This document shows, piece after piece, positions 1-64,000 of a stretch of 64,000 bases of DNA. The first letter of the stretch is position 1. Each line of letters starts with the position of its first letter. This stretch comes from Sporolactobacillus laevolacticus DSM 442 (lineage in GTDB: Bacteria; Bacillota; Bacilli; Bacillales; Sporolactobacillaceae). Location: NCBI RefSeq assembly GCF_000497245.1, contig NZ_AWTC01000009.1, positions 1 to 64,000 on the forward strand, read 5' to 3'. The notes beneath the pieces are model-generated. The model did not search any database. It worked only from the letters and a program-made list of their open reading frames with translations, and had not been told where the DNA came from. Position numbers and translations under genes: made by a program.

Positions 1-69
1 GCCGTTAAGCTCTTCTGTGCCGATGGTAATTGGGGGCTGTCCCCCTGTGAGAGTAGGTCACTGCCAGGC
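1..69 (+). rRNA. rrf: 5S ribosomal RNA, 3' part
   Basis: The first bases are the distal two thirds of a 5S rRNA. They include the GTTAAGCTCTT segment, the GCCGATGGTAATTGGGGGC stem and the GTGAGAGTAGG loop, and end at CTGCCAGGC. The 5' part, and presumably 23S and 16S, lie before the window. A strong terminator follows at once, so this is the end of an rrn operon. Confidence 0.93.
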
Positions 70-74
70 AAATG

Positions 75-117
75 AACCCCGCGTACTTTTCAGAAATGAG
101 AGGTACGCGGGGTTGTT
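75..117 (+). terminator. rrn operon terminator
   Basis: A 12-bp stem (AACCCCGCGTAC with GTACGCGGGGTT), a 16-nt loop and a T-rich tail follow the 5S rRNA directly. Confidence 0.9.
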
Positions 118-201
118 ATATTTATAATACTTTATGATTAAAGGACACAGCGAGGGTTTCGATGGCCAAGCAGGTCGAGGAAACAAGGGAGCGAGCATCG
201 G

Positions 202-216
202 AATGTAGTGACTACA
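202..216 (+). repeat. 15-bp perfect inverted repeat between the two 5S tails
   Basis: ATGTAGT and ACTACAT flank one central base. The surrounding 140-276 segment is GA-rich and contains a second small hairpin (GGC-loop-GCC near 255-270). No gene is seen. It may be a transcribed spacer or a remnant of a structured repeat. Confidence 0.45.
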
Positions 217-276
217 TGAGGATGTGAGCGAGCACAGATGACGAAGAGATGCGCCGGCAAGCGAAAGCCGCAGCGG

Positions 277-325
277 GCCGATGGTAATTGGGGGCGTCCC
301 CTGTGAGAGTAGGTCACTGCCAGGC
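277..325 (+). pseudogene. truncated second copy of the 5S rRNA 3' end
   Basis: From GCCGATGG to CTGCCAGGC the sequence repeats the last ~50 nt of the 5S rRNA at 1-69, with a small deletion in the G/C-rich stem. The 5' two thirds are replaced by unrelated sequence, so it cannot make a normal 5S rRNA. It has its own downstream terminator resembling the first. The likely origin is duplication or recombination at the rrn end. Confidence 0.8.
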
Positions 326-330
326 AAATG

Positions 331-380
331 AAACCCGCGTACTTCTTGGAAACGAGAGGTGTGCGGGTTTATTATTTTTT
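331..380 (+). terminator. terminator after the truncated 5S copy
   Basis: An AAACCCGC arm pairs with GTGCGGGTTT across a loop resembling that of the first rrn terminator, followed by ATTATTTTTT. Confidence 0.8.
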
Positions 381-820
381 ATACATGTTTGATGTTCTTT
401 AAAGGCACATCGAGGTTTTCAAGGGAATTTCTTAGTTCAGAGGGATTCCCCTTTTTTACAAGAAAAGAAAGTACAAAATTTTGGACTTAGTCACTAGGGT
501 GATCGGTATTACCTCGCCATGATTTAGGTTCAAACACGAAAATGCGAGACTCCTGCAGGACTAGTATTGTTGATGCGAGCAACTGAAGTGGCATTGAAGC
601 ACAAGTTTGGTGAATTAAAGCCGTATAAAAAGTGGCAGCCAAGGACAGGCGCAGCTTGGTTTTTCTTATAATACAAAGAAATTATAGCCAATAGAAGAGT
701 TATTGCAACAGATCACGGAAAATGGTCAGGTTTCATGAAGCCCAAATGGTACTGAGAAAATTTTCGAATAGAAAAAACGCATATTCACTATAACTTATTA
801 ATAATCATAATTAGCTAAAC
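381..820. other. gene-poor region with degenerate sequence
   Basis: No credible gene was found on either strand. Short open frames lack ribosome sites. At about 544-560 the string GCGAGACTCCTGCAGGA resembles the core of a dispersed repeat common in Bacillales intergenic DNA (recalled, not searched). The 600-760 stretch looks coding-like but has stops in all frames and was not recognised. Confidence 0.4.
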
Positions 821-824
821 TGGG

Positions 825-871
825 TTGATCTTTTTTAAAATATGTATAAAATGTGATTGATGAGTGATCAA
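825..871 (+). promoter_or_regulatory. putative lut promoter and operator
   Basis: TTGATC (825-830) lies 16 bp before TAAAAT (847-852), a plausible sigma-A promoter. Just downstream, TTGAT-GAGTG-ATCAA (857-871) is a perfect inverted repeat placed to act as an operator. In B. subtilis the operon is repressed by LutR, but whether this is a LutR site is not known. Confidence 0.45.
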
Positions 872-961
872 ATTGTGACGGTTTTAACCTATGAGTAGCT
901 TAAGAGATCAATAGGAAATTAAAGGTAAAGGTCACAAGATAATAGAAAGAAGATGAGACTG

Positions 962-1732
962 ATGAAAGTTTCTCTTTTTACGACATGTTTAGGAGAAATG
1001 TTTTACGTCGATGTATTAAAAGATGTAACAGAAATACTTGAGCGACTCGGTTGCGAAGTGGATGTCCCTGAAGGACAAATTTGTTGTGGTCAACCCGCGT
1101 ACAATAGCGGTTATGCAAAGGATACAAAAGGGCCAGCAAAACAAATGATCAAAGCATTTGAAAACTCGGAATACATTGTCTGCCCGTCAGGGTCTTGTGC
1201 GGCGATGTTCCATGAGTACCCTGATTTTTTCGCGGATGAACCAGAGTGGCAGGAACGCGCAAAGAATATTGCAGAAAAAACCTACGAATTTACTCAATTT
1301 ATTGTGCGTGTGCTTGGTGTAGTAGATGTTGGCGCTGAATATCATGCAAGAGCGACTCTGCATACATCATGCCATATGACACGGTTACTTGGTGAACGTG
1401 ATTCCCACTACACATTGCTGAAACATGTAAAAGGGCTTGACCTAGTCCCACTGCCGAACAATTATGATTGCTGTGGGTTCGGCGGTACATTTTCTGTCAA
1501 GATGTTTCCCATTTCAGAACAGATGGTAGATGAGAAAATTCGCCATATCGAAGAAACAGATGCCGAGGTACTTATCGGCGCTGATGCAAGCTGCCTAATG
1601 AATATTGGCGGGCGGATGAAAAGACTCGGTAAACCGGTCAAAGTATTACATATTGCGCAAGTGCTGAACAGTCATCAAACGGAAGGAGATGAGCGCTATG
1701 CCGATGAAAGTCGGAAATCAACCGTTCTTTGA
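962..1732 (+). CDS. lutA: L-lactate utilization protein LutA (Fe-S oxidoreductase, CCG domain)
   Basis: First subunit of the LutABC L-lactate oxidase, which converts lactate to pyruvate. The 256-residue product carries the two Cys-rich CCG signatures of the family ([10 protein letters not shown] near residue 40, [11 protein letters not shown] near 175), which bind Fe-S or pair with heterodisulfide-type centres. Start at 962 (MKVSLF) matches the family start; an in-frame ATG at 953 is possible but lies too close to the GAAAGAAG ribosome site. The 3' end extends some ten codons past the usual C-terminus and overlaps lutB by 35 nt, suggesting translational coupling. It heads the lutABC operon. 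Recognition is by clear similarity to B. subtilis LutA over its length. Confidence 0.95.
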
Positions 1733-3158
1733 AGGTGTTGATAAGGCGATTCATGATTCTTTCATGGTAAACGCAGTTTCTTCAGCTCAAGACGGCCTCC
1801 GAGGAAGAAAGTTGAGCGCTACAGTTGGTGACGAAGCACTTGGTGATTGGGAAGAATGGCGCAGTTCTGGTGAAGAGATAAGAGCACATACACTGAATCA
1901 TCTTGATTACTATTTGAAACAGCTCAGTGATAATTTTTCTGCTCGAGGAGGACACGTCTTTTTCGCAGAAACTGCGGAACAAGCCCGTGAGTATATTAAA
2001 AAAGTTGTCAAAGAGAAAAATGCGAAGCATATTGTTAAAGCAAAATCTATGGTTACAGAAGAGATCAGTCTGAATGAAGCGCTCACTGAAGAAGGATGTG
2101 AGGTACTGGAAACAGACCTTGCAGAATTTATCCTTCAGGTTGACCAAGATCGGCCATCGCATATCGTTGTTCCATCAGTGCATAAAAACCGGCAGCAGGT
2201 TCGCGACGCATTTAAAAAATTGGGCTATGAAGGCTCAGATGATCCGAAAGAACTTGCTGGATTTGCGCGGAAGACGCTGAGAAAAAAGTTTTTACAGGCT
2301 GATGTTGGCATTACCGGATGCAACTTTGCTGTGGCTGATTCCGGCAGCATCTGCCTTGTTACCAATGAAGGCAACGCCAACATGGTCACTACCTTTCCTG
2401 AAACACAAATAACGGTTATGGGGATGGAGCGTCTTGTTCCGACATGGAAAGAGTTGGATGTTGTTGTCTCCTTGCTTTGCCGGAGCTCAGTCGGTCAGCG
2501 CTTAACAACCTATGTGACTGACATTACACCAGAGCCAGATCAAGAGGCGGTAGACAGTCCCAAAGACTATCATCTGGTGATTGTTGATGCAGGAAGGTCA
2601 AACGCCTTAGGCACGGAGTTTCAGTCTGCTTTACATTGTATTCGATGTGCTGCTTGCATCAATGTATGTCCAGTGTATCGTCATATCGGCGGTCATGCTT
2701 ATGGTTCGATTTATCCTGGTCCAATTGGTGCGGTACTTTCTCCAATTCTTGGTGGATACGAAGAATACGGCAAATTGCCATATGCGTCCAGCCTTTGCGC
2801 GGCTTGCACGGAAGCATGTCCGGTTAAAATCCCGCTTCATAAATTGCTGATTCGCCATCGTGAGAAATACGTCGAAGGCGGGGGACATCCACCGATCATG
2901 GAAAAAATAGCCATGAAGGGGTTCAGCATTGGCGCATCTTCACCATTCATGTTTAAAACGGGTGTAAAAATGGCACCGATCATGCTTAAACCACTTGTTC
3001 ATGACGGATCAATTCCTAAGGGACCTGGTCCAATGAAACCATGGACACATGGGAGAGATCTTCCGGAACCTAGCCATGATAATTTCAGAGACTGGTTTAA
3101 GAAACGTCACCAAGAAAAGAAAACCAGTCAGGACAAAGGAATGAGTGAACCATTATGA
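1698..3158 (+). CDS. lutB: L-lactate utilization Fe-S protein LutB
   Basis: Central subunit of the LutABC lactate oxidase. An N-terminal LUD (DUF162) domain covers about residues 60-290 ([24 protein letters not shown]). It is followed by a ferredoxin-like segment with two Cys clusters, [12 protein letters not shown] near 310 and CAACTEACP near 365, as in [4Fe-4S]-binding LutB. The LutB C-terminal domain follows ([16 protein letters not shown] near 440). The start at 1698 is chosen because GGAG sits 9 nt upstream; 1689 would be too close. It overlaps lutA upstream and lutC by ATGA downstream. About 486 residues, normal for the family. Confidence 0.95.
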
Positions 3159-3853
3159 ATGGTACGATCGAAAATCGGGATGCATTTCTTAAGAAAATAG
3201 CAGAAAAGTTACATCATACACCGAAAGAAGTGCCTGAAAAGCTGCACTGGCTGCACACACCTCAAGAATCGGTATACCAGGACTACTCCTCTGATCAACT
3301 TGTTGATATGATGAAAAAGGCGTGTGAATCGATTCATACGAAAGTCTATCAAACAACCTCGAAAGCCATAGCCAGACAACTGGATCAAATCATTACCGAC
3401 TATGGTGCAGGAAAAATTGTGGCGACGAAGGACCCAAGGTTTACTGAATTTGGACTCACAGAGGTATTAGAGAAGTACAAAATTTACTCCTGGGACTATA
3501 CGGATGGGCATGTGACTATTGAAAAAGCTGCAGAGGCAAACATCGGGCTGTCCATTTGTGACGTCATGCTCGCAGAATCGGCATCAGCTGGACTTTTTAC
3601 CGACAAGAACAAAGCAAGATCTGTCAGTCTTCTTCCTGAAACATCTATTGTGATTGTTCCGCAAAGCCTGATTGTGCCAAGGCTGACCCAAGCGATGCAG
3701 ATGGTAGAAGATCGCGTGCAAAAAGGGCAAAACCTTTCATCCTATATCAACTTTATTTCAGGACCAAGTAATAGCGCGGATATCGAAATGCGTCTGGTTG
3801 TTGGTGTTCATGGTCCTATTAAAGTCGCTTATCTCATTGTTTCTGATCTTTAA
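3155..3853 (+). CDS. lutC: L-lactate utilization protein LutC (LUD domain)
   Basis: Third subunit of the lactate oxidase, a single LUD (DUF162) domain of 232 residues. Family signatures are present: LAESASAGL near 150, [11 protein letters not shown] near 170, and the conserved end segment [13 protein letters not shown] with VVGVHGP near 205-225. Its start overlaps the lutB stop as ATGA, so it is translated by coupling. An intrinsic terminator follows within 15 nt, closing the operon. Confidence 0.94.
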
Positions 3854-3866
3854 TGGATAGGTATTG

Positions 3867-3907
3867 AAAAAGACAGTTTCTCCCGTTAAAGGAGAAGCTG
3901 TCTTTTC
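3867..3907. terminator. intrinsic terminator between lutC and proA
   Basis: AAAGACAG-T-TTCTCC pairs with GGAGAA-G-CTGTCTTT around a 7-nt loop. It ends the lut operon and can serve the convergent proBA operon from the other side. Confidence 0.85.
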
Positions 3908-3921
3908 AAATAAAGCATAGA

Positions 3922-5190
3922 TTATTTTCGTATCTGCCCGTTGCCTTCGACAAGATACTTAATACTTGTTAGAGCGACAAGCCCCATTGGGCCGCGTGCA
4001 TGTAGCTTTTGAGTGCTGATGCCGATTTCCGCCCCAAAACCAAATTCTTCGCCGTCAGTGAACCGCGTTGAGGCGTTATGATAAAGGGTTGATGCGTCAA
4101 CGAACTGGAAAAAGCGCGCAACATGCTGCTTGTCTTCTGAAATAATTGATTCCGAATGCTGTGTGCCATATTTATTGATATGGGAAATCGCTTCATCGAT
4201 AGTCTTAACGATTTTAACAGCAATGATTTTATCAAGATATTCGGTTGCCCAATCTTGTTCTGTCGCAACCTGGAGATCAGGGAATAGATCAGCCACAATC
4301 GGATCAATCCGACATGCTACTTGCGCCGTGCGTAGCGCATCAATCAGCGCATGTCCATAGGTACTGAACCAATGATCATGAACAATGACGGTTTCAATTG
4401 TATTGCAGACAGAAGGACGCTGCGTTTTGGAATTCAACACGATACTGATAGCCATCTCCGGCTTCGCCGTTTCGTCGATAAATACATGGCAATTACCGGC
4501 TCCGGTTTCCAGAACCGGGATGCTCGCTTGTTGGATGACCGTCTTGATTAACCGGCTGCTGCCACGCGGAATCAACACATCGATCATACCATTAAGCCTG
4601 AAAAACTCATTTGCGGTTTCGTGACTTGTATCTTCCAGAAGCTGGACACTATTTTCTGGAAGATCAGAGTTGTTGAGTGCTTCACGAATAACAGAAACAA
4701 TCGCCTTATTTGAATCCAACGCGGATGCGCTGCCTCTTAAATAAACCGCATTCCCTGTTTTTAAGCAAAGTCCGGCGGCATCGACAGTTACGTTTGGACG
4801 CGCTTCATATACCATTCCGACAACACCAATCGGTACACGTATTTTTTTAATGTGCAGTCCATTTGGACGCTCCCAACTCTCCAATTCATCTCCGATCGGA
4901 TCCGGCAAATCAGCGAGATGTTCCAAAGCGTTTGCCATTGAGTCAATCCGATCCGTATTCAGCATTAGGCGATCCAATAGTGACTCGTTCATACCGTTTC
5001 TCTTCGCACGTTCAATATCAATCTGGTTTGCTGAAAGAATCATTGCAGTTTTTGCACGTAGATTCGCTGCAATGGTTCGTAGGGCATTGTTTTTTTGTTC
5101 GGTTGATTTTGCGGCAAGAGATTGTGCTGCTGTCCTTGCCTGTTTTGCTTTATAAACAAGTTCATTCTCTTTTATTATATCGTTCATCAT
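3922..5190 (-). CDS. proA: gamma-glutamyl phosphate reductase ProA
   Basis: NADPH-dependent reduction of gamma-glutamyl phosphate to glutamate semialdehyde, second step of proline synthesis. Family features: [15 protein letters not shown] near residue 110, PRGSSRLI near 220, catalytic Cys in [10 protein letters not shown] near 275, and [18 protein letters not shown] near 380. Length 422 residues is typical. ATG at 5190 has AAAGGAG 6 nt upstream and overlaps the proB stop as ATGA; the next ATG (5187) is also possible. It is co-transcribed with proB from the T-box-controlled promoter at 6611-6639. Confidence 0.96.
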
Positions 5191-6338
5191 CCATTTCTCC
5201 TTTCGTTTGGCACCGGACGAAGTACTGCCGTCCAGGGAACCCAATTATCGCGATGCACGACTTCGGGATGGCAGACATTAACCAGATCCATAGCGCGCAT
5301 ACTTGGCAAACTTTTAATTTCATCCAGTTGTTCTGATGAATAGTTGACTTGGCCTTTTCCAAGAACGTGGTTTTGTTGATCTACGATTTGAATGACTTCA
5401 CCAGCTAGAAAATGGCCACTGATTTGTTTTATACCGGCTGGAAGCAGGCTTTTGCCTTCGTTCATCAATGCATGCACTGCCCCGTCGTCAATTTCAATCT
5501 TCCCAGATATTGGTGAGTGGAGCGCGATCCACTGCTTGGAAACTTTTAGCGCAGGCTTAAGGCTTTCAGTGCCAATATAGGTACCATCGCCTTCGCCATT
5601 AATAATTTTCACCAATTTGTCTGCCCCGTTGCCAGTTCCAATAAATGTACGTACACCGAGTGATAGTGCAGTGCGTGCAGCGCGTAATTTCGATTTCATG
5701 CCACCTGTTCCAACTTTTGAACCGGAAGCATCGCTTGTTTCGCGAAGTAAGTGATCAGGAAGCTCTTTAAGAAAGTGATAGCGTACGGCATCTTCATACT
5801 GGTTGGGATTCTTGTCGTATAATCCATTTACATCCGTTAAAATGGCGAGAAAATCGGCATGAATTAAACCACTGACCAATGCTGAAAGCATATCGTTATC
5901 ACCGAATGTCAACTCTGCGAGTGAAACAGAATCATTTTCATTGATAATGGGAATAACTGAACGCTTCAGTAACTCACTAAGTGCAGAATAGGCATGGCTC
6001 ATTTGTTCACGCCGTTCAAAATCCTGACGAGCGAGTAGAAGTTGTGCAATCGTTAATCCATGTTTTCGGAAAGCATCCGCATAATTGTTCAGTAACATTA
6101 CTTGACCAACAGCGGCTGCGGCTTGTTTTCCAGCGATCGTTACCGGTCTCGAAGGATAACCCAATCCGGAATAACCGGCTGCGACCGCACCTGAAGAAAC
6201 GATCACGACTTCATGGCCATTTGCCTTTAATTCAGCAATCGCATTGACATGATCATGGAGTTTCATACGGTCCAATTGTCCATGGGCATCGGTCAGTGAA
6301 CTGCTGCCAATTTTAATGACAATTCTTTTTGTTTCCAT
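5187..6338 (-). CDS. proB: glutamate 5-kinase ProB
   Basis: Phosphorylates glutamate in the committed step of proline synthesis. The amino acid kinase domain spans about 1-255 ([51 protein letters not shown]). A C-terminal PUA domain covers about 275-360. Length 383 is normal. Start is ATG 6338 with GAGAGGGAT upstream; TTG at 6344 is in frame but less well placed. It overlaps proA by 4 nt. The 5' leader is a proline T-box riboswitch, so expression should rise when tRNA-Pro is uncharged, pointing to an anabolic rather than osmostress ProB. Confidence 0.96.
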
Positions 6339-6355
6339 AAGCAATCCCTCTCATC

Positions 6356-6592
6356 TAAAAAAGCCTCTCTCCATCCTTAATAAAAGGACGGGGAGAGGCT
6401 TTACCCGCGGTACCACCTTTGTTAGCACAGCCTAATTGCCATGCTCTCTCAGAACTTCGTATCGTGAAGACGACGATCTGGTTTTGGCCAGACAGCTCAA
6501 GGGTAGGTTCAACGTGAAAGATACGGGGGCACCTTGCAGCCGATGGGTGCCGTTCTCTTGCGCTTTTCACTGTTTACTATTCCCTGTCAACG
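6356..6592 (-). promoter_or_regulatory. T-box riboswitch of proBA, predicted proline specifier
   Basis: Read on the minus strand, the leader has a stem I beginning near 6587. GAAC-CCT-ACCC lies on its 3' side, with CCT (proline codon) at 6507-6505 as likely specifier. The T-box sequence AAAGGTGGTACCGCGGG is at 6420-6404, and a long GC-rich terminator (6402-6357) ends in a T run just before proB. The T-box complementary to the tRNA acceptor end, the terminator and the pathway agree with known Bacillus proBA T-boxes. Specifier assignment is inference from position. Confidence 0.9.
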
Positions 6593-6610
6593 CTCGTTAT
6601 AATTAACACC

Positions 6611-6639
6611 ATTATATTCAAGCACCGAATTGAAGTCAA
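6611..6639 (-). promoter_or_regulatory. sigma-A promoter of the proBA T-box transcript
   Basis: TTGACT (6639-6634), a 17-bp spacer and TATAAT (6616-6611) on the minus strand, about 20 nt before stem I. Confidence 0.8.
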
Positions 6640-6802
6640 GAGATCAATCGGTGATGCAGATCTTTTTCATCAAAAAGGAAGCAGTGCTAAAATAATAATG
6701 AATAAACATGGTGAGGGGGCTATTCTATGTCCCAAAGCGTTTAATAAGAATATATGAAATTAGCTCTGGGACCTTCTGTGGTATTAAAGTGACTTGAATA
6801 CC

Positions 6803-7114
6803 TCAGATATTTACTATTTGAAGCATGACAATCGTGATAAATAAAATAGCTGATAAAATATGGTGGCTTACATGCACACGATGAAAAAACGCTAAGCCAT
6901 TCAATAAGCGACTTGCCAATACAAGTATAAACAGTGGAATTGTCAACCAAAATGGTACCTTATAAAGTAACATGAACACTGATAATATGAAGCAGTTACT
7001 GTGGGTAACTAGAAAAAAATAGAGCGAAAATTTTCGGATTCTTTTTTTAAAATAGTATAGTCCTGTTAGGATACAAAGTATTGAATAGATCATCAGTAGA
7101 CTCCCTGAAATCAT
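6803..7114 (-). CDS. small membrane protein, MerR-regulated (predicted), unknown function
   Basis: 103 residues with about four predicted transmembrane segments (residues ~6-22, 28-50, 52-70, 82-102) joined by short basic loops. A His-rich turn (FFHRVHVSHH) lies near 77-86. I do not recognise the family. It is convincing as a gene because AAGGGGG lies 8 nt before the ATG and a well-formed promoter with MerR-type 19-bp spacing sits just upstream (7147-7177). It is divergent from the merR gene at 7198, which suggests it is the regulator's main target: perhaps an efflux or stress membrane protein, but this is a guess. Confidence 0.7.
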   Translation of the reverse strand: MISGSLLMIYSILCILTGLYYFKKRIRKFSLYFFLVTHSNCFILSVFMLLYKVPFWLTIPLFILVLASRLLNGLAFFHRVHVSHHILSAILFITIVMLQIVNI

Positions 7115-7146
7115 CTGTAATTCCCCCTTAGTTGTTATCAGGTATT

Positions 7147-7177
7147 ATTTAAAAGGATGGGGTTTACCCCATGTCAA
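7147..7177 (-). promoter_or_regulatory. MerR-type promoter with palindromic operator
   Basis: On the minus strand TTGACA (7177-7172) and TTAAAT (7152-7147) are separated by exactly 19 bp, the lengthened spacer typical of MerR-activated promoters. The spacer holds a perfect palindrome ATGGGGTTTACCCCAT (7157-7172). It faces the small membrane gene ending at 6803; merR lies on the other side. The MerR protein would bind here and untwist the promoter. Confidence 0.75.
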
Positions 7178-7197
7178 GTAGAAAAGGGGCTGCAAAA

Positions 7198-7566
7198 ATG
7201 AAAATCGGTGAGTTTGTGAAAGTATGCGGAACCACTAAAGATACCGTTCGTCATTACGAAGACTTGGCGCTGATTCATCCAATTAAACCAAGTTTTTATA
7301 AAATTTACGGTCAGAGAGAACTCGATGATTTTCGAACAATTAAAGAAATGCAATCGCTTGGTTTATCGCTAAAAACAGTCAAAAAATTATTTGAGATGAA
7401 AAGTGAAAATGGCTGTGGGTCCCAGATGTTAATTGATCATGTATCTAAAGAATTGTTGATTCAACAAGCAGCACTTGAAGCTGAAGAAACAAAGATCCGA
7501 AAAAAAAGGAAAGCTATTGAAACATTAATCGCTGGAATCCAACAAATGAACAATCAAAATTTTTGA
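7198..7566 (+). CDS. MerR family transcriptional regulator
   Basis: 122-residue one-component regulator. The N-terminal winged helix-turn-helix (MKIGEFVKVCGTTKDTVRHYE) is followed by a wing and then a coiled-coil dimerization helix from about residue 75 to the end. The effector domain is minimal; two Cys-containing spots (CGTT near 10, GCGS near 66) are visible but no metal-site pattern of a known subclass. Start at 7198 has AAAGGGG 8 nt upstream; the ATG at 7171 lies inside the operator palindrome and is unlikely. It is followed after 13 nt by the patB-like gene, so they probably form an operon. The inducer is unknown. Confidence 0.85.
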   Translation: MKIGEFVKVCGTTKDTVRHYEDLALIHPIKPSFYKIYGQRELDDFRTIKEMQSLGLSLKTVKKLFEMKSENGCGSQMLIDHVSKELLIQQAALEAEETKIRKKRKAIETLIAGIQQMNNQNF

Positions 7567-7579
7567 GGAGTGTGAATCA

Positions 7580-8761
7580 ATGGCGCATACATACGACTTT
7601 GACTCAGTTATTGACCGGAAAGGAACAGCATCAATTAAGTGGGATGAAGCTGATCGTATATTCGGAGGAAAAGATTTAATGCCTTTATGGGTAGCCGATA
7701 TGGATTTTCAAGTGCCCATTGAAATTACGGAAGCGCTAAAAAAAAGAATCAGCCATGGTATTTATGGATACACGGCTAGTTCAAACAGCTATCTTTCATC
7801 CGTGCAAAAATGGATGTCAGACCGACATCATTGGCCTGTTGAAAAGGAAGGGATTTGCCACAGTCCTGGAATTGTCACTGCGCTTAATCTGATTGTTGAC
7901 GGTTTTACGGAAGAAGGAGACAAGGTGCTTATTCAGCCTCCGGTATATCCTCCATTTTCAAAAGCGGTTTTAAATCAAAATCGTCAATTAGTGACAAATC
8001 CACTCATTTATTCAAATGGTCGTTATACTATGGATTTTTCGGATCTGGAGAATAAGCTATCGGATCCTAAGGTTACTTTAATGATCCTGTGCTCACCACA
8101 TAATCCTGTTGGTCGTGTTTGGACGAAACAAGAACTTGCGACCGTAGCAGAGCTCGCTCTGAAATACGATGTGCTGGTCATTTCTGACGAAATTCATAGT
8201 GACCTTGTTTTTCAAGGCCATCAACATGTGCCTTTCGCGACCTTGTCGGAAGCTGCAGCTGCTCATTCGATTGTATGCACTGCACCGAGCAAGACATTTA
8301 ATCTTGCCGGACTTCAGATTTCAAATATTATTATTCCAGATCCAGCCCTAAGAAAACGTTACAAAAAACAAGTGAGTAGGTTCAGCTTGAGCGAACCCAA
8401 TTCGCTCGGAGCGGTCGCGGCGGAAGCAGCTTATTCCTATGGAAGTGAATGGCTGGAGCAATGCCTGGAGTATATTAGACAGAACGCGGATTTCGTATCG
8501 AATTATCTACAGAAGCATATCCCCGATCTCAATATGGTCCCACTGGAAGGAACTTATTTGGGATGGATTGACTGCCGTCACTTGGGTTGGGATAAAATAA
8601 AATTGCAGCGTTTTTTTCTGCACGATGCTAAGATCGCGCTTAATCAAGGGTATACTTTTGGTGTAGAAGGTGAGGGGTTTGTACGGATTAACCTTGCTTG
8701 TCCGCGCTGGCTGCTAAAGGATGCGCTAAACCGATTGCAGACAGCTTTGGAACAAGAATGA
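7580..8761 (+). CDS. patB: MalY/PatB family C-S lyase (cystathionine beta-lyase-like aminotransferase)
   Basis: PLP enzyme of fold type I, 393 residues. Family features: LMPLWVADMDFQVP near 33, GIYGYT near 60, CSPHNPVGRVW near 172, SDEIHSDLV near 207, and the PLP lysine in APSKTFNLAGLQ near 237. MalY/PatB proteins cleave C-S bonds (cystathionine, cysteine) releasing ammonia, pyruvate and a thiol; some members deaminate other substrates. RBS GGAG lies 11 nt before ATG. It sits 13 nt after merR. No sulfur-pathway neighbours are seen, so the physiological substrate is open. Confidence 0.88.
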   Translation: MAHTYDFDSVIDRKGTASIKWDEADRIFGGKDLMPLWVADMDFQVPIEITEALKKRISHGIYGYTASSNSYLSSVQKWMSDRHHWPVEKEGICHSPGIVTALNLIVDGFTEEGDKVLIQPPVYPPFSKAVLNQNRQLVTNPLIYSNGRYTMDFSDLENKLSDPKVTLMILCSPHNPVGRVWTKQELATVAELALKYDVLVISDEIHSDLVFQGHQHVPFATLSEAAAAHSIVCTAPSKTFNLAGLQISNIIIPDPALRKRYKKQVSRFSLSEPNSLGAVAAEAAYSYGSEWLEQCLEYIRQNADFVSNYLQKHIPDLNMVPLEGTYLGWIDCRHLGWDKIKLQRFFLHDAKIALNQGYTFGVEGEGFVRINLACPRWLLKDALNRLQTALEQE

Positions 8762-8877
8762 AAGGGTTGAACGCAATTTCAATAAGTCTAAGTAACCGTT
8801 TGCTTTGGTTTTGAAACCTTTTGTACATGAATCCGTATAAATGATTATAGAAGAGGACAGGAGGCGTTAGTCATCCA

Positions 8878-9318
8878 ATGAAAAAAATAATGGCAGTTTT
8901 TCTTGCTCTGGCATTGATTTTTACACCTGCCGGCAACTTTGTTTTTCATCAAACCGATCAACAGGTAAGCGCGAAAGGATACCGATCCGGTGTAAAGAGC
9001 TTTCAGTCGAACCGTGGAAGCGGCACAAACTCGTTCTTTGGAAACAGGCAGAATAGGACTCAGAATAGCCGGACAGCAACTACGTCGAGAAATTTTACGG
9101 GCGGCAGTTTCATGCGCGGGATGATTTTCGGAGGATTATCCGGACTTCTGTTTGGCAGTCTGCTTTCCCATTTTGGCGGATTTGGCATGATGGCCGGATT
9201 CCTGATCAATATTATTGCTATTCTGGTTGTGCTCGCTCTGATTCGATATCTCATCACCAGCTTTACGAACCGTTCACGAAAAAACAGATCTGAGGATTCT
9301 AATCCATGGAAGAGATAA
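8878..9318 (+). CDS. secreted/membrane protein with Tim44-like N-terminal region, unknown function
   Basis: 146 residues: an N-terminal signal peptide or anchor (residues 1-32, hydrophobic then VSAKG), a low-complexity Asn/Arg/Ser/Thr-rich stretch (35-75), and a Gly-rich hydrophobic pair of segments (78-125, GMIFGGLSGLLFGSLL and an ILVVLALI helix). The end is basic with NPWKR. This organisation matches small Bacillales proteins often named Tim44-like, although only the linker-membrane part is present and no Tim44 lipid-binding domain. GGAGG precedes the start. The 3' end overlaps the DUF2653 gene by 13 nt, a coupling also known from memory in relatives. Confidence 0.75.
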   Translation: MKKIMAVFLALALIFTPAGNFVFHQTDQQVSAKGYRSGVKSFQSNRGSGTNSFFGNRQNRTQNSRTATTSRNFTGGSFMRGMIFGGLSGLLFGSLLSHFGGFGMMAGFLINIIAILVVLALIRYLITSFTNRSRKNRSEDSNPWKR

Positions 9319-9599
9319 CGATTTCTGAGCAGGATATTGTAAACGCATTATGTCTTCATCTCGCAAGTAAGAAAGGGTTATCTCCAAATGAGATTCAGAT
9401 AGAATTGATGTTTGATGATGATTATGGGTTCTCCGCCGAAGCCTATTTAGGTGAACGGAAGCAAATCTTGATTGAAGCAAACATCATTGAAGCTATCCGC
9501 TTTTGGATTGAGACAGAAAAGGGCGCGGATCCCTATGCAGCCTCACTTCGGTTAGAATGTGATGATGAACAGGGCATAGTTGCTTATTATCAAAACTGA
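9306..9599 (+). CDS. DUF2653 protein (YxcD-like)
   Basis: 97-residue soluble acidic protein similar to B. subtilis YxcD. Conserved pieces are LSPNEIQIELMFDDDYGFSA near 24-43, the ILIEANIIEAIRFWIE helix near 54-70, and DPYAASLRLECDDEQGI near 76-92. Function is unknown. It overlaps the end of the upstream membrane gene, so the pair is likely co-translated. A bidirectional terminator follows. Confidence 0.88.
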   Translation: MEEITISEQDIVNALCLHLASKKGLSPNEIQIELMFDDDYGFSAEAYLGERKQILIEANIIEAIRFWIETEKGADPYAASLRLECDDEQGIVAYYQN

Positions 9600-9610
9600 C
9601 TATATACAGA

Positions 9611-9640
9611 AATCTCCCTTGGCATAAGCCGAAGGGAGAT
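9611..9640. terminator. bidirectional terminator
   Basis: AATCTCCCTT pairs with AAGGGAGATT around a short loop with T tracts on either side. It separates the DUF2653 gene from the convergent kinase gene. Confidence 0.85.
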
Positions 9641-9642
9641 TT

Positions 9643-10695
9643 TTATCTATGTGCTTTTGGGAAGATTAAATGAAAGGTTGTACCCTTGTTTTCCTCGCTT
9701 TCAACAGTAACCTTTCCTTTGTGGTTTTTAATGATGGTGTACGTGACCATCAGTCCTAGCCCCGTTCCAGTGGCTTTCGTAGTGAAGAAAGATTTTCCTA
9801 GGTTTTGAAAGGCCTGTTCAGGTATACCCTTGCCTGTATCACTAATTGTTACATGTTCTTCTTGATCGGCTGACCAGAGGTTTATAACAATATTTCCACC
9901 GGCGGGTATTGCCTCGAGAGCATTTTTAATTAGGTTGACAAATACTTGCTTTAGTTGTGTGCGGTCTCCAAAAGAAAGATGGTTCTCACCGTTCATGGAA
10001 ATTTTCATTTCAGTCTGCTGTTTTATTGCCTGCGTTTCGAATAAACTGATTGTTTCCTGTGCAATTTCCGACAGGTCAAGTTGAGTAAAATGTTCACGTT
10101 TCGGTTTGGTAAAGTAGAGAAGTTCATTGGTGATTTTCTCAATTTGTACAATTTCTCGCATGATAATTCGCATATAATCCATATTGACTTGTGAACTGTT
10201 TTCCATTAATTGCAGAAAACCTTTAATGGATGTGAGCGGATTTCTTATTTCATGAAGAATGCCTGCTGATAGTTCGCCGATAACCGAGAGTTTTTCTGAT
10301 TGTCTCATGCTCTCTTCAACGGCTTTGCGATCGCTAATGTCACGGATCGTAATCTGAACCATTTGTTGTTCATGATCCCAAAAAGGATGGCATGTGATTT
10401 CCGATGGGATTTTATTATTTTTACTTGACTGAATGGAGAGTGCGAAAGTTACAGTACTCATCTTGTTCGAACAGATCTCTTCCAGATGGCGGCGAAAAAT
10501 CGGCATATCCGATGGGTCAATAAAAAGACCAAGCGATAAACCGCAAAGAGGTGTGTTTTCATCAAAGGATAAAAGTTTGTTTGCAGCACGATTTGAATAT
10601 ACAATTTTTTCTCTATTTAGGATGATAATTGCGTCAAGTATCTGATCGATCATTCGCTTAAAATCAAATTCCGTTGATTTGCTATTGCCTGACAT
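9643..10695 (-). CDS. PAS-domain sensor histidine kinase, orphan
   Basis: 350 residues, soluble, no membrane segment. The PAS domain spans about residues 8-125 (DAIIILNREKIVYSN). A HisKA domain has the phospho-acceptor His in GILHEIRNPLTSIKGF near 145-160. HATPase_c carries N-box LIKNALEA, DTGKGIPE and GTGLGLMVTY. The architecture resembles the PAS-containing sporulation phosphorelay kinases of Bacillus (KinA/KinE type), and no response regulator gene is adjacent. That makes a phosphorelay role plausible but unproven. The start at 10695 has GGGAGG 7 nt upstream; an in-frame start at 10734 lacks one. Confidence 0.85.
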   Translation of the reverse strand: MSGNSKSTEFDFKRMIDQILDAIIILNREKIVYSNRAANKLLSFDENTPLCGLSLGLFIDPSDMPIFRRHLEEICSNKMSTVTFALSIQSSKNNKIPSEITCHPFWDHEQQMVQITIRDISDRKAVEESMRQSEKLSVIGELSAGILHEIRNPLTSIKGFLQLMENSSQVNMDYMRIIMREIVQIEKITNELLYFTKPKREHFTQLDLSEIAQETISLFETQAIKQQTEMKISMNGENHLSFGDRTQLKQVFVNLIKNALEAIPAGGNIVINLWSADQEEHVTISDTGKGIPEQAFQNLGKSFFTTKATGTGLGLMVTYTIIKNHKGKVTVESEENKGTTFHLIFPKAHR

Positions 10696-10805
10696 TTCCA
10701 AGCCTCCCAAGAAAATCATAGGTTGATCAAACACGTTTGTAAATATATATGTTGCAATTTATCTACTTATTTCATCTTTTTTGTTTAATTATCGGTATTT
10801 AAGAG

Positions 10806-10822
10806 ATTTTACGTCGTAAAAT
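10806..10822. repeat. 17-bp perfect inverted repeat upstream of the kinase gene
   Basis: ATTTTACG-T-CGTAAAAT, located between the divergent kinase gene and feo operon about 110 nt before the kinase start. It could be an operator; no regulator is suggested by the neighbourhood. Confidence 0.4.
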
Positions 10823-10875
10823 GTAGAAGATAATCAGCATGTCACTGACTGTCACGATAAATTCATAAATTTTTA

Positions 10876-10930
10876 TTGTTAATGATTGCTAGATCAACTA
10901 CAATTTAATTGAAAACAATTATCATTATCA
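10876..10930 (+). promoter_or_regulatory. feo promoter with Fur-box-like operator
   Basis: TTGTTA (10876-10881), 17-bp spacer, TACAAT (10899-10904). The expected transcription start falls in an A/T-rich element at 10911-10930 containing ACAATTATCATTATCA. This resembles the 7-1-7 Fur consensus (TGATAAT-N-ATTATCA), with the downstream half conserved and the upstream half degenerate. Overlap with the start would give iron-dependent repression of feo. Confidence 0.65.
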
Positions 10931-11050
10931 AATATGATGTTTTCTTTTCTTCAGAGAAAATACTTATCTTGCCCCATGAATCATAAAACGAGCAGTCTAT
11001 TCGATACGATAAAAGTGTTCGATTACATAAACAGTGAGGAGAGAACTTAA

Positions 11051-11350
11051 ATGGAGAATACAGATGCAGTAGTTCAAAACAATTCACATGTATCAGATTG
11101 CCATCGGCCTACTCAGGCATCATCGTGTAGTCAGCAACTTCCGTTAAGCATGGTCCACGCTGGTGAACGTGTTCGGGTGAAATGTGTTTGCGGTAAGGAT
11201 GAGACACGTCGTTTTCTGAGCAATTTAGGATTTGTTGAGAACGCGGAAATAGCTGTCATTACTGAGATGAATGGAAATGTCATAGTGAACATTAAAGGAA
11301 CAAGATTAGCAGTCAGTAAAGTCATGGCAAGGCGCGTTATGACCTTTTAA
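11051..11350 (+). CDS. feoA: FeoA-domain protein with N-terminal extension
   Basis: 99 residues. The C-terminal ~70 residues form an SH3-like FeoA domain (GERVRVKCVCGKDETRRFLSN at 37-57, then NLGFVENAEI and GTRLAVSKVMARRV), the small cytosolic partner of the FeoB ferrous iron permease. The first ~33 residues are polar and carry two Cys (SDCHRP, SSCSQQ), and the FeoA core has a further CVC pair; such extensions are not usual for FeoA. A GAGGAG site precedes the ATG. It heads feoA-feoA-feoB. Confidence 0.88.
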   Translation: MENTDAVVQNNSHVSDCHRPTQASSCSQQLPLSMVHAGERVRVKCVCGKDETRRFLSNLGFVENAEIAVITEMNGNVIVNIKGTRLAVSKVMARRVMTF

Positions 11351-11372
11351 TCGGATTAGAGGATGGTATAGG

Positions 11373-11603
11373 ATGAAAACACTTCGAGAAGTAAAGCCTG
11401 GGGAAACTGTTTTTGTTGGCCGCCTCAAGGGCGAGAGGGCTCTTAAACGAAGAATTATGGATATGGGCATCACAAAAGGTACGAAAATTTTTGTCCGTAA
11501 AATTGCGCCTCTTGGAGATCCAATAGAGATCACTGTGCGCGGATACGAGCTTTCTATCCGCAAGAGCGAAGCAGATAGTATTGAACTGATTGAAAAACCC
11601 TAA
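11373..11603 (+). CDS. feoA: FeoA, ferrous iron transport accessory protein
   Basis: 76-residue canonical FeoA: LREVKPGETVFVGRLKG at the start, RRIMDMGITKGTKI near 27-40, and GYELSIRKSEADSI near 58-71. FeoA binds or modulates FeoB at the membrane. It is the second FeoA-type gene in tandem; the two differ enough to suggest distinct roles rather than recent duplication. Spacing to feoB is under 40 nt. Confidence 0.93.
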   Translation: MKTLREVKPGETVFVGRLKGERALKRRIMDMGITKGTKIFVRKIAPLGDPIEITVRGYELSIRKSEADSIELIEKP

Positions 11604-11640
11604 TGAATTGTGACTCAATGCACTGGGAGGAGAGATGGAA

Positions 11641-13782
11641 ATGAAGTATAGGATTGCGCTAGTCGGGAATCCGAATTGCGGCAAGACGACAATGTTCAAT
11701 GCTTTGACAGGAAGCAGCCAATATGTCGGAAACTGGCCAGGCGTAACAGTTGAGAAAAAGGAAGGGAAGTTGAAAGGACATAAAGATATAATTATCACTG
11801 ATCTTCCAGGAATATATTCACTTTCTCCTTATACGCTTGAAGAAGTTGTCAGCCGTAATTATTTGATTAACGAGAGACCGGACGCCATTATTAATCTTGT
11901 CGACGGAACAAATCTGGAACGGAACCTTTACTTGACGACGCAGGTAGTGGAACTGGGAATTCCTGTTGTGATTGCTTTGAACATGATGGACATCGTGAAA
12001 AAGTCCGGAGATCGAATCAATGTGAGAAAGTTAGGTGCTCTGCTGGGCTGCGCAGTAGTTGAAACGTCCGCTGTTAAGGGAATCGGCTTAATGGAAGCAG
12101 CAGAAAAAGCGATTGAGCTGGCTCAAAGCAACAAAACAAGTGTGTTAAAGCACGAATTCAGCAAAGAGGTTGAAGTTCCACTTTTAAATATTACCAATCT
12201 CATAAAAGATCATGTAGCACAAGAACGTTTGCGTTGGTTTACTGTTAAATTCTTTGAACGCGATGAAAAGGTGTTAGCCGATTGTCGTCTGCCTCAGAAG
12301 ATTCAGGAGCGCCTGGAAAATATCATTGTTGGCATTGAGCAGGAATTTGAAGACGACAGTGAATCAATCATCACAAATGAACGGTATGATTACATTTCAC
12401 GTATTGTGAATGAGACGGTACATAAGAAGGAGAAAACAATGACGGCATCCGACAAAATTGATCGGTTTGTCACCAATCGTTATTTTTCACTTCCCATTTT
12501 CGCGGGCATCATATGGCTGGTATATTATATCTCCGTAACAACATTGGGAACGATGGTCACCGATTGGACAAATGATACTTTATTTGGCGGATGGATTACT
12601 GAAGGCGCGGCCTATCTATTATCAGCAATTGGCACGGCAGCTTGGCTTCAGAGCTTAATCGTGGATGGCATTATCGGTGGGGTGGGAACTGTTTTAGGCT
12701 TTGTTCCCCAAATGCTTATTCTCTTTTTCTTCCTTTCAATATTAGAGGACTCCGGCTACATGGCTAGGGTCGCTTTCATCATGGATCGGATATTCCGTCG
12801 CTTTGGATTATCCGGGAAATCGTTTATTCCAATTCTAATCAGTTCCGGATGCGGAGTACCAGGAATAATGGCAACACGTACCATTGAAAATGAAAAGGAT
12901 CGCAAGATGACGATCATGCTAACAACATTTATCCCGTGCGGGGCTAAGCTTACAATTATCACAATGATTGTTACAACGTTCTTCCCAAAGTCAACATGGA
13001 TTGCGCCGGCAATGTACTTCCTCGGCATCGCAATGATCGCTATTTCAGGAATTATTCTTAAAAAGACAAGGCTGTTTGCGGGTGATCCGGCACCTTTTGT
13101 AATGGAATTACCGGCATATCGCCTGCCATCTCTAAGAGGCGTGCTTATTCATATGTGGGAACGTGGAAAACACTTTGTTGTCAAAGCGGGAACGGTTATT
13201 TTTATCGCGTGCGGAATCATTTGGTTCCTCTCTTCTTTTGGATGGAACTTACGCATGGTTGATGATATCAATCAAAGCATGCTCGCTTCCGTTGGTCAAT
13301 TAATTAGCTGGTTCTTTGCACCACTAGGTTTTGGGACGTGGAAAGGCGCAGTAGCAACGATCAGTGCTCTGGTTGCCAAGGAAAATGCGATCGGAACTCT
13401 GGCAGTACTGAATGGCGTTTCTGATGGAGCGAATACTCAGGCATTAATTGCTGGTGTCGGTTCAATGTTTACCAGCGTCGGCGCACTCTCATTTATGTTA
13501 TTCAATCTCTTTAACCCGCCTTGTTTTGCAGCTATTGGCGCGACCAGCAGAGAAATGGGCGGCTTTAAATGGACGATGATTGCTCTCGGTTACCAGACCT
13601 TGCTCGGTTACAGCATCGCATTTGTTGTCTATCAATTAGGCAGTGTGTTCTTCCTTGGAAAAGGTTTTGGTCTCGGCCCCATTCTTGCAATTATTCTTAT
13701 TGCGGGCGTTATTTTCTTACTTGTTCGTCCTGCTCCAGGAGAACGGAAGGTATCACTCACTCACACAAGTGCTCGAGTGTAG
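11641..13782 (+). CDS. feoB: ferrous iron transport protein FeoB
   Basis: 713-residue Fe(II) permease. The N-terminal G-protein domain has G1 GNPNCGKT near 9, switch region VGNWPGVTVE near 30, G3 DLPGIYSLSP near 53 and G4 NMMD near 115. The helical GDI domain runs to about 270. The transmembrane Gate/core domain from about 280 includes the paired conserved Cys motifs (SSGCGVPGIMATRT near 400; IPCGAKL near 425) proposed to line the iron path. AGGAG lies 8 nt before ATG 11641; ATG 11635 is too close. The operon is predicted to be Fur-controlled. Confidence 0.97.
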   Translation: MKYRIALVGNPNCGKTTMFNALTGSSQYVGNWPGVTVEKKEGKLKGHKDIIITDLPGIYSLSPYTLEEVVSRNYLINERPDAIINLVDGTNLERNLYLTTQVVELGIPVVIALNMMDIVKKSGDRINVRKLGALLGCAVVETSAVKGIGLMEAAEKAIELAQSNKTSVLKHEFSKEVEVPLLNITNLIKDHVAQERLRWFTVKFFERDEKVLADCRLPQKIQERLENIIVGIEQEFEDDSESIITNERYDYISRIVNETVHKKEKTMTASDKIDRFVTNRYFSLPIFAGIIWLVYYISVTTLGTMVTDWTNDTLFGGWITEGAAYLLSAIGTAAWLQSLIVDGIIGGVGTVLGFVPQMLILFFFLSILEDSGYMARVAFIMDRIFRRFGLSGKSFIPILISSGCGVPGIMATRTIENEKDRKMTIMLTTFIPCGAKLTIITMIVTTFFPKSTWIAPAMYFLGIAMIAISGIILKKTRLFAGDPAPFVMELPAYRLPSLRGVLIHMWERGKHFVVKAGTVIFIACGIIWFLSSFGWNLRMVDDINQSMLASVGQLISWFFAPLGFGTWKGAVATISALVAKENAIGTLAVLNGVSDGANTQALIAGVGSMFTSVGALSFMLFNLFNPPCFAAIGATSREMGGFKWTMIALGYQTLLGYSIAFVVYQLGSVFFLGKGFGLGPILAIILIAGVIFLLVRPAPGERKVSLTHTSARV

Positions 13783-13868
13783 CGGAGCACTACATTTAAG
13801 TTGATCCATAGGAAATGCTCTCGATTCATGAACGATGAATTTATTCATGCTTATAAGGAGGTGCGCGT

Positions 13869-14096
13869 ATGAACTTACCCACAATACTTGTCTTACTTCT
13901 CTTAATCTCTCTATACGCGTTGGCAATCCGTTACGTCAGGAGAAATAAAAGTGCGTGCACAGATTGTGGTCTAAGCGGTGCATGTCCGATAAAAGATTTA
14001 CGAAAGAATGCCATGAATCGTCAGTGCGCAGTGGCGGTTGAAGCAAAACAAAAGCCTACATTGTCTGAACTTAAAATGATGATACGAAAAGAATAG
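13869..14096 (+). CDS. FeoB-associated Cys-rich membrane protein
   Basis: 75 residues: one N-terminal membrane helix (about 4-22) and a short cytosolic tail with the Cys cluster CTDCGLSGACPIK (30-42) and a later single Cys. This is the layout of the FeoB-associated Cys-rich membrane protein family found after feoB in Firmicutes, thought to replace FeoC. The Cys set may bind iron or a cluster. AAGGAGG upstream is a strong ribosome site. It follows feoB by 86 nt. Confidence 0.88.
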   Translation: MNLPTILVLLLLISLYALAIRYVRRNKSACTDCGLSGACPIKDLRKNAMNRQCAVAVEAKQKPTLSELKMMIRKE

Positions 14097-14123
14097 CGGA
14101 GTAAGAAGAAAGGATCTGTGAAC

Positions 14124-14543
14124 ATGGCGACAGTGTTTATTTGTGCAATCCTTATTATATTGAGTTTTCTGGCGCTTCGCAGCACGCGTAAAAGATTAAA
14201 ATCCGGATGCTGTGGTATCGATGAGAAAACTGTAAGAAAAATCAAAGTACATGATCGAAATCTAAATCACTATCCTTTTGAAACCGTCTTAGAAATTGAT
14301 GGGATGACCTGCAAAAATTGTGCCATACACATTGAAAATAAACTGAATTCTGTGCCGGGGGTGTATGCGAAAGTGAATCCGGATAAAAGAGAGGCGGTTG
14401 TGCATATGCAACAGAACCTGCTTGAAGACGTTCTATTTGATGCAGTTTCGGCAGCAGGCTACACCGTCATGAAAATCAGTGGCAAAAATCAGACTGCAGA
14501 GCGTATACCGCACAACAATTCAGTACAGTCTCACAAAGTATGA
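14124..14543 (+). CDS. membrane-anchored heavy-metal-associated (HMA) domain protein
   Basis: 139 residues: an N-terminal membrane helix (about 2-18), a basic linker with a GCCG motif near 32, then an HMA fold (about 53-118) with the metal-binding loop GMTCKNCAIHIE near 60-71. CxxC HMA domains usually carry Cu(I) or other soft metals. Here the gene sits last in a feo operon, next to another membrane-anchored Cys protein, so an iron-linked or redox role is possible. ATG 14124 is preferred (AAAGGA 9 nt upstream); GTG 14118 is an alternative. A short basic/polar tail follows the domain. Confidence 0.82.
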   Translation: MATVFICAILIILSFLALRSTRKRLKSGCCGIDEKTVRKIKVHDRNLNHYPFETVLEIDGMTCKNCAIHIENKLNSVPGVYAKVNPDKREAVVHMQQNLLEDVLFDAVSAAGYTVMKISGKNQTAERIPHNNSVQSHKV

Positions 14544-14891
14544 AGGCACTTATCGAATGAGTAGACGCGCTCTATAGCTCTGGTTCAGATCATTTGGATT
14601 GGTCAATAATGTGGAAAATAAAAAATGATAGCCTTTACATTTATGAAGAAAGGGTTTACAATATCAATGTTATGAGTTGTTAAATGCCCATCATAATACT
14701 TTGCACCTTGCATGGTTACCCAGTTATATTGATATGGATTAATAAAATCTTGGGTTAGCCGGATTGCCCATCACGGCTGTAAATGTGAACAACATTTGTT
14801 TGAGATTTTATTCGCTATCAAATCCATAATCGGTCTCCTGAGATTCGGGGGATCTTTTTTTAACACCTTCAGATAAAAATAATTAAAGGCA
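14544..14891. other. gene-free spacer after the feo operon
   Basis: No credible open frame on either strand. A weak hairpin plus T run at 14832-14861 (GGTCTCC with GGGGATC, two G-T pairs) may terminate feo transcription. Confidence 0.45.
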
Positions 14892-14920
14892 AAAAAAACA
14901 CTCCGTTGGAGTGTTTTTTT
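14892..14920. terminator. bidirectional terminator, feo / gpmA
   Basis: AAAAAAACACTCC-GTT-GGAGTGTTTTTTT, perfectly paired, with poly-T on both strands, just after the convergent gpmA stop. Confidence 0.9.
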
Positions 14921-14929
14921 ACAGCATCC

Positions 14930-15673
14930 TTATTTTGTTTCTGCTGAAGGAAGCACTTCTTTATCGCTTGGGCCGTCTGCAGTCAGATAGTAGCGATTGA
15001 GCGGCTTAAGATCGTCGTCCAATTCATAAACAAGCGGTGTGCCTGTAGGAATGTTCAAGCCAACGATGGTATCTGCATCGACATTGTCAAGGTGCTTAAC
15101 AAGGGCGCGAAGTGAGTTGCCGTGAGCGGCGATGATCACTTTTTTGCCTGCCTTGATTTGCGGTGCAATCTCGTTATTCCAGTAAACGAGTACGCGATCA
15201 ACTGTGTCCAGAAGATCTTCAGTTAATGGCTGTTCGGATTCTGGAAGATTCGCGTATCTTGGGTCGTTCAACTGAGCAACGAAGCGTTCGTCGTCTTTTT
15301 CAAGAGCCGGCGGCTTAATGTCAGCAGAACGTCTCCAGATATGTACCTGTTCAGCACCATATTTTTCAGCGGTTTTTGCTTTGTTCAGACCTTGAAGAGC
15401 ACCGTAGTGACGTTCATTCAGACGCCATGAGTGTTCAACAGGAATCCAGGTCAGGTTTAGGGCATGAAGAACATTCCAAAGTGTGTGGTTAGCTCTTGTA
15501 AGTACAGAAGTATAGGCTTGGTCGAAAGTAAAGCCGTTCTTCTTCAGGATTTCTCCAGCTTCTGTAGCTTCTGCTTCGCCTTGTTCCGTTAAGTCTACAT
15601 CAGTCCAGCCGGTAAACCGGTTTTCAAGGTTCCAAGCACTTTGACCGTGCCTAATCAATACGAGTTTGACCAT
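14930..15673 (-). CDS. gpmA: 2,3-bisphosphoglycerate-dependent phosphoglycerate mutase
   Basis: Interconverts 3- and 2-phosphoglycerate in glycolysis and gluconeogenesis. 247 residues, with the phospho-His in [18 protein letters not shown] (His about residue 9), the partner motif [14 protein letters not shown] near 84, and the second His in [10 protein letters not shown] near 183. Length and motifs match the dPGM family. Many Bacillales rely on the cofactor-independent GpmI; whether that exists elsewhere in this genome cannot be seen. GAGGAG lies about 12 nt before the ATG, a rather long spacing. Confidence 0.95.
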
Positions 15674-15931
15674 TAGTGTAAAACACTCCTCTCAAATTTG
15701 AAAACAAATCGATAGTCCCAATGTCTGCCCAATCAACATTTCTGGACGAAAAACATGTCACATTTTTCTGCTGATGAACATGCATTAAAAGTATCGACGT
15801 GATGAAGCCATTTTACTCAAATCACTTGCGTCAAGCGGCATAGAATGACGAAACAGTGATTTTCACATCAATTAATTATAGCATGGTTTTGTTTGTTTGA
15901 CATTTTCATCTTTTAAAACAATGTGAAAGTC

Positions 15932-15960
15932 TTGTTATAGATGAAGGCTCATATTATAAT
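15932..15960 (+). promoter_or_regulatory. sigma-A promoter of the ThrE-type exporter operon
   Basis: TTGTTA (15932-15937), 17-bp spacer, TATAAT (15955-15960), 37 nt before the ATG at 15997. Confidence 0.7.
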
Positions 15961-15996
15961 GAGCATACTCAAAAAAAGAGAGAGAAGTCGTGAAAA

Positions 15997-16782
15997 ATGA
16001 ATGGTTTCTTAAGCTCGTTTCAAACGAGAGGAAGCAGGGAAGGGTTTGTGCATGAAGTTGCGGCGGTTTGTGTTCTGACGGGGAAAATCTTACTTCAAAA
16101 CGGAGCGGAAACATTTCGAGTTGAAGATACGATGAACCGAATCGCGAAAAGCTACGCGGTGCACGACGCGCAGAGTTTTGTGACACCGACAGGCATCATT
16201 TTTTCCATTGAGGATCATGATGTGACGCAGCTGGTGCGGATTAACCAGAGAGGGACAAACTTACGTAAGGTGACGCAGGTTAACACTTTATCAAGAAGAG
16301 TTGCTTTAGGAGAAGTCTCCATTAAAGAATTGCATCGTCTGTTGCGCCAGATCGATCATTCTGAGGTAGCCTACTCAAATAGTCTGCAGATTTTGGCTGC
16401 TGCAATAGCGAGCAGCTGTTTTTTGCTGATGTTTCTCGGACAATTGCAGGATTTGCTGCCTGCTTTTCTTGCCGGAGGAGCGGGACAGGCGGGAATGATT
16501 TATTTCCACAAACTGGCAAAGGTAAAATTCTTTTCGGAATTTATGTCGTCGATCATCATCGGCCTGATTGCATTATTCAGTGTAAAACTAGGAATAGGTT
16601 TAGAGATGAATAAAATCATCATCGGTGCTGTGATGCCTCTTGTTCCTGGTGTTCCAATTACGAATGCAGTTCGCGATATTATGTCAGGTGACTTAGTAGC
16701 AGGACTCTCAAAAAGCGCAGAAGCGGGGCTCACTGCCTTTGCAATTGGTATTGGTGTAACCTCTGCCATTATGCTTGGTTGA
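15997..16782 (+). CDS. threonine/serine exporter family protein, ThrE N-terminal (YjjP-like) subunit
   Basis: 261 residues. A cytosolic N-terminal part (1-125) has the family motif LLQNGAETFRVEDTM near 31-45 and VTPTGIIFSIED near 61-72. Then come about five membrane helices from 128 onward, including VMPLVPGVPITNAVRD near 210. This matches PF06738, the first half of ThrE, which in many Firmicutes is split into two genes. The second half follows 12 nt downstream, so the pair should form one transporter. Substrate (Thr/Ser or small acids such as succinate) is unproven. Confidence 0.9.
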   Translation: MNGFLSSFQTRGSREGFVHEVAAVCVLTGKILLQNGAETFRVEDTMNRIAKSYAVHDAQSFVTPTGIIFSIEDHDVTQLVRINQRGTNLRKVTQVNTLSRRVALGEVSIKELHRLLRQIDHSEVAYSNSLQILAAAIASSCFLLMFLGQLQDLLPAFLAGGAGQAGMIYFHKLAKVKFFSEFMSSIIIGLIALFSVKLGIGLEMNKIIIGAVMPLVPGVPITNAVRDIMSGDLVAGLSKSAEAGLTAFAIGIGVTSAIMLG

Positions 16783-16794
16783 GGTGGATAAGGG

Positions 16795-17283
16795 ATGCAT
16801 CTATTCATTGTCATCACCATTCAGGCTGTCACTAGTTATTTGGCAACTTGCGCCTTTGGAATTATCTTTAATATACCGATGAAACCACTGTTGCATGGCG
16901 GTCTCATCGGTATGATTGCTTGGCTGATCTATTTTTTTCTGTTCCAATACAGTGGAAATGATTTTGCAGCTACTTTTGCAGCATCACTTGTCATCGCAAT
17001 CATGAGTCAGATTTTTGCAAGAGTATGCAAAAACCCAGTGATTTTGTACAGTGTTTCAGGGATCATTCCTCTTGTTCCTGGAGGATTAACTTATTCGGTT
17101 ATGAGTAGGGCAGTTGATAATCATTTCGATGTTGCTATTTATTTTGCAGAAAAGGCCTTTGTGCTTTCTGGGGCAATTGCAATGGGATTAATCTTTGCAG
17201 AAGTGCTTTATCAGATTTTCGAGAAAATGAAGCACAAATCATCAAGAAAAATCACAACCAACCTTTTCTTTTCAAAAAAGTGA
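16795..17283 (+). CDS. threonine/serine exporter family protein, ThrE C-terminal (YjjB-like) subunit
   Basis: 162 residues with about five membrane helices and the conserved SGIIPLVPGGLTYSVM segment near 88-103, matching the PF12821 (ThrE_2/YjjB) half. Translated right after the YjjP-like gene, with GAGGTGGATAAGGG before the ATG. The two halves together reproduce the ten-helix ThrE. Confidence 0.9.
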   Translation: MHLFIVITIQAVTSYLATCAFGIIFNIPMKPLLHGGLIGMIAWLIYFFLFQYSGNDFAATFAASLVIAIMSQIFARVCKNPVILYSVSGIIPLVPGGLTYSVMSRAVDNHFDVAIYFAEKAFVLSGAIAMGLIFAEVLYQIFEKMKHKSSRKITTNLFFSKK

Positions 17284-17400
17284 ATCATTTCTCATGATTT
17301 ACTGTAAAATCCGCCGCTGATTTGTTAGTATGTAGGCAAGTAAAACTATGCCGAATGTTCGAATATGTGTTGATTCGGCAATTTTAAGAGGTGAGCGGTT

Positions 17401-18099
17401 TTGAAAATGATCTGCTTTGGTGACAGTGTAACGCGAGGCATTACATTCGTACGAGGACGATTCAAGATTATTAGAGAAAATTATCCTGCACTATTGCAGC
17501 GTTTCCTTGGTGACGAGGATGAGGTCGTTAATAAAGGCGTTTTCAATGATAACTCCGATTTACTCGTAAAAAGATTAGATCGCGATGTTCTCGACCAGCA
17601 CCCCGATCTTGTTTTGATAAATATCGGAGGAAACGATTGTAATTTTCCTTGGGATCAAGTGGCAAAGCTTCCCGACTCAGAGCATATACCGATCGTACCT
17701 CTCGACCGTTATTTGGCAAATGTTTCGGAAATGATTCGTCGGATTTCTGCTTCAGGTGCTGTTCCTGTTATTTTGAGCCTGCTTCCACTTGATCCTGCGA
17801 GGTATTATCAATCACTGATGAAGCACTATAACCATTCCATCGGTCACTGGATCAGTATGTGCGGTGGGATTGAGCATTGGCATGGCATGTATAACCGCGC
17901 ATTGAAAGATCTCTGCAGCAGAACCGGCGCGTCATTGATCGATGTGCGATCAGCGTTTAAGAAAAAAGGAAATTTTAGTGAATTGATCAACGAGGACGGT
18001 CTGCATCCGACCGCGAAGGGTTATCAAGCGCTTGCCGAAATCGTGTTATCTTGCATACCCGATCTGAAAAAAACAGTTCAACAAATGCATACCGTATAA
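17401..18099 (+). CDS. SGNH/GDSL hydrolase family protein
   Basis: 232 residues. Block I GDSVT places the nucleophile Ser at about residue 8; GGND (near 76) provides the oxyanion Asn; DGLHP (near 199) carries the catalytic Asp and His. No signal peptide, so probably cytosolic esterase or lipase-like. The start is TTG at 17401 because AGAGGTGAG sits about 6 nt upstream; ATG at 17407 is in frame but distant. It stands alone and ends in an intrinsic terminator. Natural substrate unknown. Confidence 0.86.
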   Translation: MKMICFGDSVTRGITFVRGRFKIIRENYPALLQRFLGDEDEVVNKGVFNDNSDLLVKRLDRDVLDQHPDLVLINIGGNDCNFPWDQVAKLPDSEHIPIVPLDRYLANVSEMIRRISASGAVPVILSLLPLDPARYYQSLMKHYNHSIGHWISMCGGIEHWHGMYNRALKDLCSRTGASLIDVRSAFKKKGNFSELINEDGLHPTAKGYQALAEIVLSCIPDLKKTVQQMHTV

Positions 18100-18166
18100 T
18101 AAATAAAGCTTGAAAGCGCAGTGTGACCCAATTGTTGTTCTGTTCAATAATTATTAAACTGATGAA

Positions 18167-18208
18167 AATACCCCCATTGAGTAATCTATTCAAGGGGGTA
18201 TTATTTTT
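18167..18208 (+). terminator. intrinsic terminator after the SGNH hydrolase gene
   Basis: AATACCCCC pairs with GGGGGTATT around an 18-nt loop, followed by ATTTTTAATT. Confidence 0.8.
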
Positions 18209-18894
18209 AATTAATTTGGAAATAGGTGGATCAGGTTAAATCAAAAAATTAGATTCTAATGTGCGACATTGATCGGTTTTTTTCGCGATTCTTTCGGTTT
18301 AATTATCCTTTTAATCTTCTCTTGCTGTCGAAATTTTTTTGAAGAATTGTGAAGAAATCGTTATAATGTAAATCATAACTTAAAAAGCGCGCGGAAATTT
18401 AGGCTTTTTCAATCCTATGATGAGATCAATTAAGGTTAAATTTTCTCTATGATGAACTAAAGTATCGCACGACATGAAGGTTATTAGAAGATCTATCGTT
18501 ACATAACGATATTTCTTCTTTTACCCTTCTAGTGCGTTAGGATTCGTGAATATCAGGAAAGGACTTTAAAAATTTGTATTTAGGGTGTGTCTATTTTAAA
18601 AAGAACATGGGGAAGTTCAGATTCCATTTTGGCTATTTATGCAGTGATAACTAATGAACCTTGTTTTTTAGTTTGATTTGATTGTGAAAAAGATCACTTT
18701 TTTGCTACCGTCTTCTACTGAAACTGAACCGGTTAGAGAGACACTTTTGATCTCAGACGAGTCCGTTTTTGCCTAAGTTTATGAACATGTTGAACAAAGG
18801 TAATAGAGGCCTTTTTTGTTTTTTTAGATATAGATTGAAAAACTAAATATTTTTGGCGCAAATAGATATAAGAAAACAGAAGGTGTGAAGAACA
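18209..18894 (+). other. long AT-rich upstream region of the permease gene
   Basis: No gene found in nearly 690 nt on either strand. The main structure is a hairpin at 18486-18520: an outer AGAAG/CTTCT pairing and an inner ATCGTTA/TAACGAT, followed by TTTTACCC, which could terminate or attenuate. The region probably holds the permease promoter and leader; I recognise no riboswitch class in it. Confidence 0.45.
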
Positions 18895-20493
18895 ATGAAA
18901 AATAAAATGCGCCGTGAAATGCGTACTTTTTCCTTAACCATGACTGGACTAGGCTCGATCATCGGTTCCGGTTGGCTTTTTGGTTCATGGAAAGCCGCAA
19001 GTGTGGCAGGACCGGCAGCGATCTACTCATGGGTTATTGGCATGGTTTTGATTCTTTTAATCGGACTCACTTTTGCTGAATTAGGATCTTTGTTCCCGGC
19101 AACAGGCGGCATGGTCAGATATGGCCAATTTTCTCACGGATCATTAGTTGGATTTATTACTGGATGGGCGAACTGGATCGCCATTGTTTCCGTTATTCCA
19201 GTCGAAGCGGTTGCTTCTGCACAATATCTAAGCTCCTGGAAATTTGATTGGGCACATGGACTGTACAATGGTACTGAATTGACAGCAACAGGTCTTTTTG
19301 TGGCGGGATTTCTCGTCTTCATTTATTTTTTAGTGAACTATTTTACAGTTCAATTATTTGCGAGAGTCAACTCAGCGATTACCGTCTTTAAGTTTATTAT
19401 TCCTACCTGCGCAATAGTAGGTATTCTATTTGTAGGATTTCACGGTCAGAATTTTGTCGAAGTACAGCATGGAGGATTTATGCCAAACGGCTGGTCCGGT
19501 GTATTGACTGCAGTTGCAACTTCGGGTATTGTATTTGCGTTTAACGGCTTCCAAAGCCCGATTAACTTAGCAGGTGAAGCAAAAAATCCGGGACGTTCCA
19601 TTCCGATTGCTGTTATAAGTTCGATACTTATTGCCGGAGTAATCTATGTTTTGTTACAAATCTCTTTTATTGGTGGCGTGACACCAGATATGCTGGCGCA
19701 TGGCTGGTCACATCTCAACCTTAGTTCACCATTCGCAGATCTAGCTATGGCACTTGGATTGAACTGGCTTGTTCTGTTATTATTTGCTGACGCGTTTGTG
19801 TCACCATCCGGAACGGGTATGACGTATACAGCAACGACTGCACGCATGATTTACGGTATGGAAAGAAATGGGTATTTTCCTAAAGTGTTTGGCAAAGTGA
19901 ATCGTGCATTTGGCGTTCCACGTGCAGCTATGTGGCTTAATCTTGGTGTCTCTTATCTATTCTTGTTCCTATTCCGTGGGTGGGGTTCGCTTGCAAGTGT
20001 TATTTCGGTAGCGACGCTTATCTCTTACGTTACAGGCCCAATCTGTGTCATGGTCTTCCGGCGTTTCGGTCAGGACATCAACAATCCGCTTCGCATTAAG
20101 GGGATGCATATTATTGCACCGCTTGCATTTATTGCCGGTTCCATGATCTATTATTGGGCGACTTGGCCCCTTACTGGAAAAGTAACGTTCATCGTTATCG
20201 TTGGGTTGCCTATTTACTTCTATTATCAGGCAAAAGCTCAATTCAAAGGGTTTGCTAAGGATTTCAAAGCCGGTGTCTGGCTGATGGCATATCTTGGATT
20301 TATGGTTATCATGTCCTGGATTGGAAGCAGTAAGTTTGGCGGTCAAGATATTATTCCGTTTGGTTATGACTTCCTAGTTATCGCTGTGTTCAGCTTTGTG
20401 TTCTATATTTGGGGTGTTAAGAGTGGCTGGCTGACGGAGCAATTAAAGATGCGCGAAGATACGATGCGACAGAACAATACTGAAAACGAATAA
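18895..20493 (+). CDS. APC-family amino acid permease (YveA/aspartate-proton symporter type)
   Basis: 532 residues with about 12-14 membrane helices. The first helix has the APC substrate motif GSIIGSGWLFGSW near 20-32. GFQSPINLAGEAKNPGRSIP near 220-240 and the conserved ATTARMIYGMERNGYFPKVF near 310-330 are also present. Residue patterns follow B. subtilis YveA, an aspartate:H+ symporter, better than other APC members I know, but substrate is inferred. It stands alone between a long leader and a strong terminator. AGGTGTG precedes the start. Confidence 0.85.
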   Translation: MKNKMRREMRTFSLTMTGLGSIIGSGWLFGSWKAASVAGPAAIYSWVIGMVLILLIGLTFAELGSLFPATGGMVRYGQFSHGSLVGFITGWANWIAIVSVIPVEAVASAQYLSSWKFDWAHGLYNGTELTATGLFVAGFLVFIYFLVNYFTVQLFARVNSAITVFKFIIPTCAIVGILFVGFHGQNFVEVQHGGFMPNGWSGVLTAVATSGIVFAFNGFQSPINLAGEAKNPGRSIPIAVISSILIAGVIYVLLQISFIGGVTPDMLAHGWSHLNLSSPFADLAMALGLNWLVLLLFADAFVSPSGTGMTYTATTARMIYGMERNGYFPKVFGKVNRAFGVPRAAMWLNLGVSYLFLFLFRGWGSLASVISVATLISYVTGPICVMVFRRFGQDINNPLRIKGMHIIAPLAFIAGSMIYYWATWPLTGKVTFIVIVGLPIYFYYQAKAQFKGFAKDFKAGVWLMAYLGFMVIMSWIGSSKFGGQDIIPFGYDFLVIAVFSFVFYIWGVKSGWLTEQLKMREDTMRQNNTENE

Positions 20494-20523
20494 ATATTGA
20501 TGATCGAAGTATTTGTAAAACGA

Positions 20524-20573
20524 CAACAGGCAACGTCTCCATATATCTGGAGATGCTGCCTGTTGTTTTTTTG
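20524..20573 (+). terminator. intrinsic terminator after the permease gene
   Basis: AACAGGCA...TCTCC pairs with GGAGA...TGCCTGTT, followed by seven T. Confidence 0.88.
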
Positions 20574-20615
20574 TGCAGTTTTGATTATATAGGGGAGTCA
20601 AAAGTAAAAGATGAC

Positions 20616-20732
20616 CTAGCTTTTTTCGCGAGCGGCGATTTGTTTTTCAAACTTCATTGTAAGGGCAATGTCATCAAGGCCGTTAAGCCAACATCTTTGT
20701 TTGGTAAGGATCGACGTTGGAAAAGCAGGTCT
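20616..20732 (-). pseudogene. leuD: leuD remnant (C-terminal tail of 3-isopropylmalate dehydratase small subunit)
   Basis: On the minus strand, a frame that opens only after a stop at 20735 encodes a peptide ending LNGLDDIALTMKFEKQIAAR and a few more residues. LNGLDDIALT is the hallmark end of LeuD, where it follows a KQxLLNGLDDI segment; here KQRCWLNGLDDI is visible. The other ~160 residues of LeuD are absent and no start or ribosome site exists. It is a decayed fragment of a leucine biosynthesis operon, with no other leu gene nearby. Confidence 0.75.
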
Positions 20733-20860
20733 TTAGCATATAATATCCACCTTATCAGATCATTTGGAAAACCACATTTAATGATCTAGGTTTATTGCCC
20801 ACTAAATTTTTTTAAAGTGAATGTTTCTCATGTCTAAATGGCTTAATGAAGCCGAGTTTT

Positions 20861-22963
20861 CTAGTCTTTATTTTTGTCCATTGCGGACTTCAACGCATCC
20901 GCCAGGCTGTTTCCTATTGGTTCGCTGCTGCTGTTTAGTTTATTCAGTAATCGGCGCGTTTCTCTTTTATCTGCTTTTTTCTTTGTCTGGTCCGCTTTTT
21001 CAATAATACCGCATGTTCGGCACTGGAAGTAGATACCTGCTTTTCCATGGTGCATCTCCATTTTCTTGTGACAGTGCGGGCAGCGTTTGTTTGAGAGTTT
21101 AGGATCTTTACGTTTTCGAAAGCCACACTCACGATTGATGCAGACGAGAACGCGGCCGCCATCGCGATCACGAACTTCCTTCATCGGGGATCCGCATTCG
21201 GGACACTTAGAACCAGTGAGATTTTGGATCTTATAGGATTGTTCGCTTTCTTTGACTTCGCGAACAAGTTGAATCGTTTGTTTGCGAATGTTCTCCATAA
21301 ACTGTTTCGGATTCCCATGCCCTTTGGCGATTTCTTCCAGCTGGCGTTCCCACTGTGCTGTTAATTCAGGAGATTTGAGGTCTTGGTTCACTAAGTCAAT
21401 CAGCTGTTTGCCTTTTCCAGTAGGACGCAGGTGTCCGCTTACACGATCAATAGATTCAGCTTGCAGCAGCTTCTCAATAATATCTGCACGAGTCGCGGGA
21501 GTACCCAACCCGTATTTTTCCATTTTCGTCAGCAGATCTGCTTCTGAATAACGTGCAGGCGGTTCTGTCATCTTCTCATCGAGTCGAACATTTTTGATCG
21601 GCAATTTCTGTCCTTTCTCCAAGTGTGTCCTGTTTGCCACACCTTTTTCTGAGGCAGAAGCAGTAAGCTGCTTAAAACCAGCCTCAATCTGTGTGCTTTT
21701 TTTGAGAATAAACGTTTCTCCATTGACGTTTAATTCAGCGCGCAGGCTTTGAAAGCTGTATTCGGGATAGAAAAGGGCAAGAAACCGGCGTACGATCATA
21801 TCATAAAGCTGGCGCTCATCTTCGGATAAGTCACTCATGAACACCGGTTCTTCTGTAGGAATTAGTGCATGATGGTCACTGACTTTCGCATCATTGTAGA
21901 CGTAAGCAGCCAGCACTTTGCCATTTTGCCGATGTAGGATCGGCCGTGTCACATCGCCATAAGCGGAAGATATCGCTTTAAGACGCTCAGGCATAGTGGA
22001 GGCAATGTCATGCGTGAGATAGCGTGAATCCGTGCGCGGGTAGGTGACGATTTTATAATGCTCATAGAGATTTTGAAGCACGTTCAATGTTTTTTTGGCA
22101 GAAAAACCGAATTTTCTATTGGCATCGCGCTGCAATTCAGTCAGATCATAGGGGAGCGGCTGCTTTTCATGCTTCGTTTTGACTGAGAGCGTTTGAACAA
22201 TCGCATCCTGTCCGATTATCTTTGTTTTTATTGCTTCAGCTTCTTTAAGCGATGTGATCCTTGATTGATCTCCTCGCTGCCATGTTGCCAGTGAATCTCC
22301 CAGATCGATATGTAGCGTCCAGTACGGCTCAGGCCTGAATGCTTGGATTGCTTGTTCTCTATTCAGAATCATGGAAAGTGTCGGCGTTTGTACACGGCCG
22401 GCAGAAAGCGAATCGTTGTACTTTGTTGTCAGTGCCCGTGAAATATTTAATCCGATCAGCCAATCCGCCTCTGATCGACAGACTGCAGAATGATACAGTT
22501 TATCATAGTCCTTTGCCGGTTTTAACTGGTTAAATCCTGTACGAATTGCCTTATCTGTCTGTGATGAGATCCACAGTCTTTTAATGGGTTTATGCCAGTT
22601 AATTTTTTCAATGATCCAACGGGCAACCAGTTCTCCTTCACGTCCTGCGTCAGTTGCGATAATCAATTCGCTGAGATCCTGACGCTTCGCAAGTTTCTGA
22701 ATGGCCTGGAACTGTCCTCGAGTCTGTTTGATTGGCTTAATTTCCATTTGATCCGGAATGATTGGCAAGTCTTCAAGACGCCAGGTTTTGTATTTATTAT
22801 CGTATTCCTCAGGCATCTTTAATTCGATCAGATGGCCGAGCGCCCAAGTGACGACATATCGATCGCCTTCAATAAATGAACGATTTGCATTTCGGCAGCC
22901 GAGCACACGCGCAATTTCGCGAGCGACACTTGGTTTTTCAGCCAAAACAAGTGATTTAGACAT
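20861..22963 (-). CDS. topB: DNA topoisomerase III
   Basis: Type IA topoisomerase that decatenates and relaxes DNA through a 5'-phosphotyrosine. 700 residues. TOPRIM domain at the N-terminus (LAEKPSVAREIA near 6, ATDAGREGELVARW near 105), the strand-passage domain with LSAGRVQTPTL near 190, and the catalytic Tyr in TYPRTDSRYL near 310. The C-terminal part has two zinc-ribbon-like Cys4 units (CPECGS...CINRECG; CPHCHKK...CRTCG near 600-660), as in Bacillus TopB. AAAGGAATT lies before ATG 22963. Single gene, with a plausible own promoter. Confidence 0.96.
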   Translation of the reverse strand: MSKSLVLAEKPSVAREIARVLGCRNANRSFIEGDRYVVTWALGHLIELKMPEEYDNKYKTWRLEDLPIIPDQMEIKPIKQTRGQFQAIQKLAKRQDLSELIIATDAGREGELVARWIIEKINWHKPIKRLWISSQTDKAIRTGFNQLKPAKDYDKLYHSAVCRSEADWLIGLNISRALTTKYNDSLSAGRVQTPTLSMILNREQAIQAFRPEPYWTLHIDLGDSLATWQRGDQSRITSLKEAEAIKTKIIGQDAIVQTLSVKTKHEKQPLPYDLTELQRDANRKFGFSAKKTLNVLQNLYEHYKIVTYPRTDSRYLTHDIASTMPERLKAISSAYGDVTRPILHRQNGKVLAAYVYNDAKVSDHHALIPTEEPVFMSDLSEDERQLYDMIVRRFLALFYPEYSFQSLRAELNVNGETFILKKSTQIEAGFKQLTASASEKGVANRTHLEKGQKLPIKNVRLDEKMTEPPARYSEADLLTKMEKYGLGTPATRADIIEKLLQAESIDRVSGHLRPTGKGKQLIDLVNQDLKSPELTAQWERQLEEIAKGHGNPKQFMENIRKQTIQLVREVKESEQSYKIQNLTGSKCPECGSPMKEVRDRDGGRVLVCINRECGFRKRKDPKLSNKRCPHCHKKMEMHHGKAGIYFQCRTCGIIEKADQTKKKADKRETRRLLNKLNSSSEPIGNSLADALKSAMDKNKD

Positions 22964-23157
22964 AACGGAATTCCTTTCTTTTCATGCTAGGATAGATACA
23001 GAACACTAATTATTATAGCGGACGGTATCAAAAATTTCAGTTGTGAGAATAAATATGGGTTCAGCGTGTTTCCTGTAAATGCATCGGATGACACGAAAAT
23101 GAGTGAGGATTCGGAAAGAATTGATTTAAATTCTGATAAGATTCTTTCAATTCAGGG

Positions 23158-23186
23158 TTTACTTCAATTGGAAATAATTATATAAT
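23158..23186 (+). promoter_or_regulatory. sigma-A promoter of the bmr-type operon
   Basis: TTTACT (23158-23163), 17-bp spacer, TATAAT (23181-23186), about 30 nt before the leader peptide's ribosome site. Confidence 0.75.
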
Positions 23187-23223
23187 GGCTACATTGATTT
23201 CAAATAGGATGGAGGTGAACGTC

Positions 23224-23322
23224 ATGAGAGTATCACATACAGCGGTTTTCGGAGTACGCAAGATGTTTGTTAACCCCGCCGGTGATCACCTGGCGTTCAC
23301 CTCTTTTCCTCGGCATTTTTGA
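23224..23322 (+). CDS. bmrB: BmrB-like regulatory leader peptide
   Basis: A 32-codon frame with a near-ideal ribosome site (GGAGGTGAAC, 7 nt before ATG). It precedes a terminator and a BmrCD-type ABC exporter, the arrangement of B. subtilis bmrB-bmrC-bmrD, where translation of BmrB controls transcription attenuation in response to ribosome-targeting antibiotics. Peptide sequence is not alignable by eye to BmrB, so the name rests on position and mechanism. The RNA folds are mutually exclusive: GAGGTGAACG (23212-23221) is a perfect complement of CGTTCACCTC (23294-23303). CTCTTTTCC (23301-23309) can pair with GGAGAAGAG (23373-23381) in the terminator's 5' arm. Confidence 0.72.
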   Translation: MRVSHTAVFGVRKMFVNPAGDHLAFTSFPRHF

Positions 23323-23365
23323 CGATCTAACCGTCTGAAGTTTAGCGGTTTTTCATGTCTTTATA

Positions 23366-23407
23366 AGCCACTGGAGAAGAGCAATTCTGTTCTCCTGTGG
23401 CTTTTTT
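23366..23407 (+). terminator. attenuator terminator of the bmr-type operon
   Basis: AGCCAC-T-GGAGAA pairs with TTCTCC-T-GTGGCT, followed by a T run. It lies 43 nt after the leader peptide stop and 40 nt before the exporter gene. Its 5' arm is also the target of the antiterminator segment at 23301-23309. A smaller hairpin (AACCG/CGGTT, 23329-23350) lies between. Confidence 0.85.
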
Positions 23408-23449
23408 GTGCCGTAAAAAGAGTTGTTGTTTTAACAAGGAGGTAGTCGC

Positions 23450-25207
23450 GTGCGCATTTTTATTGATTTATGGTGGTTTTTTAAGCAGGAGCGGTTGAAA
23501 TACTTTTTTGGGATTGTCTTTCTCATGCTTTCCAGCTTTATTTCCTTACTTCCGCCTTACGTTGTTGGAGTCATCGTGGATGACATCAGAACGAGAAGCT
23601 TATCATCATTTATTCTTGGCAAATGGATTTTGTTTTTAGTGATTATAGGCGTTGTTTATTATTGTACCGGTTATTTGTGGAGGCAGCTGATCTTCGGATC
23701 CTCAATTATTCTAGCAAATCAGCTGAGAAATGATTTATATAAGCATTTTACGAAGCTGTCACCAAACTTCTTTCAGAAAAGACGCATTGGAGACTTGATG
23801 GCGCATGCGACGAATGATATCAGCGCAGTTCAAAATGCGGCAGGCGAAGGAATTCTAACTCTTGTGGATTCCATGACGATGGGTGCCATGGTCATCGTAA
23901 CGATGTCGGCATTTATAAGCTGGAAACTTACCTTAATCACGCTCTTACCGATGCCGATTATGGTTCTGCTGACCATGCACTATGGATCGCTTTTGCATAA
24001 ACGTTTTGGGAAAGCGCAGGCTGCTTTTTCCGATCTGAATGACAAGGTTCAGGAAAATGTGTCGGGGGTCCGCGTAATCAAAGCGTTTGGCGAAGAAGAT
24101 GCGCAGATCAATGTATTCCGAAAAGCTTCGAAGGATGTTGTGGATAAAAATATTGCTGTGGCGAAAGTGGATTCACTTTTTGATCCTACCATTACGTTTA
24201 TTGTCGCTTTTTGCTATTTTCTTGCACTTATCTTTGGATCCAAGTATGTTGTCGAAGGCACGATGACGATTGGTAGCCTGACCAGTTTCACCTTGTACCT
24301 TGGACAGCTGGTTTGGCCAATGCTGGCGTTTGGCTTTCTGTTCAATATTGTTGAACGTGGAAGTGCGTCTTATGACCGAATTCGCCGGCTTCTTGCGGTC
24401 AAACCGGAAATCACAGATCTTGAGGGGGCATCGACTCAAGTACCAAGCGGTGCAATTGAATATAACATCAGTAATTTTCATTATCCGGAGAGTGGTTCAA
24501 ATGTGTTATCAAACATTGATGTCACTATTGAACAGGGCCAAACGCTGGGCATCGTTGGAAAAACAGGAGCGGGCAAAACCACTTTGCTGCGTCTGATTCT
24601 GCGTGAATTTGATATCAAAGATGGCCAGATCCGCATTGGCGGAACTGCTATCCGTGATGTGACCATGGAAGCGTTGCGAAGCGCAATCGGTTATGTGCCG
24701 CAGGACCATATCTTGTTCTCAGCGACGATTGCTGAAAATATTGCATTTGCAAAGCCGGAGGCGACACAAGAAGAGGTTGAGCGTGTCGCAAAGCTTGCAA
24801 GCATCCATGAAGATATTCTCCATTTTAAAGAAGGGTATAAGACGGTTGTTGGTGAACGCGGGGTGACACTTTCCGGCGGACAGAAGCAGCGCATTTCCAT
24901 TGCCAGGGCTTTGCTTGCCGATCCGGAGATACTGATCTTCGATGATTCGCTTTCTGCTGTCGACGCACGTACCGAGGTGTCAATTCTACAGGCGCTGAAA
25001 CAGGAACGCCAGAACAAGACTACATTGATTTCTGCGCATCGCTTAAGTGCAGTTGAGCATGCCGATCTTATTATCGTACTTGATGAGGGGAAAATCATTG
25101 AACGAGGCACACACGAAGAATTGATTCAAAAGCATGGATGGTACGCTGAGATGTACGCGCATCAGCAGCTTGAATCGCTGGTTTCGGAAGGAGGAGGTAA
25201 GGCATGA
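23450..25207 (+). CDS. bmrC: heterodimeric multidrug ABC exporter subunit, BmrC-like
   Basis: 585 residues, the same length as B. subtilis BmrC (YheI). Six-helix exporter domain (about 1-310), then the nucleotide-binding domain: Walker A GKTGAGKTT near 365, signature LSGGQKQR near 480, Walker B EILIFDDSLSAVD near 500. The residue after the Walker B Asp is Asp, not the catalytic Glu, so this subunit contributes to the degenerate ATP site, as in BmrC. GTG start with AAGGAGG 7 nt upstream. It overlaps the next gene by ATGA. Likely induced by translation inhibitors through the upstream leader. Confidence 0.92.
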   Translation: MRIFIDLWWFFKQERLKYFFGIVFLMLSSFISLLPPYVVGVIVDDIRTRSLSSFILGKWILFLVIIGVVYYCTGYLWRQLIFGSSIILANQLRNDLYKHFTKLSPNFFQKRRIGDLMAHATNDISAVQNAAGEGILTLVDSMTMGAMVIVTMSAFISWKLTLITLLPMPIMVLLTMHYGSLLHKRFGKAQAAFSDLNDKVQENVSGVRVIKAFGEEDAQINVFRKASKDVVDKNIAVAKVDSLFDPTITFIVAFCYFLALIFGSKYVVEGTMTIGSLTSFTLYLGQLVWPMLAFGFLFNIVERGSASYDRIRRLLAVKPEITDLEGASTQVPSGAIEYNISNFHYPESGSNVLSNIDVTIEQGQTLGIVGKTGAGKTTLLRLILREFDIKDGQIRIGGTAIRDVTMEALRSAIGYVPQDHILFSATIAENIAFAKPEATQEEVERVAKLASIHEDILHFKEGYKTVVGERGVTLSGGQKQRISIARALLADPEILIFDDSLSAVDARTEVSILQALKQERQNKTTLISAHRLSAVEHADLIIVLDEGKIIERGTHEELIQKHGWYAEMYAHQQLESLVSEGGGKA

Positions 25208-26997
25208 ACGAGGAACAGAATTTAACACATCTTTCCGGTAGCTACGTCATGAAAAGATTGCTGTCCTACCTGAAATATTTCAAGAGAAAGGTCGCAATCA
25301 CTTTTATTGTTTTGCTGATCGCCACTGGGGCGGATGTGCTCGGTCCAATTGTTATGAAGGTGTTCATTGATAACTATTTGACACCACGTGTGTTCCCTGT
25401 ACAGCCTCTTGTCTTTCTGGCAGTGTCATTCGTAGGCTTATATGCGATTTCGGCGCTATTTAATTATTACCAAGTGCTTTCTTTTCAAAAGATTGCTCTA
25501 AATATCATTCAGATCATGCGTGTCGAAGTTTTCGCTAAGGTTCAGCATTTAGGATTGCGCTTTTTTGATCAGACACCAGGTGGGAGCCTTGTTTCAAGAA
25601 TTACAAACGATACGGAAACCATTAAAGATCTATATGTTACCGTGCTATCAACAATCGTCAACAGCACAATCATGATGATTGGCATCTTTGCAGGTATGTT
25701 TTTCCTTGATGTACGGCTAGCTCTGATCTGTTTTATTCTCATGCCTTTTCTTATCGTTCTAATGTGGGTATATCGTACACTCAGTTCTAAAATTTATCGC
25801 GTGACCCGGGTGAAGCTTAGTCAATTAAACGCAAAGTTAAATGAATCGCTTCAAGGCATGGCTATGATCCAGGCGATGAGGCAGGAAAAACGATTGAGAA
25901 ATGAGTTTGGTCAAATCAATCATGATCATAAGACGGCGATGCTTAAGAGTGTACGGTTAAACAGCTTAATGCTTCGTTCCGCTGTTTATTCCGTTTATTT
26001 AATCGGCTTGATGATGATTCTAAGTTTCTTTGGCATTCAATCGTTTGATAATGTGGTGAAAATTGGTGTTTTATACGCGTTCATTAATTACCTTGATCGT
26101 TTCTTTGATCCGATTAACCAGATTATGCAACAATTGACCATTTTCCAACAAGCTATGGTATCAGCAGAACGTGTTTTTGGGCTCCTTGATGATGAACGGA
26201 TGGCTCCGGTTCAACAGGGAGACTCAAGTCCAGCTGTAAAAGAAGGTCGTGTGGAATTCCGTGACGTGACCTTCTCTTATGACGGTAAAACTGATGTGTT
26301 GAAGCATATTTCCTTTACTGCGAATCCTGGTGAAACGGTAGCGCTTGTCGGCCACACCGGGAGCGGGAAGAGCTCGATTATTAACCTACTGATGCGTTTT
26401 TATCCGATTGAACGCGGCGGTGTCTTTATCGATGGTGAGCCACTCACCGGATTCTCTGATGATGAGCTGCGAAATCGAATCGGACTGGTGCTCCAGGACT
26501 CGTTCATGTTTGTCGGGGATGTCGCAGATAATATTCGGCTCAGTCATAATCAAATCACGGAAGAACAAGTAAAAGAAGCAGCTGAATTCGTTCAGGCAGA
26601 CAAGTTTATAGAAAAATTGCCGAACCAATACCATGAGCCAGTTGGCGAACGAGGCGCTACGTTCTCAAGTGGGCAACGTCAATTGCTTTCATTTGCTCGA
26701 ACAATGGCACAAAATCCAAAGATCCTTGTCCTTGATGAAGCCACAGCAAGCGTGGATACCGAGACCGAAGAAGCAATTCAACTTGCACTGTCCAAGATGA
26801 GAAGGGGACGGACAACGATCGCGATCGCTCACCGTTTATCCACCATTCAGGATGCAGATCAAATTCTTGTTTTGCATCGTGGAGAAATTGTTGAGCGCGG
26901 CACGCATCAAGAATTGTTACAAAAAGGCGGGTTGTATTTTAATATGTACCAGCTGCAGCATGGCAAGGGTCTAGAGAATGTGTCCGCTGCTAAGTGA
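25204..26997 (+). CDS. bmrD: heterodimeric multidrug ABC exporter subunit, BmrD-like
   Basis: 597 residues. Exporter membrane domain (about 20-330) then NBD with Walker A GHTGSGKSS near 385, Walker B KILVLDEATASVD near 510 with a proper catalytic Glu, and switch His in AIAHRLST. Its signature is FSSGQRQ, a departure from LSGGQ that places the weak signature opposite the degenerate Walker B of the BmrC-like partner. The pair thus has one consensus and one degenerate ATP site, the usual asymmetric heterodimer. B. subtilis BmrD is longer, mainly through an extended loop. Confidence 0.92.
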   Translation: MNEEQNLTHLSGSYVMKRLLSYLKYFKRKVAITFIVLLIATGADVLGPIVMKVFIDNYLTPRVFPVQPLVFLAVSFVGLYAISALFNYYQVLSFQKIALNIIQIMRVEVFAKVQHLGLRFFDQTPGGSLVSRITNDTETIKDLYVTVLSTIVNSTIMMIGIFAGMFFLDVRLALICFILMPFLIVLMWVYRTLSSKIYRVTRVKLSQLNAKLNESLQGMAMIQAMRQEKRLRNEFGQINHDHKTAMLKSVRLNSLMLRSAVYSVYLIGLMMILSFFGIQSFDNVVKIGVLYAFINYLDRFFDPINQIMQQLTIFQQAMVSAERVFGLLDDERMAPVQQGDSSPAVKEGRVEFRDVTFSYDGKTDVLKHISFTANPGETVALVGHTGSGKSSIINLLMRFYPIERGGVFIDGEPLTGFSDDELRNRIGLVLQDSFMFVGDVADNIRLSHNQITEEQVKEAAEFVQADKFIEKLPNQYHEPVGERGATFSSGQRQLLSFARTMAQNPKILVLDEATASVDTETEEAIQLALSKMRRGRTTIAIAHRLSTIQDADQILVLHRGEIVERGTHQELLQKGGLYFNMYQLQHGKGLENVSAAK

Positions 26998-27036
26998 TCC
27001 ATTCTTGAGCAGATCAAAATGAAGAGTCATTTAAGA

Positions 27037-27066
27037 AGGGGCTTGGGTAACCAGGCCCCTTTTTCA
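27037..27066 (+). terminator. intrinsic terminator of the bmr-type operon
   Basis: AGGGGC pairs with GCCCCT around a 12-nt loop, followed by TTTT. Confidence 0.78.
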
Positions 27067-27174
27067 ATTTTTTCGAACGTGTATGTTTATACTTCCGAAA
27101 GAGTGGGAGGATGACATATAATAAGAGTAGTGAAGGCGTGCCTAGAGAAATTGAGCAAGAGGTGATTTCTAACC

Positions 27175-27486
27175 ATGGCAAAACAGATTGCATCCATCAA
27201 AGTTCCTTTAACATCTTCAGGCGGCTTAACCTTAAAACGAGCAATTCGATTATATGAAAGAATAAAAAAGTGCCGCTGCAAAGCTTACTTCTCCGATAAC
27301 GGATCAACATTTCCGATTAAAAGTTTGCCACAGACGATTACTTTCTTATCCACTGTTAAAAAAAAGGAGATTTTGCTTGTTCTCGAAGGTGAGGACGCGA
27401 TATCTCTGCATCAAAAAATCATGGAGAGCATTCAACTCGCGCAACAAAATGCCCGTGAAAATCCAGGGCTTTATCGGCATGGATGA
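27175..27486 (+). CDS. HPr-like protein lacking the phospho-histidine
   Basis: 103 residues with the overall pattern of PTS HPr: beta-strand, GGLTLKRAIRL helix where HPr has GLHARPA, a strand pair, a KSLPQTITFL segment where HPr has KSIMGVMSL with Ser46, then LVLEGEDAISLHQKIMESI matching the last HPr strand and helix. The His15 equivalent is replaced, and no Ser is found at the site after IK-S-L other than one Ser in that short stretch. So it probably has an HPr fold without PTS phosphotransfer. AAGAGGTGATT lies before ATG. Single gene between two terminators. Function unknown; a regulatory paralogue is one possibility. Confidence 0.65.
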   Translation: MAKQIASIKVPLTSSGGLTLKRAIRLYERIKKCRCKAYFSDNGSTFPIKSLPQTITFLSTVKKKEILLVLEGEDAISLHQKIMESIQLAQQNARENPGLYRHG

Positions 27487-27530
27487 TTAGAACATGTCAA
27501 ATTGATCTTACCGAACAAACCATTCAGAGG

Positions 27531-27561
27531 AAACAGGACACATAACGCTGTCCTGTTTTTT
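27531..27561 (+). terminator. intrinsic terminator after the HPr-like gene
   Basis: AAACAGGACA pairs with TGTCCTGTTT around an 8-nt loop, followed by a T run. Nothing else was recognised between here and 27841. Confidence 0.88.
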
Positions 27562-27841
27562 CAAATACAAAAATAGGCGGAAAATAGCGTACCCACTGAT
27601 GCATCACATGGATGGGCCAAGCATAGAATGATTTCAGGTCATCGTTCTTCATAAGCTTTGATCGCGGACTTCCATAGGATGCGATGACTTAAATGTTGCT
27701 CAGGACATACTTCCACAGGAAGTTCCTGCGGTTTAGTGAAAGGCCCTTTTCTTATTAGCAGAAGTTCCTTTTTATCAATTGAATCCTTTTGACTTTTTCT
27801 CTGACTTTTCGAACACCCTCTTTAAACAAGGAGAGAACATT

Positions 27842-28285
27842 ATGTTTCAACGTATTGCTGGAATCATCATTAGCTTAGCGGGTATCATAGCTGCTGTTAT
27901 TCAATTGCTCTTTGGCGTTTTCTCTTATGTCGGCGCACGAGTTGATAGTACAACAGGCGGATACCTGCGGACTGAAAATGATCGTATTACCTCTGGCGGA
28001 TCGCTCAACAGCCTATTATCCTTTGGCGGGCATGCCTTTATTGCAGGCATCCTCTGTTGTGTAGTATCGGCATTGGCACTATACCTTTTCTTAAAGAAAG
28101 GACAGCGGATACTGCCGGGTCTTTTATTTCTCCTTGCTGGCTGTTCCAATTGCTTGATTCTTTTTGGGGCAGGTCTTCCTGTCGGTATTATCATCGTGAT
28201 TGCCGGTATTGTTGTAATTACTGGAAAACCTGATCCCCTGAATCACGGTCCATTGATTCAAAATAACAAACAAATGTCAGATTAA
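27842..28285 (+). CDS. DUF4064-like membrane protein
   Basis: 147 residues with four predicted membrane helices (about 6-30, 60-84, 90-108, 112-130). An extracytoplasmic stretch between the first two is rich in Gly/Ser/Thr. The N-terminal helix pair and IAGIIISLAGIIAAVIQLLFGVF pattern resemble DUF4064 proteins of Bacillales. Start at 27842 is preferred because AAGGAGAG lies 6 nt upstream; an in-frame TTG at 27779 has none. Function unknown. Confidence 0.7.
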   Translation: MFQRIAGIIISLAGIIAAVIQLLFGVFSYVGARVDSTTGGYLRTENDRITSGGSLNSLLSFGGHAFIAGILCCVVSALALYLFLKKGQRILPGLLFLLAGCSNCLILFGAGLPVGIIIVIAGIVVITGKPDPLNHGPLIQNNKQMSD

Positions 28286-28360
28286 ATGGTGAAAAACAAA
28301 TCCGATACGGTGCTGCTTTTACCTCGTCACATAGATTAAACAAAACTTGCCATAAACAAA

Positions 28361-28402
28361 AAGAGAGTGCATCATCCCAATGAGCGCTCTCTTCTTATTT
28401 TT
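28361..28402. terminator. bidirectional terminator
   Basis: AAGAGAG-T-GC pairs with GC-G-CTCTCTT around a 13-nt loop, with T-rich flank on the plus strand. It separates the DUF4064 gene from the convergent MscS gene. Confidence 0.75.
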
Positions 28403-28486
28403 GGGTTCACAAGATAAACTGTTTCTTTAATTAACCATCATGCATCATTTCTGAAACTAAGAGCGAACATTCACCTTATAGATGCG

Positions 28487-29617
28487 TTACCTGGACTGCT
28501 GCCTTTGAGATTCTTTCTGTTCTATGGCTGTATCTTCAGCCAAATCATCATCTAATGGTTGCCCTTGTGCTGGGACAACCATTAGAGAACGTGCTTTAGC
28601 GAGTTCAACACCTTCATCTTGAAGGATTTCCAGAACAGCATAGTTATATTTTTCTTTTTCCTTCATCCACTCCTCAAAATCAGTCGTTTTAACAAAGAAA
28701 TCAATGATTAGATTCATACTGCCTGATGTGATTTTGTCCAAGTAGACATATTTGCGCTCCTCATAAACCTCGGAATCTGTAGCCAGCATTTGTCTAATTT
28801 TTCCAAGACATTGCTTGATTTGTTCATTCGTTGTATCTAGATCAAGAGGCAGGTTGAACGTCACTCGTCTTTTGTCCATTTTTGAGAGATTTGTAATTGG
28901 CTGGTTGGCAAGTGTGGAATTCGGTACGGTAACCAATGCCTGATCCAGGGTTCGAATTCGAGTCGATCTAAAATTAATATCTTCGACGATTCCCTCAATC
29001 GAACCTGTATGAATTAAATCACCTATCGTGAAAGGCGCATCGGTGATGATTACGAATCCGCCGAATAAATTGCTTAATGTGTCTTTTGCCGCCATCGCAA
29101 TTGCGAGACCTCCAATTCCAAGGCCTGTAATTAACCCGGTTACGTGATAGTTCCATTGATCAAGAATCATCGCGATCGACATGACGACGACGATGAATTT
29201 CATGATCTTCGCTAGGAACGGGATAATAATTGTATTGAATTGAAGATCAAAACGGTCGCCCATTCGATTGAAGAAAATGCCGATTGCATCTGAGAAGATG
29301 TAGAACCCCCATCCTATTGAAAAAATCGCTGCTGATTTATATAAAAGGGTGATCATCGTTTTCCATTGATGCGGCATTGGCAGATAAAGTAATGCAAAAT
29401 AAATGCCAGTAAACAGCAGAATGAAGGATACCGGTCGCCGGAACGCAGAGATCAGTGCATCATCAATCGGTGTGCTGCTGAATTTCGATAGACGAGTAAT
29501 AAATGTTAGGAAGTACTTGGAGAACAGTTTCCGGGCCAGAAAAAAGACAATAAAAATTGTTGCAGCAATTAACCCGTCCATCCAAGTTATTTTTAGGATC
29601 CAGTTAAATTGTTCCAC
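28487..29617 (-). CDS. MscS-family mechanosensitive ion channel (YhdY-like)
   Basis: 376 residues. About five membrane helices, the last being the Gly/Ala-rich pore helix GLGIGGLAIAMAAKDTLSNLFGG near 165-187. The MscS beta domain follows (GDLIHTGSIEGIVEDINFRSTRIRT near 205-230), then an alpha/beta domain and an acidic, Gln-rich tail of about 30 residues. It resembles B. subtilis YhdY. Role: release of solutes on hypo-osmotic shock. GTG at 29617 has GGAG 8 nt upstream; GTG 29626 overlaps that site and is less likely. Confidence 0.88.
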   Translation of the reverse strand: MEQFNWILKITWMDGLIAATIFIVFFLARKLFSKYFLTFITRLSKFSSTPIDDALISAFRRPVSFILLFTGIYFALLYLPMPHQWKTMITLLYKSAAIFSIGWGFYIFSDAIGIFFNRMGDRFDLQFNTIIIPFLAKIMKFIVVVMSIAMILDQWNYHVTGLITGLGIGGLAIAMAAKDTLSNLFGGFVIITDAPFTIGDLIHTGSIEGIVEDINFRSTRIRTLDQALVTVPNSTLANQPITNLSKMDKRRVTFNLPLDLDTTNEQIKQCLGKIRQMLATDSEVYEERKYVYLDKITSGSMNLIIDFFVKTTDFEEWMKEKEKYNYAVLEILQDEGVELAKARSLMVVPAQGQPLDDDLAEDTAIEQKESQRQQSR

Positions 29618-29707
29618 GGTTTTCACTCCGAAAATATTTTACTCCTATCATAGCATGGAAAGCATAGTCTGACTTCATTCAAAAACAGGAAAACATTTCA
29701 GCAGCTA

Positions 29708-29745
29708 TTGAAACTTAAATCCAATTGTGTATAATGAATATATAC
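29708..29745 (+). promoter_or_regulatory. promoter and probable GntR operator
   Basis: TTGAAA (29708-29713), 16-bp spacer, TATAAT (29730-29735). The inverted repeat GTATA-N7-TATAC (29729-29745) overlaps the -10 box and the start region, the usual place for autorepression by YtrA-type GntR regulators. Confidence 0.65.
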
Positions 29746-29769
29746 AGTATAAACGATTGGATGTTGCTC

Positions 29770-30144
29770 ATGGATATTATTCTTTTGAATACAGCCGATC
29801 AGCCGATATATCAGCAGATAAAAAGCCAGATGATCACTCAAATTTTGAATGGTCAGTTGCCAGAAGGCGAGAAATTGCCTTCCATTCGGGGCTTGGCTAA
29901 AGAACTGAAAATCAGTGTCATTACAACAAAAAGGGCTTATGAGGAACTTGAAAACGAAGGCTTTATTGATACGGTTCCCGGAAAAGGTTCATTTGTTTCA
30001 TCACGCGATAGAGACATGTTGCGTGAACGGCAGCTTCAGGAAATTCAGGACAGGCTGAAGCTGATCGTTGAAGAAGGCAAGAAGTACGATATGAGCATGG
30101 ACAAAATGATTCATTTGATCAAGAAGTGGTATGGGGAGGACTGA
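29770..30144 (+). CDS. GntR family regulator, YtrA subfamily
   Basis: 124 residues. The winged helix-turn-helix (PIYQQIKSQMITQILNG...LPSIRGLAKELKIS...GKGSFV) is followed by only about 45 residues of helix, too short for a ligand domain. This is the YtrA subfamily that typically controls adjacent ABC transporters and responds to cell-envelope antibiotics or peptides. Start at 29770 gives the usual N-terminus; the weak GGATG site is 7 nt away. Overlap/spacing of 5 nt to the ATPase gene shows an operon. Confidence 0.9.
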   Translation: MDIILLNTADQPIYQQIKSQMITQILNGQLPEGEKLPSIRGLAKELKISVITTKRAYEELENEGFIDTVPGKGSFVSSRDRDMLRERQLQEIQDRLKLIVEEGKKYDMSMDKMIHLIKKWYGED

Positions 30145-30149
30145 CGGCA

Positions 30150-31016
30150 ATGGAAAATATTCTAGAACTAAGACATGTGACGAAAACCTTTAAAGGATTC
30201 GCGCTTGAAGATGTTAGTTTTGAACTGAAAAAAGGGTTCATTATGGGATTTATCGGTCCGAACGGGGCAGGAAAAAGTACAACCATCCGCTGCCTAATGG
30301 ATTTAATTCATGTTGATAGCGGCGAAGTTCTTTTTTTCGGCAAGAACTTTCAGGGAGATTGCACTGAATTAAAACAGAAAATTGGCTTTGTTTATGATCA
30401 GGATGTGTTTTTTCAGGACTTAACCGCTGAGAAAAATAAAAAAGTGATTGCTCCTTTTTATAAGAATTGGGATGATCAGAAATTTTACCGTTATATTAAG
30501 GAATTCGGCGTTCCGCTAAACAAAAAAATGAAGTCGTTGTCCAAAGGAACGAAGATGAAGTTTGCGCTTGCTGTGGCGCTTTCTCATCACGCAGAACTAA
30601 TCATTATGGATGAACCGACCTCCGGATTAGACCCCGTTTTCAGAAGAGAGCTCCTGGATGTACTTCTCGATGTGATTCAAGACGAGAACAAAGCGATTTT
30701 CTTTTCAACCCATATTACAACGGATTTGGAGAAGGTCGCCGACTACATTACGTTTATTCTTGACGGGAAAATTGTTTTATCAAAAGAAAGGGAAGAGCTT
30801 TCAGAAATGTTTAGGATTGTTAAAGGACCGAAAACAATGGAATCTGATATCAAACAGGCACTCCCGATCGCTTATAAGGAAACATCATTCGGATTTGAAG
30901 CGTTCATGCGAGATGACGAAGCTAAAAAAATCTCAAATAAAACTGGCATCCATTTGGAGCGTCCAAATCTTGATGAAATTATGTATTACATGGTGAAATC
31001 ACGCAGAAATGTTTAA
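30150..31016 (+). CDS. ABC transporter ATP-binding protein (YtrB/PmtA-like)
   Basis: 288 residues. Walker A GPNGAGKSTT near 38, a signature LSKGTKMKFALA near 133 (KG in place of GG), Walker B LIIMDEPTSGLDP near 155, H-loop STHITTD near 190. The C-terminal ~80 residues form the extension common in antibiotic/peptide exporters. It pairs with the two ABC-2 membrane genes that follow. Together with the GntR gene, the unit resembles Ytr and the staphylococcal PmtR-PmtABCD system that exports modulin peptides; cargo here is unknown. Confidence 0.9.
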   Translation: MENILELRHVTKTFKGFALEDVSFELKKGFIMGFIGPNGAGKSTTIRCLMDLIHVDSGEVLFFGKNFQGDCTELKQKIGFVYDQDVFFQDLTAEKNKKVIAPFYKNWDDQKFYRYIKEFGVPLNKKMKSLSKGTKMKFALAVALSHHAELIIMDEPTSGLDPVFRRELLDVLLDVIQDENKAIFFSTHITTDLEKVADYITFILDGKIVLSKEREELSEMFRIVKGPKTMESDIKQALPIAYKETSFGFEAFMRDDEAKKISNKTGIHLERPNLDEIMYYMVKSRRNV

Positions 31017-31043
31017 GACTTCGCAAATGAAGGGGAGATCACT

Positions 31044-31685
31044 GTGCTACAGCTTATGATGAAAGATTTCCGTATTCAGAATAAAAAAATAGTGATTGTA
31101 TTAGTGATTATGGCCATTTTTATGCAAATGTCGATAGAGCGAGATTCTTTTATCAAAGTAGGTATAATTTTGGCTCTGATTGCAAGCTTGATGAGCATAA
31201 ATGCAAACTTCAATAGCCGCCAAACAAGTGACGGCGACCAACTGAATTTATTGCTCAGTCTGCCGATAAAACGGAAACAAATCATTGCAGCGACGTATTT
31301 GATGATTGGTGTCTGGTATTTGATTGGCTATATACTTTTTTGCATAACCGATCTGCTCACAACATTTATCATTCAAAGAAAAAGTAGTGTTGACAATCCT
31401 TTCATCGATGTTCGGACATTCGTGTTCGGTTTCTGTCTTACATTGATTCTATTATCAATCTACTACGTTTCTTACTATCGGTTTAATAATAAAAGTGTGC
31501 AGATGACGACTCAGTTCATATGGGCGTCATTAATGGCTCTTGTTCCTTGGATGAAACTTAATCCACATCTTGATTCTAATCAAATGTCTCTAGAGATTAT
31601 TTTGCTTATTGCGGTACTCGTACTCGTCATCGTCCCAATAACTTACTGGCGTACGGTTCAATGTTTCGAAAAAAAGGACATTTAG
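31044..31685 (+). CDS. ABC-2 type permease, first
   Basis: 213 residues with six predicted membrane helices. It begins MLQLMMKDFRIQNKK, the membrane-proximal elbow motif of this family (ABC2_membrane_5-like). The cytosolic loop DQLNLLLSLPIKRKQIIAATY near 65-85 is the coupling-helix region. GTG start preceded by AGGGGAG. It is homologous to the next gene, so the two permeases could form a heterodimer. Confidence 0.85.
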   Translation: MLQLMMKDFRIQNKKIVIVLVIMAIFMQMSIERDSFIKVGIILALIASLMSINANFNSRQTSDGDQLNLLLSLPIKRKQIIAATYLMIGVWYLIGYILFCITDLLTTFIIQRKSSVDNPFIDVRTFVFGFCLTLILLSIYYVSYYRFNNKSVQMTTQFIWASLMALVPWMKLNPHLDSNQMSLEIILLIAVLVLVIVPITYWRTVQCFEKKDI

Positions 31686-31723
31686 ATGCTTTAATCAAGA
31701 AAAAAGAAAAAGAGGTGCTTGTG

Positions 31724-32368
31724 ATGTATCAATTGATCATGAAGGACATATTAACCCAGCGAAAAGTTGCGTTTATTGCTCCATTCTTTCTACTCTTTTA
31801 TTTCTTAACTGTTGGCAAAGATGTTACCACATTAGTCAGCGTGCAATTCAGTTTAGGTATTGGGTTCATTGCCTATTTTATTATGATGTATTCGAATTTC
31901 AATACCAATGAAGGAGATACGACACAAAATCAGTTGCTTCTGAGTATGCCTGTTTCACGCAGAAGTGTTATTAACGCCAAATATCTAATGATTGCTGTTT
32001 GGTGGCTCTGCTCTTTTATGATTAGTTTTGTATTAATTACTGTATTAAACCTCGTGCAAAAAAATGGTGGGTTCGGATGGTTGTCCGCGCAAGCTATAGT
32101 CGGATCGTTATGTGTGACCTATTTGTTGTCTGCCTTCTTTTATCCGTTCTTATATAAATTTGGATATCGGGTTGCTTCATTCTTAGGTGTGGCTATCTTT
32201 TTTGCAATTCCTGCAAGTCTTGGTGCGGTTATGAGATCTAATCTTCCCATAGATCATTTTCAATTTGTTGCATCACACCCCATGTTTTCACTTATTGTTA
32301 TAACGTTCGTTATTGTTACCGCTTCGTATGTTGTTTCACATAGTATTTTTCAAAAAAAAGAAATTTGA
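31724..32368 (+). CDS. ABC-2 type permease, second
   Basis: 214 residues, six helices, parallel in layout to the first permease: MYQLIMKDILTQRK at the start and TTQNQLLLSMPVSRRSVINAKY in the coupling loop near 65-86. The start at 31724 has GAGGTG 6 nt upstream; upstream in-frame codons overlap the previous gene and are unlikely. Completes the GntR-ATPase-permease-permease operon except for a possible micropeptide downstream. Confidence 0.85.
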   Translation: MYQLIMKDILTQRKVAFIAPFFLLFYFLTVGKDVTTLVSVQFSLGIGFIAYFIMMYSNFNTNEGDTTQNQLLLSMPVSRRSVINAKYLMIAVWWLCSFMISFVLITVLNLVQKNGGFGWLSAQAIVGSLCVTYLLSAFFYPFLYKFGYRVASFLGVAIFFAIPASLGAVMRSNLPIDHFQFVASHPMFSLIVITFVIVTASYVVSHSIFQKKEI

Positions 32369-32449
32369 TGTTAACTATATCCGAGCATTTCACAAGTTCA
32401 TCAGCTTGAGAAGTGAATAGCGGAACTATTGATAAGGATGTGAGGCCTG

Positions 32450-32608
32450 TTGACTGACAGACAAAAGAAATACTATCATTATGCAATCGCTGTTTTGTTT
32501 GCTGCTATTGGTATCTGGCAAACGGTCGACAAGAATGGATTTGCATTTCTGTTCTACTTTTCTGCGATTTTCTTTCTAAGCAGTGCAATGAGGATGGAAA
32601 AAAAATAA
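32450..32608 (+). CDS. 52-residue membrane micropeptide at the end of the GntR-ABC operon
   Basis: An open frame of 52 codons starting with TTG, with AAGGATGTGAGG just upstream, and closed by TAA 16 nt before an intrinsic terminator. The product is basic at both ends and has two hydrophobic helices (about 11-25 and 31-46) linked by a polar turn containing DKNG. Amino-acid content and the lack of any other gene before the terminator support it as real. It might assist the transporter. I do not recognise a family. Confidence 0.6.
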   Translation: MTDRQKKYYHYAIAVLFAAIGIWQTVDKNGFAFLFYFSAIFFLSSAMRMEKK

Positions 32609-32624
32609 GATCAAAAAAATATGA

Positions 32625-32662
32625 AAAAGCGGTTCGGGTGCCAAAGGTCACCGAACCGCTTT
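32625..32662. terminator. intrinsic terminator after the GntR-ABC operon
   Basis: AAAGCGGTTCGG pairs with CCGAACCGCTTT around the loop. On the minus strand a T-rich flank lets it also end the VOC gene. Confidence 0.88.
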
Positions 32663-32676
32663 ATAGCGTATAAAAA

Positions 32677-33102
32677 TCACATCTTGCCTTCCGTGAAAAT
32701 CTGGAACGTGATCCCGAATTTGTCAGTAACAATGCCGTAAGCGGGACTGAAAAAAGTATCCTGAAGCGGCATTTTTACTTGTCCGCCCTGGCTAAGTGAT
32801 TCGAATATCTTCGTTGATTTTTCCTTGTCATCGGAAGTGATACAGATGGTAATCTGATCTCCCTGTTGGCTGGACTGGCCAGGGAAGTTATCGGAAAACA
32901 TCAGATCGGAATCGCCGATTTTTACCATCGCATGAGATATAAGGCCTTTCGCTTCTTCTGGAAGTGGAAAATTCGGATCCGCAGGCATTTCTCCAAAAGT
33001 TTGTTTGAATGCGACTTTTGCTCCAAGTGCTTCTTCATAAAAGTTAATCGCTTCTTCTGTAGTACCGTTCATCATTAAATAGGGTGCTAATGACAATGCC
33101 AT
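32677..33102 (-). CDS. VOC-superfamily protein, PhnB/YjdN-like
   Basis: 141 residues in two beta-alpha-beta-beta-beta repeats. LAPYLMMNGTTEEAINFYEEALGA near 5-28 is typical of the PhnB (3-demethylubiquinone-9 3-methyltransferase-like) group, and DKFGITFQIF ends the second repeat. PhnB-type proteins usually lack the full glyoxalase metal set; function is unknown. AGGAGCGG precedes the ATG by about 10 nt. Monocistronic. Confidence 0.88.
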   Translation of the reverse strand: MALSLAPYLMMNGTTEEAINFYEEALGAKVAFKQTFGEMPADPNFPLPEEAKGLISHAMVKIGDSDLMFSDNFPGQSSQQGDQITICITSDDKEKSTKIFESLSQGGQVKMPLQDTFFSPAYGIVTDKFGITFQIFTEGKM

Positions 33103-33248
33103 CGTTGATCCGCTCCTTCTGTTTTATGATTAGTTTTGCAAAATCACAATTAAATTATACGAAAAAGAACATATGTTTGCAATTAAAAATTACTTTTTTT
33201 GACACATTTTGAGTGACTCGTTCATTATTCGATTGTTACGGCACTTTG

Positions 33249-33594
33249 TTACTCAATAGACATTTTGAACGGTTCTGTAATGAAAAGAAGCAGAATTGCA
33301 GCGATGAAAAAATAGAGTGCGACTTGAGCATGCCCGGCAGCATGCAACGCCCATGCACTTATCGCGGACACCATCAGTTTAAGCAGCATTTTTAGGCAGA
33401 TCAACCGGAAAAACAGCTCTAGGAGCAAGAAATAATCCCCAGATAACGGCGACAACTAGTGGTGTACCAATACCCAGCACTAATTTTAAGGGCATGCCCT
33501 TTGGTACATGGAACCCCCAATAACCAAGGGCTGCAAGAGCTGTTAGTTCCGATAAAAAGACAAGTGAAAGTATGAACAGCTTTAGACCAGTCAT
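33249..33594 (-). pseudogene. yrdB: YrdB-like (DUF2568) membrane protein gene with a frameshift
   Basis: The first frame (33594 to 33383) encodes a start like B. subtilis YrdB: two hydrophobic helices, ALAALGYWGFH, and GIGTPLVVAVIWG. It stops right after FPVDLPKNAA. The remaining helices (AGHAQVALYFFIAAILLL) are in another frame down to 33249. Removing one base from the run of five T on the plus strand at 33389-33393 joins PVDLPK to MLLKLM and restores a full ~115-residue protein. So it is a recent indel, a sequencing error in a homopolymer, or slippage. AGGAG is 8 nt before ATG 33594. Third gene of the tetR operon. Confidence 0.8.
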
Positions 33595-33611
33595 TTGCTT
33601 CACTCCTAAAA

Positions 33612-34286
33612 TTAGGTTTCAGACTGATTAGTTTTTAAGTAGTCAGAAAGCTGATCGGTCGGGTGAAAGACCGATTGCCCATGGCAAACTTCAAGGCGGG
33701 CAGGTTTCAAACGATCAACGATTGCCGCGCTTCGTACGGCTTCGGCCATATCACCGGTAAACATCGCCATCGGACGCCGCAGCTTACCATTCTTGGACGT
33801 GAACAAGTCTCCTGAGAGCAGTACTTTGTCTTCCTCATGATAATACACAACATGGCCGGGTGAGTGACCGGGGGCAAAGTAGGGAGTAAGCCCGCTGATC
33901 TTTTCGAAGCGTCCCTGTTCGTCTTCGGATAGTGGATTGGCCAATCCTTTTGCCACAGATGCTTGCGCTTTTTTTCGCCGCGGGTAGGGAAGATCTCCCT
34001 CCATATAGGGCATTTCCTTTGCGTTTGCATAAACAGGAACTGGATCGTGTTCTAGTATTCTTTTGATGGCTCCGACATGATCACTGTGACCATGTGTCAA
34101 AACGATGTGCTGCAAAGGCCCGCAATCAAGTTTATCAATAAACGTCAGAATACCTTTAGCCATGCCGGGTATGCCGGCATCAACTAATGTGACGCCTTTT
34201 TGATCAACAACAACCCAAACGGTAATCGGGATCAGGACCCATGTCTGTAAACTCCAAATATGTTCTGAAATCTGTTTGACCTTCAT
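33612..34286 (-). CDS. metallo-beta-lactamase fold hydrolase
   Basis: 224 residues with the MBL metal motif THGHSDHVG near 64-72, a second metal His in APGHSPGH near 139, the bridging Asp in LSGDLF near 158, and a final His in CHGQSVF near 203. The group includes glyoxalase II-like and quorum-quenching hydrolases; substrate cannot be assigned. It lies 6 nt after tetR and 17 nt before the YrdB-like gene, so it belongs to a TetR-controlled operon. GGAG lies 9 nt before ATG. Confidence 0.87.
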   Translation of the reverse strand: MKVKQISEHIWSLQTWVLIPITVWVVVDQKGVTLVDAGIPGMAKGILTFIDKLDCGPLQHIVLTHGHSDHVGAIKRILEHDPVPVYANAKEMPYMEGDLPYPRRKKAQASVAKGLANPLSEDEQGRFEKISGLTPYFAPGHSPGHVVYYHEEDKVLLSGDLFTSKNGKLRRPMAMFTGDMAEAVRSAAIVDRLKPARLEVCHGQSVFHPTDQLSDYLKTNQSET

Positions 34287-34292
34287 CTCAAT

Positions 34293-34922
34293 TCACTCCG
34301 ATCTCAATTTTAGAATGAACCCTGCGAGTAAAACATCGAATGCCTCATTAAAAGTTGGTGTCAAACGCTCCATCAATACATCAAGAGGTTCTTCTGAATC
34401 CATGTATGTCCCGATGATTCCCCGAAGCATATAAGAAAATATACGTGAACTGCTAAGAAGGGCAGAGTCTTCAATAGTAGGCGGCAGGCAATCTTTTAGT
34501 GCCAGCTTAAGTAACTGAAAAATGTCAATGCGTAATTTGTTAATTTCTAGTTCGGGTTGCGGTTCATCGACTCGGACGGACTTTGTTTCAAAGAAAATTC
34601 GATGCATACTGCGATGTTTAAGACAAAAACGGACAAAAAGTATACAGATGGAATGCAGCTTTTGCTCCGATTGAACATTACCTGGAAGTAGGACTTCCTC
34701 CATTTGCTGTTTCAATGCTAATAATGGCGGTTCTGATAAAGCGTGAAGCAAGGCTTCCTTATCCTTAAAGTAGATATAAAGCGTTGTGTGGGAGCACCCT
34801 GCTTTTTTTGCGATTTCACGGATGGTGACTGATTGATAACCTTTCTGGGAGAAAAGCTTGGCCGCAGCCAATAAAATTTCTCTTTTTGTGGTTTCTGAGT
34901 GTTGATGGAACTTAGTTGGCAT
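34293..34922 (-). CDS. TetR family transcriptional regulator
   Basis: 209 residues. N-terminal TetR helix-turn-helix (REILLAAAKLFSQKGYQSV...AGCSHTTLYIYFKDKEALL, residues 13-60); the rest is an all-helical ligand domain with no recognisable subclass (resembles TetR_C_33-type by helical pattern only). It is first in the operon with the hydrolase and YrdB-like gene. Two palindromes at 34947-34979 lie in its own promoter, so it probably represses itself and the downstream genes. Confidence 0.9.
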   Translation of the reverse strand: MPTKFHQHSETTKREILLAAAKLFSQKGYQSVTIREIAKKAGCSHTTLYIYFKDKEALLHALSEPPLLALKQQMEEVLLPGNVQSEQKLHSICILFVRFCLKHRSMHRIFFETKSVRVDEPQPELEINKLRIDIFQLLKLALKDCLPPTIEDSALLSSSRIFSYMLRGIIGTYMDSEEPLDVLMERLTPTFNEAFDVLLAGFILKLRSE

Positions 34923-34946
34923 GAACTTATTATCCTTTCATCTTTA

Positions 34947-34990
34947 ATAACCGTTGGTTATATTATAACCGATGGTTATATTGACTGCAA
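34947..34990 (-). promoter_or_regulatory. tetR promoter with two palindromic operators
   Basis: Two near-identical 15-bp palindromes, ATAACC-GTT-GGTTAT (34947-34961) and ATAACC-GAT-GGTTAT (34965-34979), centres 18 bp apart. On the minus strand the -35 TTGCAG (34990-34985) and -10 TATAAT (34967-34962) are 17 bp apart. One operator sits in the spacer, the other covers the start site: a classic TetR repression layout. Confidence 0.85.
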
Positions 34991-35169
34991 GAAATGGTGT
35001 CGGTGCATAAATCATTTGTATCTCATGGGGAACAGGAGTAAGATAGGTTGTAGACAAGTAAGTGAACATGTAATTTGACTGTCACTGTTTATGTAAAGTC
35101 ATGATGAATGAAACTTTTTTGTTGTACAGAACGTAGTTTAGTCATGCAAGAATAAGGAGTGACTTTTTT

Positions 35170-36588
35170 ATGGCCAATAATTATGACCTGGTCCTATTAG
35201 GTGGTGGAACAGGCGGTTATGTGGCAGCAATTCGTGCCAGCCAGCTTGGATTAAAAACAGCTATCGTTGAGAAAGACGCGCTAGGCGGAACATGCCTCCA
35301 TAAAGGCTGTATACCGACAAAAGCATTGCTCAGAAGCGCAGAGGTGTACGACGAAGTAAAAAAGAGCGCCTCATTTGGAGTCGAAGTATCCGAAGTATCA
35401 CTTCACTTCCAAAAGATACAGGAACGCAAGCAGGCCATCGTGGAAAAGCTGCATCATGGCATTCAGCAGCTGATGAAAAAAGGAAAAATAGATGTTTATA
35501 ACGGGTTGGGACGTATGCTAGGCCCTTCCATTTTTTCACCGCTGCCCGGTTCTATTTCGGTAGAGTTTGCGGATGGAAGAGAAAATGAAATTTTAACCTC
35601 AAAAAATGTGATCATCGCGACGGGATCCAGACCGCGTTCTTTAAACGGACTTGAAATTGACGGAAAACTCGTGTTGACATCAGATGAAGCATTGCGTTTA
35701 GAGGAATGTCCGGCTTCCATTTTAATTGTCGGTGGCGGTGTCATTGGTGTTGAATGGGCGTCGATGCTGGCAGATTTCGGTGCCGATGTCACAATCGTTG
35801 AATACAGTGACCGAATTATTCCGACGGAAGACAAGACGTTATCGATCACTCTAGCAAGAAGCCTGAAGAAAAGAGGTATTAAGATCGTGACCTCTGCAAA
35901 AGTGCTTCCCGAAACGTTAAAGAAAGAGAACGGAATCACAATTGATGCAGAAATCGGCGATAAGCAGCAAACCTTCACTGCTGAGAAAATGCTTGTTTCT
36001 GTTGGTAGGTTGCCAAATACAGAAGATATAGGCTTAATTAATACATCGATTGAGACCGATCATGGTTTTATTAAGACAAATCCATTCGGTCAGACAAAAG
36101 AGTCACATATTTATGCAATCGGTGACGTGATTGGCGGATTGCAGCTTGCTCATGTCGCTTCTCATGAAGGAATTAAAGCGGTTGAGCACTTGGCAGGACT
36201 TCCGGTTGAACCGCTTCATCCCGAACTTGTGCCAAGATGTATTTACACGCGTCCCGAGGTTGCATCAATCGGATTATCAGAGGCTGAGGCGAAGAAAGAA
36301 CATGTCGTCAAGGTCGGAAAAGTACCTTTTGGTGCGATCGGAAAGGCGCTTGTTTATGGAGAATCTGAAGGGTTTGCAAAAATTGTGGCAGATAAAACGA
36401 CTAGCGATATTTTAGGTATTCATCTCTATGGACCCCATGCGACAGACTTGATTGGTGAAGCGGCGGTCGCAAAATTGCTTGATGCGACGCCATGGGAATT
36501 ATCTGAAGCAATTCATCCGCATCCGACGCTGTCCGAGGTCATCGGAGAAGCCGCACTTGCGGTAGACGGGAGGGCGATTCATATATGA
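35170..36588 (+). CDS. lpdV: dihydrolipoyl dehydrogenase (E3) of the branched-chain 2-oxoacid dehydrogenase
   Basis: 472-residue FAD/NAD disulfide oxidoreductase. FAD motif GGGTGGYVAAIRASQLG near 12, redox-active pair GGTCLHKGCIPTKALL near 38-53, NAD motif GGGVIGVEWASMLADFG near 182, second FAD motif IYAIGDVIGG near 312, and the catalytic HPHPTLSE near 445. Oxidises dihydrolipoyl groups on E2. Unlike B. subtilis there is no ptb-bcd-buk upstream, so the operon starts here. AAGGAG lies 12 nt before ATG. It overlaps the E1-alpha gene by ATGA. It may also serve acoABC, which lacks its own E3. Confidence 0.95.
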   Translation: MANNYDLVLLGGGTGGYVAAIRASQLGLKTAIVEKDALGGTCLHKGCIPTKALLRSAEVYDEVKKSASFGVEVSEVSLHFQKIQERKQAIVEKLHHGIQQLMKKGKIDVYNGLGRMLGPSIFSPLPGSISVEFADGRENEILTSKNVIIATGSRPRSLNGLEIDGKLVLTSDEALRLEECPASILIVGGGVIGVEWASMLADFGADVTIVEYSDRIIPTEDKTLSITLARSLKKRGIKIVTSAKVLPETLKKENGITIDAEIGDKQQTFTAEKMLVSVGRLPNTEDIGLINTSIETDHGFIKTNPFGQTKESHIYAIGDVIGGLQLAHVASHEGIKAVEHLAGLPVEPLHPELVPRCIYTRPEVASIGLSEAEAKKEHVVKVGKVPFGAIGKALVYGESEGFAKIVADKTTSDILGIHLYGPHATDLIGEAAVAKLLDATPWELSEAIHPHPTLSEVIGEAALAVDGRAIHI

Positions 36589-37610
36589 TTAAAGTAAACA
36601 AGGCAGAAACGATTGTGAAAAATCGTCACGAGGAACTAGGGTTATCAGATCAGGATGTACTGGATATGTACACCTTTATGTTGAAAGCACGACGTGTAGA
36701 TGAACGACTCTGGCTGCTAAATCGTGCAGGCAAGATTCCATTTGTTGTCTCTTGTCAGGGGCAGGAAGCGGCCCAGGTCGGCGCCGCACTCGCATTAAAT
36801 CGAGACAAGGATTATGTCGCTCCGTATTACCGCGATTATGGTTTTGTTTTCGCATGGGGCATGACAATTAAAGAAATGATGCTGAACAATTTTGCAAAGG
36901 CTGAAGATCCCAATTCGGGAGGGCGTCAGATGCCGGGGCATTTTGGTTATAAAAAACTACGCATGCTTAGCCATTCATCACCGGTGACGACCCAAAATCC
37001 GCATGCGGTCGGCATTGCGCTTGCTGCAAAGCTGAAGGGTGACGACATTGTCAGCTTCGTTACATTTGGTGAAGGTTCATCAAATCAAGGCGATTTTCAT
37101 GAAGCCGCCAATTTCGCAGCGGTTCATAAACTCCCGGTTATTTTCTTGTGCGAAAATAACCACTATGCTATATCGGTTTCGCTCAGCCATCAGCTTGCTT
37201 GTGAACATGTTTCGGATCGCGCGACAGGTTATGGGATGTATGGGAAATCGTTTGATGGAAATGATCCACTTGCCGCTTATGCAGCGGTCAAAGAGGCTGC
37301 GGATCGCGCGCACCGCGGGGAAGGACCAACCCTGCTTGAAGCGAATTGCTACCGGATAATGCCGCACACAAGCGATGACAATGATATGACGTACCGAACA
37401 AAAGAGGAAGTTAACGAAGCTAAAAAACATGACGGTGTTTTGACTTTTGCAAGCTATTTGCGTTCGGTCGACGTCCTTTCAGAAGAAATAGAGAAAGACT
37501 TGGAAGAACGGATTCGCAAGGAAATTGATGAAGCGACTGATTATGCAGAAAAGGCTCCGTTTGCCGATCCCGATTCTGTTCTCCGCTATGTCTATGAGGA
37601 AAAGAACTGA
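36585..37610 (+). CDS. bfmBAA: branched-chain 2-oxoacid dehydrogenase E1 alpha
   Basis: 341 residues; thiamine diphosphate-dependent decarboxylation of branched 2-oxo acids from Val, Leu and Ile, supplying acyl-CoA primers for branched fatty acids. Signatures: GKIPFVVSCQGQEAAQVGAA near 44-63, the ThDP motif GEGSSNQGDFHEAANFAAVHKLPVIFLCENN near 160-190 (GxG...NN), and RIMPHTSDDND near 262. Very close to B. subtilis BfmBAA. Starts in the ATGA overlap with lpdV. Confidence 0.95.
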   Translation: MIKVNKAETIVKNRHEELGLSDQDVLDMYTFMLKARRVDERLWLLNRAGKIPFVVSCQGQEAAQVGAALALNRDKDYVAPYYRDYGFVFAWGMTIKEMMLNNFAKAEDPNSGGRQMPGHFGYKKLRMLSHSSPVTTQNPHAVGIALAAKLKGDDIVSFVTFGEGSSNQGDFHEAANFAAVHKLPVIFLCENNHYAISVSLSHQLACEHVSDRATGYGMYGKSFDGNDPLAAYAAVKEAADRAHRGEGPTLLEANCYRIMPHTSDDNDMTYRTKEEVNEAKKHDGVLTFASYLRSVDVLSEEIEKDLEERIRKEIDEATDYAEKAPFADPDSVLRYVYEEKN

Positions 37611-37622
37611 GGGGGAGAGTAT

Positions 37623-38606
37623 ATGCCAGTAATTTCGTATATTGAAGCCGTAACTCAGGCAATTGATGAAGAAATGAATCGTGATGAAAATGTGTTTGTA
37701 TTAGGGGAAGACGTTGGCAAGCGCGGAGGCGTTTTCCAAGCAACGAAAGGTTTATATGAGAAATATGGAGAAAATCGTGTGATCGATACACCACTCGCTG
37801 AATCGGCGATCGCTGGCGTAGGCATCGGAGCGGCGATGTATGGCATGCGTCCAGTCGCTGAAATGCAATTCTCCGATTTTATGCTACCTGCAGCTAACCA
37901 GATCATCTCGGAAGCGGCTAAAACACGGTATCGTTCTAACAACGATTGGTCCGTTCCATTGACGATTCGTGCGCCATTCGGAGGTGGCGTTCATGGCGGT
38001 TTGTATCACTCTCAATCAATGGAAGCAATATTTGCCAATGTACCCGGTTTGAAAATTGTGATTCCTTCTACGCCATATGATGTTAAAGGCTTGCTTAAGG
38101 CCTCAATTCGTGACAATGATCCGGTCATCTTTTTCGAGCATAAACGAGCTTATCGATTAATTAAAGGCGAGGTACCGGAGACAGACTATGTTGTGCCGCT
38201 TGGCAAAGCAGATATTAAGCGCGAAGGTACAGATGTAACGGTGATCACATATGGTCTTATGGTGCATTATGCGCTTCAGGCAGCGGATAAGCTTGCACAA
38301 GAAGGGATCTCGACCCATATTCTTGATCTGCGTACAGTTTATCCACTGGACAAAGAGGCAATTATTGAAGCAGCGCGAAAGACAGGAAAAGTATTGCTCT
38401 TGACCGAAGATACAAAAGAGGGCAGCGTTATCAGTGAGGTGGCAGCAATCATCGCTGAGCATTGTTTGTTTGATCTAGATGCGCCCGTCAGGAGACTTGC
38501 AGCCCCGGATGCGCCGGCGATGCCATATGCCGGTCCACTGGAACACGCGTTTATGGTAAAACCTGAACAAGTGGAAAATCAAATCCGCGATTTAGCTGAA
38601 TTTTAA
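37623..38606 (+). CDS. bfmBAB: branched-chain 2-oxoacid dehydrogenase E1 beta
   Basis: 327 residues, the E1 beta partner. EDVGKRGGVFQATKGLYEKYG near 29-49, DTPLAESAIAGVGIGAAMYGMRPVAE near 55-80, and GGVHGGLYHSQSMEAIFANVPG near 120-141 are typical. The transketolase C-terminal domain starts near 195. GGGGGAG precedes ATG, 12 nt after bfmBAA. Confidence 0.95.
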   Translation: MPVISYIEAVTQAIDEEMNRDENVFVLGEDVGKRGGVFQATKGLYEKYGENRVIDTPLAESAIAGVGIGAAMYGMRPVAEMQFSDFMLPAANQIISEAAKTRYRSNNDWSVPLTIRAPFGGGVHGGLYHSQSMEAIFANVPGLKIVIPSTPYDVKGLLKASIRDNDPVIFFEHKRAYRLIKGEVPETDYVVPLGKADIKREGTDVTVITYGLMVHYALQAADKLAQEGISTHILDLRTVYPLDKEAIIEAARKTGKVLLLTEDTKEGSVISEVAAIIAEHCLFDLDAPVRRLAAPDAPAMPYAGPLEHAFMVKPEQVENQIRDLAEF

Positions 38607-38625
38607 TAAGGACGGGGGCAGCAAC

Positions 38626-39912
38626 ATGAGTGTGGAACAAATGGCGATGCCGCAATTAGGCGAAAGTGTAACCGAGGGAACGATCAGCCAATGGCTGGTT
38701 TCCGTCGGCGATGAAGTAAAGAAATATGATCCGATTGCCGAGGTGACAACGGACAAGGTCAATGCTGAAATCCCATCTAGTTTTTCCGGAAAAATCACCG
38801 CGCTACTCGTTGGGGAAGGCGACACGCTGCCAGTTGGCGAACCCATCTGCGCAATTGAAGTTGAAGGTACTGAACCGGCGATTGAAAAGTTGGCAAAGAG
38901 CACATCTGCAGCGCGCAATCTTACTGAGACAGAGCAACAAGATACATCAATGAAAAAACGCTATTCTCCGGCCGTCCTTCGGCTTGCTCAGGAGCATAGT
39001 ATCGATCTTGAAACTCTAGAAGGAACAGGTAGGAGCGGACGCATTACGCGTAAAGATGTGGAGCAATACATTGCTTCCGGACAAGCGACAGATAAGATTC
39101 AGAAAAAGGAAGAGACGACATCAGAGCAGCCCGGTGCGGCTTGTTTCTCTGAGGCAGTGGCTAAGGCAGCGTCAAAGCCGACACCGGCACCAAGGCAATA
39201 TCAGAATGAAGCAGGCGATCATGTCGTGGCGCTGACTGGTGTCCGCCGTGCGATTGCGACAAATATGGTACGCAGCAAGCATGAAATCCCTCATGCTTGG
39301 ACGATGATCGAAGTTGATGTCACCAATCTTGTGAACTATAGAAATCAGATTAAGGGAACCTTTCTTAAAAAAGAAGGGCATAAACTCACGTACTTGCCGT
39401 TTTTCATCAAAGCAATTGTTGCGGCACTTAAAGAATTCCCTAGAATCAACAGTACATGGGCAGGGGACAAGATTATTGAGAAAAAAGCGGTTAATATTTC
39501 GCTTGCTGTTGCCGCTGATGAAGCGCTCTATGTTCCTGTCATCAAAAATGCGGATGAAAAAAGCATTAAAGGATTGGCTTTTGCGGTTGACGAACTTGCC
39601 TCGAATGTACGTGAAAACCGTTTGTCACCTAATGATATGCAAGGCGGTACATTCACGGTAAACAACACTGGATCCTTTGGCTCTGTTCAATCGCAGCCGA
39701 TCATTAATTATCCTCAGGCGGCTATTTTATCCATCGAATCGATTGTCAAACGTCCGGTTGTGGTGAACGACATGATTGCTATTCGGGATATGGTCAATCT
39801 CTGTATTTCAATCGATCACCGTGTGCTTGATGGGCTGATTACCGGTCGTTTTTTAGCCCGTGTCAAAGAATTACTGGAAAACATCAATCCGGAGAACACT
39901 CCTATTTATTAA
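38626..39912 (+). CDS. bfmBB: branched-chain 2-oxoacid dehydrogenase E2 (lipoamide acyltransferase)
   Basis: 428 residues. One lipoyl domain with the lipoylated Lys in VTTDKVNAEIP near 45, a charged Ala/Thr linker, an E3/E1-binding domain (SPAVLRLAQEHSIDLETLEG near 112-130), and a catalytic acyltransferase domain from about 190 ending with SIDHRVLDGLITGRFL (catalytic His near 398). A terminator follows within 25 nt, ending the lpdV-bfmB operon. No phosphate butyryltransferase or kinase genes are linked, in contrast to the B. subtilis cluster. Confidence 0.95.
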   Translation: MSVEQMAMPQLGESVTEGTISQWLVSVGDEVKKYDPIAEVTTDKVNAEIPSSFSGKITALLVGEGDTLPVGEPICAIEVEGTEPAIEKLAKSTSAARNLTETEQQDTSMKKRYSPAVLRLAQEHSIDLETLEGTGRSGRITRKDVEQYIASGQATDKIQKKEETTSEQPGAACFSEAVAKAASKPTPAPRQYQNEAGDHVVALTGVRRAIATNMVRSKHEIPHAWTMIEVDVTNLVNYRNQIKGTFLKKEGHKLTYLPFFIKAIVAALKEFPRINSTWAGDKIIEKKAVNISLAVAADEALYVPVIKNADEKSIKGLAFAVDELASNVRENRLSPNDMQGGTFTVNNTGSFGSVQSQPIINYPQAAILSIESIVKRPVVVNDMIAIRDMVNLCISIDHRVLDGLITGRFLARVKELLENINPENTPIY

Positions 39913-39935
39913 TAAAATACTTATCAATGATACAA

Positions 39936-39965
39936 GCGTCGGATCCAGAGTCCGGCGTTTTTATT
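39936..39965 (+). terminator. intrinsic terminator of the lpdV-bfmB operon
   Basis: GCGTCGGA pairs with TCCGGCG(T) around a 7-nt loop, followed by TTTTTATT. Confidence 0.82.
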
Positions 39966-40022
39966 ATGGAATAATAGTTCTTTACTGGATATGTTTTAGC
40001 AAACAGATAGATTGCAAAATAA

Positions 40023-40051
40023 AGACCCTTGGCCATATAACAGGTCAAGGG
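40023..40051 (-). terminator. terminator at the end of the aromatic operon
   Basis: ACCCTTG-G-CC pairs with GG-T-CAAGGGT around ATATAACA, 20 nt past the aroK stop. The minus-strand T content is modest. Confidence 0.65.
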
Positions 40052-40069
40052 TAATTCATTTCAAGGAAA

Positions 40070-40651
40070 CTATTGATTATTTTGCAAACCGTATTTTTCT
40101 TTTAGAATCGCCACGAATTGATCGACGGCTTCTTTCTTCGTTCCACAATTATTAATGGTATGATGAGAAAATTGCCGATAGAGCGGTAGCCGCTGATTGT
40201 ATAGTTCGAGAATATGGTCACGATTGTCGGTGAGCAACGGGCGATCTTTAATCTCGACTTCCTGATAGAGGAGTTCAATCGGACGGTCAATAAAAAAGAC
40301 AATACCACGCCTTGCTAGGTAATCCATATTTTCCGGGCGAGTAACAGCACCGCCTCCGGTAGCAATAATGGTTCCATGCGCAAGGCTGGCTTTACGAATG
40401 ACCTCAGTCTCAATTTTTCTAAAATGATCTTCACTGACAGTGAACAGACTCGGGATGTCTCCGTAGTTTTGTGTGATGACGACATCAGTGTCAACAACTT
40501 GTCGTGTCATATGCTCTGACAGCAGCTTAGCTAAAGTCGTTTTTCCACTGCCTGGCATGCCGATGAGCACGATATTATGGCTTTGAAAGGCTTGTTTTAA
40601 GCTTGCCATCGCAGTGAATGAGTTCTTGTTTGGCCCATTTACATGTACCAT
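40070..40651 (-). CDS. aroK: shikimate kinase
   Basis: 193 residues. Walker A GMPGSGKTTLAKLL near 31-44, DTD shikimate/Mg site near 55, SEDHFRKIE near 72, GGGAV near 99 and lid region KDRPLLTD near 134. An N-terminal extension of about 24 residues precedes the usual first strand; it includes two possible later starts, but GGGGAG is 6 nt before ATG 40651, so I keep it. Phosphorylates shikimate. Last gene of tyrA-aroA-aroC-pheA-aroK. Confidence 0.94.
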   Translation of the reverse strand: MVHVNGPNKNSFTAMASLKQAFQSHNIVLIGMPGSGKTTLAKLLSEHMTRQVVDTDVVITQNYGDIPSLFTVSEDHFRKIETEVIRKASLAHGTIIATGGGAVTRPENMDYLARRGIVFFIDRPIELLYQEVEIKDRPLLTDNRDHILELYNQRLPLYRQFSHHTINNCGTKKEAVDQFVAILKEKYGLQNNQ

Positions 40652-40663
40652 AAATTTCTCCCC

Positions 40664-41797
40664 TTAAGAAAGCTGATCATGGCGATAGCTGCCTAATATT
40701 TTGTATGTTTCACAGATCCGGCCGACATCCTTTAGCGCCGATTGAACCGAACTTTGGTGTAAGCCGCCTTCAAGATCAATATAAAAATCATAATGCCATG
40801 GATTATTTTCCATTGGCCGAGCAGTAAGATTAAGAAGGTTCAAATTGTGCTGTGCAAAACAATGCAGCAGCTGGTACAAGCTGCCGGAAACATGAGGCAC
40901 TCGGCAAAAAAGACTCATTTTATCTGTATCTTGCTGATAAATGGGTTGTGAACGAATGACCGCAAATCGTGTAAAATTATTGCCGGGATTCTGAATGTCT
41001 TCTTTCAAAATAATCAATGGGTAGCAGTCAGCAAGCTGCGGAGAACCAATAGCTGCAATACTGCGATCATCAGTTTTGGCTAACTCAGCAGCGGCACTGG
41101 CTGTACTTGTTCTCGGTTCGCGTCTAAAACCAATTTGATCAATATAGAGGCTGCACTGCTCCAGAGCCTGAGGATGAGAGATCACCTTTTTGATCCCATC
41201 AACGTTTGTGCCTGGCAAACCGAGAAGGCAGTGGCGAATGGGCAGCACAACTTCCCCAACGATGAAAATCTGGTGATCCCGGAAGAGATCTAATGCCTGC
41301 GCAATACTGCCATTCAAAGAGTTTTCAACCGGCAAGATGCCATATAACCATGTGCCTTGGATCACCCCTTCGACGATAGATCGAAAACTAGAGGCAGGAA
41401 TTCGGTTTATTTTGTCCCCAAAATAGTTTTCCGCTGCTTTATCTGAGAAAGATCCTTGTTCACCGAGATAGGCGACGCCTTGAGCAGTTGATGGGTATTC
41501 TTTGTTTTCGCTATTAATGGGATTCTCTACATTTATTAAGCTGTGCTGATAGGCTCGACTCAGTGCCATCAATTGCCTGAAGAAGGTTTCATGATAATCC
41601 TTTAAATCTTCTCGGTCTGATCGTGCCTTCGCTTTGTCTATGACTTCTTGTTCCCGCTGATTATCCAAAACATGATTGTCATGTGCAGCCTTATAATTTG
41701 CAACTGCCCGTGAAACAGCCATCCTTTGATTTAGAAGGGTGCTCAGCTGTTCATCAATCGCGTCAATTTCTTGACGATAGGTGTGCAATTCATCCAT
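40664..41797 (-). CDS. pheA: bifunctional chorismate mutase / prephenate dehydratase
   Basis: 377-residue P-protein leading from chorismate to phenylpyruvate. Chorismate mutase AroQ domain in residues 1-85 (EIDAIDEQLSTLLNQRMAVSRAVANYK). Prephenate dehydratase from about 107 (AYLGEQGSFSDKAAENYF) through GILPVENSLNGSIAQALDLF and the conserved NNFTRFAVI near 270. A C-terminal ACT domain (from about 295, HVSGSLYQLL, LLNLTARPMENNPWHYDFYID) gives Phe feedback. B. subtilis PheA is monofunctional, so the fused form is a notable difference. It overlaps the aroC stop by one base (TAATG). Confidence 0.95.
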   Translation of the reverse strand: MDELHTYRQEIDAIDEQLSTLLNQRMAVSRAVANYKAAHDNHVLDNQREQEVIDKAKARSDREDLKDYHETFFRQLMALSRAYQHSLINVENPINSENKEYPSTAQGVAYLGEQGSFSDKAAENYFGDKINRIPASSFRSIVEGVIQGTWLYGILPVENSLNGSIAQALDLFRDHQIFIVGEVVLPIRHCLLGLPGTNVDGIKKVISHPQALEQCSLYIDQIGFRREPRTSTASAAAELAKTDDRSIAAIGSPQLADCYPLIILKEDIQNPGNNFTRFAVIRSQPIYQQDTDKMSLFCRVPHVSGSLYQLLHCFAQHNLNLLNLTARPMENNPWHYDFYIDLEGGLHQSSVQSALKDVGRICETYKILGSYRHDQLS

Positions 41798-42900
41798 TAT
41801 ACATGCTCCAATCCCTGATAGAGGTAATAAGCATCAAGCAATGAGAAGGCAATAGCTGCTTCAATAACAGGAACTGCGCGCGGAACGATACAAGGATCAT
41901 GTCTTCCTTTAACAATTAACTCAGTCTTTTCACCATTTTGCATATTAACTGATTGCTGCGGTTTTGATATTGATGCAGTGGGTTTGATAACAACATTAAG
42001 CACAATCGGCATGCCATTGGTAATGCCACCAAGAATACCGCCATTGTGGTTTGATAGGGTGACGAGCCGCCCATCATCATCCATTTTATCGTACGCATCA
42101 TTCGCTTGACTGCCCCTCATCGCGGCAAGATCAAAACCATCGCCAAACGAAACGCCTTTTACAGCAGGCACTGCAAAGAGCATCGAGGCTATGCTGCTTT
42201 CAAGGGCGTCAAATATAGGTGCCCCAACGCCTGAAGGAGTTCCGATCACCGCTGCTTCGATGATCCCTCCAGCAGAATCGCGATCCATTCGAGCTGCTTC
42301 TATAATTTCCTTCATCTGTTCACCTGACTCATCTGTGATGACCGGAAAATTTTTCTGGGCAATGGCCTCGAACTGATCGGCGGTCACTTTGATGGGATCA
42401 AAACGTTCATCGTCGACAGGACCGATGGATCGGATGTGTGCACCTACATGGATGCCTTTATTCTCTAAAATCTGACGAGCAATTGCACCTGCAAACACAA
42501 GGGGGGCGGTCAGGCGGCCTGAGAAGTGCCCGCCGCCGCGATAGTCTTGAAATCCGTGATAATGAGCTTGTGCTGTATAATCAGCATGACCTGGCCGTGG
42601 GACGATATTCAAATTGGCGTATGCCTTTGATTTTTGGTCCTTGTTTCGAATGAGAAAAGCGAGCGGTGTTCCAGTTGTTCGGCCTTCGAACAGTCCACTC
42701 AGCACTTCCCACGAATCGTCTTCATGTCTTTGTGTCGACCAACGATTTTGTCCTGGAGCTCGGCGTTTCATTTGAAAGGCAATGGCATCGAAATCGACAG
42801 CAACACCGGGAGGCAAGCCATCGATGACTCCACCAATTGCTGTACCATGCGACTCGCCGAAAATAGATAACTTGATTTGACTTCCCCAACAACTACTCAT
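41797..42900 (-). CDS. aroC: chorismate synthase
   Basis: 367 residues; FMNH2-dependent conversion of EPSP to chorismate. Motifs GESHGTAIGGVIDGLPPG near 14-31, the RRAPGQNRWSTQRHEDD region near 46, RPGHADYTAQAHYHGFQDYRGGGHFSGR near 100-128, and MRGSQANDAYD near 262. AGGAGG lies 8 nt before ATG 42900. It overlaps aroA by 8 nt upstream and pheA by 1 nt downstream. Confidence 0.96.
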   Translation of the reverse strand: MSSCWGSQIKLSIFGESHGTAIGGVIDGLPPGVAVDFDAIAFQMKRRAPGQNRWSTQRHEDDSWEVLSGLFEGRTTGTPLAFLIRNKDQKSKAYANLNIVPRPGHADYTAQAHYHGFQDYRGGGHFSGRLTAPLVFAGAIARQILENKGIHVGAHIRSIGPVDDERFDPIKVTADQFEAIAQKNFPVITDESGEQMKEIIEAARMDRDSAGGIIEAAVIGTPSGVGAPIFDALESSIASMLFAVPAVKGVSFGDGFDLAAMRGSQANDAYDKMDDDGRLVTLSNHNGGILGGITNGMPIVLNVVIKPTASISKPQQSVNMQNGEKTELIVKGRHDPCIVPRAVPVIEAAIAFSLLDAYYLYQGLEHV

Positions 42901-44173
42901 TGCAAACGCCTCCTAATTGTTTAACCACTTCGTAAAACTGAGGCCATGATTTGGCTACCGATTCGGCATCATCTATAAGCACCGGCTCTTTTGCGGAAAC
43001 TGAAAGTGCTGATAACAGCATGGCTAGCCGATGATCATTGCAAGCAGACACTCGGCCACCATGGAGCGATGCGACCCCGTCAATGATCATTCCGTCTTCC
43101 GTTTCCTCTACACGCGCACCTAATGCTGTGAGGCTGCTTGCGACAGAGGTGATTCGATCAGATTCTTTGTCCCTTAGGCGCCGACCGCCTGTGATCACGC
43201 TTCGTCCGTTCGCAAGTGCCATGGCTCCGGCGATTACCGGTGCCAGATCAGGCGTTTGTGATACATCAACTGTACGTGCTTGAAGATGAGAGCGTTCTGC
43301 AACGAGACGATTTCCTTGCCAGCTCAACTTTCCGCCCATGGCTGATAATATATGTTCAATCGCTCGGTCTCCTTGACAACTATCTCGCTTAAGACCTGTG
43401 ATTTCCACGTGGCCTCCAAGTACACCCATTAAGAGAAGAAAGGCTGCCTGAGACCAGTCTCCTTCAACTGTATAATCTGTTGAATGCGGTTGTGCGGCTT
43501 GTACGTGAATGTTGTTTTCTTTTCGACTCACTGAAATTCCGAAATCTTTGAGCACCTCACGAGTGATCTCGACATATCCACTCGACTCCAGCTGATCAAT
43601 GATGGAAATGGTGGAATCTCCGTTGAGAAGCGGAAGCGCGAACAATAAACCGGTGATAAATTGTGAACTGATTTTTCCTGAAATAGGAAAAGTTCCTGGA
43701 TGTAACCTGCCTTTCACATGCAGCGGAAATTGTTTCGGCTCTTGCTCCCATTCGATATGTTTTGATTCGAACAGGATTCGGTAAGGTTCTAAAGAACGCT
43801 GTCCCAATCGCTTTGTACCTGTAAAAACACCTTCCTCGCAAGTCGCAAGTACAATCGGAATAAGGAATCGTAATGTGGAACCAGATTCATTGCAATCTAT
43901 GCGCGGAATGGAAGGCTTTACTGATTGATCTCTTCCGCTTACTTCTAGTGAAACAGTGGATGCATATTCTACTTCCTTTTTAATAGTGATCTTTGCTCCA
44001 AGTGCTTCCATTGCCTGTATCGTTGCTTTTATATCCTGTGAAAGGATGACCGGTTCTATCCGGCTGGTCCCCTGTGACAAAGATGCGGCAATGATGGCGC
44101 GATGTGTGTAGCTTTTCGATGGGGGAATTGTTGCGTTCCCCTGATAAGCAGATGATGATATCTGCAACAACAT
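42893..44173 (-). CDS. aroA: 3-phosphoshikimate 1-carboxyvinyltransferase (EPSP synthase)
   Basis: 426 residues. IPPSKSYTHRAIIAASLSQG near 17-36 (substrate-binding Lys/Ser/Arg), ESGSTLRFLIPIVLA near 95-109, and GRLHPGTFPISGKISSQFITGLLFALP near 155-180. DLAPVIAGAMALANG near 300 has the catalytic Asp; RLRDKESDRI near 330 and CNDHRLAMLLSALS near 375 complete the fold. GGAGG 7 nt before ATG. 32 nt after tyrA, overlaps aroC. Confidence 0.96.
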   Translation of the reverse strand: MLLQISSSAYQGNATIPPSKSYTHRAIIAASLSQGTSRIEPVILSQDIKATIQAMEALGAKITIKKEVEYASTVSLEVSGRDQSVKPSIPRIDCNESGSTLRFLIPIVLATCEEGVFTGTKRLGQRSLEPYRILFESKHIEWEQEPKQFPLHVKGRLHPGTFPISGKISSQFITGLLFALPLLNGDSTISIIDQLESSGYVEITREVLKDFGISVSRKENNIHVQAAQPHSTDYTVEGDWSQAAFLLLMGVLGGHVEITGLKRDSCQGDRAIEHILSAMGGKLSWQGNRLVAERSHLQARTVDVSQTPDLAPVIAGAMALANGRSVITGGRRLRDKESDRITSVASSLTALGARVEETEDGMIIDGVASLHGGRVSACNDHRLAMLLSALSVSAKEPVLIDDAESVAKSWPQFYEVVKQLGGVCNE

Positions 44174-44205
44174 GATAAAACCTCCAAAACAATAGAATCA
44201 AAAGC

Positions 44206-45069
44206 TCATCCAAGTTCTTTCTTAATTGATGCTGCTTCTGTTAAATAGTTTTCTAAGTTCGCTTGATCACCATTCTGAATGAGTTGTTCCACTTCAGATA
44301 ATTTTTCTATAAACAATTGTATTTCAGGCACTAAGTAGTTCCGATTACTGATGAACAGCTCAGACCACATCTTGCCGTCAATTGATGCTACTCGGCTAAC
44401 ATCTTTGTAGCTTCCCGCTGAAAATGATTTTGGCTGTCTGCCTGATGCTTCCTTCATGTACACCACGGAGAGTACATGAGGGATCTGGCTCGTATACGTT
44501 ATCATGTGATCATGTTGCTCAGGAGACGAGAGAAAAACATTGCTGCTGCCTAGTGCATGCGCGAGTTGGCGCACTAAATCAATGGATGCTTCTCGATTCG
44601 TCTGCAAAGGCGTAATGATGTAATTGCATCCATCAAAAAGGGTTTCCTGTGAATAATCGAATCCACCTTTTTCACGACCGGCCATTGGATGGGCCGGTAC
44701 ATAATCAACATCTTTTCGTAAATGTTTTTGTATCTGATCAAGCATGGAGGTTTTAATCCCGCAAATATCGGTAATAACAGAACCGCTTCGGAATTTTTCA
44801 TGATTGGTTTGCACAAACTTAATGGTCTCACTAGGAGTAAGACAAAGAATGATGAGTGTAGCCTCTTTCAAAAGATCAGTAACCTGATTCTGTTCATTAT
44901 GCAAAAGGCCTTCTTGACGTGCTTGCTGAAATATATGTTGATTCGCATCTATTCCTATTAGATCGGAACAGCCGTGCCGTTTTAGGGCTTTTATGATTGA
45001 TCCACCCATGAGTCCAAGTCCAACCACTCCGATTGTTGCAGATTGAAACGTACTGGAGGCATCATCCAT
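44206..45069 (-). CDS. tyrA: prephenate dehydrogenase, short form without ACT domain
   Basis: 287 residues. NAD-binding VGVVGLGLMGGSIIKAL motif region near 13-28, DICGIKTSMLDQI near 105-117, HPMAGREKGGF near 130-140 with the catalytic His, and QIPHVLSVVYM near 205. The protein ends near residue 287, whereas B. subtilis TyrA is about 370 residues with a C-terminal ACT regulatory domain; no ACT domain exists here. Feedback may be replaced by attenuation: the gene is first behind a Tyr/Phe-rich leader peptide and terminator. GAGGAG lies 10 nt before ATG. Confidence 0.95.
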   Translation of the reverse strand: MDDASSTFQSATIGVVGLGLMGGSIIKALKRHGCSDLIGIDANQHIFQQARQEGLLHNEQNQVTDLLKEATLIILCLTPSETIKFVQTNHEKFRSGSVITDICGIKTSMLDQIQKHLRKDVDYVPAHPMAGREKGGFDYSQETLFDGCNYIITPLQTNREASIDLVRQLAHALGSSNVFLSSPEQHDHMITYTSQIPHVLSVVYMKEASGRQPKSFSAGSYKDVSRVASIDGKMWSELFISNRNYLVPEIQLFIEKLSEVEQLIQNGDQANLENYLTEAASIKKELG

Positions 45070-45158
45070 TGAGTGTCAACTCCTCTTATTTTTAAAAACT
45101 TGGCGCTTTATCCAATCGCTTATACGGTTTCCTTCTAAAATAATTGCTATCCTAGATG

Positions 45159-45190
45159 AAAAAAAGAGAACTCGTATGAGCTCTCTTTTT
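45159..45190 (-). terminator. attenuator terminator of the aromatic operon
   Basis: On the minus strand a 13-bp stem (AAAAAGAGAGCTC with GAGTTCTCTTTTT, one G-T pair) with an ATAC loop and an unbroken T tract, between the leader peptide and tyrA. Its 5' arm GAGCTCAT (45183-45176) can alternatively pair with ATGAGTTT (45227-45220), which starts at the last base of the leader stop codon. That eight-pair helix (two G-T) would prevent the terminator. Confidence 0.85.
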
Positions 45191-45226
45191 GGCATGTACA
45201 GATTGTATCGTCCGATAGGAAACTCA

Positions 45227-45325
45227 TTAGGGCTTGAAGTATTTTGTTGTATACAAAGAAGCCTGGAAATAATAATAGCCCCAGTTCGTAAAGCTTCTAA
45301 AGTATACAGCATACTTCTTATCCAA
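45227..45325 (-). CDS. Tyr/Phe-rich leader peptide of the aromatic amino acid operon
   Basis: 32 codons starting with TTG at 45325 and a near-perfect GAGGGGG ribosome site 8 nt upstream. Seven Tyr (residues 5, 8, 17, 18, 19, 25, 29), four Phe (9, 12, 20, 30) and one Trp (15) make 12 of 32 residues, including the run YYYF at 17-20 and KYF two codons from the end. A sigma-A promoter lies about 30 nt upstream, and a terminator with a competing antiterminator follows. This is the arrangement of a ribosome-mediated attenuator sensing charged tRNA-Tyr and tRNA-Phe. The assignment rests on sequence content and layout; no family match is claimed. Confidence 0.85.
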   Translation of the reverse strand: MDKKYAVYFRSFTNWGYYYFQASLYTTKYFKP

Positions 45326-45355
45326 TGGTCGTTCCCCCTCGATTAGTTAAAAACT

Positions 45356-45384
45356 ATTCTAGTTGTTGTGCCACATCCTGTCAA
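45356..45384 (-). promoter_or_regulatory. sigma-A promoter of the aromatic operon
   Basis: TTGACA (45384-45379), 17-bp spacer, TAGAAT (45361-45356). Transcription should start near 45349, leaving a 24-nt 5' leader before the TTG start codon. Confidence 0.88.
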
Positions 45385-45455
45385 CCCTGCGAAGAAATTG
45401 AGAAGTTTAACCGTTTAATCCGGTGGACATATTTGTTTAAGAACTCATTCTTATC

Positions 45456-45484
45456 TTGTTAATTGCGTTCCGTATGATTATAAT
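45456..45484 (+). promoter_or_regulatory. sigma-A promoter of the metS T-box transcript
   Basis: TTGTTA (45456-45461), 17-bp spacer, TATAAT (45479-45484), divergent from the aromatic operon promoter about 70 bp away. Confidence 0.82.
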
Positions 45485-45506
45485 AAATGTAAAATTTTAT
45501 AAAGTG

Positions 45507-45827
45507 ACACGCGATGAAGAGAAAAAGTAGGTGGCGAATCTTTTCACAGAGAGCTTCGATACGGTGAAAGAAGCAAAGAAATGCTATCCGAAAAATGGCC
45601 TTGGAGCGGCATACTGAGTTTTCGCAGGGACTCTGCTAGTCCATTCCCAGCACCGAATCAGCTAGGCTATGACGAGTAATGGTTCTCGTTATAAAAACCA
45701 CAGTATAAGAGCTATTGGAAGCTCCGTACTTGCAGAGACTAATGATGTGAATTATTAGTAAAATTAGGTGGTACCACGTGGATTATACCCTCGTCCTGAT
45801 GCAATTGCATTAGGACGGGGGTTTTTT
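45507..45827 (+). promoter_or_regulatory. T-box riboswitch of metS, predicted methionine specifier
   Basis: A ~320-nt leader. Stem I begins with GATGAAGAGAAAAAGTAGG, and its 3' side contains GAA-ATG-CT with ATG (45581-45583) as specifier codon for Met. The conserved T-box AGGTGGTACCACG is at 45766-45778. The terminator (ACCCTCGTCCT with AGGACGGGGGT, 45787-45821) ends in six T just before the metS ribosome site. Specifier choice fits the downstream enzyme. Confidence 0.92.
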
Positions 45828-45852
45828 GCTTTTATTAAAAGGAGGAATGATC

Positions 45853-47490
45853 ATGGCTGTTTTAATTGCGGGTGCATGGCCTTATGCTAATGGTGAGCTT
45901 CATCTGGGGCATTTGTCGAGTTTATTGCCGGGAGATATCTTAGCGAGATATTTTCGTCAGAAAGGGGAGGAGGTTCTGTACGTGTCGGGAAGCGACTGTA
46001 ATGGCACACCGATTTCGATTCGCGCTCGTCAAGAAGCTGTTTCAACTCAAATCATTGCAGATCGATACCATCGATCATTTAAGCGATGTTTCGATAAGCT
46101 GGGTTTTACTTTTGATTGCTACACAAGAACGGACACGCCGCTGCATCACGAAATCGTTCAACACCTTTTTCAAAAGCTTTATGATCACCAGTATATTTAT
46201 CATAAAAAGGTGAAGCAAACGTATTGTGAGTATTGCAGCCGATTTTTGCCGGACCGTTATGTAGAGGGGAAATGTCCGCATTGTGGTGCCAATGCCAGGG
46301 GGGATCAGTGCGAGCGTTGTTCAACAATTTTGGATCCGCTTGAATTAATTGATCGAAAATGCAAAATTTGCGGTAGAACACCAACAGAACGTGAAACAGA
46401 ACATCTTTACTTTTCACTGAGCCATTTTCAGGAAACATTGGAACAATACGAGGGAGATGCTGAAAAACAGCATGCCTGGCGGGAGAATGCGATAAATTTG
46501 ACGAAACGCTACCTCAAGGAAGGTCTTCAGGATCGCGCTGTGACACGTGATTTGCCTAATGGTGTCCCTGTGCCGATCAAAGGATTCGAGGATAAGAAAA
46601 TATATGTCTGGATTGAAGCGGTATCTGGTTATTATTCGGCATCAAAGCAGTGGCAAAAGCAAACGGGTAAGGATGTGTCCCGTTTTTGGAATGAGGATAC
46701 CGTTTCGTATTATGTTCAGGGCAAAGATAACATTCCTTTTCACACAATTATCTGGCCTGCTGTACTTCTTGGCAATGACATCCGGTCTCTCCCAACGCAT
46801 ATTGTATCGAATGAATACTTGACACTGGAAAAGAAAAAATTATCAACCAGCAAAAATTGGGCGGTTTGGGTACCCGATCTCATTGCACGTTATCATCCGG
46901 ACACAATTCGCTATTTCATGACCATCAATGCGCCGGAAACCCATGATGCCGATTTTTCCTGGCGTGAATTTATTAACAGCCACAACAGTGAATTACTAGG
47001 GGCCTATGGTAATTTTGTAAATCGAACATTGAAATTTATTGAAAAAATTGAGGGTTTTGTATCAAGTACGTCAATTGCTGATCAGGAGGTTCAGGACAAG
47101 ATAAACCTTTTGTATGCTGAAACAGGACGGCTGATCGAATCCGCCCATATTAAGAAAGCGCTGGAGAAAATTTTTGATTTTGTCCGTTATTGCAACAAAT
47201 ATTTTGATGTTCATGAACCATGGAAACTGCTTGAAGAAGATAAGGACACCTGTTGCCGTATTCTAAATACATGTCAGATTATGATTGCAAATCTAGCCCA
47301 GCTGCTGGCGCCTTTCCTTCCTTTCTCAAGCCAAGAGGTACAGAAAATGCTAGGATTAGGACACTTAACCTGGCAGCCCATTATCAGATTGGAAGCAAAA
47401 CCAGTGAGTGTGCACCCGTTATTCCAGAGAATTGAACGTTCCCAAATTGATGCGGAAATTGATCGATTATATAATGGGATAAGAAGGTAA
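45853..47490 (+). CDS. metG: methionyl-tRNA synthetase, atypical form
   Basis: 545 residues. Class I motifs: HIGH-like GELHLGHL near 15; four CxxC knuckles (CEYC, CPHC, CERC, CKIC) within about residues 123-180, i.e. the double zinc-binding insertion; and KKLSTSKN in place of KMSKS near 325. An anticodon-binding helical domain completes it; no C-terminal EMAP/Trbp111 tRNA-binding domain. The Bacillus housekeeping MetRS usually carries that C-terminal domain and a simpler knuckle, so this may be a divergent or second, acquired type like the MetRS2 that resists MetRS inhibitors. AGGAGG lies 7 nt before ATG 45853. Under Met T-box control. Confidence 0.9.
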
Positions 47491-47566
47491 ATGCGATGAA
47501 AGATCGATCTTTCCTGGTGTGGATAAGTTTAAAAATGTACGTGATTCATTAACTATTCTTAGAACG

Positions 47567-47591
47567 AAAGCGCGGTGAGAGCCGCGCTTTT
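47567..47591. terminator. bidirectional terminator, metS / LysR gene
   Basis: AAAGCGCGG-TGAGAG-CCGCGCTTT with a short T run on the plus strand. Confidence 0.82.
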
Positions 47592-48462
47592 ACTCGTTCA
47601 TTGACTCGATAATTTCTTGGGTAACTTCCGCGAAACACTTTGCAGCAGGTGAGGGAGGATTTCGTGTTGCAAAACTGATTGTTCTGTAGTTGTCGGATGA
47701 GAGTGGAATAGCTTTCAATGGCATGATATTTTCAGGGAGAACTAATTCGGGCAAAATGCTGATACCAAGATGGTGGGCGACCATTGCCAATATAGCGTTT
47801 TCCTCCATCAGTTCAAACCGGACATTTGGTTTGCAATGATTCTCCGCTAAAATTCGTTTGACCTCATGATAACCACCGAAAGCCGGCATGATGAATGGCT
47901 CTTCCTCAAGCTGGCTGAAAGAGATGGTGGATTGCGTGTAAAGCTTGCTTTCAGGAGATACAATGCAAAGGATACGGTCTTTCTTTAGTGGCGTCACATG
48001 AAAAGGCTTGAAAGCCAACTTATTGATGAAACCGCAATCCAGCTCACCACGGATCAACGCTTCCTCAATTTCTTTATAATTGCCCTCTGATAAGCGAATT
48101 TTCACAAAGGGATATTTTTCATCCATCGTTTGAATAATTTGTGGGAGCAGATGCCTGGATACACTGGTGAAAACACCGACTGAAACGGTCCCTTTCGTCA
48201 CACCTAGAAGGGCAGAAGCTTCCTGATGTATTTTTTCATCCATTTGCAGCACAGTACGAATGGATGGCAGCAGCAGATCACCTTCGCGTGTCAAACTAAT
48301 CCCTGAACGATCTCTGTTAATTAGTAGAAATCCAAATTTATTTTCCAGACTTGTGATGGCATGACTCACTGCGGACTGCGTCAGGCCAAGTTGATCCGCC
48401 GCCTTTGTAAAACTGTTCACATCCACTACTTTAGCAAGAATTTGATATTTGATAAGGCTCAT
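47590..48462 (-). CDS. LysR family transcriptional regulator
   Basis: 290 residues. N-terminal winged HTH (FTKAADQLGLTQSAVSHAITSLENKFGFLLINRDR near 16-50) and a C-terminal substrate-binding fold (SVGVFTSVSRHLLPQII near 93, GELDCGFINKL near 137). It is divergent from the EamA transporter gene with a 127-nt gap, the common layout for a LysR regulator and its target. Inducer unknown. Confidence 0.92.
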   Translation of the reverse strand: MSLIKYQILAKVVDVNSFTKAADQLGLTQSAVSHAITSLENKFGFLLINRDRSGISLTREGDLLLPSIRTVLQMDEKIHQEASALLGVTKGTVSVGVFTSVSRHLLPQIIQTMDEKYPFVKIRLSEGNYKEIEEALIRGELDCGFINKLAFKPFHVTPLKKDRILCIVSPESKLYTQSTISFSQLEEEPFIMPAFGGYHEVKRILAENHCKPNVRFELMEENAILAMVAHHLGISILPELVLPENIMPLKAIPLSSDNYRTISFATRNPPSPAAKCFAEVTQEIIESMNE

Positions 48463-48481
48463 TTTTAACCTCGATTTCCGA

Positions 48482-48496
48482 ATGAAATATATTCAT
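48482..48496. promoter_or_regulatory. candidate LysR operator
   Basis: ATGAA-ATATA-TTCAT, a T-N11-A-like dyad with perfect 5-bp arms, 19 bp from the LysR start and about 95 bp before the divergent transporter gene. Confidence 0.5.
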
Positions 48497-48589
48497 AGTT
48501 ATAATTATAAACATTCATTTTATTAATACCAGGATACCCCTTATACTAAAAATGGAAATTGATTAATCGGCGAGTGAGGGCTGTAAAAA

Positions 48590-49549
48590 ATGAATCAGAA
48601 AAAAGCGGATTTAATGCTTGTGATCGTGACGATCTTCTGGGGATCCTCTTACTTATTTATGAAAACAGGACTTGATACACTAGACACTTTTAATCTGATT
48701 GCACTCAGGTTCTTGATTGCTTTTGTAATTACTGCAGCGATTTTTTATAAATGGCTTAGAAAAACAGATTGGATCACACTTTTTTATAGTTTATGTCTTA
48801 GTGTGGTCCTTTTAGGAGTTTTTGTATTTATTATGTTTGGTATGAGATCGACTTCTGCCTCGAAAGCGGGTTTTCTAGTCAGTCTTACTGTTGTTTTTGT
48901 TCCACTTATTGAGGCGCTGATTGTTCGCAGAAAGCCGGAACGGAAAGTGGTTGCAGGCTCTTTTCTATCTTTGTTAGGCATTTACTTGTTAACAGGGGGA
49001 GGCGGATTGCATGTTGAGGCAGGCGATCTGTATTGCATCCTTGGCGCGTTATTTAATGCAGTCTATATCGTATTTGCCGATCGATTTACAAAACGCGTGA
49101 ATGCGATCGCATTTGGGGTTTGGCAAATGGGTTTTGCCGGGGTGTTGGCACTAAGCATTTCCAGCTTTATTGAAGAACCTAGTTTACCGCAAACCCCAGA
49201 CGCATGGATCTCTGTATTAGGACTAGGCCTTCTTTGCAGTGCTGCCGGATACATGATGCAGGCAATAGCGCAAAAATTCACTACGTCAATTCACGCAGGA
49301 ATGATTTTCACACTGGAACCGGTATTTGCGGCATTTTTTGCTTATCTTCTTACCGGGGAACAGCTTTCTTCCAGAGGTTATGCAGGTGCTGTTCTTGTAT
49401 TAGTAAGTATCGCAATAACGGAAATTCGTAGCGCTTTTTTTAAGAAACTTACGTTATCCTTTATAAACGGTGTGCGGAATGTATGCTTAAGTGTAGCAGA
49501 AAAATACAATAGGACCACCCGCACCTTAAAGCGTCTTTTGAAAATTTAG
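48590..49549 (+). CDS. EamA/DMT superfamily transporter
   Basis: 319 residues with ten membrane helices in two EamA repeats (first from TIFWGSSYLFMKTG near 15, second from GDLYCILGALFNAVYIVFAD near 145; IFTLEPVFAAFFAYLLTGE near 240). It ends with a basic tail of ~35 residues (KLTLSFINGVRN...), longer than usual. The superfamily exports amino acids and other metabolites. It is probably controlled by the divergent LysR protein. Confidence 0.9.
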   Translation: MNQKKADLMLVIVTIFWGSSYLFMKTGLDTLDTFNLIALRFLIAFVITAAIFYKWLRKTDWITLFYSLCLSVVLLGVFVFIMFGMRSTSASKAGFLVSLTVVFVPLIEALIVRRKPERKVVAGSFLSLLGIYLLTGGGGLHVEAGDLYCILGALFNAVYIVFADRFTKRVNAIAFGVWQMGFAGVLALSISSFIEEPSLPQTPDAWISVLGLGLLCSAAGYMMQAIAQKFTTSIHAGMIFTLEPVFAAFFAYLLTGEQLSSRGYAGAVLVLVSIAITEIRSAFFKKLTLSFINGVRNVCLSVAEKYNRTTRTLKRLLKI

Positions 49550-49847
49550 GTTTTGTTACAGGATCGTGTTCAATGCGTCGAAAGGATAACAATGATCTAT
49601 TATTGAAAGCAGGATCTAAGGCATTGACTGAGTGTGTGAGCACTTAATCAGTGTCATTTTTTATTATTGGGAAGTATTCTGCTGGCCCGGACAAGCTTTG
49701 AGAGAACCATGAACGAGGGAAGTTCGAGCATGTGAACATTTATTTCTGTTCAGTTAAGGGTTGATTCATTTTCTGTTCATAGTTACACTGCAAAATAAAA
49801 AGATGAAAGAGTCGCTATGAGAAGGAGCTAGAAAGGAGCTAGATGTG

Positions 49848-50519
49848 ATGAACAAAATACTCGTCGTTGATGATGATCCACATATTCGCGAGCTGGTTAC
49901 CGTTTTTCTTGAGAATGAAGCGATGCCTTGCATTGAAGCAGAGAATGGAAAACGTGCACTGGAAATACTGGAGGAAGAATCAATCGGTTTGATCGTATTG
50001 GATATCATGATGCCGGAGATGGACGGGTGGTCGTTCTGCAGTGAAGTACGAAAGACATGGCAGACACCAATTCTGATGCTGACGGCAAAAGGCGAGACGA
50101 TGCAGAAAGTAAGAGGTTTTAAACTTGGTGCAGATGATTACCTCGTTAAACCCTTTGAACCCATTGAACTCGTCATGCGTGTTAAAGCCTTGCTCAAGCG
50201 TTATCAGGTCTCTGTTTCGCAAACTGTGCGTGTTGGTAAATTAAGTTTGGATCGTAAATCCTATACGATATTCAACGGTTCTGAATCAATCATGATCCCA
50301 ATGAAGGAATTTGAATTGCTGTTTATGCTTGCTGGAACACCAGGGAGAACATTCACCAGGGATGATCTGATCGAAAATATCTGGGGATTTGACTATGAGG
50401 GTGATGAACGTACGGTTGATGTGCATGTGAAGCGGCTTAGAGAACGATTCATAAGTGATAAGTTTGGGTTTGAAATTAAAACTGTCCGAGGACTCGGATA
50501 TCGATTGGAAGAAGTATAA
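49848..50519 (+). CDS. OmpR-family response regulator
   Basis: 223 residues. Receiver domain with the acidic pair DDD near 9, phospho-acceptor Asp in VLDIMMPEMDG near 54, Thr in MLTAKG near 81 and Lys in DDYLVKPFEP near 104. The DNA-binding winged helix includes KEFELLFMLAGTPGRTFTR and DYEGDERTVDVHVKRLR near 190. These latter motifs are closest to HssR/YclJ-type regulators as I know them; heme sensing is not established. The start at 49848 has GGAG 9 nt upstream; the upstream sequence carries a duplicated GGAGCTAG. TAATG overlap couples it to the kinase gene. Confidence 0.9.
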   Translation: MNKILVVDDDPHIRELVTVFLENEAMPCIEAENGKRALEILEEESIGLIVLDIMMPEMDGWSFCSEVRKTWQTPILMLTAKGETMQKVRGFKLGADDYLVKPFEPIELVMRVKALLKRYQVSVSQTVRVGKLSLDRKSYTIFNGSESIMIPMKEFELLFMLAGTPGRTFTRDDLIENIWGFDYEGDERTVDVHVKRLRERFISDKFGFEIKTVRGLGYRLEEV

Positions 50520-51595
50520 TGCAGAAAAGTGCAATGAGACGATTGAGGGCATATGGATTAGTTATTTTACTTCTACTGTTACTCAATGCTTTTTGGGTTT
50601 TCTTTTACATGATCCTCGGGTTTGCGCTTAAATGGTATGGTTTCGGTGTGTCCCCTCTTGTTCTTCATATAGTGAGCGCATTGCTTGGAATCGTTCTGTT
50701 CGGATTCGTCATGACTCAAGTGGGCAAGTTTCTGCGGCCAAAACGTATGACCTATTTTCAAACAATCATTCAGGCGATGAGGCAAATGGCAAAAGGTAAT
50801 TTTGAGATCAAGCTGGATATGCCGATCCCGGAGGAAGGTAAGCATCGCCATAATCCTTTTATCCAGCTTGCCGATAGTGTCCACTATATGGCAAAAGAGC
50901 TTGGCCAGCTCGAGCGGGTGCGCCAAGAATTTATTTCTAATGTCTCTCACGAAATTCAATCACCTCTGACATCGATTAAAGGCTTCGCAAGAGCATTGGA
51001 AAATGAGAACCTTTCCAAAGAACAGCATGATCATTATTTAAGAATTATTCAAACGGAAACCGACCGTCTTTCGAAATTGAGTGATAACCTGTTAAAATTG
51101 ACTGCTCTTGAAAATGGCAGACACCCGATGCACATGACCCAATATCGTCCTGATCGACAAATCAGGTCATGCTTGCTGGCACTTGAACCTCAGTGGAGCA
51201 AGAAAAACTTACGAATGAACATTGAACTTGATCCGATCACAATTCATGCTGATAGTGAATTAATGAATCAGGTTTGGATGAACTTGATTCACAATAGCAT
51301 TAAATTTACACCTGAAGATGGTGAAATAAAAATAGAGCTGAAAAAAGAAAGTGATGGGATTTGGTTCCGTTTGTCAGATACAGGCGTTGGGATCAAGAAA
51401 GAAGATTTTGTCCATCTATTTGAACGGTTTTATAAAGCAGATCGATCCCGCAATCGGAAGCAAGGCGGAAACGGACTGGGGTTGTCAATTGTAAAAAAGA
51501 TCATTGATGTGCATCAAGGGGAGATTCATGTCCGCAGTGACTATGGCAAAGGCACTACTTTTTCTATCAAGCTGGAGGAAAGCGGAGTCGAGTAA
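50519..51595 (+). CDS. sensor histidine kinase of the two-component pair
   Basis: 358 residues. Two membrane helices (about 10-33 and 43-66) with only a ~10-residue extracytoplasmic loop, typical of intramembrane-sensing kinases. HAMP-like linker to 125. HisKA with the phospho-His in SNVSHEIQSPLTSIKGFARAL near 140. HATPase_c with N-box MNLIHNSIKFTP, DTGVGIKKED and GGNGLGLSIVKKI. No hssS-type large sensor domain. Its partner is the overlapping response regulator; target genes are not visible nearby. Confidence 0.92.
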   Translation: MQKSAMRRLRAYGLVILLLLLLNAFWVFFYMILGFALKWYGFGVSPLVLHIVSALLGIVLFGFVMTQVGKFLRPKRMTYFQTIIQAMRQMAKGNFEIKLDMPIPEEGKHRHNPFIQLADSVHYMAKELGQLERVRQEFISNVSHEIQSPLTSIKGFARALENENLSKEQHDHYLRIIQTETDRLSKLSDNLLKLTALENGRHPMHMTQYRPDRQIRSCLLALEPQWSKKNLRMNIELDPITIHADSELMNQVWMNLIHNSIKFTPEDGEIKIELKKESDGIWFRLSDTGVGIKKEDFVHLFERFYKADRSRNRKQGGNGLGLSIVKKIIDVHQGEIHVRSDYGKGTTFSIKLEESGVE

Positions 51596-51614
51596 CCTTG
51601 CAGCGTCCATCTTA

Positions 51615-51719
51615 TTAGAGTGTCTGACCGACAATCGCTATAATAAACACAGATACGGTCGATAATACGAGTGCGCCTATTACAAGATATATAACCAATT
51701 TAAATAATTTTTTAGGCAT
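51615..51719 (-). CDS. Prli42-like membrane micropeptide (stressosome anchor candidate)
   Basis: 34 codons on the minus strand, MPKKLFKLVIYLV at the start then a single transmembrane helix (about 9-30) and a short tail. The basic MPKK start, YLV helix and length match Prli42, the Listeria stressosome membrane anchor and its Bacillales counterparts, as recalled. An AGGA site lies about 12 nt upstream, a long spacing. It sits alone between the kinase and M20 peptidase genes, in the yqjE-rnz neighbourhood. Confidence 0.55.
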   Translation of the reverse strand: MPKKLFKLVIYLVIGALVLSTVSVFIIAIVGQTL

Positions 51720-51900
51720 GAGAGAGAAGGTCCTTTCCTTTTGAATTATGTACTTATTATAGTAGAAGATCACGGCCATTTTCAATCATGATTCGCTAAA
51801 TTGACGCTGCCAGTGTGATAAAATGAATAGGTAGCAATCGAATCGGGTGAGAATGAACAGAGCTTTATCTTTCTTACCGCGAATGAAATGGGTGAATGAA

Positions 51901-53019
51901 TTGGTAGATGAAAAGCGATTAGTCGACAGTTTTTGTGAATTAGTCAAGGTGGATTCTGAGACAGGGAATGAAGCCCAAATTTTTCAAGTGCTCAAGAGCA
52001 AATTTGAAGCGCTAGGCCTTGATGTTAAGGAAGATAAGGCGAAGGAAGCAACCGGACATGGCGCAAATAATCTCATTTGTACATTACCAGGTACAAAGAA
52101 AGGAACGCCAATCTTTCTAGGTACTCATATGGACACGGTCTTCCCTGGCCAAAACGTCAAACCGATGATTGCAGATCGTTACATCACTTCCGACGGTACA
52201 ACAATTCTCGGATCCGATGATAAGGCGGGTATTTCTGCGATTCTTGAAGCACTTCGTGTTATTAGTGAAGAACAGTTGGATCATGCAGATGTACAGGTGA
52301 TTGTGACCATCGGTGAAGAATCCGGATTGTTAGGTGCTAAGGCGCTTGATACTTCATTGGTCCACGCTGATTATGGTTTTGCGCTTGACAGTGACGGACC
52401 GGTTGGTGATATTGTTGTTGCTGCTCCATATCAAACAAAATTTATTGTGGATCTCTATGGAAAGACAGCGCATGCGGGTATTGAGCCTGAGAAAGGTGTT
52501 TCTGCGATTACGTTGGCGGCGAAAGCGATCGCCAAAATGCCACTTGGCAGAATTGACAAGGACACGACAGCGAATATTGGCCGTTTTGAAGGCGGGAATG
52601 CCACGAACATCGTTTGCGATCATGTTAAAATACTTGCAGAAACACGATCGCTTGCAAAAGATAAAATGGACAAGCAAGTGAAGCGAATGACTGAAGCTTT
52701 TGAAAGCACTGCTGAGGAAATGGGCGGAAAAGCGGATGTTCAAGCGGACTTTATGTATCCAGGCTACCGCTTCAGTGCGGACGATGCTGTTGTCCAACTT
52801 GCAGCTAAAGCTATCGAAACCGTTGGCAGAACACCACACCTGTTACAGAGTGGCGGAGGCAGTGACGCCAATGTCATTTGCGGTAAAGGCATTCCAACGA
52901 TCAATTTAGGTGTGGGTTACGAAAACATTCACACAGTTAAAGAAAAGATTGCGATTGACGAGCTAGTGAAGACGAGCGAACTTGTTCTTGCGCTTATTAA
53001 TCAAGCTATTGAAAAGTAA
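51901..53019 (+). CDS. yqjE: M20/M25/M40 family metallopeptidase, YqjE-like (peptidase T-like)
   Basis: 372 residues. Zinc ligands: GTHMDTVFPG near 77 (His and Asp), SDDKAGISAIL near 107, and catalytic Glu in TIGEESGLLGA near 137. A lid dimerization domain covers 180-290 (KTAHAGIEPEKG). SGGGSDANVI near 320 and VGYENIHTVKE near 340 carry the last His. Likely a di- or tripeptidase. Start at TTG 51901 matches the homologue start (LVDEKRLVDSF vs. the usual MINEERLL) with GGGTGA 5 nt upstream; ATG 51883, ATG 51853 or GTG 51847 would extend the N-terminus. First of the yqjE-polIV-rnz group. Confidence 0.88.
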   Translation: MVDEKRLVDSFCELVKVDSETGNEAQIFQVLKSKFEALGLDVKEDKAKEATGHGANNLICTLPGTKKGTPIFLGTHMDTVFPGQNVKPMIADRYITSDGTTILGSDDKAGISAILEALRVISEEQLDHADVQVIVTIGEESGLLGAKALDTSLVHADYGFALDSDGPVGDIVVAAPYQTKFIVDLYGKTAHAGIEPEKGVSAITLAAKAIAKMPLGRIDKDTTANIGRFEGGNATNIVCDHVKILAETRSLAKDKMDKQVKRMTEAFESTAEEMGGKADVQADFMYPGYRFSADDAVVQLAAKAIETVGRTPHLLQSGGGSDANVICGKGIPTINLGVGYENIHTVKEKIAIDELVKTSELVLALINQAIEK

Positions 53020-53062
53020 CAAGCAATGACCCGGACTAATCCGTTGGAAGGATGATTAAACG

Positions 53063-54277
53063 ATGGTGAGCGCAAGAGTCATTTTTCATATTGATATGAA
53101 TAGTTTTTACGCTTCTGTAGAAATCGCCAATCATCCTGAATTAAAAGGTAAGCCACTCGCTATTGCCGGGAAACCGGAGGAGCGTCACGGCATCATTGTG
53201 ACAAGCAGTTACGAGGCAAGAAAAATGGGAATCCGCACGACTATGACTGTTCAGGAAGCACGTAAACTCTGTCCTGGGCTAATTGTCAGACATCCTGATT
53301 TTTATTTGTATCGTCACACATCGGAACAGTTATTTGAAATGCTTAAGGGGTATACGCCGCTTGTTGAAAAGGCGTCGATTGACGAGGGATATCTAGATGT
53401 CAGCGCGCAGATCGACCCAACGCATCCGCTCAGTCTTGCAGAGGATATTCAAAATCGTATTGCACGTCAGCTCCATTTGCCGTGCAGTATTGGTATTGCA
53501 CCTAATAAGTTTCTAGCAAAGATGGCTTCAAATATGAAAAAGCCTATGGGTATGATTATCATTCGAAAGCGCGAGCTTCAAGAGAAGCTTTGGCCGCTTC
53601 CGATTGGGAAAATGCATGGGGTTGGTCCAAAAACGGAACAAAAGTTTCATACAGCCGGGATACTGACGATTGGTGATCTTGCTAGGCAAGATCCACATTT
53701 CATCGCCGCAAAATATGGATCAAACGGTCAAAGGCTCTATGAACTCGCAAACGGTGAAGATGCTCGTCCGGTTGATCCCGATGCTTGGGACCGCTATAAA
53801 AGCATTGGACACTCAGTGACTTTGGCCCGTGATACACGGTCCATTGATGTAATTCGCGATACATTGCACAAGCTGGCGGAAAAATTAACGCTTCAGCTAA
53901 AAAAGGAACATGTAACAAGCTATGAGCTCATGTTGACCATTCGCTATAAGAATTGGACTACAGTAACACGACACCGAACCACTGCACAACCAATACGAAA
54001 TCGGGACGAGATCGAAGGACTTGCCTTTTCTATGTTCCGTGAAAATTGGAACGGCATCGCTGTTCGATTGCTCGGTATTACGTTAGCAGCTTTTCAATCC
54101 ATCAGCGAGTCAACGAAACAGCTCGATCTCTTTACTTATCAGCAGGATGCCAAAACAGAGCGCTTAATAGGATTAATCGATGAGCTTAATAATAAATTTG
54201 GCGATCATGCCCTGAGCCCGGCAGTACGTTTGCTTGAAGATAAACGTTCCGCTCGGCAAGATGGCATGAATTCATAA
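53063..54277 (+). CDS. dinB: DNA polymerase IV (Y-family translesion polymerase)
   Basis: 404 residues. Catalytic carboxylates in HIDMNSFYASVE near 8-19 and SIDEGYLDVS near 104-113; helix-hairpin-helix MHGVGPKTEQKF near 182. The little-finger domain runs to about 350, and a sliding-clamp binding motif KQLDLF lies near 353. Lacks a 3'-5' exonuclease, as expected; bypasses DNA lesions with low fidelity. GGAAGGAT 9 nt before ATG. In B. subtilis the corresponding gene (yqjH) also lies near yqjE and rnz. Confidence 0.95.
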   Translation: MVSARVIFHIDMNSFYASVEIANHPELKGKPLAIAGKPEERHGIIVTSSYEARKMGIRTTMTVQEARKLCPGLIVRHPDFYLYRHTSEQLFEMLKGYTPLVEKASIDEGYLDVSAQIDPTHPLSLAEDIQNRIARQLHLPCSIGIAPNKFLAKMASNMKKPMGMIIIRKRELQEKLWPLPIGKMHGVGPKTEQKFHTAGILTIGDLARQDPHFIAAKYGSNGQRLYELANGEDARPVDPDAWDRYKSIGHSVTLARDTRSIDVIRDTLHKLAEKLTLQLKKEHVTSYELMLTIRYKNWTTVTRHRTTAQPIRNRDEIEGLAFSMFRENWNGIAVRLLGITLAAFQSISESTKQLDLFTYQQDAKTERLIGLIDELNNKFGDHALSPAVRLLEDKRSARQDGMNS

Positions 54278-54329
54278 TCATTGATGAGAATCAAAGAGAT
54301 AGTGTTTATGAGTAAAAAGGGTGGATAGA

Positions 54330-55265
54330 ATGAACTTTACTTTTTTAGGCACGGGGGCAGGGATGCCGGCAAAAGAAAGAAATGTCACATCACTGGCTTT
54401 GGGATTTCCAGAATACGATGGAGATCTATGGCTATTTGATTGCGGCGAGGGCACCCAACGGCAAATCCTTTATACTCCAGTGAAATTGACGAAACTGACC
54501 GTTATTTTTATCACACATTTGCATGGTGACCATCTTTTTGGCTTGCCAGGTATTCTTGGTAGCCGATCCTTCCATGGGGCGGAAAGCACTTTGCAGTTGG
54601 TGGGACCAAAAGGTTTAAAAGAGTATGTTGAAACATCTCTAAGACTATCTGGTACTCATCTGTATTATCCAATAGCCATTAATGAAATCGAAACAGAAGG
54701 CAAGGTGTACGAGAATGCGCACTTTGTTGTTACAGCCAGCGAGTTGGATCATGGCATTAAAAGCTATGGATACAGAATTACAGAAAAAGACCAGAAAGGC
54801 GAGCTCCTCGTTGATAAACTTAAAGAAATCGGAATCCCCCCTGGCCCGATCTATAAACTAATTAAGGAACAGGATCAAGTTCAGCTTCCGGACGGAACCA
54901 TGCTTGAGACAGCACCATTTATTGGTGAAAAGAGAAAAGGCCGCATCGTCACAATTTTAGGTGATACGCGGCCATGCAGTGCAGCCGAATTGCTTGCAAG
55001 GGATGCGGATATGTTGGTACATGAGGCGACTTTTCGAGGTGATTCCGAAAGGCTCGCTCATGATTATCATCACTCAACTTCGCTCCAAGCAGCAGAAACA
55101 GCTCGACAAGCCTTGGCAAAAACGCTGATTTTAGCTCATTTGAGTTCACGTTATCAGAAAAAGGAACAAACAGCCCTACTCAATGAAGCTAAAGCGGTAT
55201 TCCCACATACATATCTGGCGCATGACTTATGGGACTATCAGTTAAAGCTTCAACCAAGGTCTTAA
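54330..55265 (+). CDS. rnz: ribonuclease Z
   Basis: 311-residue tRNase Z long/short form of Bacillus type; removes 3' trailers of tRNA precursors lacking encoded CCA. Metal motif THLHGDHLFG near 61-70, LDHGIKSYGYRI exosite/flexible arm near 140-165, GDTRPC near 211, and HLSSRY near 270. ATG 54330 gives the normal start MNFTFLGTG; GTG 54321 is possible. A strong terminator follows. Confidence 0.96.
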   Translation: MNFTFLGTGAGMPAKERNVTSLALGFPEYDGDLWLFDCGEGTQRQILYTPVKLTKLTVIFITHLHGDHLFGLPGILGSRSFHGAESTLQLVGPKGLKEYVETSLRLSGTHLYYPIAINEIETEGKVYENAHFVVTASELDHGIKSYGYRITEKDQKGELLVDKLKEIGIPPGPIYKLIKEQDQVQLPDGTMLETAPFIGEKRKGRIVTILGDTRPCSAAELLARDADMLVHEATFRGDSERLAHDYHHSTSLQAAETARQALAKTLILAHLSSRYQKKEQTALLNEAKAVFPHTYLAHDLWDYQLKLQPRS

Positions 55266-55331
55266 AGAAATGGTGTGAGCAAGTATATCGATAAACGTTT
55301 CTCCATCTTAATTTACGTTTTAATTGTATGA

Positions 55332-55369
55332 CAAAAAGAGGTTCCCTTCGAAAAGGGAACCTCTTTTTT
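55332..55369. terminator. bidirectional terminator, rnz / amt
   Basis: AAAAGAGGTTCCCTT and AAGGGAACCTCTTTT almost continuous, with T tracts on both strands. Confidence 0.92.
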
Positions 55370-55400
55370 AATGTACTTTTTTAAAGCATTAAGTATTTAA

Positions 55401-56666
55401 TTATTTTCCTTCAGTTTCGCCATAGCCGTAAGCGCCATGTTCGCTGATATCAAGACCTGCTTTTTCAGCTTCAGCAGATACGCGAAGTCCGATCGTTGCT
55501 TTGATAATTGAAAGAACGATGAGAGAAGCTACTGCAACGAAAACGAACGCAGTGATAACACCAAGCGCCTGAACGCCCAACTGATGGAAGCCGCCACCGT
55601 AGAAGAGACCAGCTTTACCAACACCGGCAATAGCAACGAGTTTCGGAGCTGCAAAGAAACCAGTGGAAAGTGTACCAATCACACCTGAGATACCGTGTAC
55701 AGAGAATGCATAGATCGGATCGTCAAGGCCTTTAGCTTCAAGAGCGATTGAAGTCCAGTACGTAAACGCGCCGGCAACCGCACCGATTACGATTGCTGCC
55801 CAAGGTTCAACGAATGCACAAGATGCTGTGATGGCAACGAGTGCTGCAAGCACACCATTGCACATTGCGCCGATATCTGCAGTTTTCGAAATGATCATAG
55901 CTGCGAACAATGCGCCAAGTGCGCCGGCTGCAGCTGCGAGGTTTGTTGTCAGAGCAACATAGCCGAAGAACTGGCCGTAACCAGATGTTGCAACACCTGT
56001 AGAAACAGTACTTCCGGCGTTGAAACCGAACCAGCCGATCCAAAGAATAAAGGTACCGAGGAATACGAATGGAATGTTGTGAGCCGCAAAAGTTTTTGCT
56101 TTACCGTCAACGAACTTGCCGATTCTAGGTCCGAGGAGCAGGGTGGCGATCAATGCTGCAGTTGCACCTTGAAGGTGTACGACAGTTGATCCAGCGAAGT
56201 CCTGCATTCCAAGTTTAAACAGCCAACCACCAGAATTCCATACCCAGTGTCCAACAACAGGATAAATAATAGCGACGAATACAGTACCGAAAATGAAATA
56301 AACAGCGAGTTTGGCACGTTCTGCAAAACCGCCCCATGCGATGGCTAACGATACAGCGGCAAAAGCGAGTTGGAAAAGGAAGAAGATCGAATCATAACCA
56401 GCAGGAATGCCGCTCAAGAAAAATTTAGAATAACCAATGAATCCATTACCATCGCCAAACGCTACTCCATAACCAACTGCCCAAAAAACAATTGAAGAAA
56501 TAGCAAGCGTAATAATTTGTTTCCCGGTAATATGTCCTGCGTTCTTGCTTTGCAGTGATCCGGCTTCGAGGAAGGCGAATCCGGCTTGCATGAGGAGTAC
56601 TAAGATTGCTGCAACCAATACCCATAATGAGTTCAAACTTAATGTTATTGCATCTGTTGCTTTCAT
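55401..56666 (-). CDS. amt: ammonium transporter (Amt/NrgA)
   Basis: 421 residues with 11 membrane helices. Amt signature GWFGFNAGS near 210, pore His residues in the VHLQGATAAL (near 165) and FSVHGISGVIG (near 318) segments, LMQAGFAFLEAGSLQSKN near 25. No glnK/nrgB (PII) gene follows, unlike most amt loci; a terminator stands in its place. Regulation is likely by nitrogen status: a GlnR/TnrA-type box lies upstream (56713-56729). Confidence 0.96.
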   Translation of the reverse strand: MKATDAITLSLNSLWVLVAAILVLLMQAGFAFLEAGSLQSKNAGHITGKQIITLAISSIVFWAVGYGVAFGDGNGFIGYSKFFLSGIPAGYDSIFFLFQLAFAAVSLAIAWGGFAERAKLAVYFIFGTVFVAIIYPVVGHWVWNSGGWLFKLGMQDFAGSTVVHLQGATAALIATLLLGPRIGKFVDGKAKTFAAHNIPFVFLGTFILWIGWFGFNAGSTVSTGVATSGYGQFFGYVALTTNLAAAAGALGALFAAMIISKTADIGAMCNGVLAALVAITASCAFVEPWAAIVIGAVAGAFTYWTSIALEAKGLDDPIYAFSVHGISGVIGTLSTGFFAAPKLVAIAGVGKAGLFYGGGFHQLGVQALGVITAFVFVAVASLIVLSIIKATIGLRVSAEAEKAGLDISEHGAYGYGETEGK

Positions 56667-56712
56667 TAAATTGATGCCCCCTTTTTTATGATGAAGTAAT
56701 TATAACATATCA

Positions 56713-56729
56713 TGTCAGTAAAAGTTACA
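56713..56729 (-). promoter_or_regulatory. GlnR/TnrA-type box upstream of amt
   Basis: TGTCA-GTAAAAG-TTACA fits TGTNA-N7-TNACA exactly. A TATAAT -10 (56704-56699, minus strand) lies just downstream, so the box covers the -35 region, better suited to repression or an atypical activation. A partial second dyad, TGTAA...TTACA, occurs near 56760-56774. Confidence 0.6.
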
Positions 56730-57026
56730 ACTAAATATTAAAAATATTCTTTTATTTGTGTAAGCCTTTACATCTGCAACAAATTATTCAAATTTAGAGT
56801 TCCTTTGATTCTGGACGATATGACTACTATTCGATTTGATCCGACATGAATCGTGTCCACTCGCGAAAATAAAGATGAAACTACAGGATGCAAGGGGCAA
56901 AATACACAGGTAGGCTAGATTGGCGTCCGATCTATGACAACAAGTGATGTTCACGAAAACGGATTTTCACTATAATAAATAGGTAGTGTATGAATGATGA
57001 TCTGACATAGAAGGTGCTGCGAATTG

Positions 57027-57809
57027 ATGATTAAAGATAAAATCGTTGTTATTACTGGAGCGTCAAGCGGGCTTGGCAGCGAACTTGGAAGGCAGTATGC
57101 CCAAAAAGGGGCAACAGTTGTCTTGCTCGCACGGAATAAAGAAAAACTTGATGAACTTGAGCGTCAAATTCTCATTGAAGGAGGCAGCGCATGGAGTACT
57201 GTACTCGACATTACTCATCCAGAAGCTGTCGACTCAGTATTTCGAGAGATTCAGAAACGGTTTGAAAAGATCGACATTCTAATAAATTGTGCGGGATTAG
57301 GAAACTTTCAATTATTTAATGAGATGAAATTTGATAGCATGAAGCGTATGTTTGCAGTAAACGTCATGGGGTTAATCGCGTGCACGCGTGCCGCTTTGCC
57401 GTTAATGCTCCAAAGCAAACAGGGGCATCTGGTCAATATTGCTTCAATTGCTGGGAAAATTACGACACCGAAGTCTGTGGTCTATGGTGCGACGAAACAT
57501 GCGGTCATTGGATTTTCAGATGGTCTGAGGATGGAGCTTGAACATGAAGGAATTCGAGTAACAGTTGTGAATCCTGGTCCGATCCGCACACCTTTTCTAA
57601 AATTTGCTGATCCTTCCGGCAACTACGCGAAGAAAGCTGGGCGCTATATGCTTGATCCCCGCAGCGTCGCTGAAAAAATTCTAAAAGCGGTTGAACAAAA
57701 TAAGCGGGAAATCAACCTTCCACGGTATATGGGGATTGGCGCAAAGTTATATCAGATCTTCCCAGACCTCTTTGAAAAAGTGTTTGGCACCTTTCTCAAA
57801 ATGAAATAA
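57027..57809 (+). CDS. yqjQ: short-chain dehydrogenase/reductase, YqjQ-like
   Basis: 260 residues of classical SDR fold. NAD(P) motif GASSGLG near 12-18, NCAGLGN near 88, catalytic Ser in NIASIAGK near 142, catalytic Tyr/Lys in YGATKHAVIG near 155-164, and NPGPIRTPF near 187. Overall pattern and length agree with B. subtilis YqjQ, adjacent to rnz there too. Substrate unknown. ATG 57027 is preferred with AAGGTG upstream; TTG 57024 is adjacent. Confidence 0.88.
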   Translation: MIKDKIVVITGASSGLGSELGRQYAQKGATVVLLARNKEKLDELERQILIEGGSAWSTVLDITHPEAVDSVFREIQKRFEKIDILINCAGLGNFQLFNEMKFDSMKRMFAVNVMGLIACTRAALPLMLQSKQGHLVNIASIAGKITTPKSVVYGATKHAVIGFSDGLRMELEHEGIRVTVVNPGPIRTPFLKFADPSGNYAKKAGRYMLDPRSVAEKILKAVEQNKREINLPRYMGIGAKLYQIFPDLFEKVFGTFLKMK

Positions 57810-57834
57810 TTACGTGAATGAACATATATTTATT

Positions 57835-57886
57835 TTGCATATGAAGAGCAAATAAGTTATTATTAATTCGTAAGAAACCGCTTACA
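57835..57886 (+). promoter_or_regulatory. aco promoter with cre-like site
   Basis: TTGCAT (57835-57840), 17-bp spacer, TATTAT (57858-57863), a sigma-A promoter. AGAAACCGCTTACA (57873-57886) matches the catabolite-responsive element TGAAANCGNTTNCA at all but the first base and covers the expected start. CcpA would repress aco during growth on sugars. No sigma-54 -12/-24 promoter is seen, in contrast to B. subtilis acoABCL. Confidence 0.65.
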
Positions 57887-57934
57887 AGAATGGTTTTTCC
57901 TTTTTGCGTGCGGTAAATGACGGGAGGAGTCAGA

Positions 57935-58930
57935 ATGCAAACAGAAACACAAGCATCCGCTAAAGACATGACCGTTGAGAAAGCAAAATGGATTTATACG
58001 AAAATGCAAGAGATTCGTCAGTTTGAAACTGCTGTACATGAAATCTTTGCTAAAGGAGAGATTCCTGGATTCGTTCATCTTTATGCAGGTGAGGAAGCAG
58101 TCGCTGTTGGCGTGTGTGCACATTTAACAGATAAGGACAGTATTACCAGCACACACCGCGGGCATGGGCACTGCATTGCGAAAGGTTGCGATCTTAATGG
58201 GATGATGGCAGAAATTTATGGCCGTGCGACCGGACTTTGCAAAGGAAAAGGCGGTTCGATGCATATTGCTGATGTATCTAAAGGAATGCTCGGTGCGAAC
58301 GGAATTGTCGGTGCCGGACTTCCTCTAGCGATAGGTGCTGGTCTAACTGCGAAAGTAAAAAAGACAAATGATGTAGCTGTCTGTTTTTTCGGTGATGGCG
58401 CAAGCAACCACGGTACATTCCATGAAGCTGTAAACATGGCTGCGATCTGGAAACTGCCGGTTATTTTTGTGTGTGAAAATAATGGATTCGGCGAAGCTTC
58501 AACTTTTGATTATGCGGCAGCTGCTGATCGCATCTCAGACTTTGCCAAAGTATATAAAATTGCCGGTAAAACAGTGGACGGGAAAGACTTGCCATCCGTT
58601 TATGAAGCGGCGGGAAAAGCGGTAGAACGTGCAAGAAAAGGTGAAGGGCCTACAATTCTAGAGTGTCTGACTTATCGTGACTTTGGACATTTTGAAGGTG
58701 ATACTCAGTCATATAAAAATAAAGAAGTTCAGCAAAAAGCGGTCACGGAAGATGACGCCATTCTCCGATTCCAGAACTATATGAAAAAGCATAAAATTTT
58801 GTCGGAAGAAGACATTCATGATATTGACAAGCAAGTGAAGGCTGCTGTCGAAGAAGCGATTCGATTTAGTGAGGAGAGCCCATTCCCTGATGAAAACGAA
58901 GTGACGACTGACGTTTATGTTTCCTATTAA
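57935..58930 (+). CDS. acoA: acetoin dehydrogenase E1 alpha (TPP-dependent)
   Basis: 331 residues. RHGHC-type motif STHRGHGHCIAKG near 74-86, KGGSMHI near 105, and the ThDP site GDGASNHGTFHEAVNMAAIWKLPVIFVCENNGFG near 156-188 with the acetoin-type EASTFDYAAA just after. It starts at ATG 57935 with GGAGGA 6 nt upstream. Splits acetoin to acetaldehyde and acetyl-CoA with AcoB and AcoC. First of acoABC. Confidence 0.93.
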   Translation: MQTETQASAKDMTVEKAKWIYTKMQEIRQFETAVHEIFAKGEIPGFVHLYAGEEAVAVGVCAHLTDKDSITSTHRGHGHCIAKGCDLNGMMAEIYGRATGLCKGKGGSMHIADVSKGMLGANGIVGAGLPLAIGAGLTAKVKKTNDVAVCFFGDGASNHGTFHEAVNMAAIWKLPVIFVCENNGFGEASTFDYAAAADRISDFAKVYKIAGKTVDGKDLPSVYEAAGKAVERARKGEGPTILECLTYRDFGHFEGDTQSYKNKEVQQKAVTEDDAILRFQNYMKKHKILSEEDIHDIDKQVKAAVEEAIRFSEESPFPDENEVTTDVYVSY

Positions 58931-58960
58931 TTTGATCGGATAAATCTGGAGGTGCTCGCA

Positions 58961-59995
58961 ATGGCAGTCAAAATGAGTTATTCAGAAGCGATAAACGATG
59001 CAATTCGTCAAGCAATGCGCAAAGATGAAAACGTTATCTTGATTGGCGAGGACGTTGCAGGTGGCGCTGAAGTCGATCATCTGCAGGATCAAGGCGCGTG
59101 GGGCGGCGTTTTTGGTGTTACGAAAGGAATCGTTGAAGAATTCGGGCGTGATCGAGTGATTGATACACCGATCGCTGAATCCGGTTATATGGGTGCTGCT
59201 GTTTCAGCTGCAGCAACCGGTCTTCGACCAATATCTGAACTGATGTTCAATGATTTTATAGGAAGCTGCCTTGATGAAGTCATGAATCAAGCTGCCAAAT
59301 TCCATTATATGTTCGGTGGAAAAGCAAAGGTACCGCTGACAATAAGGACAATTGACGGGGCAGGATTTAATGCTGCGGCTCAGCACTCACAGAGTTTGTA
59401 CGCGCTGTTCACACATATACCGGGACTTAAGGTTGTTGTTCCGACAAATCCATACGACATGAAAGGTCTGCTGCTAAACGCCATCTTTGATGATGATCCT
59501 GTCATTGTATTTGAAGATAAAACGCTCTATGGAATGAAAGGTGAAGTCGGCGAAGGCTTTTACACGATTCCGTTTGGAAAAGCAGAAATTAAACGTGCAG
59601 GCAAGGATCTGACAATTGTCGGGATTGGAAAACAAGTGCACACGGCAATGAAAGCTGCCGATCAATTGGCAAAAAAAGGATTTGAAACTGAGGTCATTGA
59701 TCCGAGAACATTGTCTCCGCTAGATGAAGACACGATCATAAATTCGGTGAAAAAGACCGGCCGTCTGATTATCGTTGATGAAGCGTATCCGCGATGCAGT
59801 GCTGCCACGGACATCGCAGCAATTGTAGGCGACAAAGCTTTTGATTATTTGGATGCACCGATCAAAAGAGTTACCGCTCCACATGCACCGGTCCCTTTTT
59901 CTCCGCCACTTGAAAAGTTGTATATGCCAACACCTCAGAAAATCATTGATGCCTTCAGTGTTATGGTCGGAGACAAGGTGTTTTCTGCAGTTTAA
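58961..59995 (+). CDS. acoB: acetoin dehydrogenase E1 beta
   Basis: 344 residues. IGEDVAGGAEVDHLQDQGAWGGVFGVTKG near 28-56, a longer insertion than in pyruvate E1 beta and typical of acetoin E1 beta. DTPIAESGYMGAAVSAAATGLRPISE near 68-92, AAAQHSQSLYALFTHIPGLKVVVPT near 134-157. GGAGG 8 nt before ATG. 30 nt after acoA. Confidence 0.94.
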   Translation: MAVKMSYSEAINDAIRQAMRKDENVILIGEDVAGGAEVDHLQDQGAWGGVFGVTKGIVEEFGRDRVIDTPIAESGYMGAAVSAAATGLRPISELMFNDFIGSCLDEVMNQAAKFHYMFGGKAKVPLTIRTIDGAGFNAAAQHSQSLYALFTHIPGLKVVVPTNPYDMKGLLLNAIFDDDPVIVFEDKTLYGMKGEVGEGFYTIPFGKAEIKRAGKDLTIVGIGKQVHTAMKAADQLAKKGFETEVIDPRTLSPLDEDTIINSVKKTGRLIIVDEAYPRCSAATDIAAIVGDKAFDYLDAPIKRVTAPHAPVPFSPPLEKLYMPTPQKIIDAFSVMVGDKVFSAV

Positions 59996-60079
59996 TTCAG
60001 CGGCTCTATGAATGCATATGATGCCGCATAAGTGCTAATAGGCATCTTTTTGATTTTATCCGAAAGGAGCGAAAAGAAA

Positions 60080-61318
60080 ATGGCGGTAGAAATCATTATG
60101 CCAAAAATGGGCATGGGCATGGAAGAGGGAACAGTAGTTGAATGGCTGAAACAAAAAGGCGATTCTGTAAAAAAAGGTGAATCAGTCGTTTCCATCAGTT
60201 CTGATAAAATCGAAAAAGAGCTCGAGGCTCCAGAAGAGGGCGTTTTGATCGATATTGAAGCAGAAGTTGATGATGTCGTGCCGATTGGCCAACCCCTAGG
60301 ATATATCGGTATACCTGGAGAAAGTGTAGGCGAAAGTACCGGCCCAGCTCCATCTGTCGCGCCAATTAAGGAAGAACTTTCGGCCGAACCTGTTGCTCAA
60401 CAAGCGGATGAACCAGTGATTGGCGAAGAACCTAGACTTCGTGTATCCCCGGCTGCAAGAAAACTGGCTAAAACAATGAACGTAGATCTGTCAACGGTGA
60501 CTGGTTCCGGACCTATGGGCAGAATTACGAAAGTAGATGTCGCAGAAGCTGCTCAGGCGCAGCCAGCTGTTCAAACAGAAACTGTGCCACAGACTGAACC
60601 GGCTCCGGTAGCTCCCGTTCAGTTTCCAGATGGGAAGGCGAAAAAGGTTACCGGGATGCGAAAAGTCATTTCGGAGCGAATGTTCAGTAGTCTTCAGCAA
60701 ACCGCACAACTCACGTTGCAGGCGACTGCGGATGTTACAGAGTTGCTCGCTTTCCAAAAGAAAGCCAGAGAAGCTTATCAAATTAATGACGAAGTACGTC
60801 TGACAATTACTGATTTTATTGCAAAGGCAGCAATTAACGCTTTGCTCAGCCATAAGGGAATGAACAGTCATTATCAAGGAGACATGATTACAACATTTGA
60901 TGCTGTTCATCTTGGCGTGGCAGTAGCGCTTGATGAAGGTCTCGTCGTTCCGGTTGTTCAAGACGCGGACAAAAAATCATTAAGCGCGATTTCGAGAGAA
61001 ATTCGAAAGGCGAGCAAATCAGCACGTGGCTCTGAATTGAACCAGCTCCAGCTGAGTGGATCAACCTTTACCATAACTTCTCTAGGAACTTACGGCATTG
61101 GCTTCTTCACCCCAGTGCTTAATCCTCCGGAAGTCGGTATTCTGGGTGTGGGAACCATCAGCGAGCAGCCGGTTTATTTTGGTGATGAGCTGAAAAAGCG
61201 GAGCGTGCTTCCACTCAGCCTGACCTTTGATCATCGAGCGGTTGATGGCGCGCCGGCAGCTGCATTCCTTGCAGAGGTTAAAGCGAATCTTGAAGCACCT
61301 TTCAAGCTAGTCTTATAA
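60080..61318 (+). CDS. acoC: acetoin dehydrogenase E2 (dihydrolipoamide acetyltransferase)
   Basis: 412 residues. Lipoyl domain with Lys in SSDKIEKELEAPEEG near 43-57, a Pro/Ala/Glu-rich linker, an E3-binding domain (SPAARKLAKTMNVDLSTVTGSG near 127-148), and a second Ala/Pro linker. The catalytic domain ends with TFDHRAVDGAPAAAFL near 385-400. Lipoyl and active-site segments resemble B. subtilis AcoC. No acoL (E3) follows; the shared candidate in the window is lpdV at 35170. AAAGGAG precedes ATG. Confidence 0.93.
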   Translation: MAVEIIMPKMGMGMEEGTVVEWLKQKGDSVKKGESVVSISSDKIEKELEAPEEGVLIDIEAEVDDVVPIGQPLGYIGIPGESVGESTGPAPSVAPIKEELSAEPVAQQADEPVIGEEPRLRVSPAARKLAKTMNVDLSTVTGSGPMGRITKVDVAEAAQAQPAVQTETVPQTEPAPVAPVQFPDGKAKKVTGMRKVISERMFSSLQQTAQLTLQATADVTELLAFQKKAREAYQINDEVRLTITDFIAKAAINALLSHKGMNSHYQGDMITTFDAVHLGVAVALDEGLVVPVVQDADKKSLSAISREIRKASKSARGSELNQLQLSGSTFTITSLGTYGIGFFTPVLNPPEVGILGVGTISEQPVYFGDELKKRSVLPLSLTFDHRAVDGAPAAAFLAEVKANLEAPFKLVL

Positions 61319-61524
61319 GCAGTATTAAACAATTCAAATAAATAGAATAAGGTTTTAGTTAACAGTTCTGTCCGTTAAAGATGGAACTGTTTTCTATTAT
61401 CCTAGAATTATTGAATGGTCTAAAAGTAGATCAAGAGTTGGATTAATGAATGGAAAATAGGGTACAATGTGAGGAGTAGTTGTCAATCTCCACAATCGGT
61501 TCTTTGAAGGATAGGGGAAGTGTT

Positions 61525-62601
61525 ATGCCACAGTCCAAATATTTTCGCTTCGCAGTTTGGGTATTGCTTATTCTAGTAATATTAATGGTAGGTTCTAAGC
61601 TAACATTCATATTAAGACCGATCGGAGTGCTCTTTACCTCACTTGCTGCTCCTTTGATCATTTCAGGCTTGATTTATTATTTACTTAGACCTCTGGTCAG
61701 GGGGTTGATACGCCTGAAGATTCCCAAGGTTCTTGCTATCGTAATCATTTACTTAATTGTGATCGGTCTGATTACCTTGCTCATTGTTTCATTCGGACCT
61801 TTATTGTACAATCAATTCTTGTCATTAATTACGAGTATGCCGGGATTGGTACAACAGCTCGGTGATCAATTGGTTAATTTCCAACAGAGTGAACTATTTT
61901 CGAAAATGCATTTAAATGAAATTCAATACTTGGATCTTGCTAATCGATTCTCCAAATCGTTGTCTACCATGGCGACAACACTAGGTAACAATGTGTTGTT
62001 CATTATCCAGTCAGTGACCGGTACGGTGCTCATTGTCGCAACGGTTCCTTTTATTCTCTTTTACTTCTTAAAAGATGGGGATCGAATGTCGCGGGGCATG
62101 ATGAAATTCATACCCGATGAACATCGCGAAAAAGCGCAAGCGATCCTGAAAGATATGGACCAGACACTCAGTGGCTACATCCAAGGGCAAATGATCGTAC
62201 TGCTTTTTGATTTCATTTTCATCTATATTTGGTATTTAATTATTGGACTTAAATATTCTCTAGTCCTTGCTCTCGTTATTCTGTTCACGAATGTTATTCC
62301 ATTCATCGGCTCATTTATCGCAACAATTCCGGCAGTCATCGTGGCTTTTATTCAATCGCCGATTCTGGCGGTTTATGTCATCGTCGGTGTCACTGTTGTG
62401 CAGCAAATTGAAGGAAATGTGATTTCACCGCTTGTGATGGGAAGAAAACTTGATATTCATCCGCTGACAATTATCTGCCTGCTGCTTGTTGCAGGCAATT
62501 TAGCTGGGATTATCGGAATGCTGCTGGCTATCCCGGTGTATGCCGTCTGCAAAGTGATTGTCACCCGTGTCTATCAACTGATTCAGCTGCGAAAACAGTA
62601 A
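61525..62601 (+). CDS. AI-2E family transporter
   Basis: 358 residues with about eight membrane helices and a cytoplasmic segment (about 90-150). Family signatures are APLIISGLIYYLLRPLV near 45-62, FILFYFLKDGDRM near 175-190, IYIWYLIIGLKYSLVLAL near 237-255, IPFIGSFIATIPAVIVAF near 263-280 and QIEGNVISPLVMGR near 294-307. Functions in the family vary (autoinducer export, Na+/H+ antiport); the role here is not known. AGGGGAAG precedes ATG 61525. Confidence 0.9.
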   Translation: MPQSKYFRFAVWVLLILVILMVGSKLTFILRPIGVLFTSLAAPLIISGLIYYLLRPLVRGLIRLKIPKVLAIVIIYLIVIGLITLLIVSFGPLLYNQFLSLITSMPGLVQQLGDQLVNFQQSELFSKMHLNEIQYLDLANRFSKSLSTMATTLGNNVLFIIQSVTGTVLIVATVPFILFYFLKDGDRMSRGMMKFIPDEHREKAQAILKDMDQTLSGYIQGQMIVLLFDFIFIYIWYLIIGLKYSLVLALVILFTNVIPFIGSFIATIPAVIVAFIQSPILAVYVIVGVTVVQQIEGNVISPLVMGRKLDIHPLTIICLLLVAGNLAGIIGMLLAIPVYAVCKVIVTRVYQLIQLRKQ

Positions 62602-62648
62602 GTGGCATTTTTTCAGACAGTAAAGTGTGTCTAATTCATTCCAAATGA

Positions 62649-62692
62649 GAAACAGCTTCTCTCGAAAATGTTGAGGGAAGCTGTTTTTTTTA
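62649..62692 (+). terminator. intrinsic terminator after the AI-2E transporter gene
   Basis: AACAGCTTCTCTC pairs with GAGGGAAGCTGTT (loop of about ten), followed by eight T. Confidence 0.9.
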
Positions 62693-62762
62693 GCAATTTT
62701 TAAGAATTGGGATGTAATCTCAAACACAGGAATAAAAAACTTCAATCTTAGAGGGGATTCAA

Positions 62763-63236
62763 ATGAGTAAACTCAACAATAAATGGGTCATTTTATGTAC
62801 TGCAGCGATTGGACTAACCTATTCCGCGGGCTATGCGGTAACAAATACAGACGCTTCAAATGCTTCTGTGAAGGGATATTCGCAAACATCAATACAGCAG
62901 AACAATCAGAAAACGTACAGTAACAGCACCCAGAGTGGAAATTCAAACAGTTCATCAAGTACAAGCCAATCAAATTATAAAAATGGTACCTATACCGGTC
63001 AAGGCGAATGCAAATTCGGAGCAGTGGCTGTAAAGGTCACGATCAAACAAGGGAAAATTAATGCCGTAGAAATTACAGATTGCACCACCTCCTATCCGGA
63101 ATCAGCAATTGAAGGCTTGCCTCAGGAAGTAGTTGATCGACAAGGTACGGATGTTGACAATGTTTCAGGCGCAACGTTTAGCACGGAAACTTTTAAAACA
63201 GCGGTTATGAATGCACTGGAAAAAGCAAAAGGCTAA
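62763..63236 (+). CDS. secreted FMN-binding domain protein
   Basis: 157 residues. Signal anchor at 8-28, a Ser/Asn/Gln-rich flexible linker (about 35-72), then an FMN_bind domain (73-155). The domain carries the covalent flavinylation motif D-x2-SGAT (DNVSGATFST near 136-145), where ApbE attaches FMN to the Thr. The fold recurs in RnfG/NqrC and in extracellular electron-transfer proteins. The following gene is an RnfD/NqrB-like membrane protein, so the two likely form a small flavin-based electron-transfer unit. AGAGGGG precedes ATG. Confidence 0.88.
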   Translation: MSKLNNKWVILCTAAIGLTYSAGYAVTNTDASNASVKGYSQTSIQQNNQKTYSNSTQSGNSNSSSSTSQSNYKNGTYTGQGECKFGAVAVKVTIKQGKINAVEITDCTTSYPESAIEGLPQEVVDRQGTDVDNVSGATFSTETFKTAVMNALEKAKG

Positions 63237-63259
63237 TCCTTTATTTAGGAGAGATGGAA

Positions 63260-64000
63260 ATGGAGCGAATAAATACAGCTCAAGAAACAGTTTCAAACAA
63301 CACCGAATCAAGAAAAAAAGGCACGCCTTCAAAGAAAAAAACAGGGATTCAAAAATTCGTACGAACGCCAAAAGGGATTGTATTATTTATTCTCGTGATT
63401 TTGGCAGTGACTGGGCTCTCTTACACTGGAGGTTCCGGGGGAATCAAGAATGTGTTATTAGCGGTTGGCACCGGTCTTATGGTGGATTTTGTAGTCACCT
63501 ATATCACAGGACGCCCATTGAAAATTTCCGATGGTGCAATAATCACAGCAGTGATCATAAGTGTCATTCTCAGTCCTACTACATCTTGGTACAATGTAAT
63601 GTTCACTACGGTTATTGGTTTGTTGTCCAAGCATCTTCTTAAGGACAAGCGGAAACCTTGGCTCAATCCGGCAGCTTTTGGGCTTCTTATTAGTGCAACT
63701 TTATTTTCCACAGGCGAAAGCTGGTGGGGCGGGCTATCCATGCTTCCTGCTTGGATGACGATCTTATTGTTGATCAGTGGCTTTATTATTGTGGATCGAA
63801 TTAATAAATTTCCACTTATCCTATCTTTCTTTTCCGTGTATATGTTATTTTTCTTGATCATGGGTATTCTCGGTGTTGCATCAGTTGGTGATGCATTTAG
63901 AATGCCGTACATTAATGCGGCTTTATTTCTCGGCTTTTTTATGTTGACCGATCCGCCGACTTCCCCGGCAAAATATCGTGATCAGGTGTTGTTCGGGATT
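63260..64000 (+). CDS. RnfD/NqrB-like membrane protein (3' end beyond window)
   Basis: At least 247 residues, running off the right edge. A basic cytosolic N-terminus of about 38 residues, then about eight hydrophobic helices. LKISDGAIITAVIISVILSP near 85-104, WLNPAAFGLLISATLF near 130-146, and GFFMLTDPPTSPAKYRDQ near 225-242 are typical of the RnfD/NqrB family; the LTDPPTS segment is the usual flavinylation/active site. AGGAG 8 nt before ATG 63260. It follows the FMN-binding gene by 23 nt. It may lie in an ApbE-associated redox operon; downstream genes are not visible. Confidence 0.85.
   Translation, partial: MERINTAQETVSNNTESRKKGTPSKKKTGIQKFVRTPKGIVLFILVILAVTGLSYTGGSGGIKNVLLAVGTGLMVDFVVTYITGRPLKISDGAIITAVIISVILSPTTSWYNVMFTTVIGLLSKHLLKDKRKPWLNPAAFGLLISATLFSTGESWWGGLSMLPAWMTILLLISGFIIVDRINKFPLILSFFSVYMLFFLIMGILGVASVGDAFRMPYINAALFLGFFMLTDPPTSPAKYRDQVLFGI

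Follow-up and report, generated by a model that had tools for sequence, protein, structure and literature searches.

A candidate Tyr/Phe leader-peptide attenuator ahead of a clostridial-type aromatic amino acid operon in Sporolactobacillus laevolacticus

The window analyzed here, the whole 64,000-nucleotide stretch of Sporolactobacillus laevolacticus DSM 442 DNA, carries the aromatic amino acid operon tyrA-aroA-aroC-pheA-aroK on its minus strand. The first gene, tyrA (45069-44206), encodes a prephenate dehydrogenase of 287 residues, clostridial in type, whose best NCBIfam models are those of prephenate dehydrogenase, all scoring below their cut-offs. Both aroA (44173-42893) and aroC (42900-41797) are named by models scoring above cut-off, TIGR01356 and TIGR00033, respectively. 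They are followed by pheA (41797-40664), a chorismate mutase-prephenate dehydratase gene with an NCBIfam prephenate dehydratase score of 217.4 bits against a cut-off of 219, and by aroK (40651-40070), for which shikimate kinase models are the best NCBIfam matches, below cut-off.

A leader with the parts of a ribosome-mediated attenuator precedes tyrA on the same strand. Its promoter, TTGACA-17-TAGAAT (45384-45356), agrees with the consensus at 11 of 12 positions in a consensus scan, in line with the strong promoter named by the first-pass annotation; such a match is nevertheless weak taken alone, with three promoter-like sites in the leader's 1-kb region versus 2.6 expected. The remaining elements of that annotation were borne out as described. 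The Shine-Dalgarno (SD) site GAGGGGG (45340-45334; anti-SD duplex of −10.4 kcal/mol) is followed by a TTG-initiated frame of 32 codons (45325-45227), which also has clostridial homologues. Its product, LDKKYAVYFRSFTNWGYYYFQASLYTTKYFKP, contains seven Tyr, four Phe, and one Trp, so that 12 of 32 residues are aromatic. RNA folds place a hairpin within the aromatic codons (45298-45257; AGAAGC..CUGGGG / UUCCAG..GCUUCU). The intrinsic terminator (45190-45161), supported by sequence, folding, and family covariation, has a 13-bp stem (45190-45178 / 45173-45161), a loop of 4, a folding energy of −15.6 kcal/mol, and a T-run at its end; a simple terminator scan did not list this hairpin, which is evident from folding and inspection. 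Between frame and terminator, the segment AUGAGUUU (45227-45220), whose first base is also the final one of the leader stop codon and which is also picked out by the family model described below, can pair with GAGCUCAU (45183-45176), located within the 5′ arm and loop of the terminator. The resulting antiterminator helix is short, at 8 bp with two G-U pairs, and was seen by inspection and recovered by duplex folding.

Some of these features stand out within the window itself. When frames of 25-45 codons with any ATG, GTG, or TTG start were counted on both strands, three contained at least 11 aromatic residues and only the leader had a good SD, its duplex of −10.4 comparing with −0.1 and −3.3 for the other two. 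The 206-nt leader RNA folds with a z-score of −5.1 relative to 200 dinucleotide shuffles. By comparison, the antiterminator pairing is marginal taken alone (z −1.6, p 0.05 from 60 shuffles), and it is convincing because it is conserved rather than because of any single-window score. In sum, the leader has a predicted translatable frame with SD and start, codons for the end products, and a terminator ahead of the first gene, together with a conserved, mutually exclusive antiterminator in silico, for which some ribosome stall positions are less favorable than others.

Homologous leaders were found in Clostridia. A scan for SD, aromatic-rich frame, and terminator across the window and 81 tyrA loci returned the window, its own copy (L071), and six others, five of which sit ∼1.2 kb before a clostridial tyrA, that is, just before aroF. 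One 14-codon scan match, in L080, lies elsewhere than before aroF. Searches with aroF matched 8 of 10, 25 of 35, 166 of 225, and 66 of 73 genomes, and at most 30 loci were taken from each. An aromatic-rich leader with a terminator, defined by at least five aromatics in 16 residues, was present in 74 of 112 distinct aroF upstream regions and was not detected in the other 38; these regions include second aroF copies and Bacillales aroF, and the fraction is therefore not a per-genome rate. Under a criterion of at least six aromatics, such leaders were present in 23 of 40 further stretches, one of which (L279) overlaps a locus already in hand (L082). The common clostridial peptide is YFYFSWGYFYFSAGYF..KK. 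The window peptide YFRSFTNWGYYYFQASLY is 39-43% identical to three peptides of the YFRNWGYF[FY]NAGYL types and 19-43% identical to six others. Across 87 leaders, which were picked for aromatic richness, Phe (14.7%) and Tyr (11.6%) are the two most common residues.

A covariance model built from 45 of 56 eligible clostridial leaders, with the window left out, ranks window positions 45304-45220 as its top match over both strands of the 64 kb (39.6 bits, E 3.8e-4), followed by a next match of 24.0 bits (E 0.22), these E-values being rough. Among 13 leader-bearing loci outside the training set, seven match at E ≤ 1, four of them at E ≤ 0.0023 (L280, L038, L159, and L148) and three weakly (L229, L051, and L227), and six are missed at that threshold (L056, L153, L154, L156, L271, and L091). 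One of these loci, L280, comes from a 2.2-Mb genome (G1190) of the host's class and another order; it has a leader-terminator-aroF-tyrA arrangement of clostridial type and scores 95.9 bits. Two other Bacilli with TyrA of clostridial type (L281 and L282) have no such leader in the stretches examined. Judged by sequence, the window leader is homologous to the leaders of clostridial aro operons.

The leaders of L056, L060, L153-L156, and L271 have quite different arm and terminator letters, such as GTTTGGCTGT:GCAGCCAAAC in L156, and the five of this group that were tried gave no match to the model. L271 comes from G164 and the others from the order of G471. This group may be a branch of the device that has diverged.

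The antiterminator arm was examined across 98 leaders with a terminator, reduced to 87 non-redundant ones including the window. Compared with its own shuffles, the spacer between aromatic core and terminator pairs with the terminator 5′ arm and loop at a mean z of −1.85 (n = 87), with p ≤ 0.05 in 42 leaders, versus a mean z of 0.08 and one of 87 at p ≤ 0.05 for DNA ahead of the leader, and again a mean z of 0.08 for the leader core against the terminator arm. The overall p of 3e-21 cannot be read literally, because the leaders are related; these statistics ignore kinship, and the leaders were chosen for aromatic richness. The helices comprise 71 different letter pairs, for example CTGCTGAG:CTCAGCAG in L227, AGTGAGGTTT:GAATCTCACT in L035, and TGATGAGTTT:GGGCTCATCA in L202. 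A motif, (A/G)ATGAG, is present in the arm of 51 of the 87 leaders. Codon boundaries divide it as (A/G)AT-GAG in 36 and as ATG-AG in 10, and in three (the window, L203, and L263) it appears as TAA-TGA and supplies the leader's own stop; in two it follows the stop. Thus, the motif occurs in all three frames, which argues that RNA letters, rather than the peptide, have been kept.

Alignment leads to a similar picture. On 47 rows, taken from 58 motif-bearing leaders and hence preselected for the arm motif, 86.9% of arm-helix cells are paired, versus 30-42% when the arm is slid. The first-pass annotation had looked to related genomes for compensatory changes in both RNA folds. Such changes are strong in the terminator, with 67 doubly changed cells and none of 500 shuffles as high. 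In the arm they are modest, because the arm is conserved: six cells are doubly changed, a number reached by 17 of 500 shuffles. In both cases they come from Clostridia rather than from close relatives of the host. By our own reading of the duplex test, several leaders with terminators (L147-L149 of f128, L091, L254, L258, and L261) have no convincing arm, the helices of L147 and L149 being 3 bp long. Visual inspection also raised an alternative antiterminator in which Tyr codons at about 45262-45247 would pair with the terminator 5′ arm; it was set aside, as the family test favors the later arm and the leader core as a whole pairs with the terminator arm no better than chance (z of 0.08).

These features suggest how the leader would work. 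When Tyr or Phe is short, a ribosome would stall on the aromatic codons and leave 45227-45220 free to pair with the emerging terminator 5′ arm, so that RNA polymerase would read through into tyrA-aroA-aroC-pheA-aroK. When both are plentiful, a ribosome reaching the stop codon would cover the arm, and the terminator would form. Without translation, the arm would pair back with the SD region, and termination would again result. Folding confined to RNA downstream of the ribosome and ending at the terminator loop is consistent with this scheme: the arm helix is predicted at 0.92-0.93 for stalls from D2 to K28, falls to 0.79 at Y29 and 0.20 at F30, and is 0 from K31 to the stop codon. In the absence of translation it is 0.07, with the arm sequestered by upstream RNA at 0.79, its partner in the fold of the leader RNA being the SD region. 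Of the 1120 aromatic codons in the 87 leaders, 984 are so far upstream of the arm that a ribosome stalled there would not occlude it.

The folding models also qualify the scheme. If pairing across the ribosome is allowed, the arm helix is predicted at 0.07-0.35 for stalls at Y8 and S11-Q21, including the Tyr17-Phe20 cluster, the densest in Tyr; among the computed results, this weighs most against the simple model. Outcomes of the same calculation vary among the 14 leaders modeled, with L033 staying at or below 0.20 at every stall. In full-length RNA at equilibrium the terminator is predicted at 0.96 at each of the eight window stalls reported, and antitermination would therefore be kinetic, chosen during RNA synthesis. 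In the window, stop codon and arm are in contact. Overlap between the arm and a ribosome positioned at the stop is expected in 33 of 87 leaders, so the release step must differ in the remainder. On balance, stalling, Tyr/Phe sensing, and readthrough are what we infer for this locus: the leader is very probably a ribosome-mediated transcription attenuator that senses charged tRNA-Tyr and tRNA-Phe and that the host received from a clostridial lineage along with the aro operon it heads. The regulatory assignment made by the first-pass annotation is thereby supported computationally, since the aromatic codons, the terminator, and the arm all recur in clostridial aro leaders.

The hairpin within the aromatic codons may be a further working part. 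Compared with synonymous shuffles, it has a mean z of −1.60 over the 87 leaders, 47 of which fall below −1.5, and a z of −1.5 in the window, where we equate the hairpin at 45298-45257 with the core hairpin seen in clostridial leaders. It is possible that it represents a pause or 1:2 hairpin, and by analogy the core hairpin may pause RNA polymerase. The NusG-type motif TTNTTT follows the core hairpin in 28 of 87 leaders, where synonymous shuffles predict 21.8 (z 1.8). A leader-peptide attenuator of Bacillus subtilis does require pausing (PMC6851288); the word TTNTTT is absent from the available text of that report.

The operon itself sets the host apart from its relatives. TyrA matches occur in 96 of 98 genomes of the host's order and family (host included), all but the host's own at 22-31% identity, and no match at E 1e-38 exists among the 25 other family genomes examined. 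Clostridial TyrA is closer, reaching 38% identity in a search where 53 of 398 genomes, one being the host, matched at E ≤ 1e-40 and up to 40% in one that matched 13 of 380 genomes at E ≤ 1e-58; the TyrA of L031 is 39% identical to that of the window. The label Clostridia here draws on same-phylum kinship, on L031 being an Oscillospiraceae MAG, and on the gene order familiar from clostridial aro operons. In the clostridial stretches that hold the respective gene, AroA is 37-46% and AroC 50-57% identical to the window proteins, versus 26-29% and 32-39% in the host's family, the 39% value coming from a stretch cut inside aroC. An AroC tree of 27 rows places the window, on a long end branch, in one group (100/100) with 15 clostridial rows and away from the 11 family rows. 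The host genome has one match to a native aroC query and one TyrA match, and both are genes of this operon, which argues that the operon is a xenolog, clostridial in type, standing in for the native genes.

Gene order is related but not identical. After the leader in clostridial L051 come aroF (DAHP synthase), tyrA, and aroB, with aroF and aroB named by NCBIfam models above cut-off. Most of 20 clostridial stretches have tyrA, a gap of ∼1 kb, and then aroA and aroC, to which pheA and aroK are often added; as exceptions, tyrA adjoins aroA in L087, L095 is arranged otherwise, and L089, L090, and L092 have tyrA without the other genes. The window operon is without aroF and aroB, which we read as a loss of two genes. 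Its leader directly precedes tyrA and does not occupy the position of the clostridial leaders directly before aroF-tyrA. The window is therefore called a homologue of the family by its leader and operon, not a member in identical context. In L031, where tyrA directly follows another gene, the scan for SD, frame, and terminator found no leader.

A search with the leader peptide in 26 genomes of the host's family, host included, gave a good match in the host only (E 2.2e-17). Four other matches had E of 0.13-0.99, two of which were judged to be chance on inspection (L072 from its DNA and ORF list, L075 from its ORF list). Likewise, the clostridial leader model gave nothing at E ≤ 1 in ten family-genome loci around the native tyrA. 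Conservation in close relatives, by which the first-pass annotation would have had its proposal judged, thus fails if taken literally: no leader was found in the 25 other family genomes, none of which has a close TyrA. Wholesale transfer of the operon accounts for this absence, and it is Clostridia that supply the comparative support. The device is not a Bacillales invention; its family is in Clostridia, and the leader switch and operon look borrowed from there. A plasmid collection gave no matches to 401 bases of the leader region.

Other readings of the leader have to be weighed against attenuation by a Tyr/Phe leader peptide. A T-box, or another leader that senses a ligand or protein, might control the terminator, with the short frame being incidental. 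The host genome offers some grounds for this idea, having 19 T-box matches, and a T-box of 87 bits lies on the opposite strand before metG. On the leader strand, however, neither the T-box (RF00230) nor any other Rfam family was found at gathering threshold or E ≤ 1, save for an unrelated sRNA at 18.9 bits against a gathering score of 80, and no T-box at gathering occurs in 10 clostridial aro stretches. Moreover, leaders from many families share the frame, SD, and aromatic codons, and the leader model finds the aromatic core of the window. We regard such control as very improbable. A reading in which translation matters but codon identity does not, the leader reporting general ribosome slowing as drug-sensing leaders do, could use the same alternative folds, and a B. 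subtilis leader is known to be triggered by drug-induced ribosome stalling (PMC6851288). We consider it highly unlikely, given that Phe and Tyr are the commonest leader residues and that the leaders precede enzymes of the Tyr/Phe pathway, although both arguments carry selection, the leaders having been chosen as aromatic-rich and sought near aroF or tyrA; in the less biased scan around tyrA, five of the six matches outside the window still fell just before aroF.

It is also conceivable that the transferred leader is a relic in its new host, the operon being read through constitutively or transcribed from another promoter. The genes downstream of the leader in clostridial operons, aroF and aroB, are missing from the host operon, the start codon is TTG, the arm helix has only 8 bp, and the leader was found in none of the host's relatives searched. 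Yet none of the four elements (SD, frame, arm, and terminator) is disrupted in the window, and the arm still matches its terminator even though the distal arm and the lower part of the terminator stem depart from the clostridial consensus. Decay of this kind thus seems unlikely to us, and a working Tyr/Phe attenuator is the reading we prefer.

The T-box before metG merits description in its own right. It lies on the plus strand at 45505-45801 (RF00230, 87.0 bits, E 1.2e-19) and was missed at the gathering threshold of 93. A terminator-like hairpin (45787-45822) follows it, ahead of metG (45826-47490). One intergenic region would thus hold, back to back, a T-box and a leader-peptide attenuator, two modes of sensing charged tRNA.

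It is useful to compare the window leader with known attenuators. In the enteric trp, phe, and his leader-peptide attenuators, codons for the end product, alternative antiterminator and terminator folds, and termination once the ribosome reaches the stop codon are combined. The window leader resembles these systems in having product codons in its frame and alternative antiterminator and terminator structures, and it would likewise terminate transcription with the ribosome at the stop; unlike them, it would sense two amino acids together. Rfam leader families gave no match at E ≤ 1 to the window leader or to four clostridial loci tried. Panina et al. in 2003 reportedly dealt with aromatic regulation in low-GC Gram-positive bacteria. 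In the literature searched, with most subscription journals outside its scope, no description of Tyr/Phe leaders of clostridial aro operons was recognized.

The first-pass suggestion that the device may be undescribed should be read beside uORFC-13-1 and beside the leader peptides for His and Leu/Ile already known in Bacillota. As far as the available text of its report goes, uORFC-13-1 is the closest description in print that we found, with 24 examples from Acholeplasma and environmental DNA before aroF (PMC8632094). It shares that position, a promoter, an RBS, a short frame with one or more Phe codons, an adjoining terminator, and a proposed Phe-dependent attenuation with the leaders studied here (PMC8632094). 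Compared by description, it has at least one Phe codon, whereas the window and clostridial leaders have many Tyr and Phe codons and a conserved arm, and its first gene is aroF, whereas that of the window is tyrA (PMC8632094). Leader-peptide attenuators for Leu/Ile and His do exist in Bacillota (PMC5794164, PMC2965389, PMC9413887, and PMC4833913): for ilv-leu in Staphylococcus aureus (PMC5794164), for hisS/hisZ in bacilli (PMC2965389), and for his operons in the B. cereus group, Peptostreptococcaceae, and Erysipelotrichales (PMC9413887). These are likewise ribosome-mediated, with product codons and an intrinsic terminator; they differ in their amino acids and genes, and the portions of these papers available describe no Tyr/Phe aro leaders. 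Finally, gbs2033 is a cis element acting by transcription attenuation that also occurs before Enterococcus faecium aroFBC-tyrA, but it is proposed to be a riboswitch for aromatic amino acids or their precursors and is set apart by that description; the term "leader peptide" does not occur in the available text of its report (PMC4448216).

Taken together, the kind of device is known, the clostridial Tyr/Phe family appears to be new, and the window leader appears, from its sequence, to be a transferred homologue. We hold it an even call that a large, undescribed family of dual Tyr/Phe attenuators governs clostridial aro operons, keeps its antiterminator letters independently of frame, uses a conserved RNA polymerase-pausing hairpin in the aromatic codons to let the ribosome keep up, and moves with the operon across classes, here displacing native aroC and tyrA. 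Bacillota sense amino acids for biosynthesis mostly through T-boxes and RNA-binding proteins, leader peptides being exceptional, and in B. subtilis transcription and translation are loosely coupled. The predominance of T-boxes and proteins is consistent with the available text of two of the reports above (PMC2965389 and PMC9413887). A widespread Tyr/Phe leader family heading the shikimate operon would change this picture of amino acid sensing in Bacillota. It would also offer a natural test of ribosome-dependent attenuation under loose transcription-translation coupling, and it would be an example of a regulator that crosses from one class to another along with its operon.
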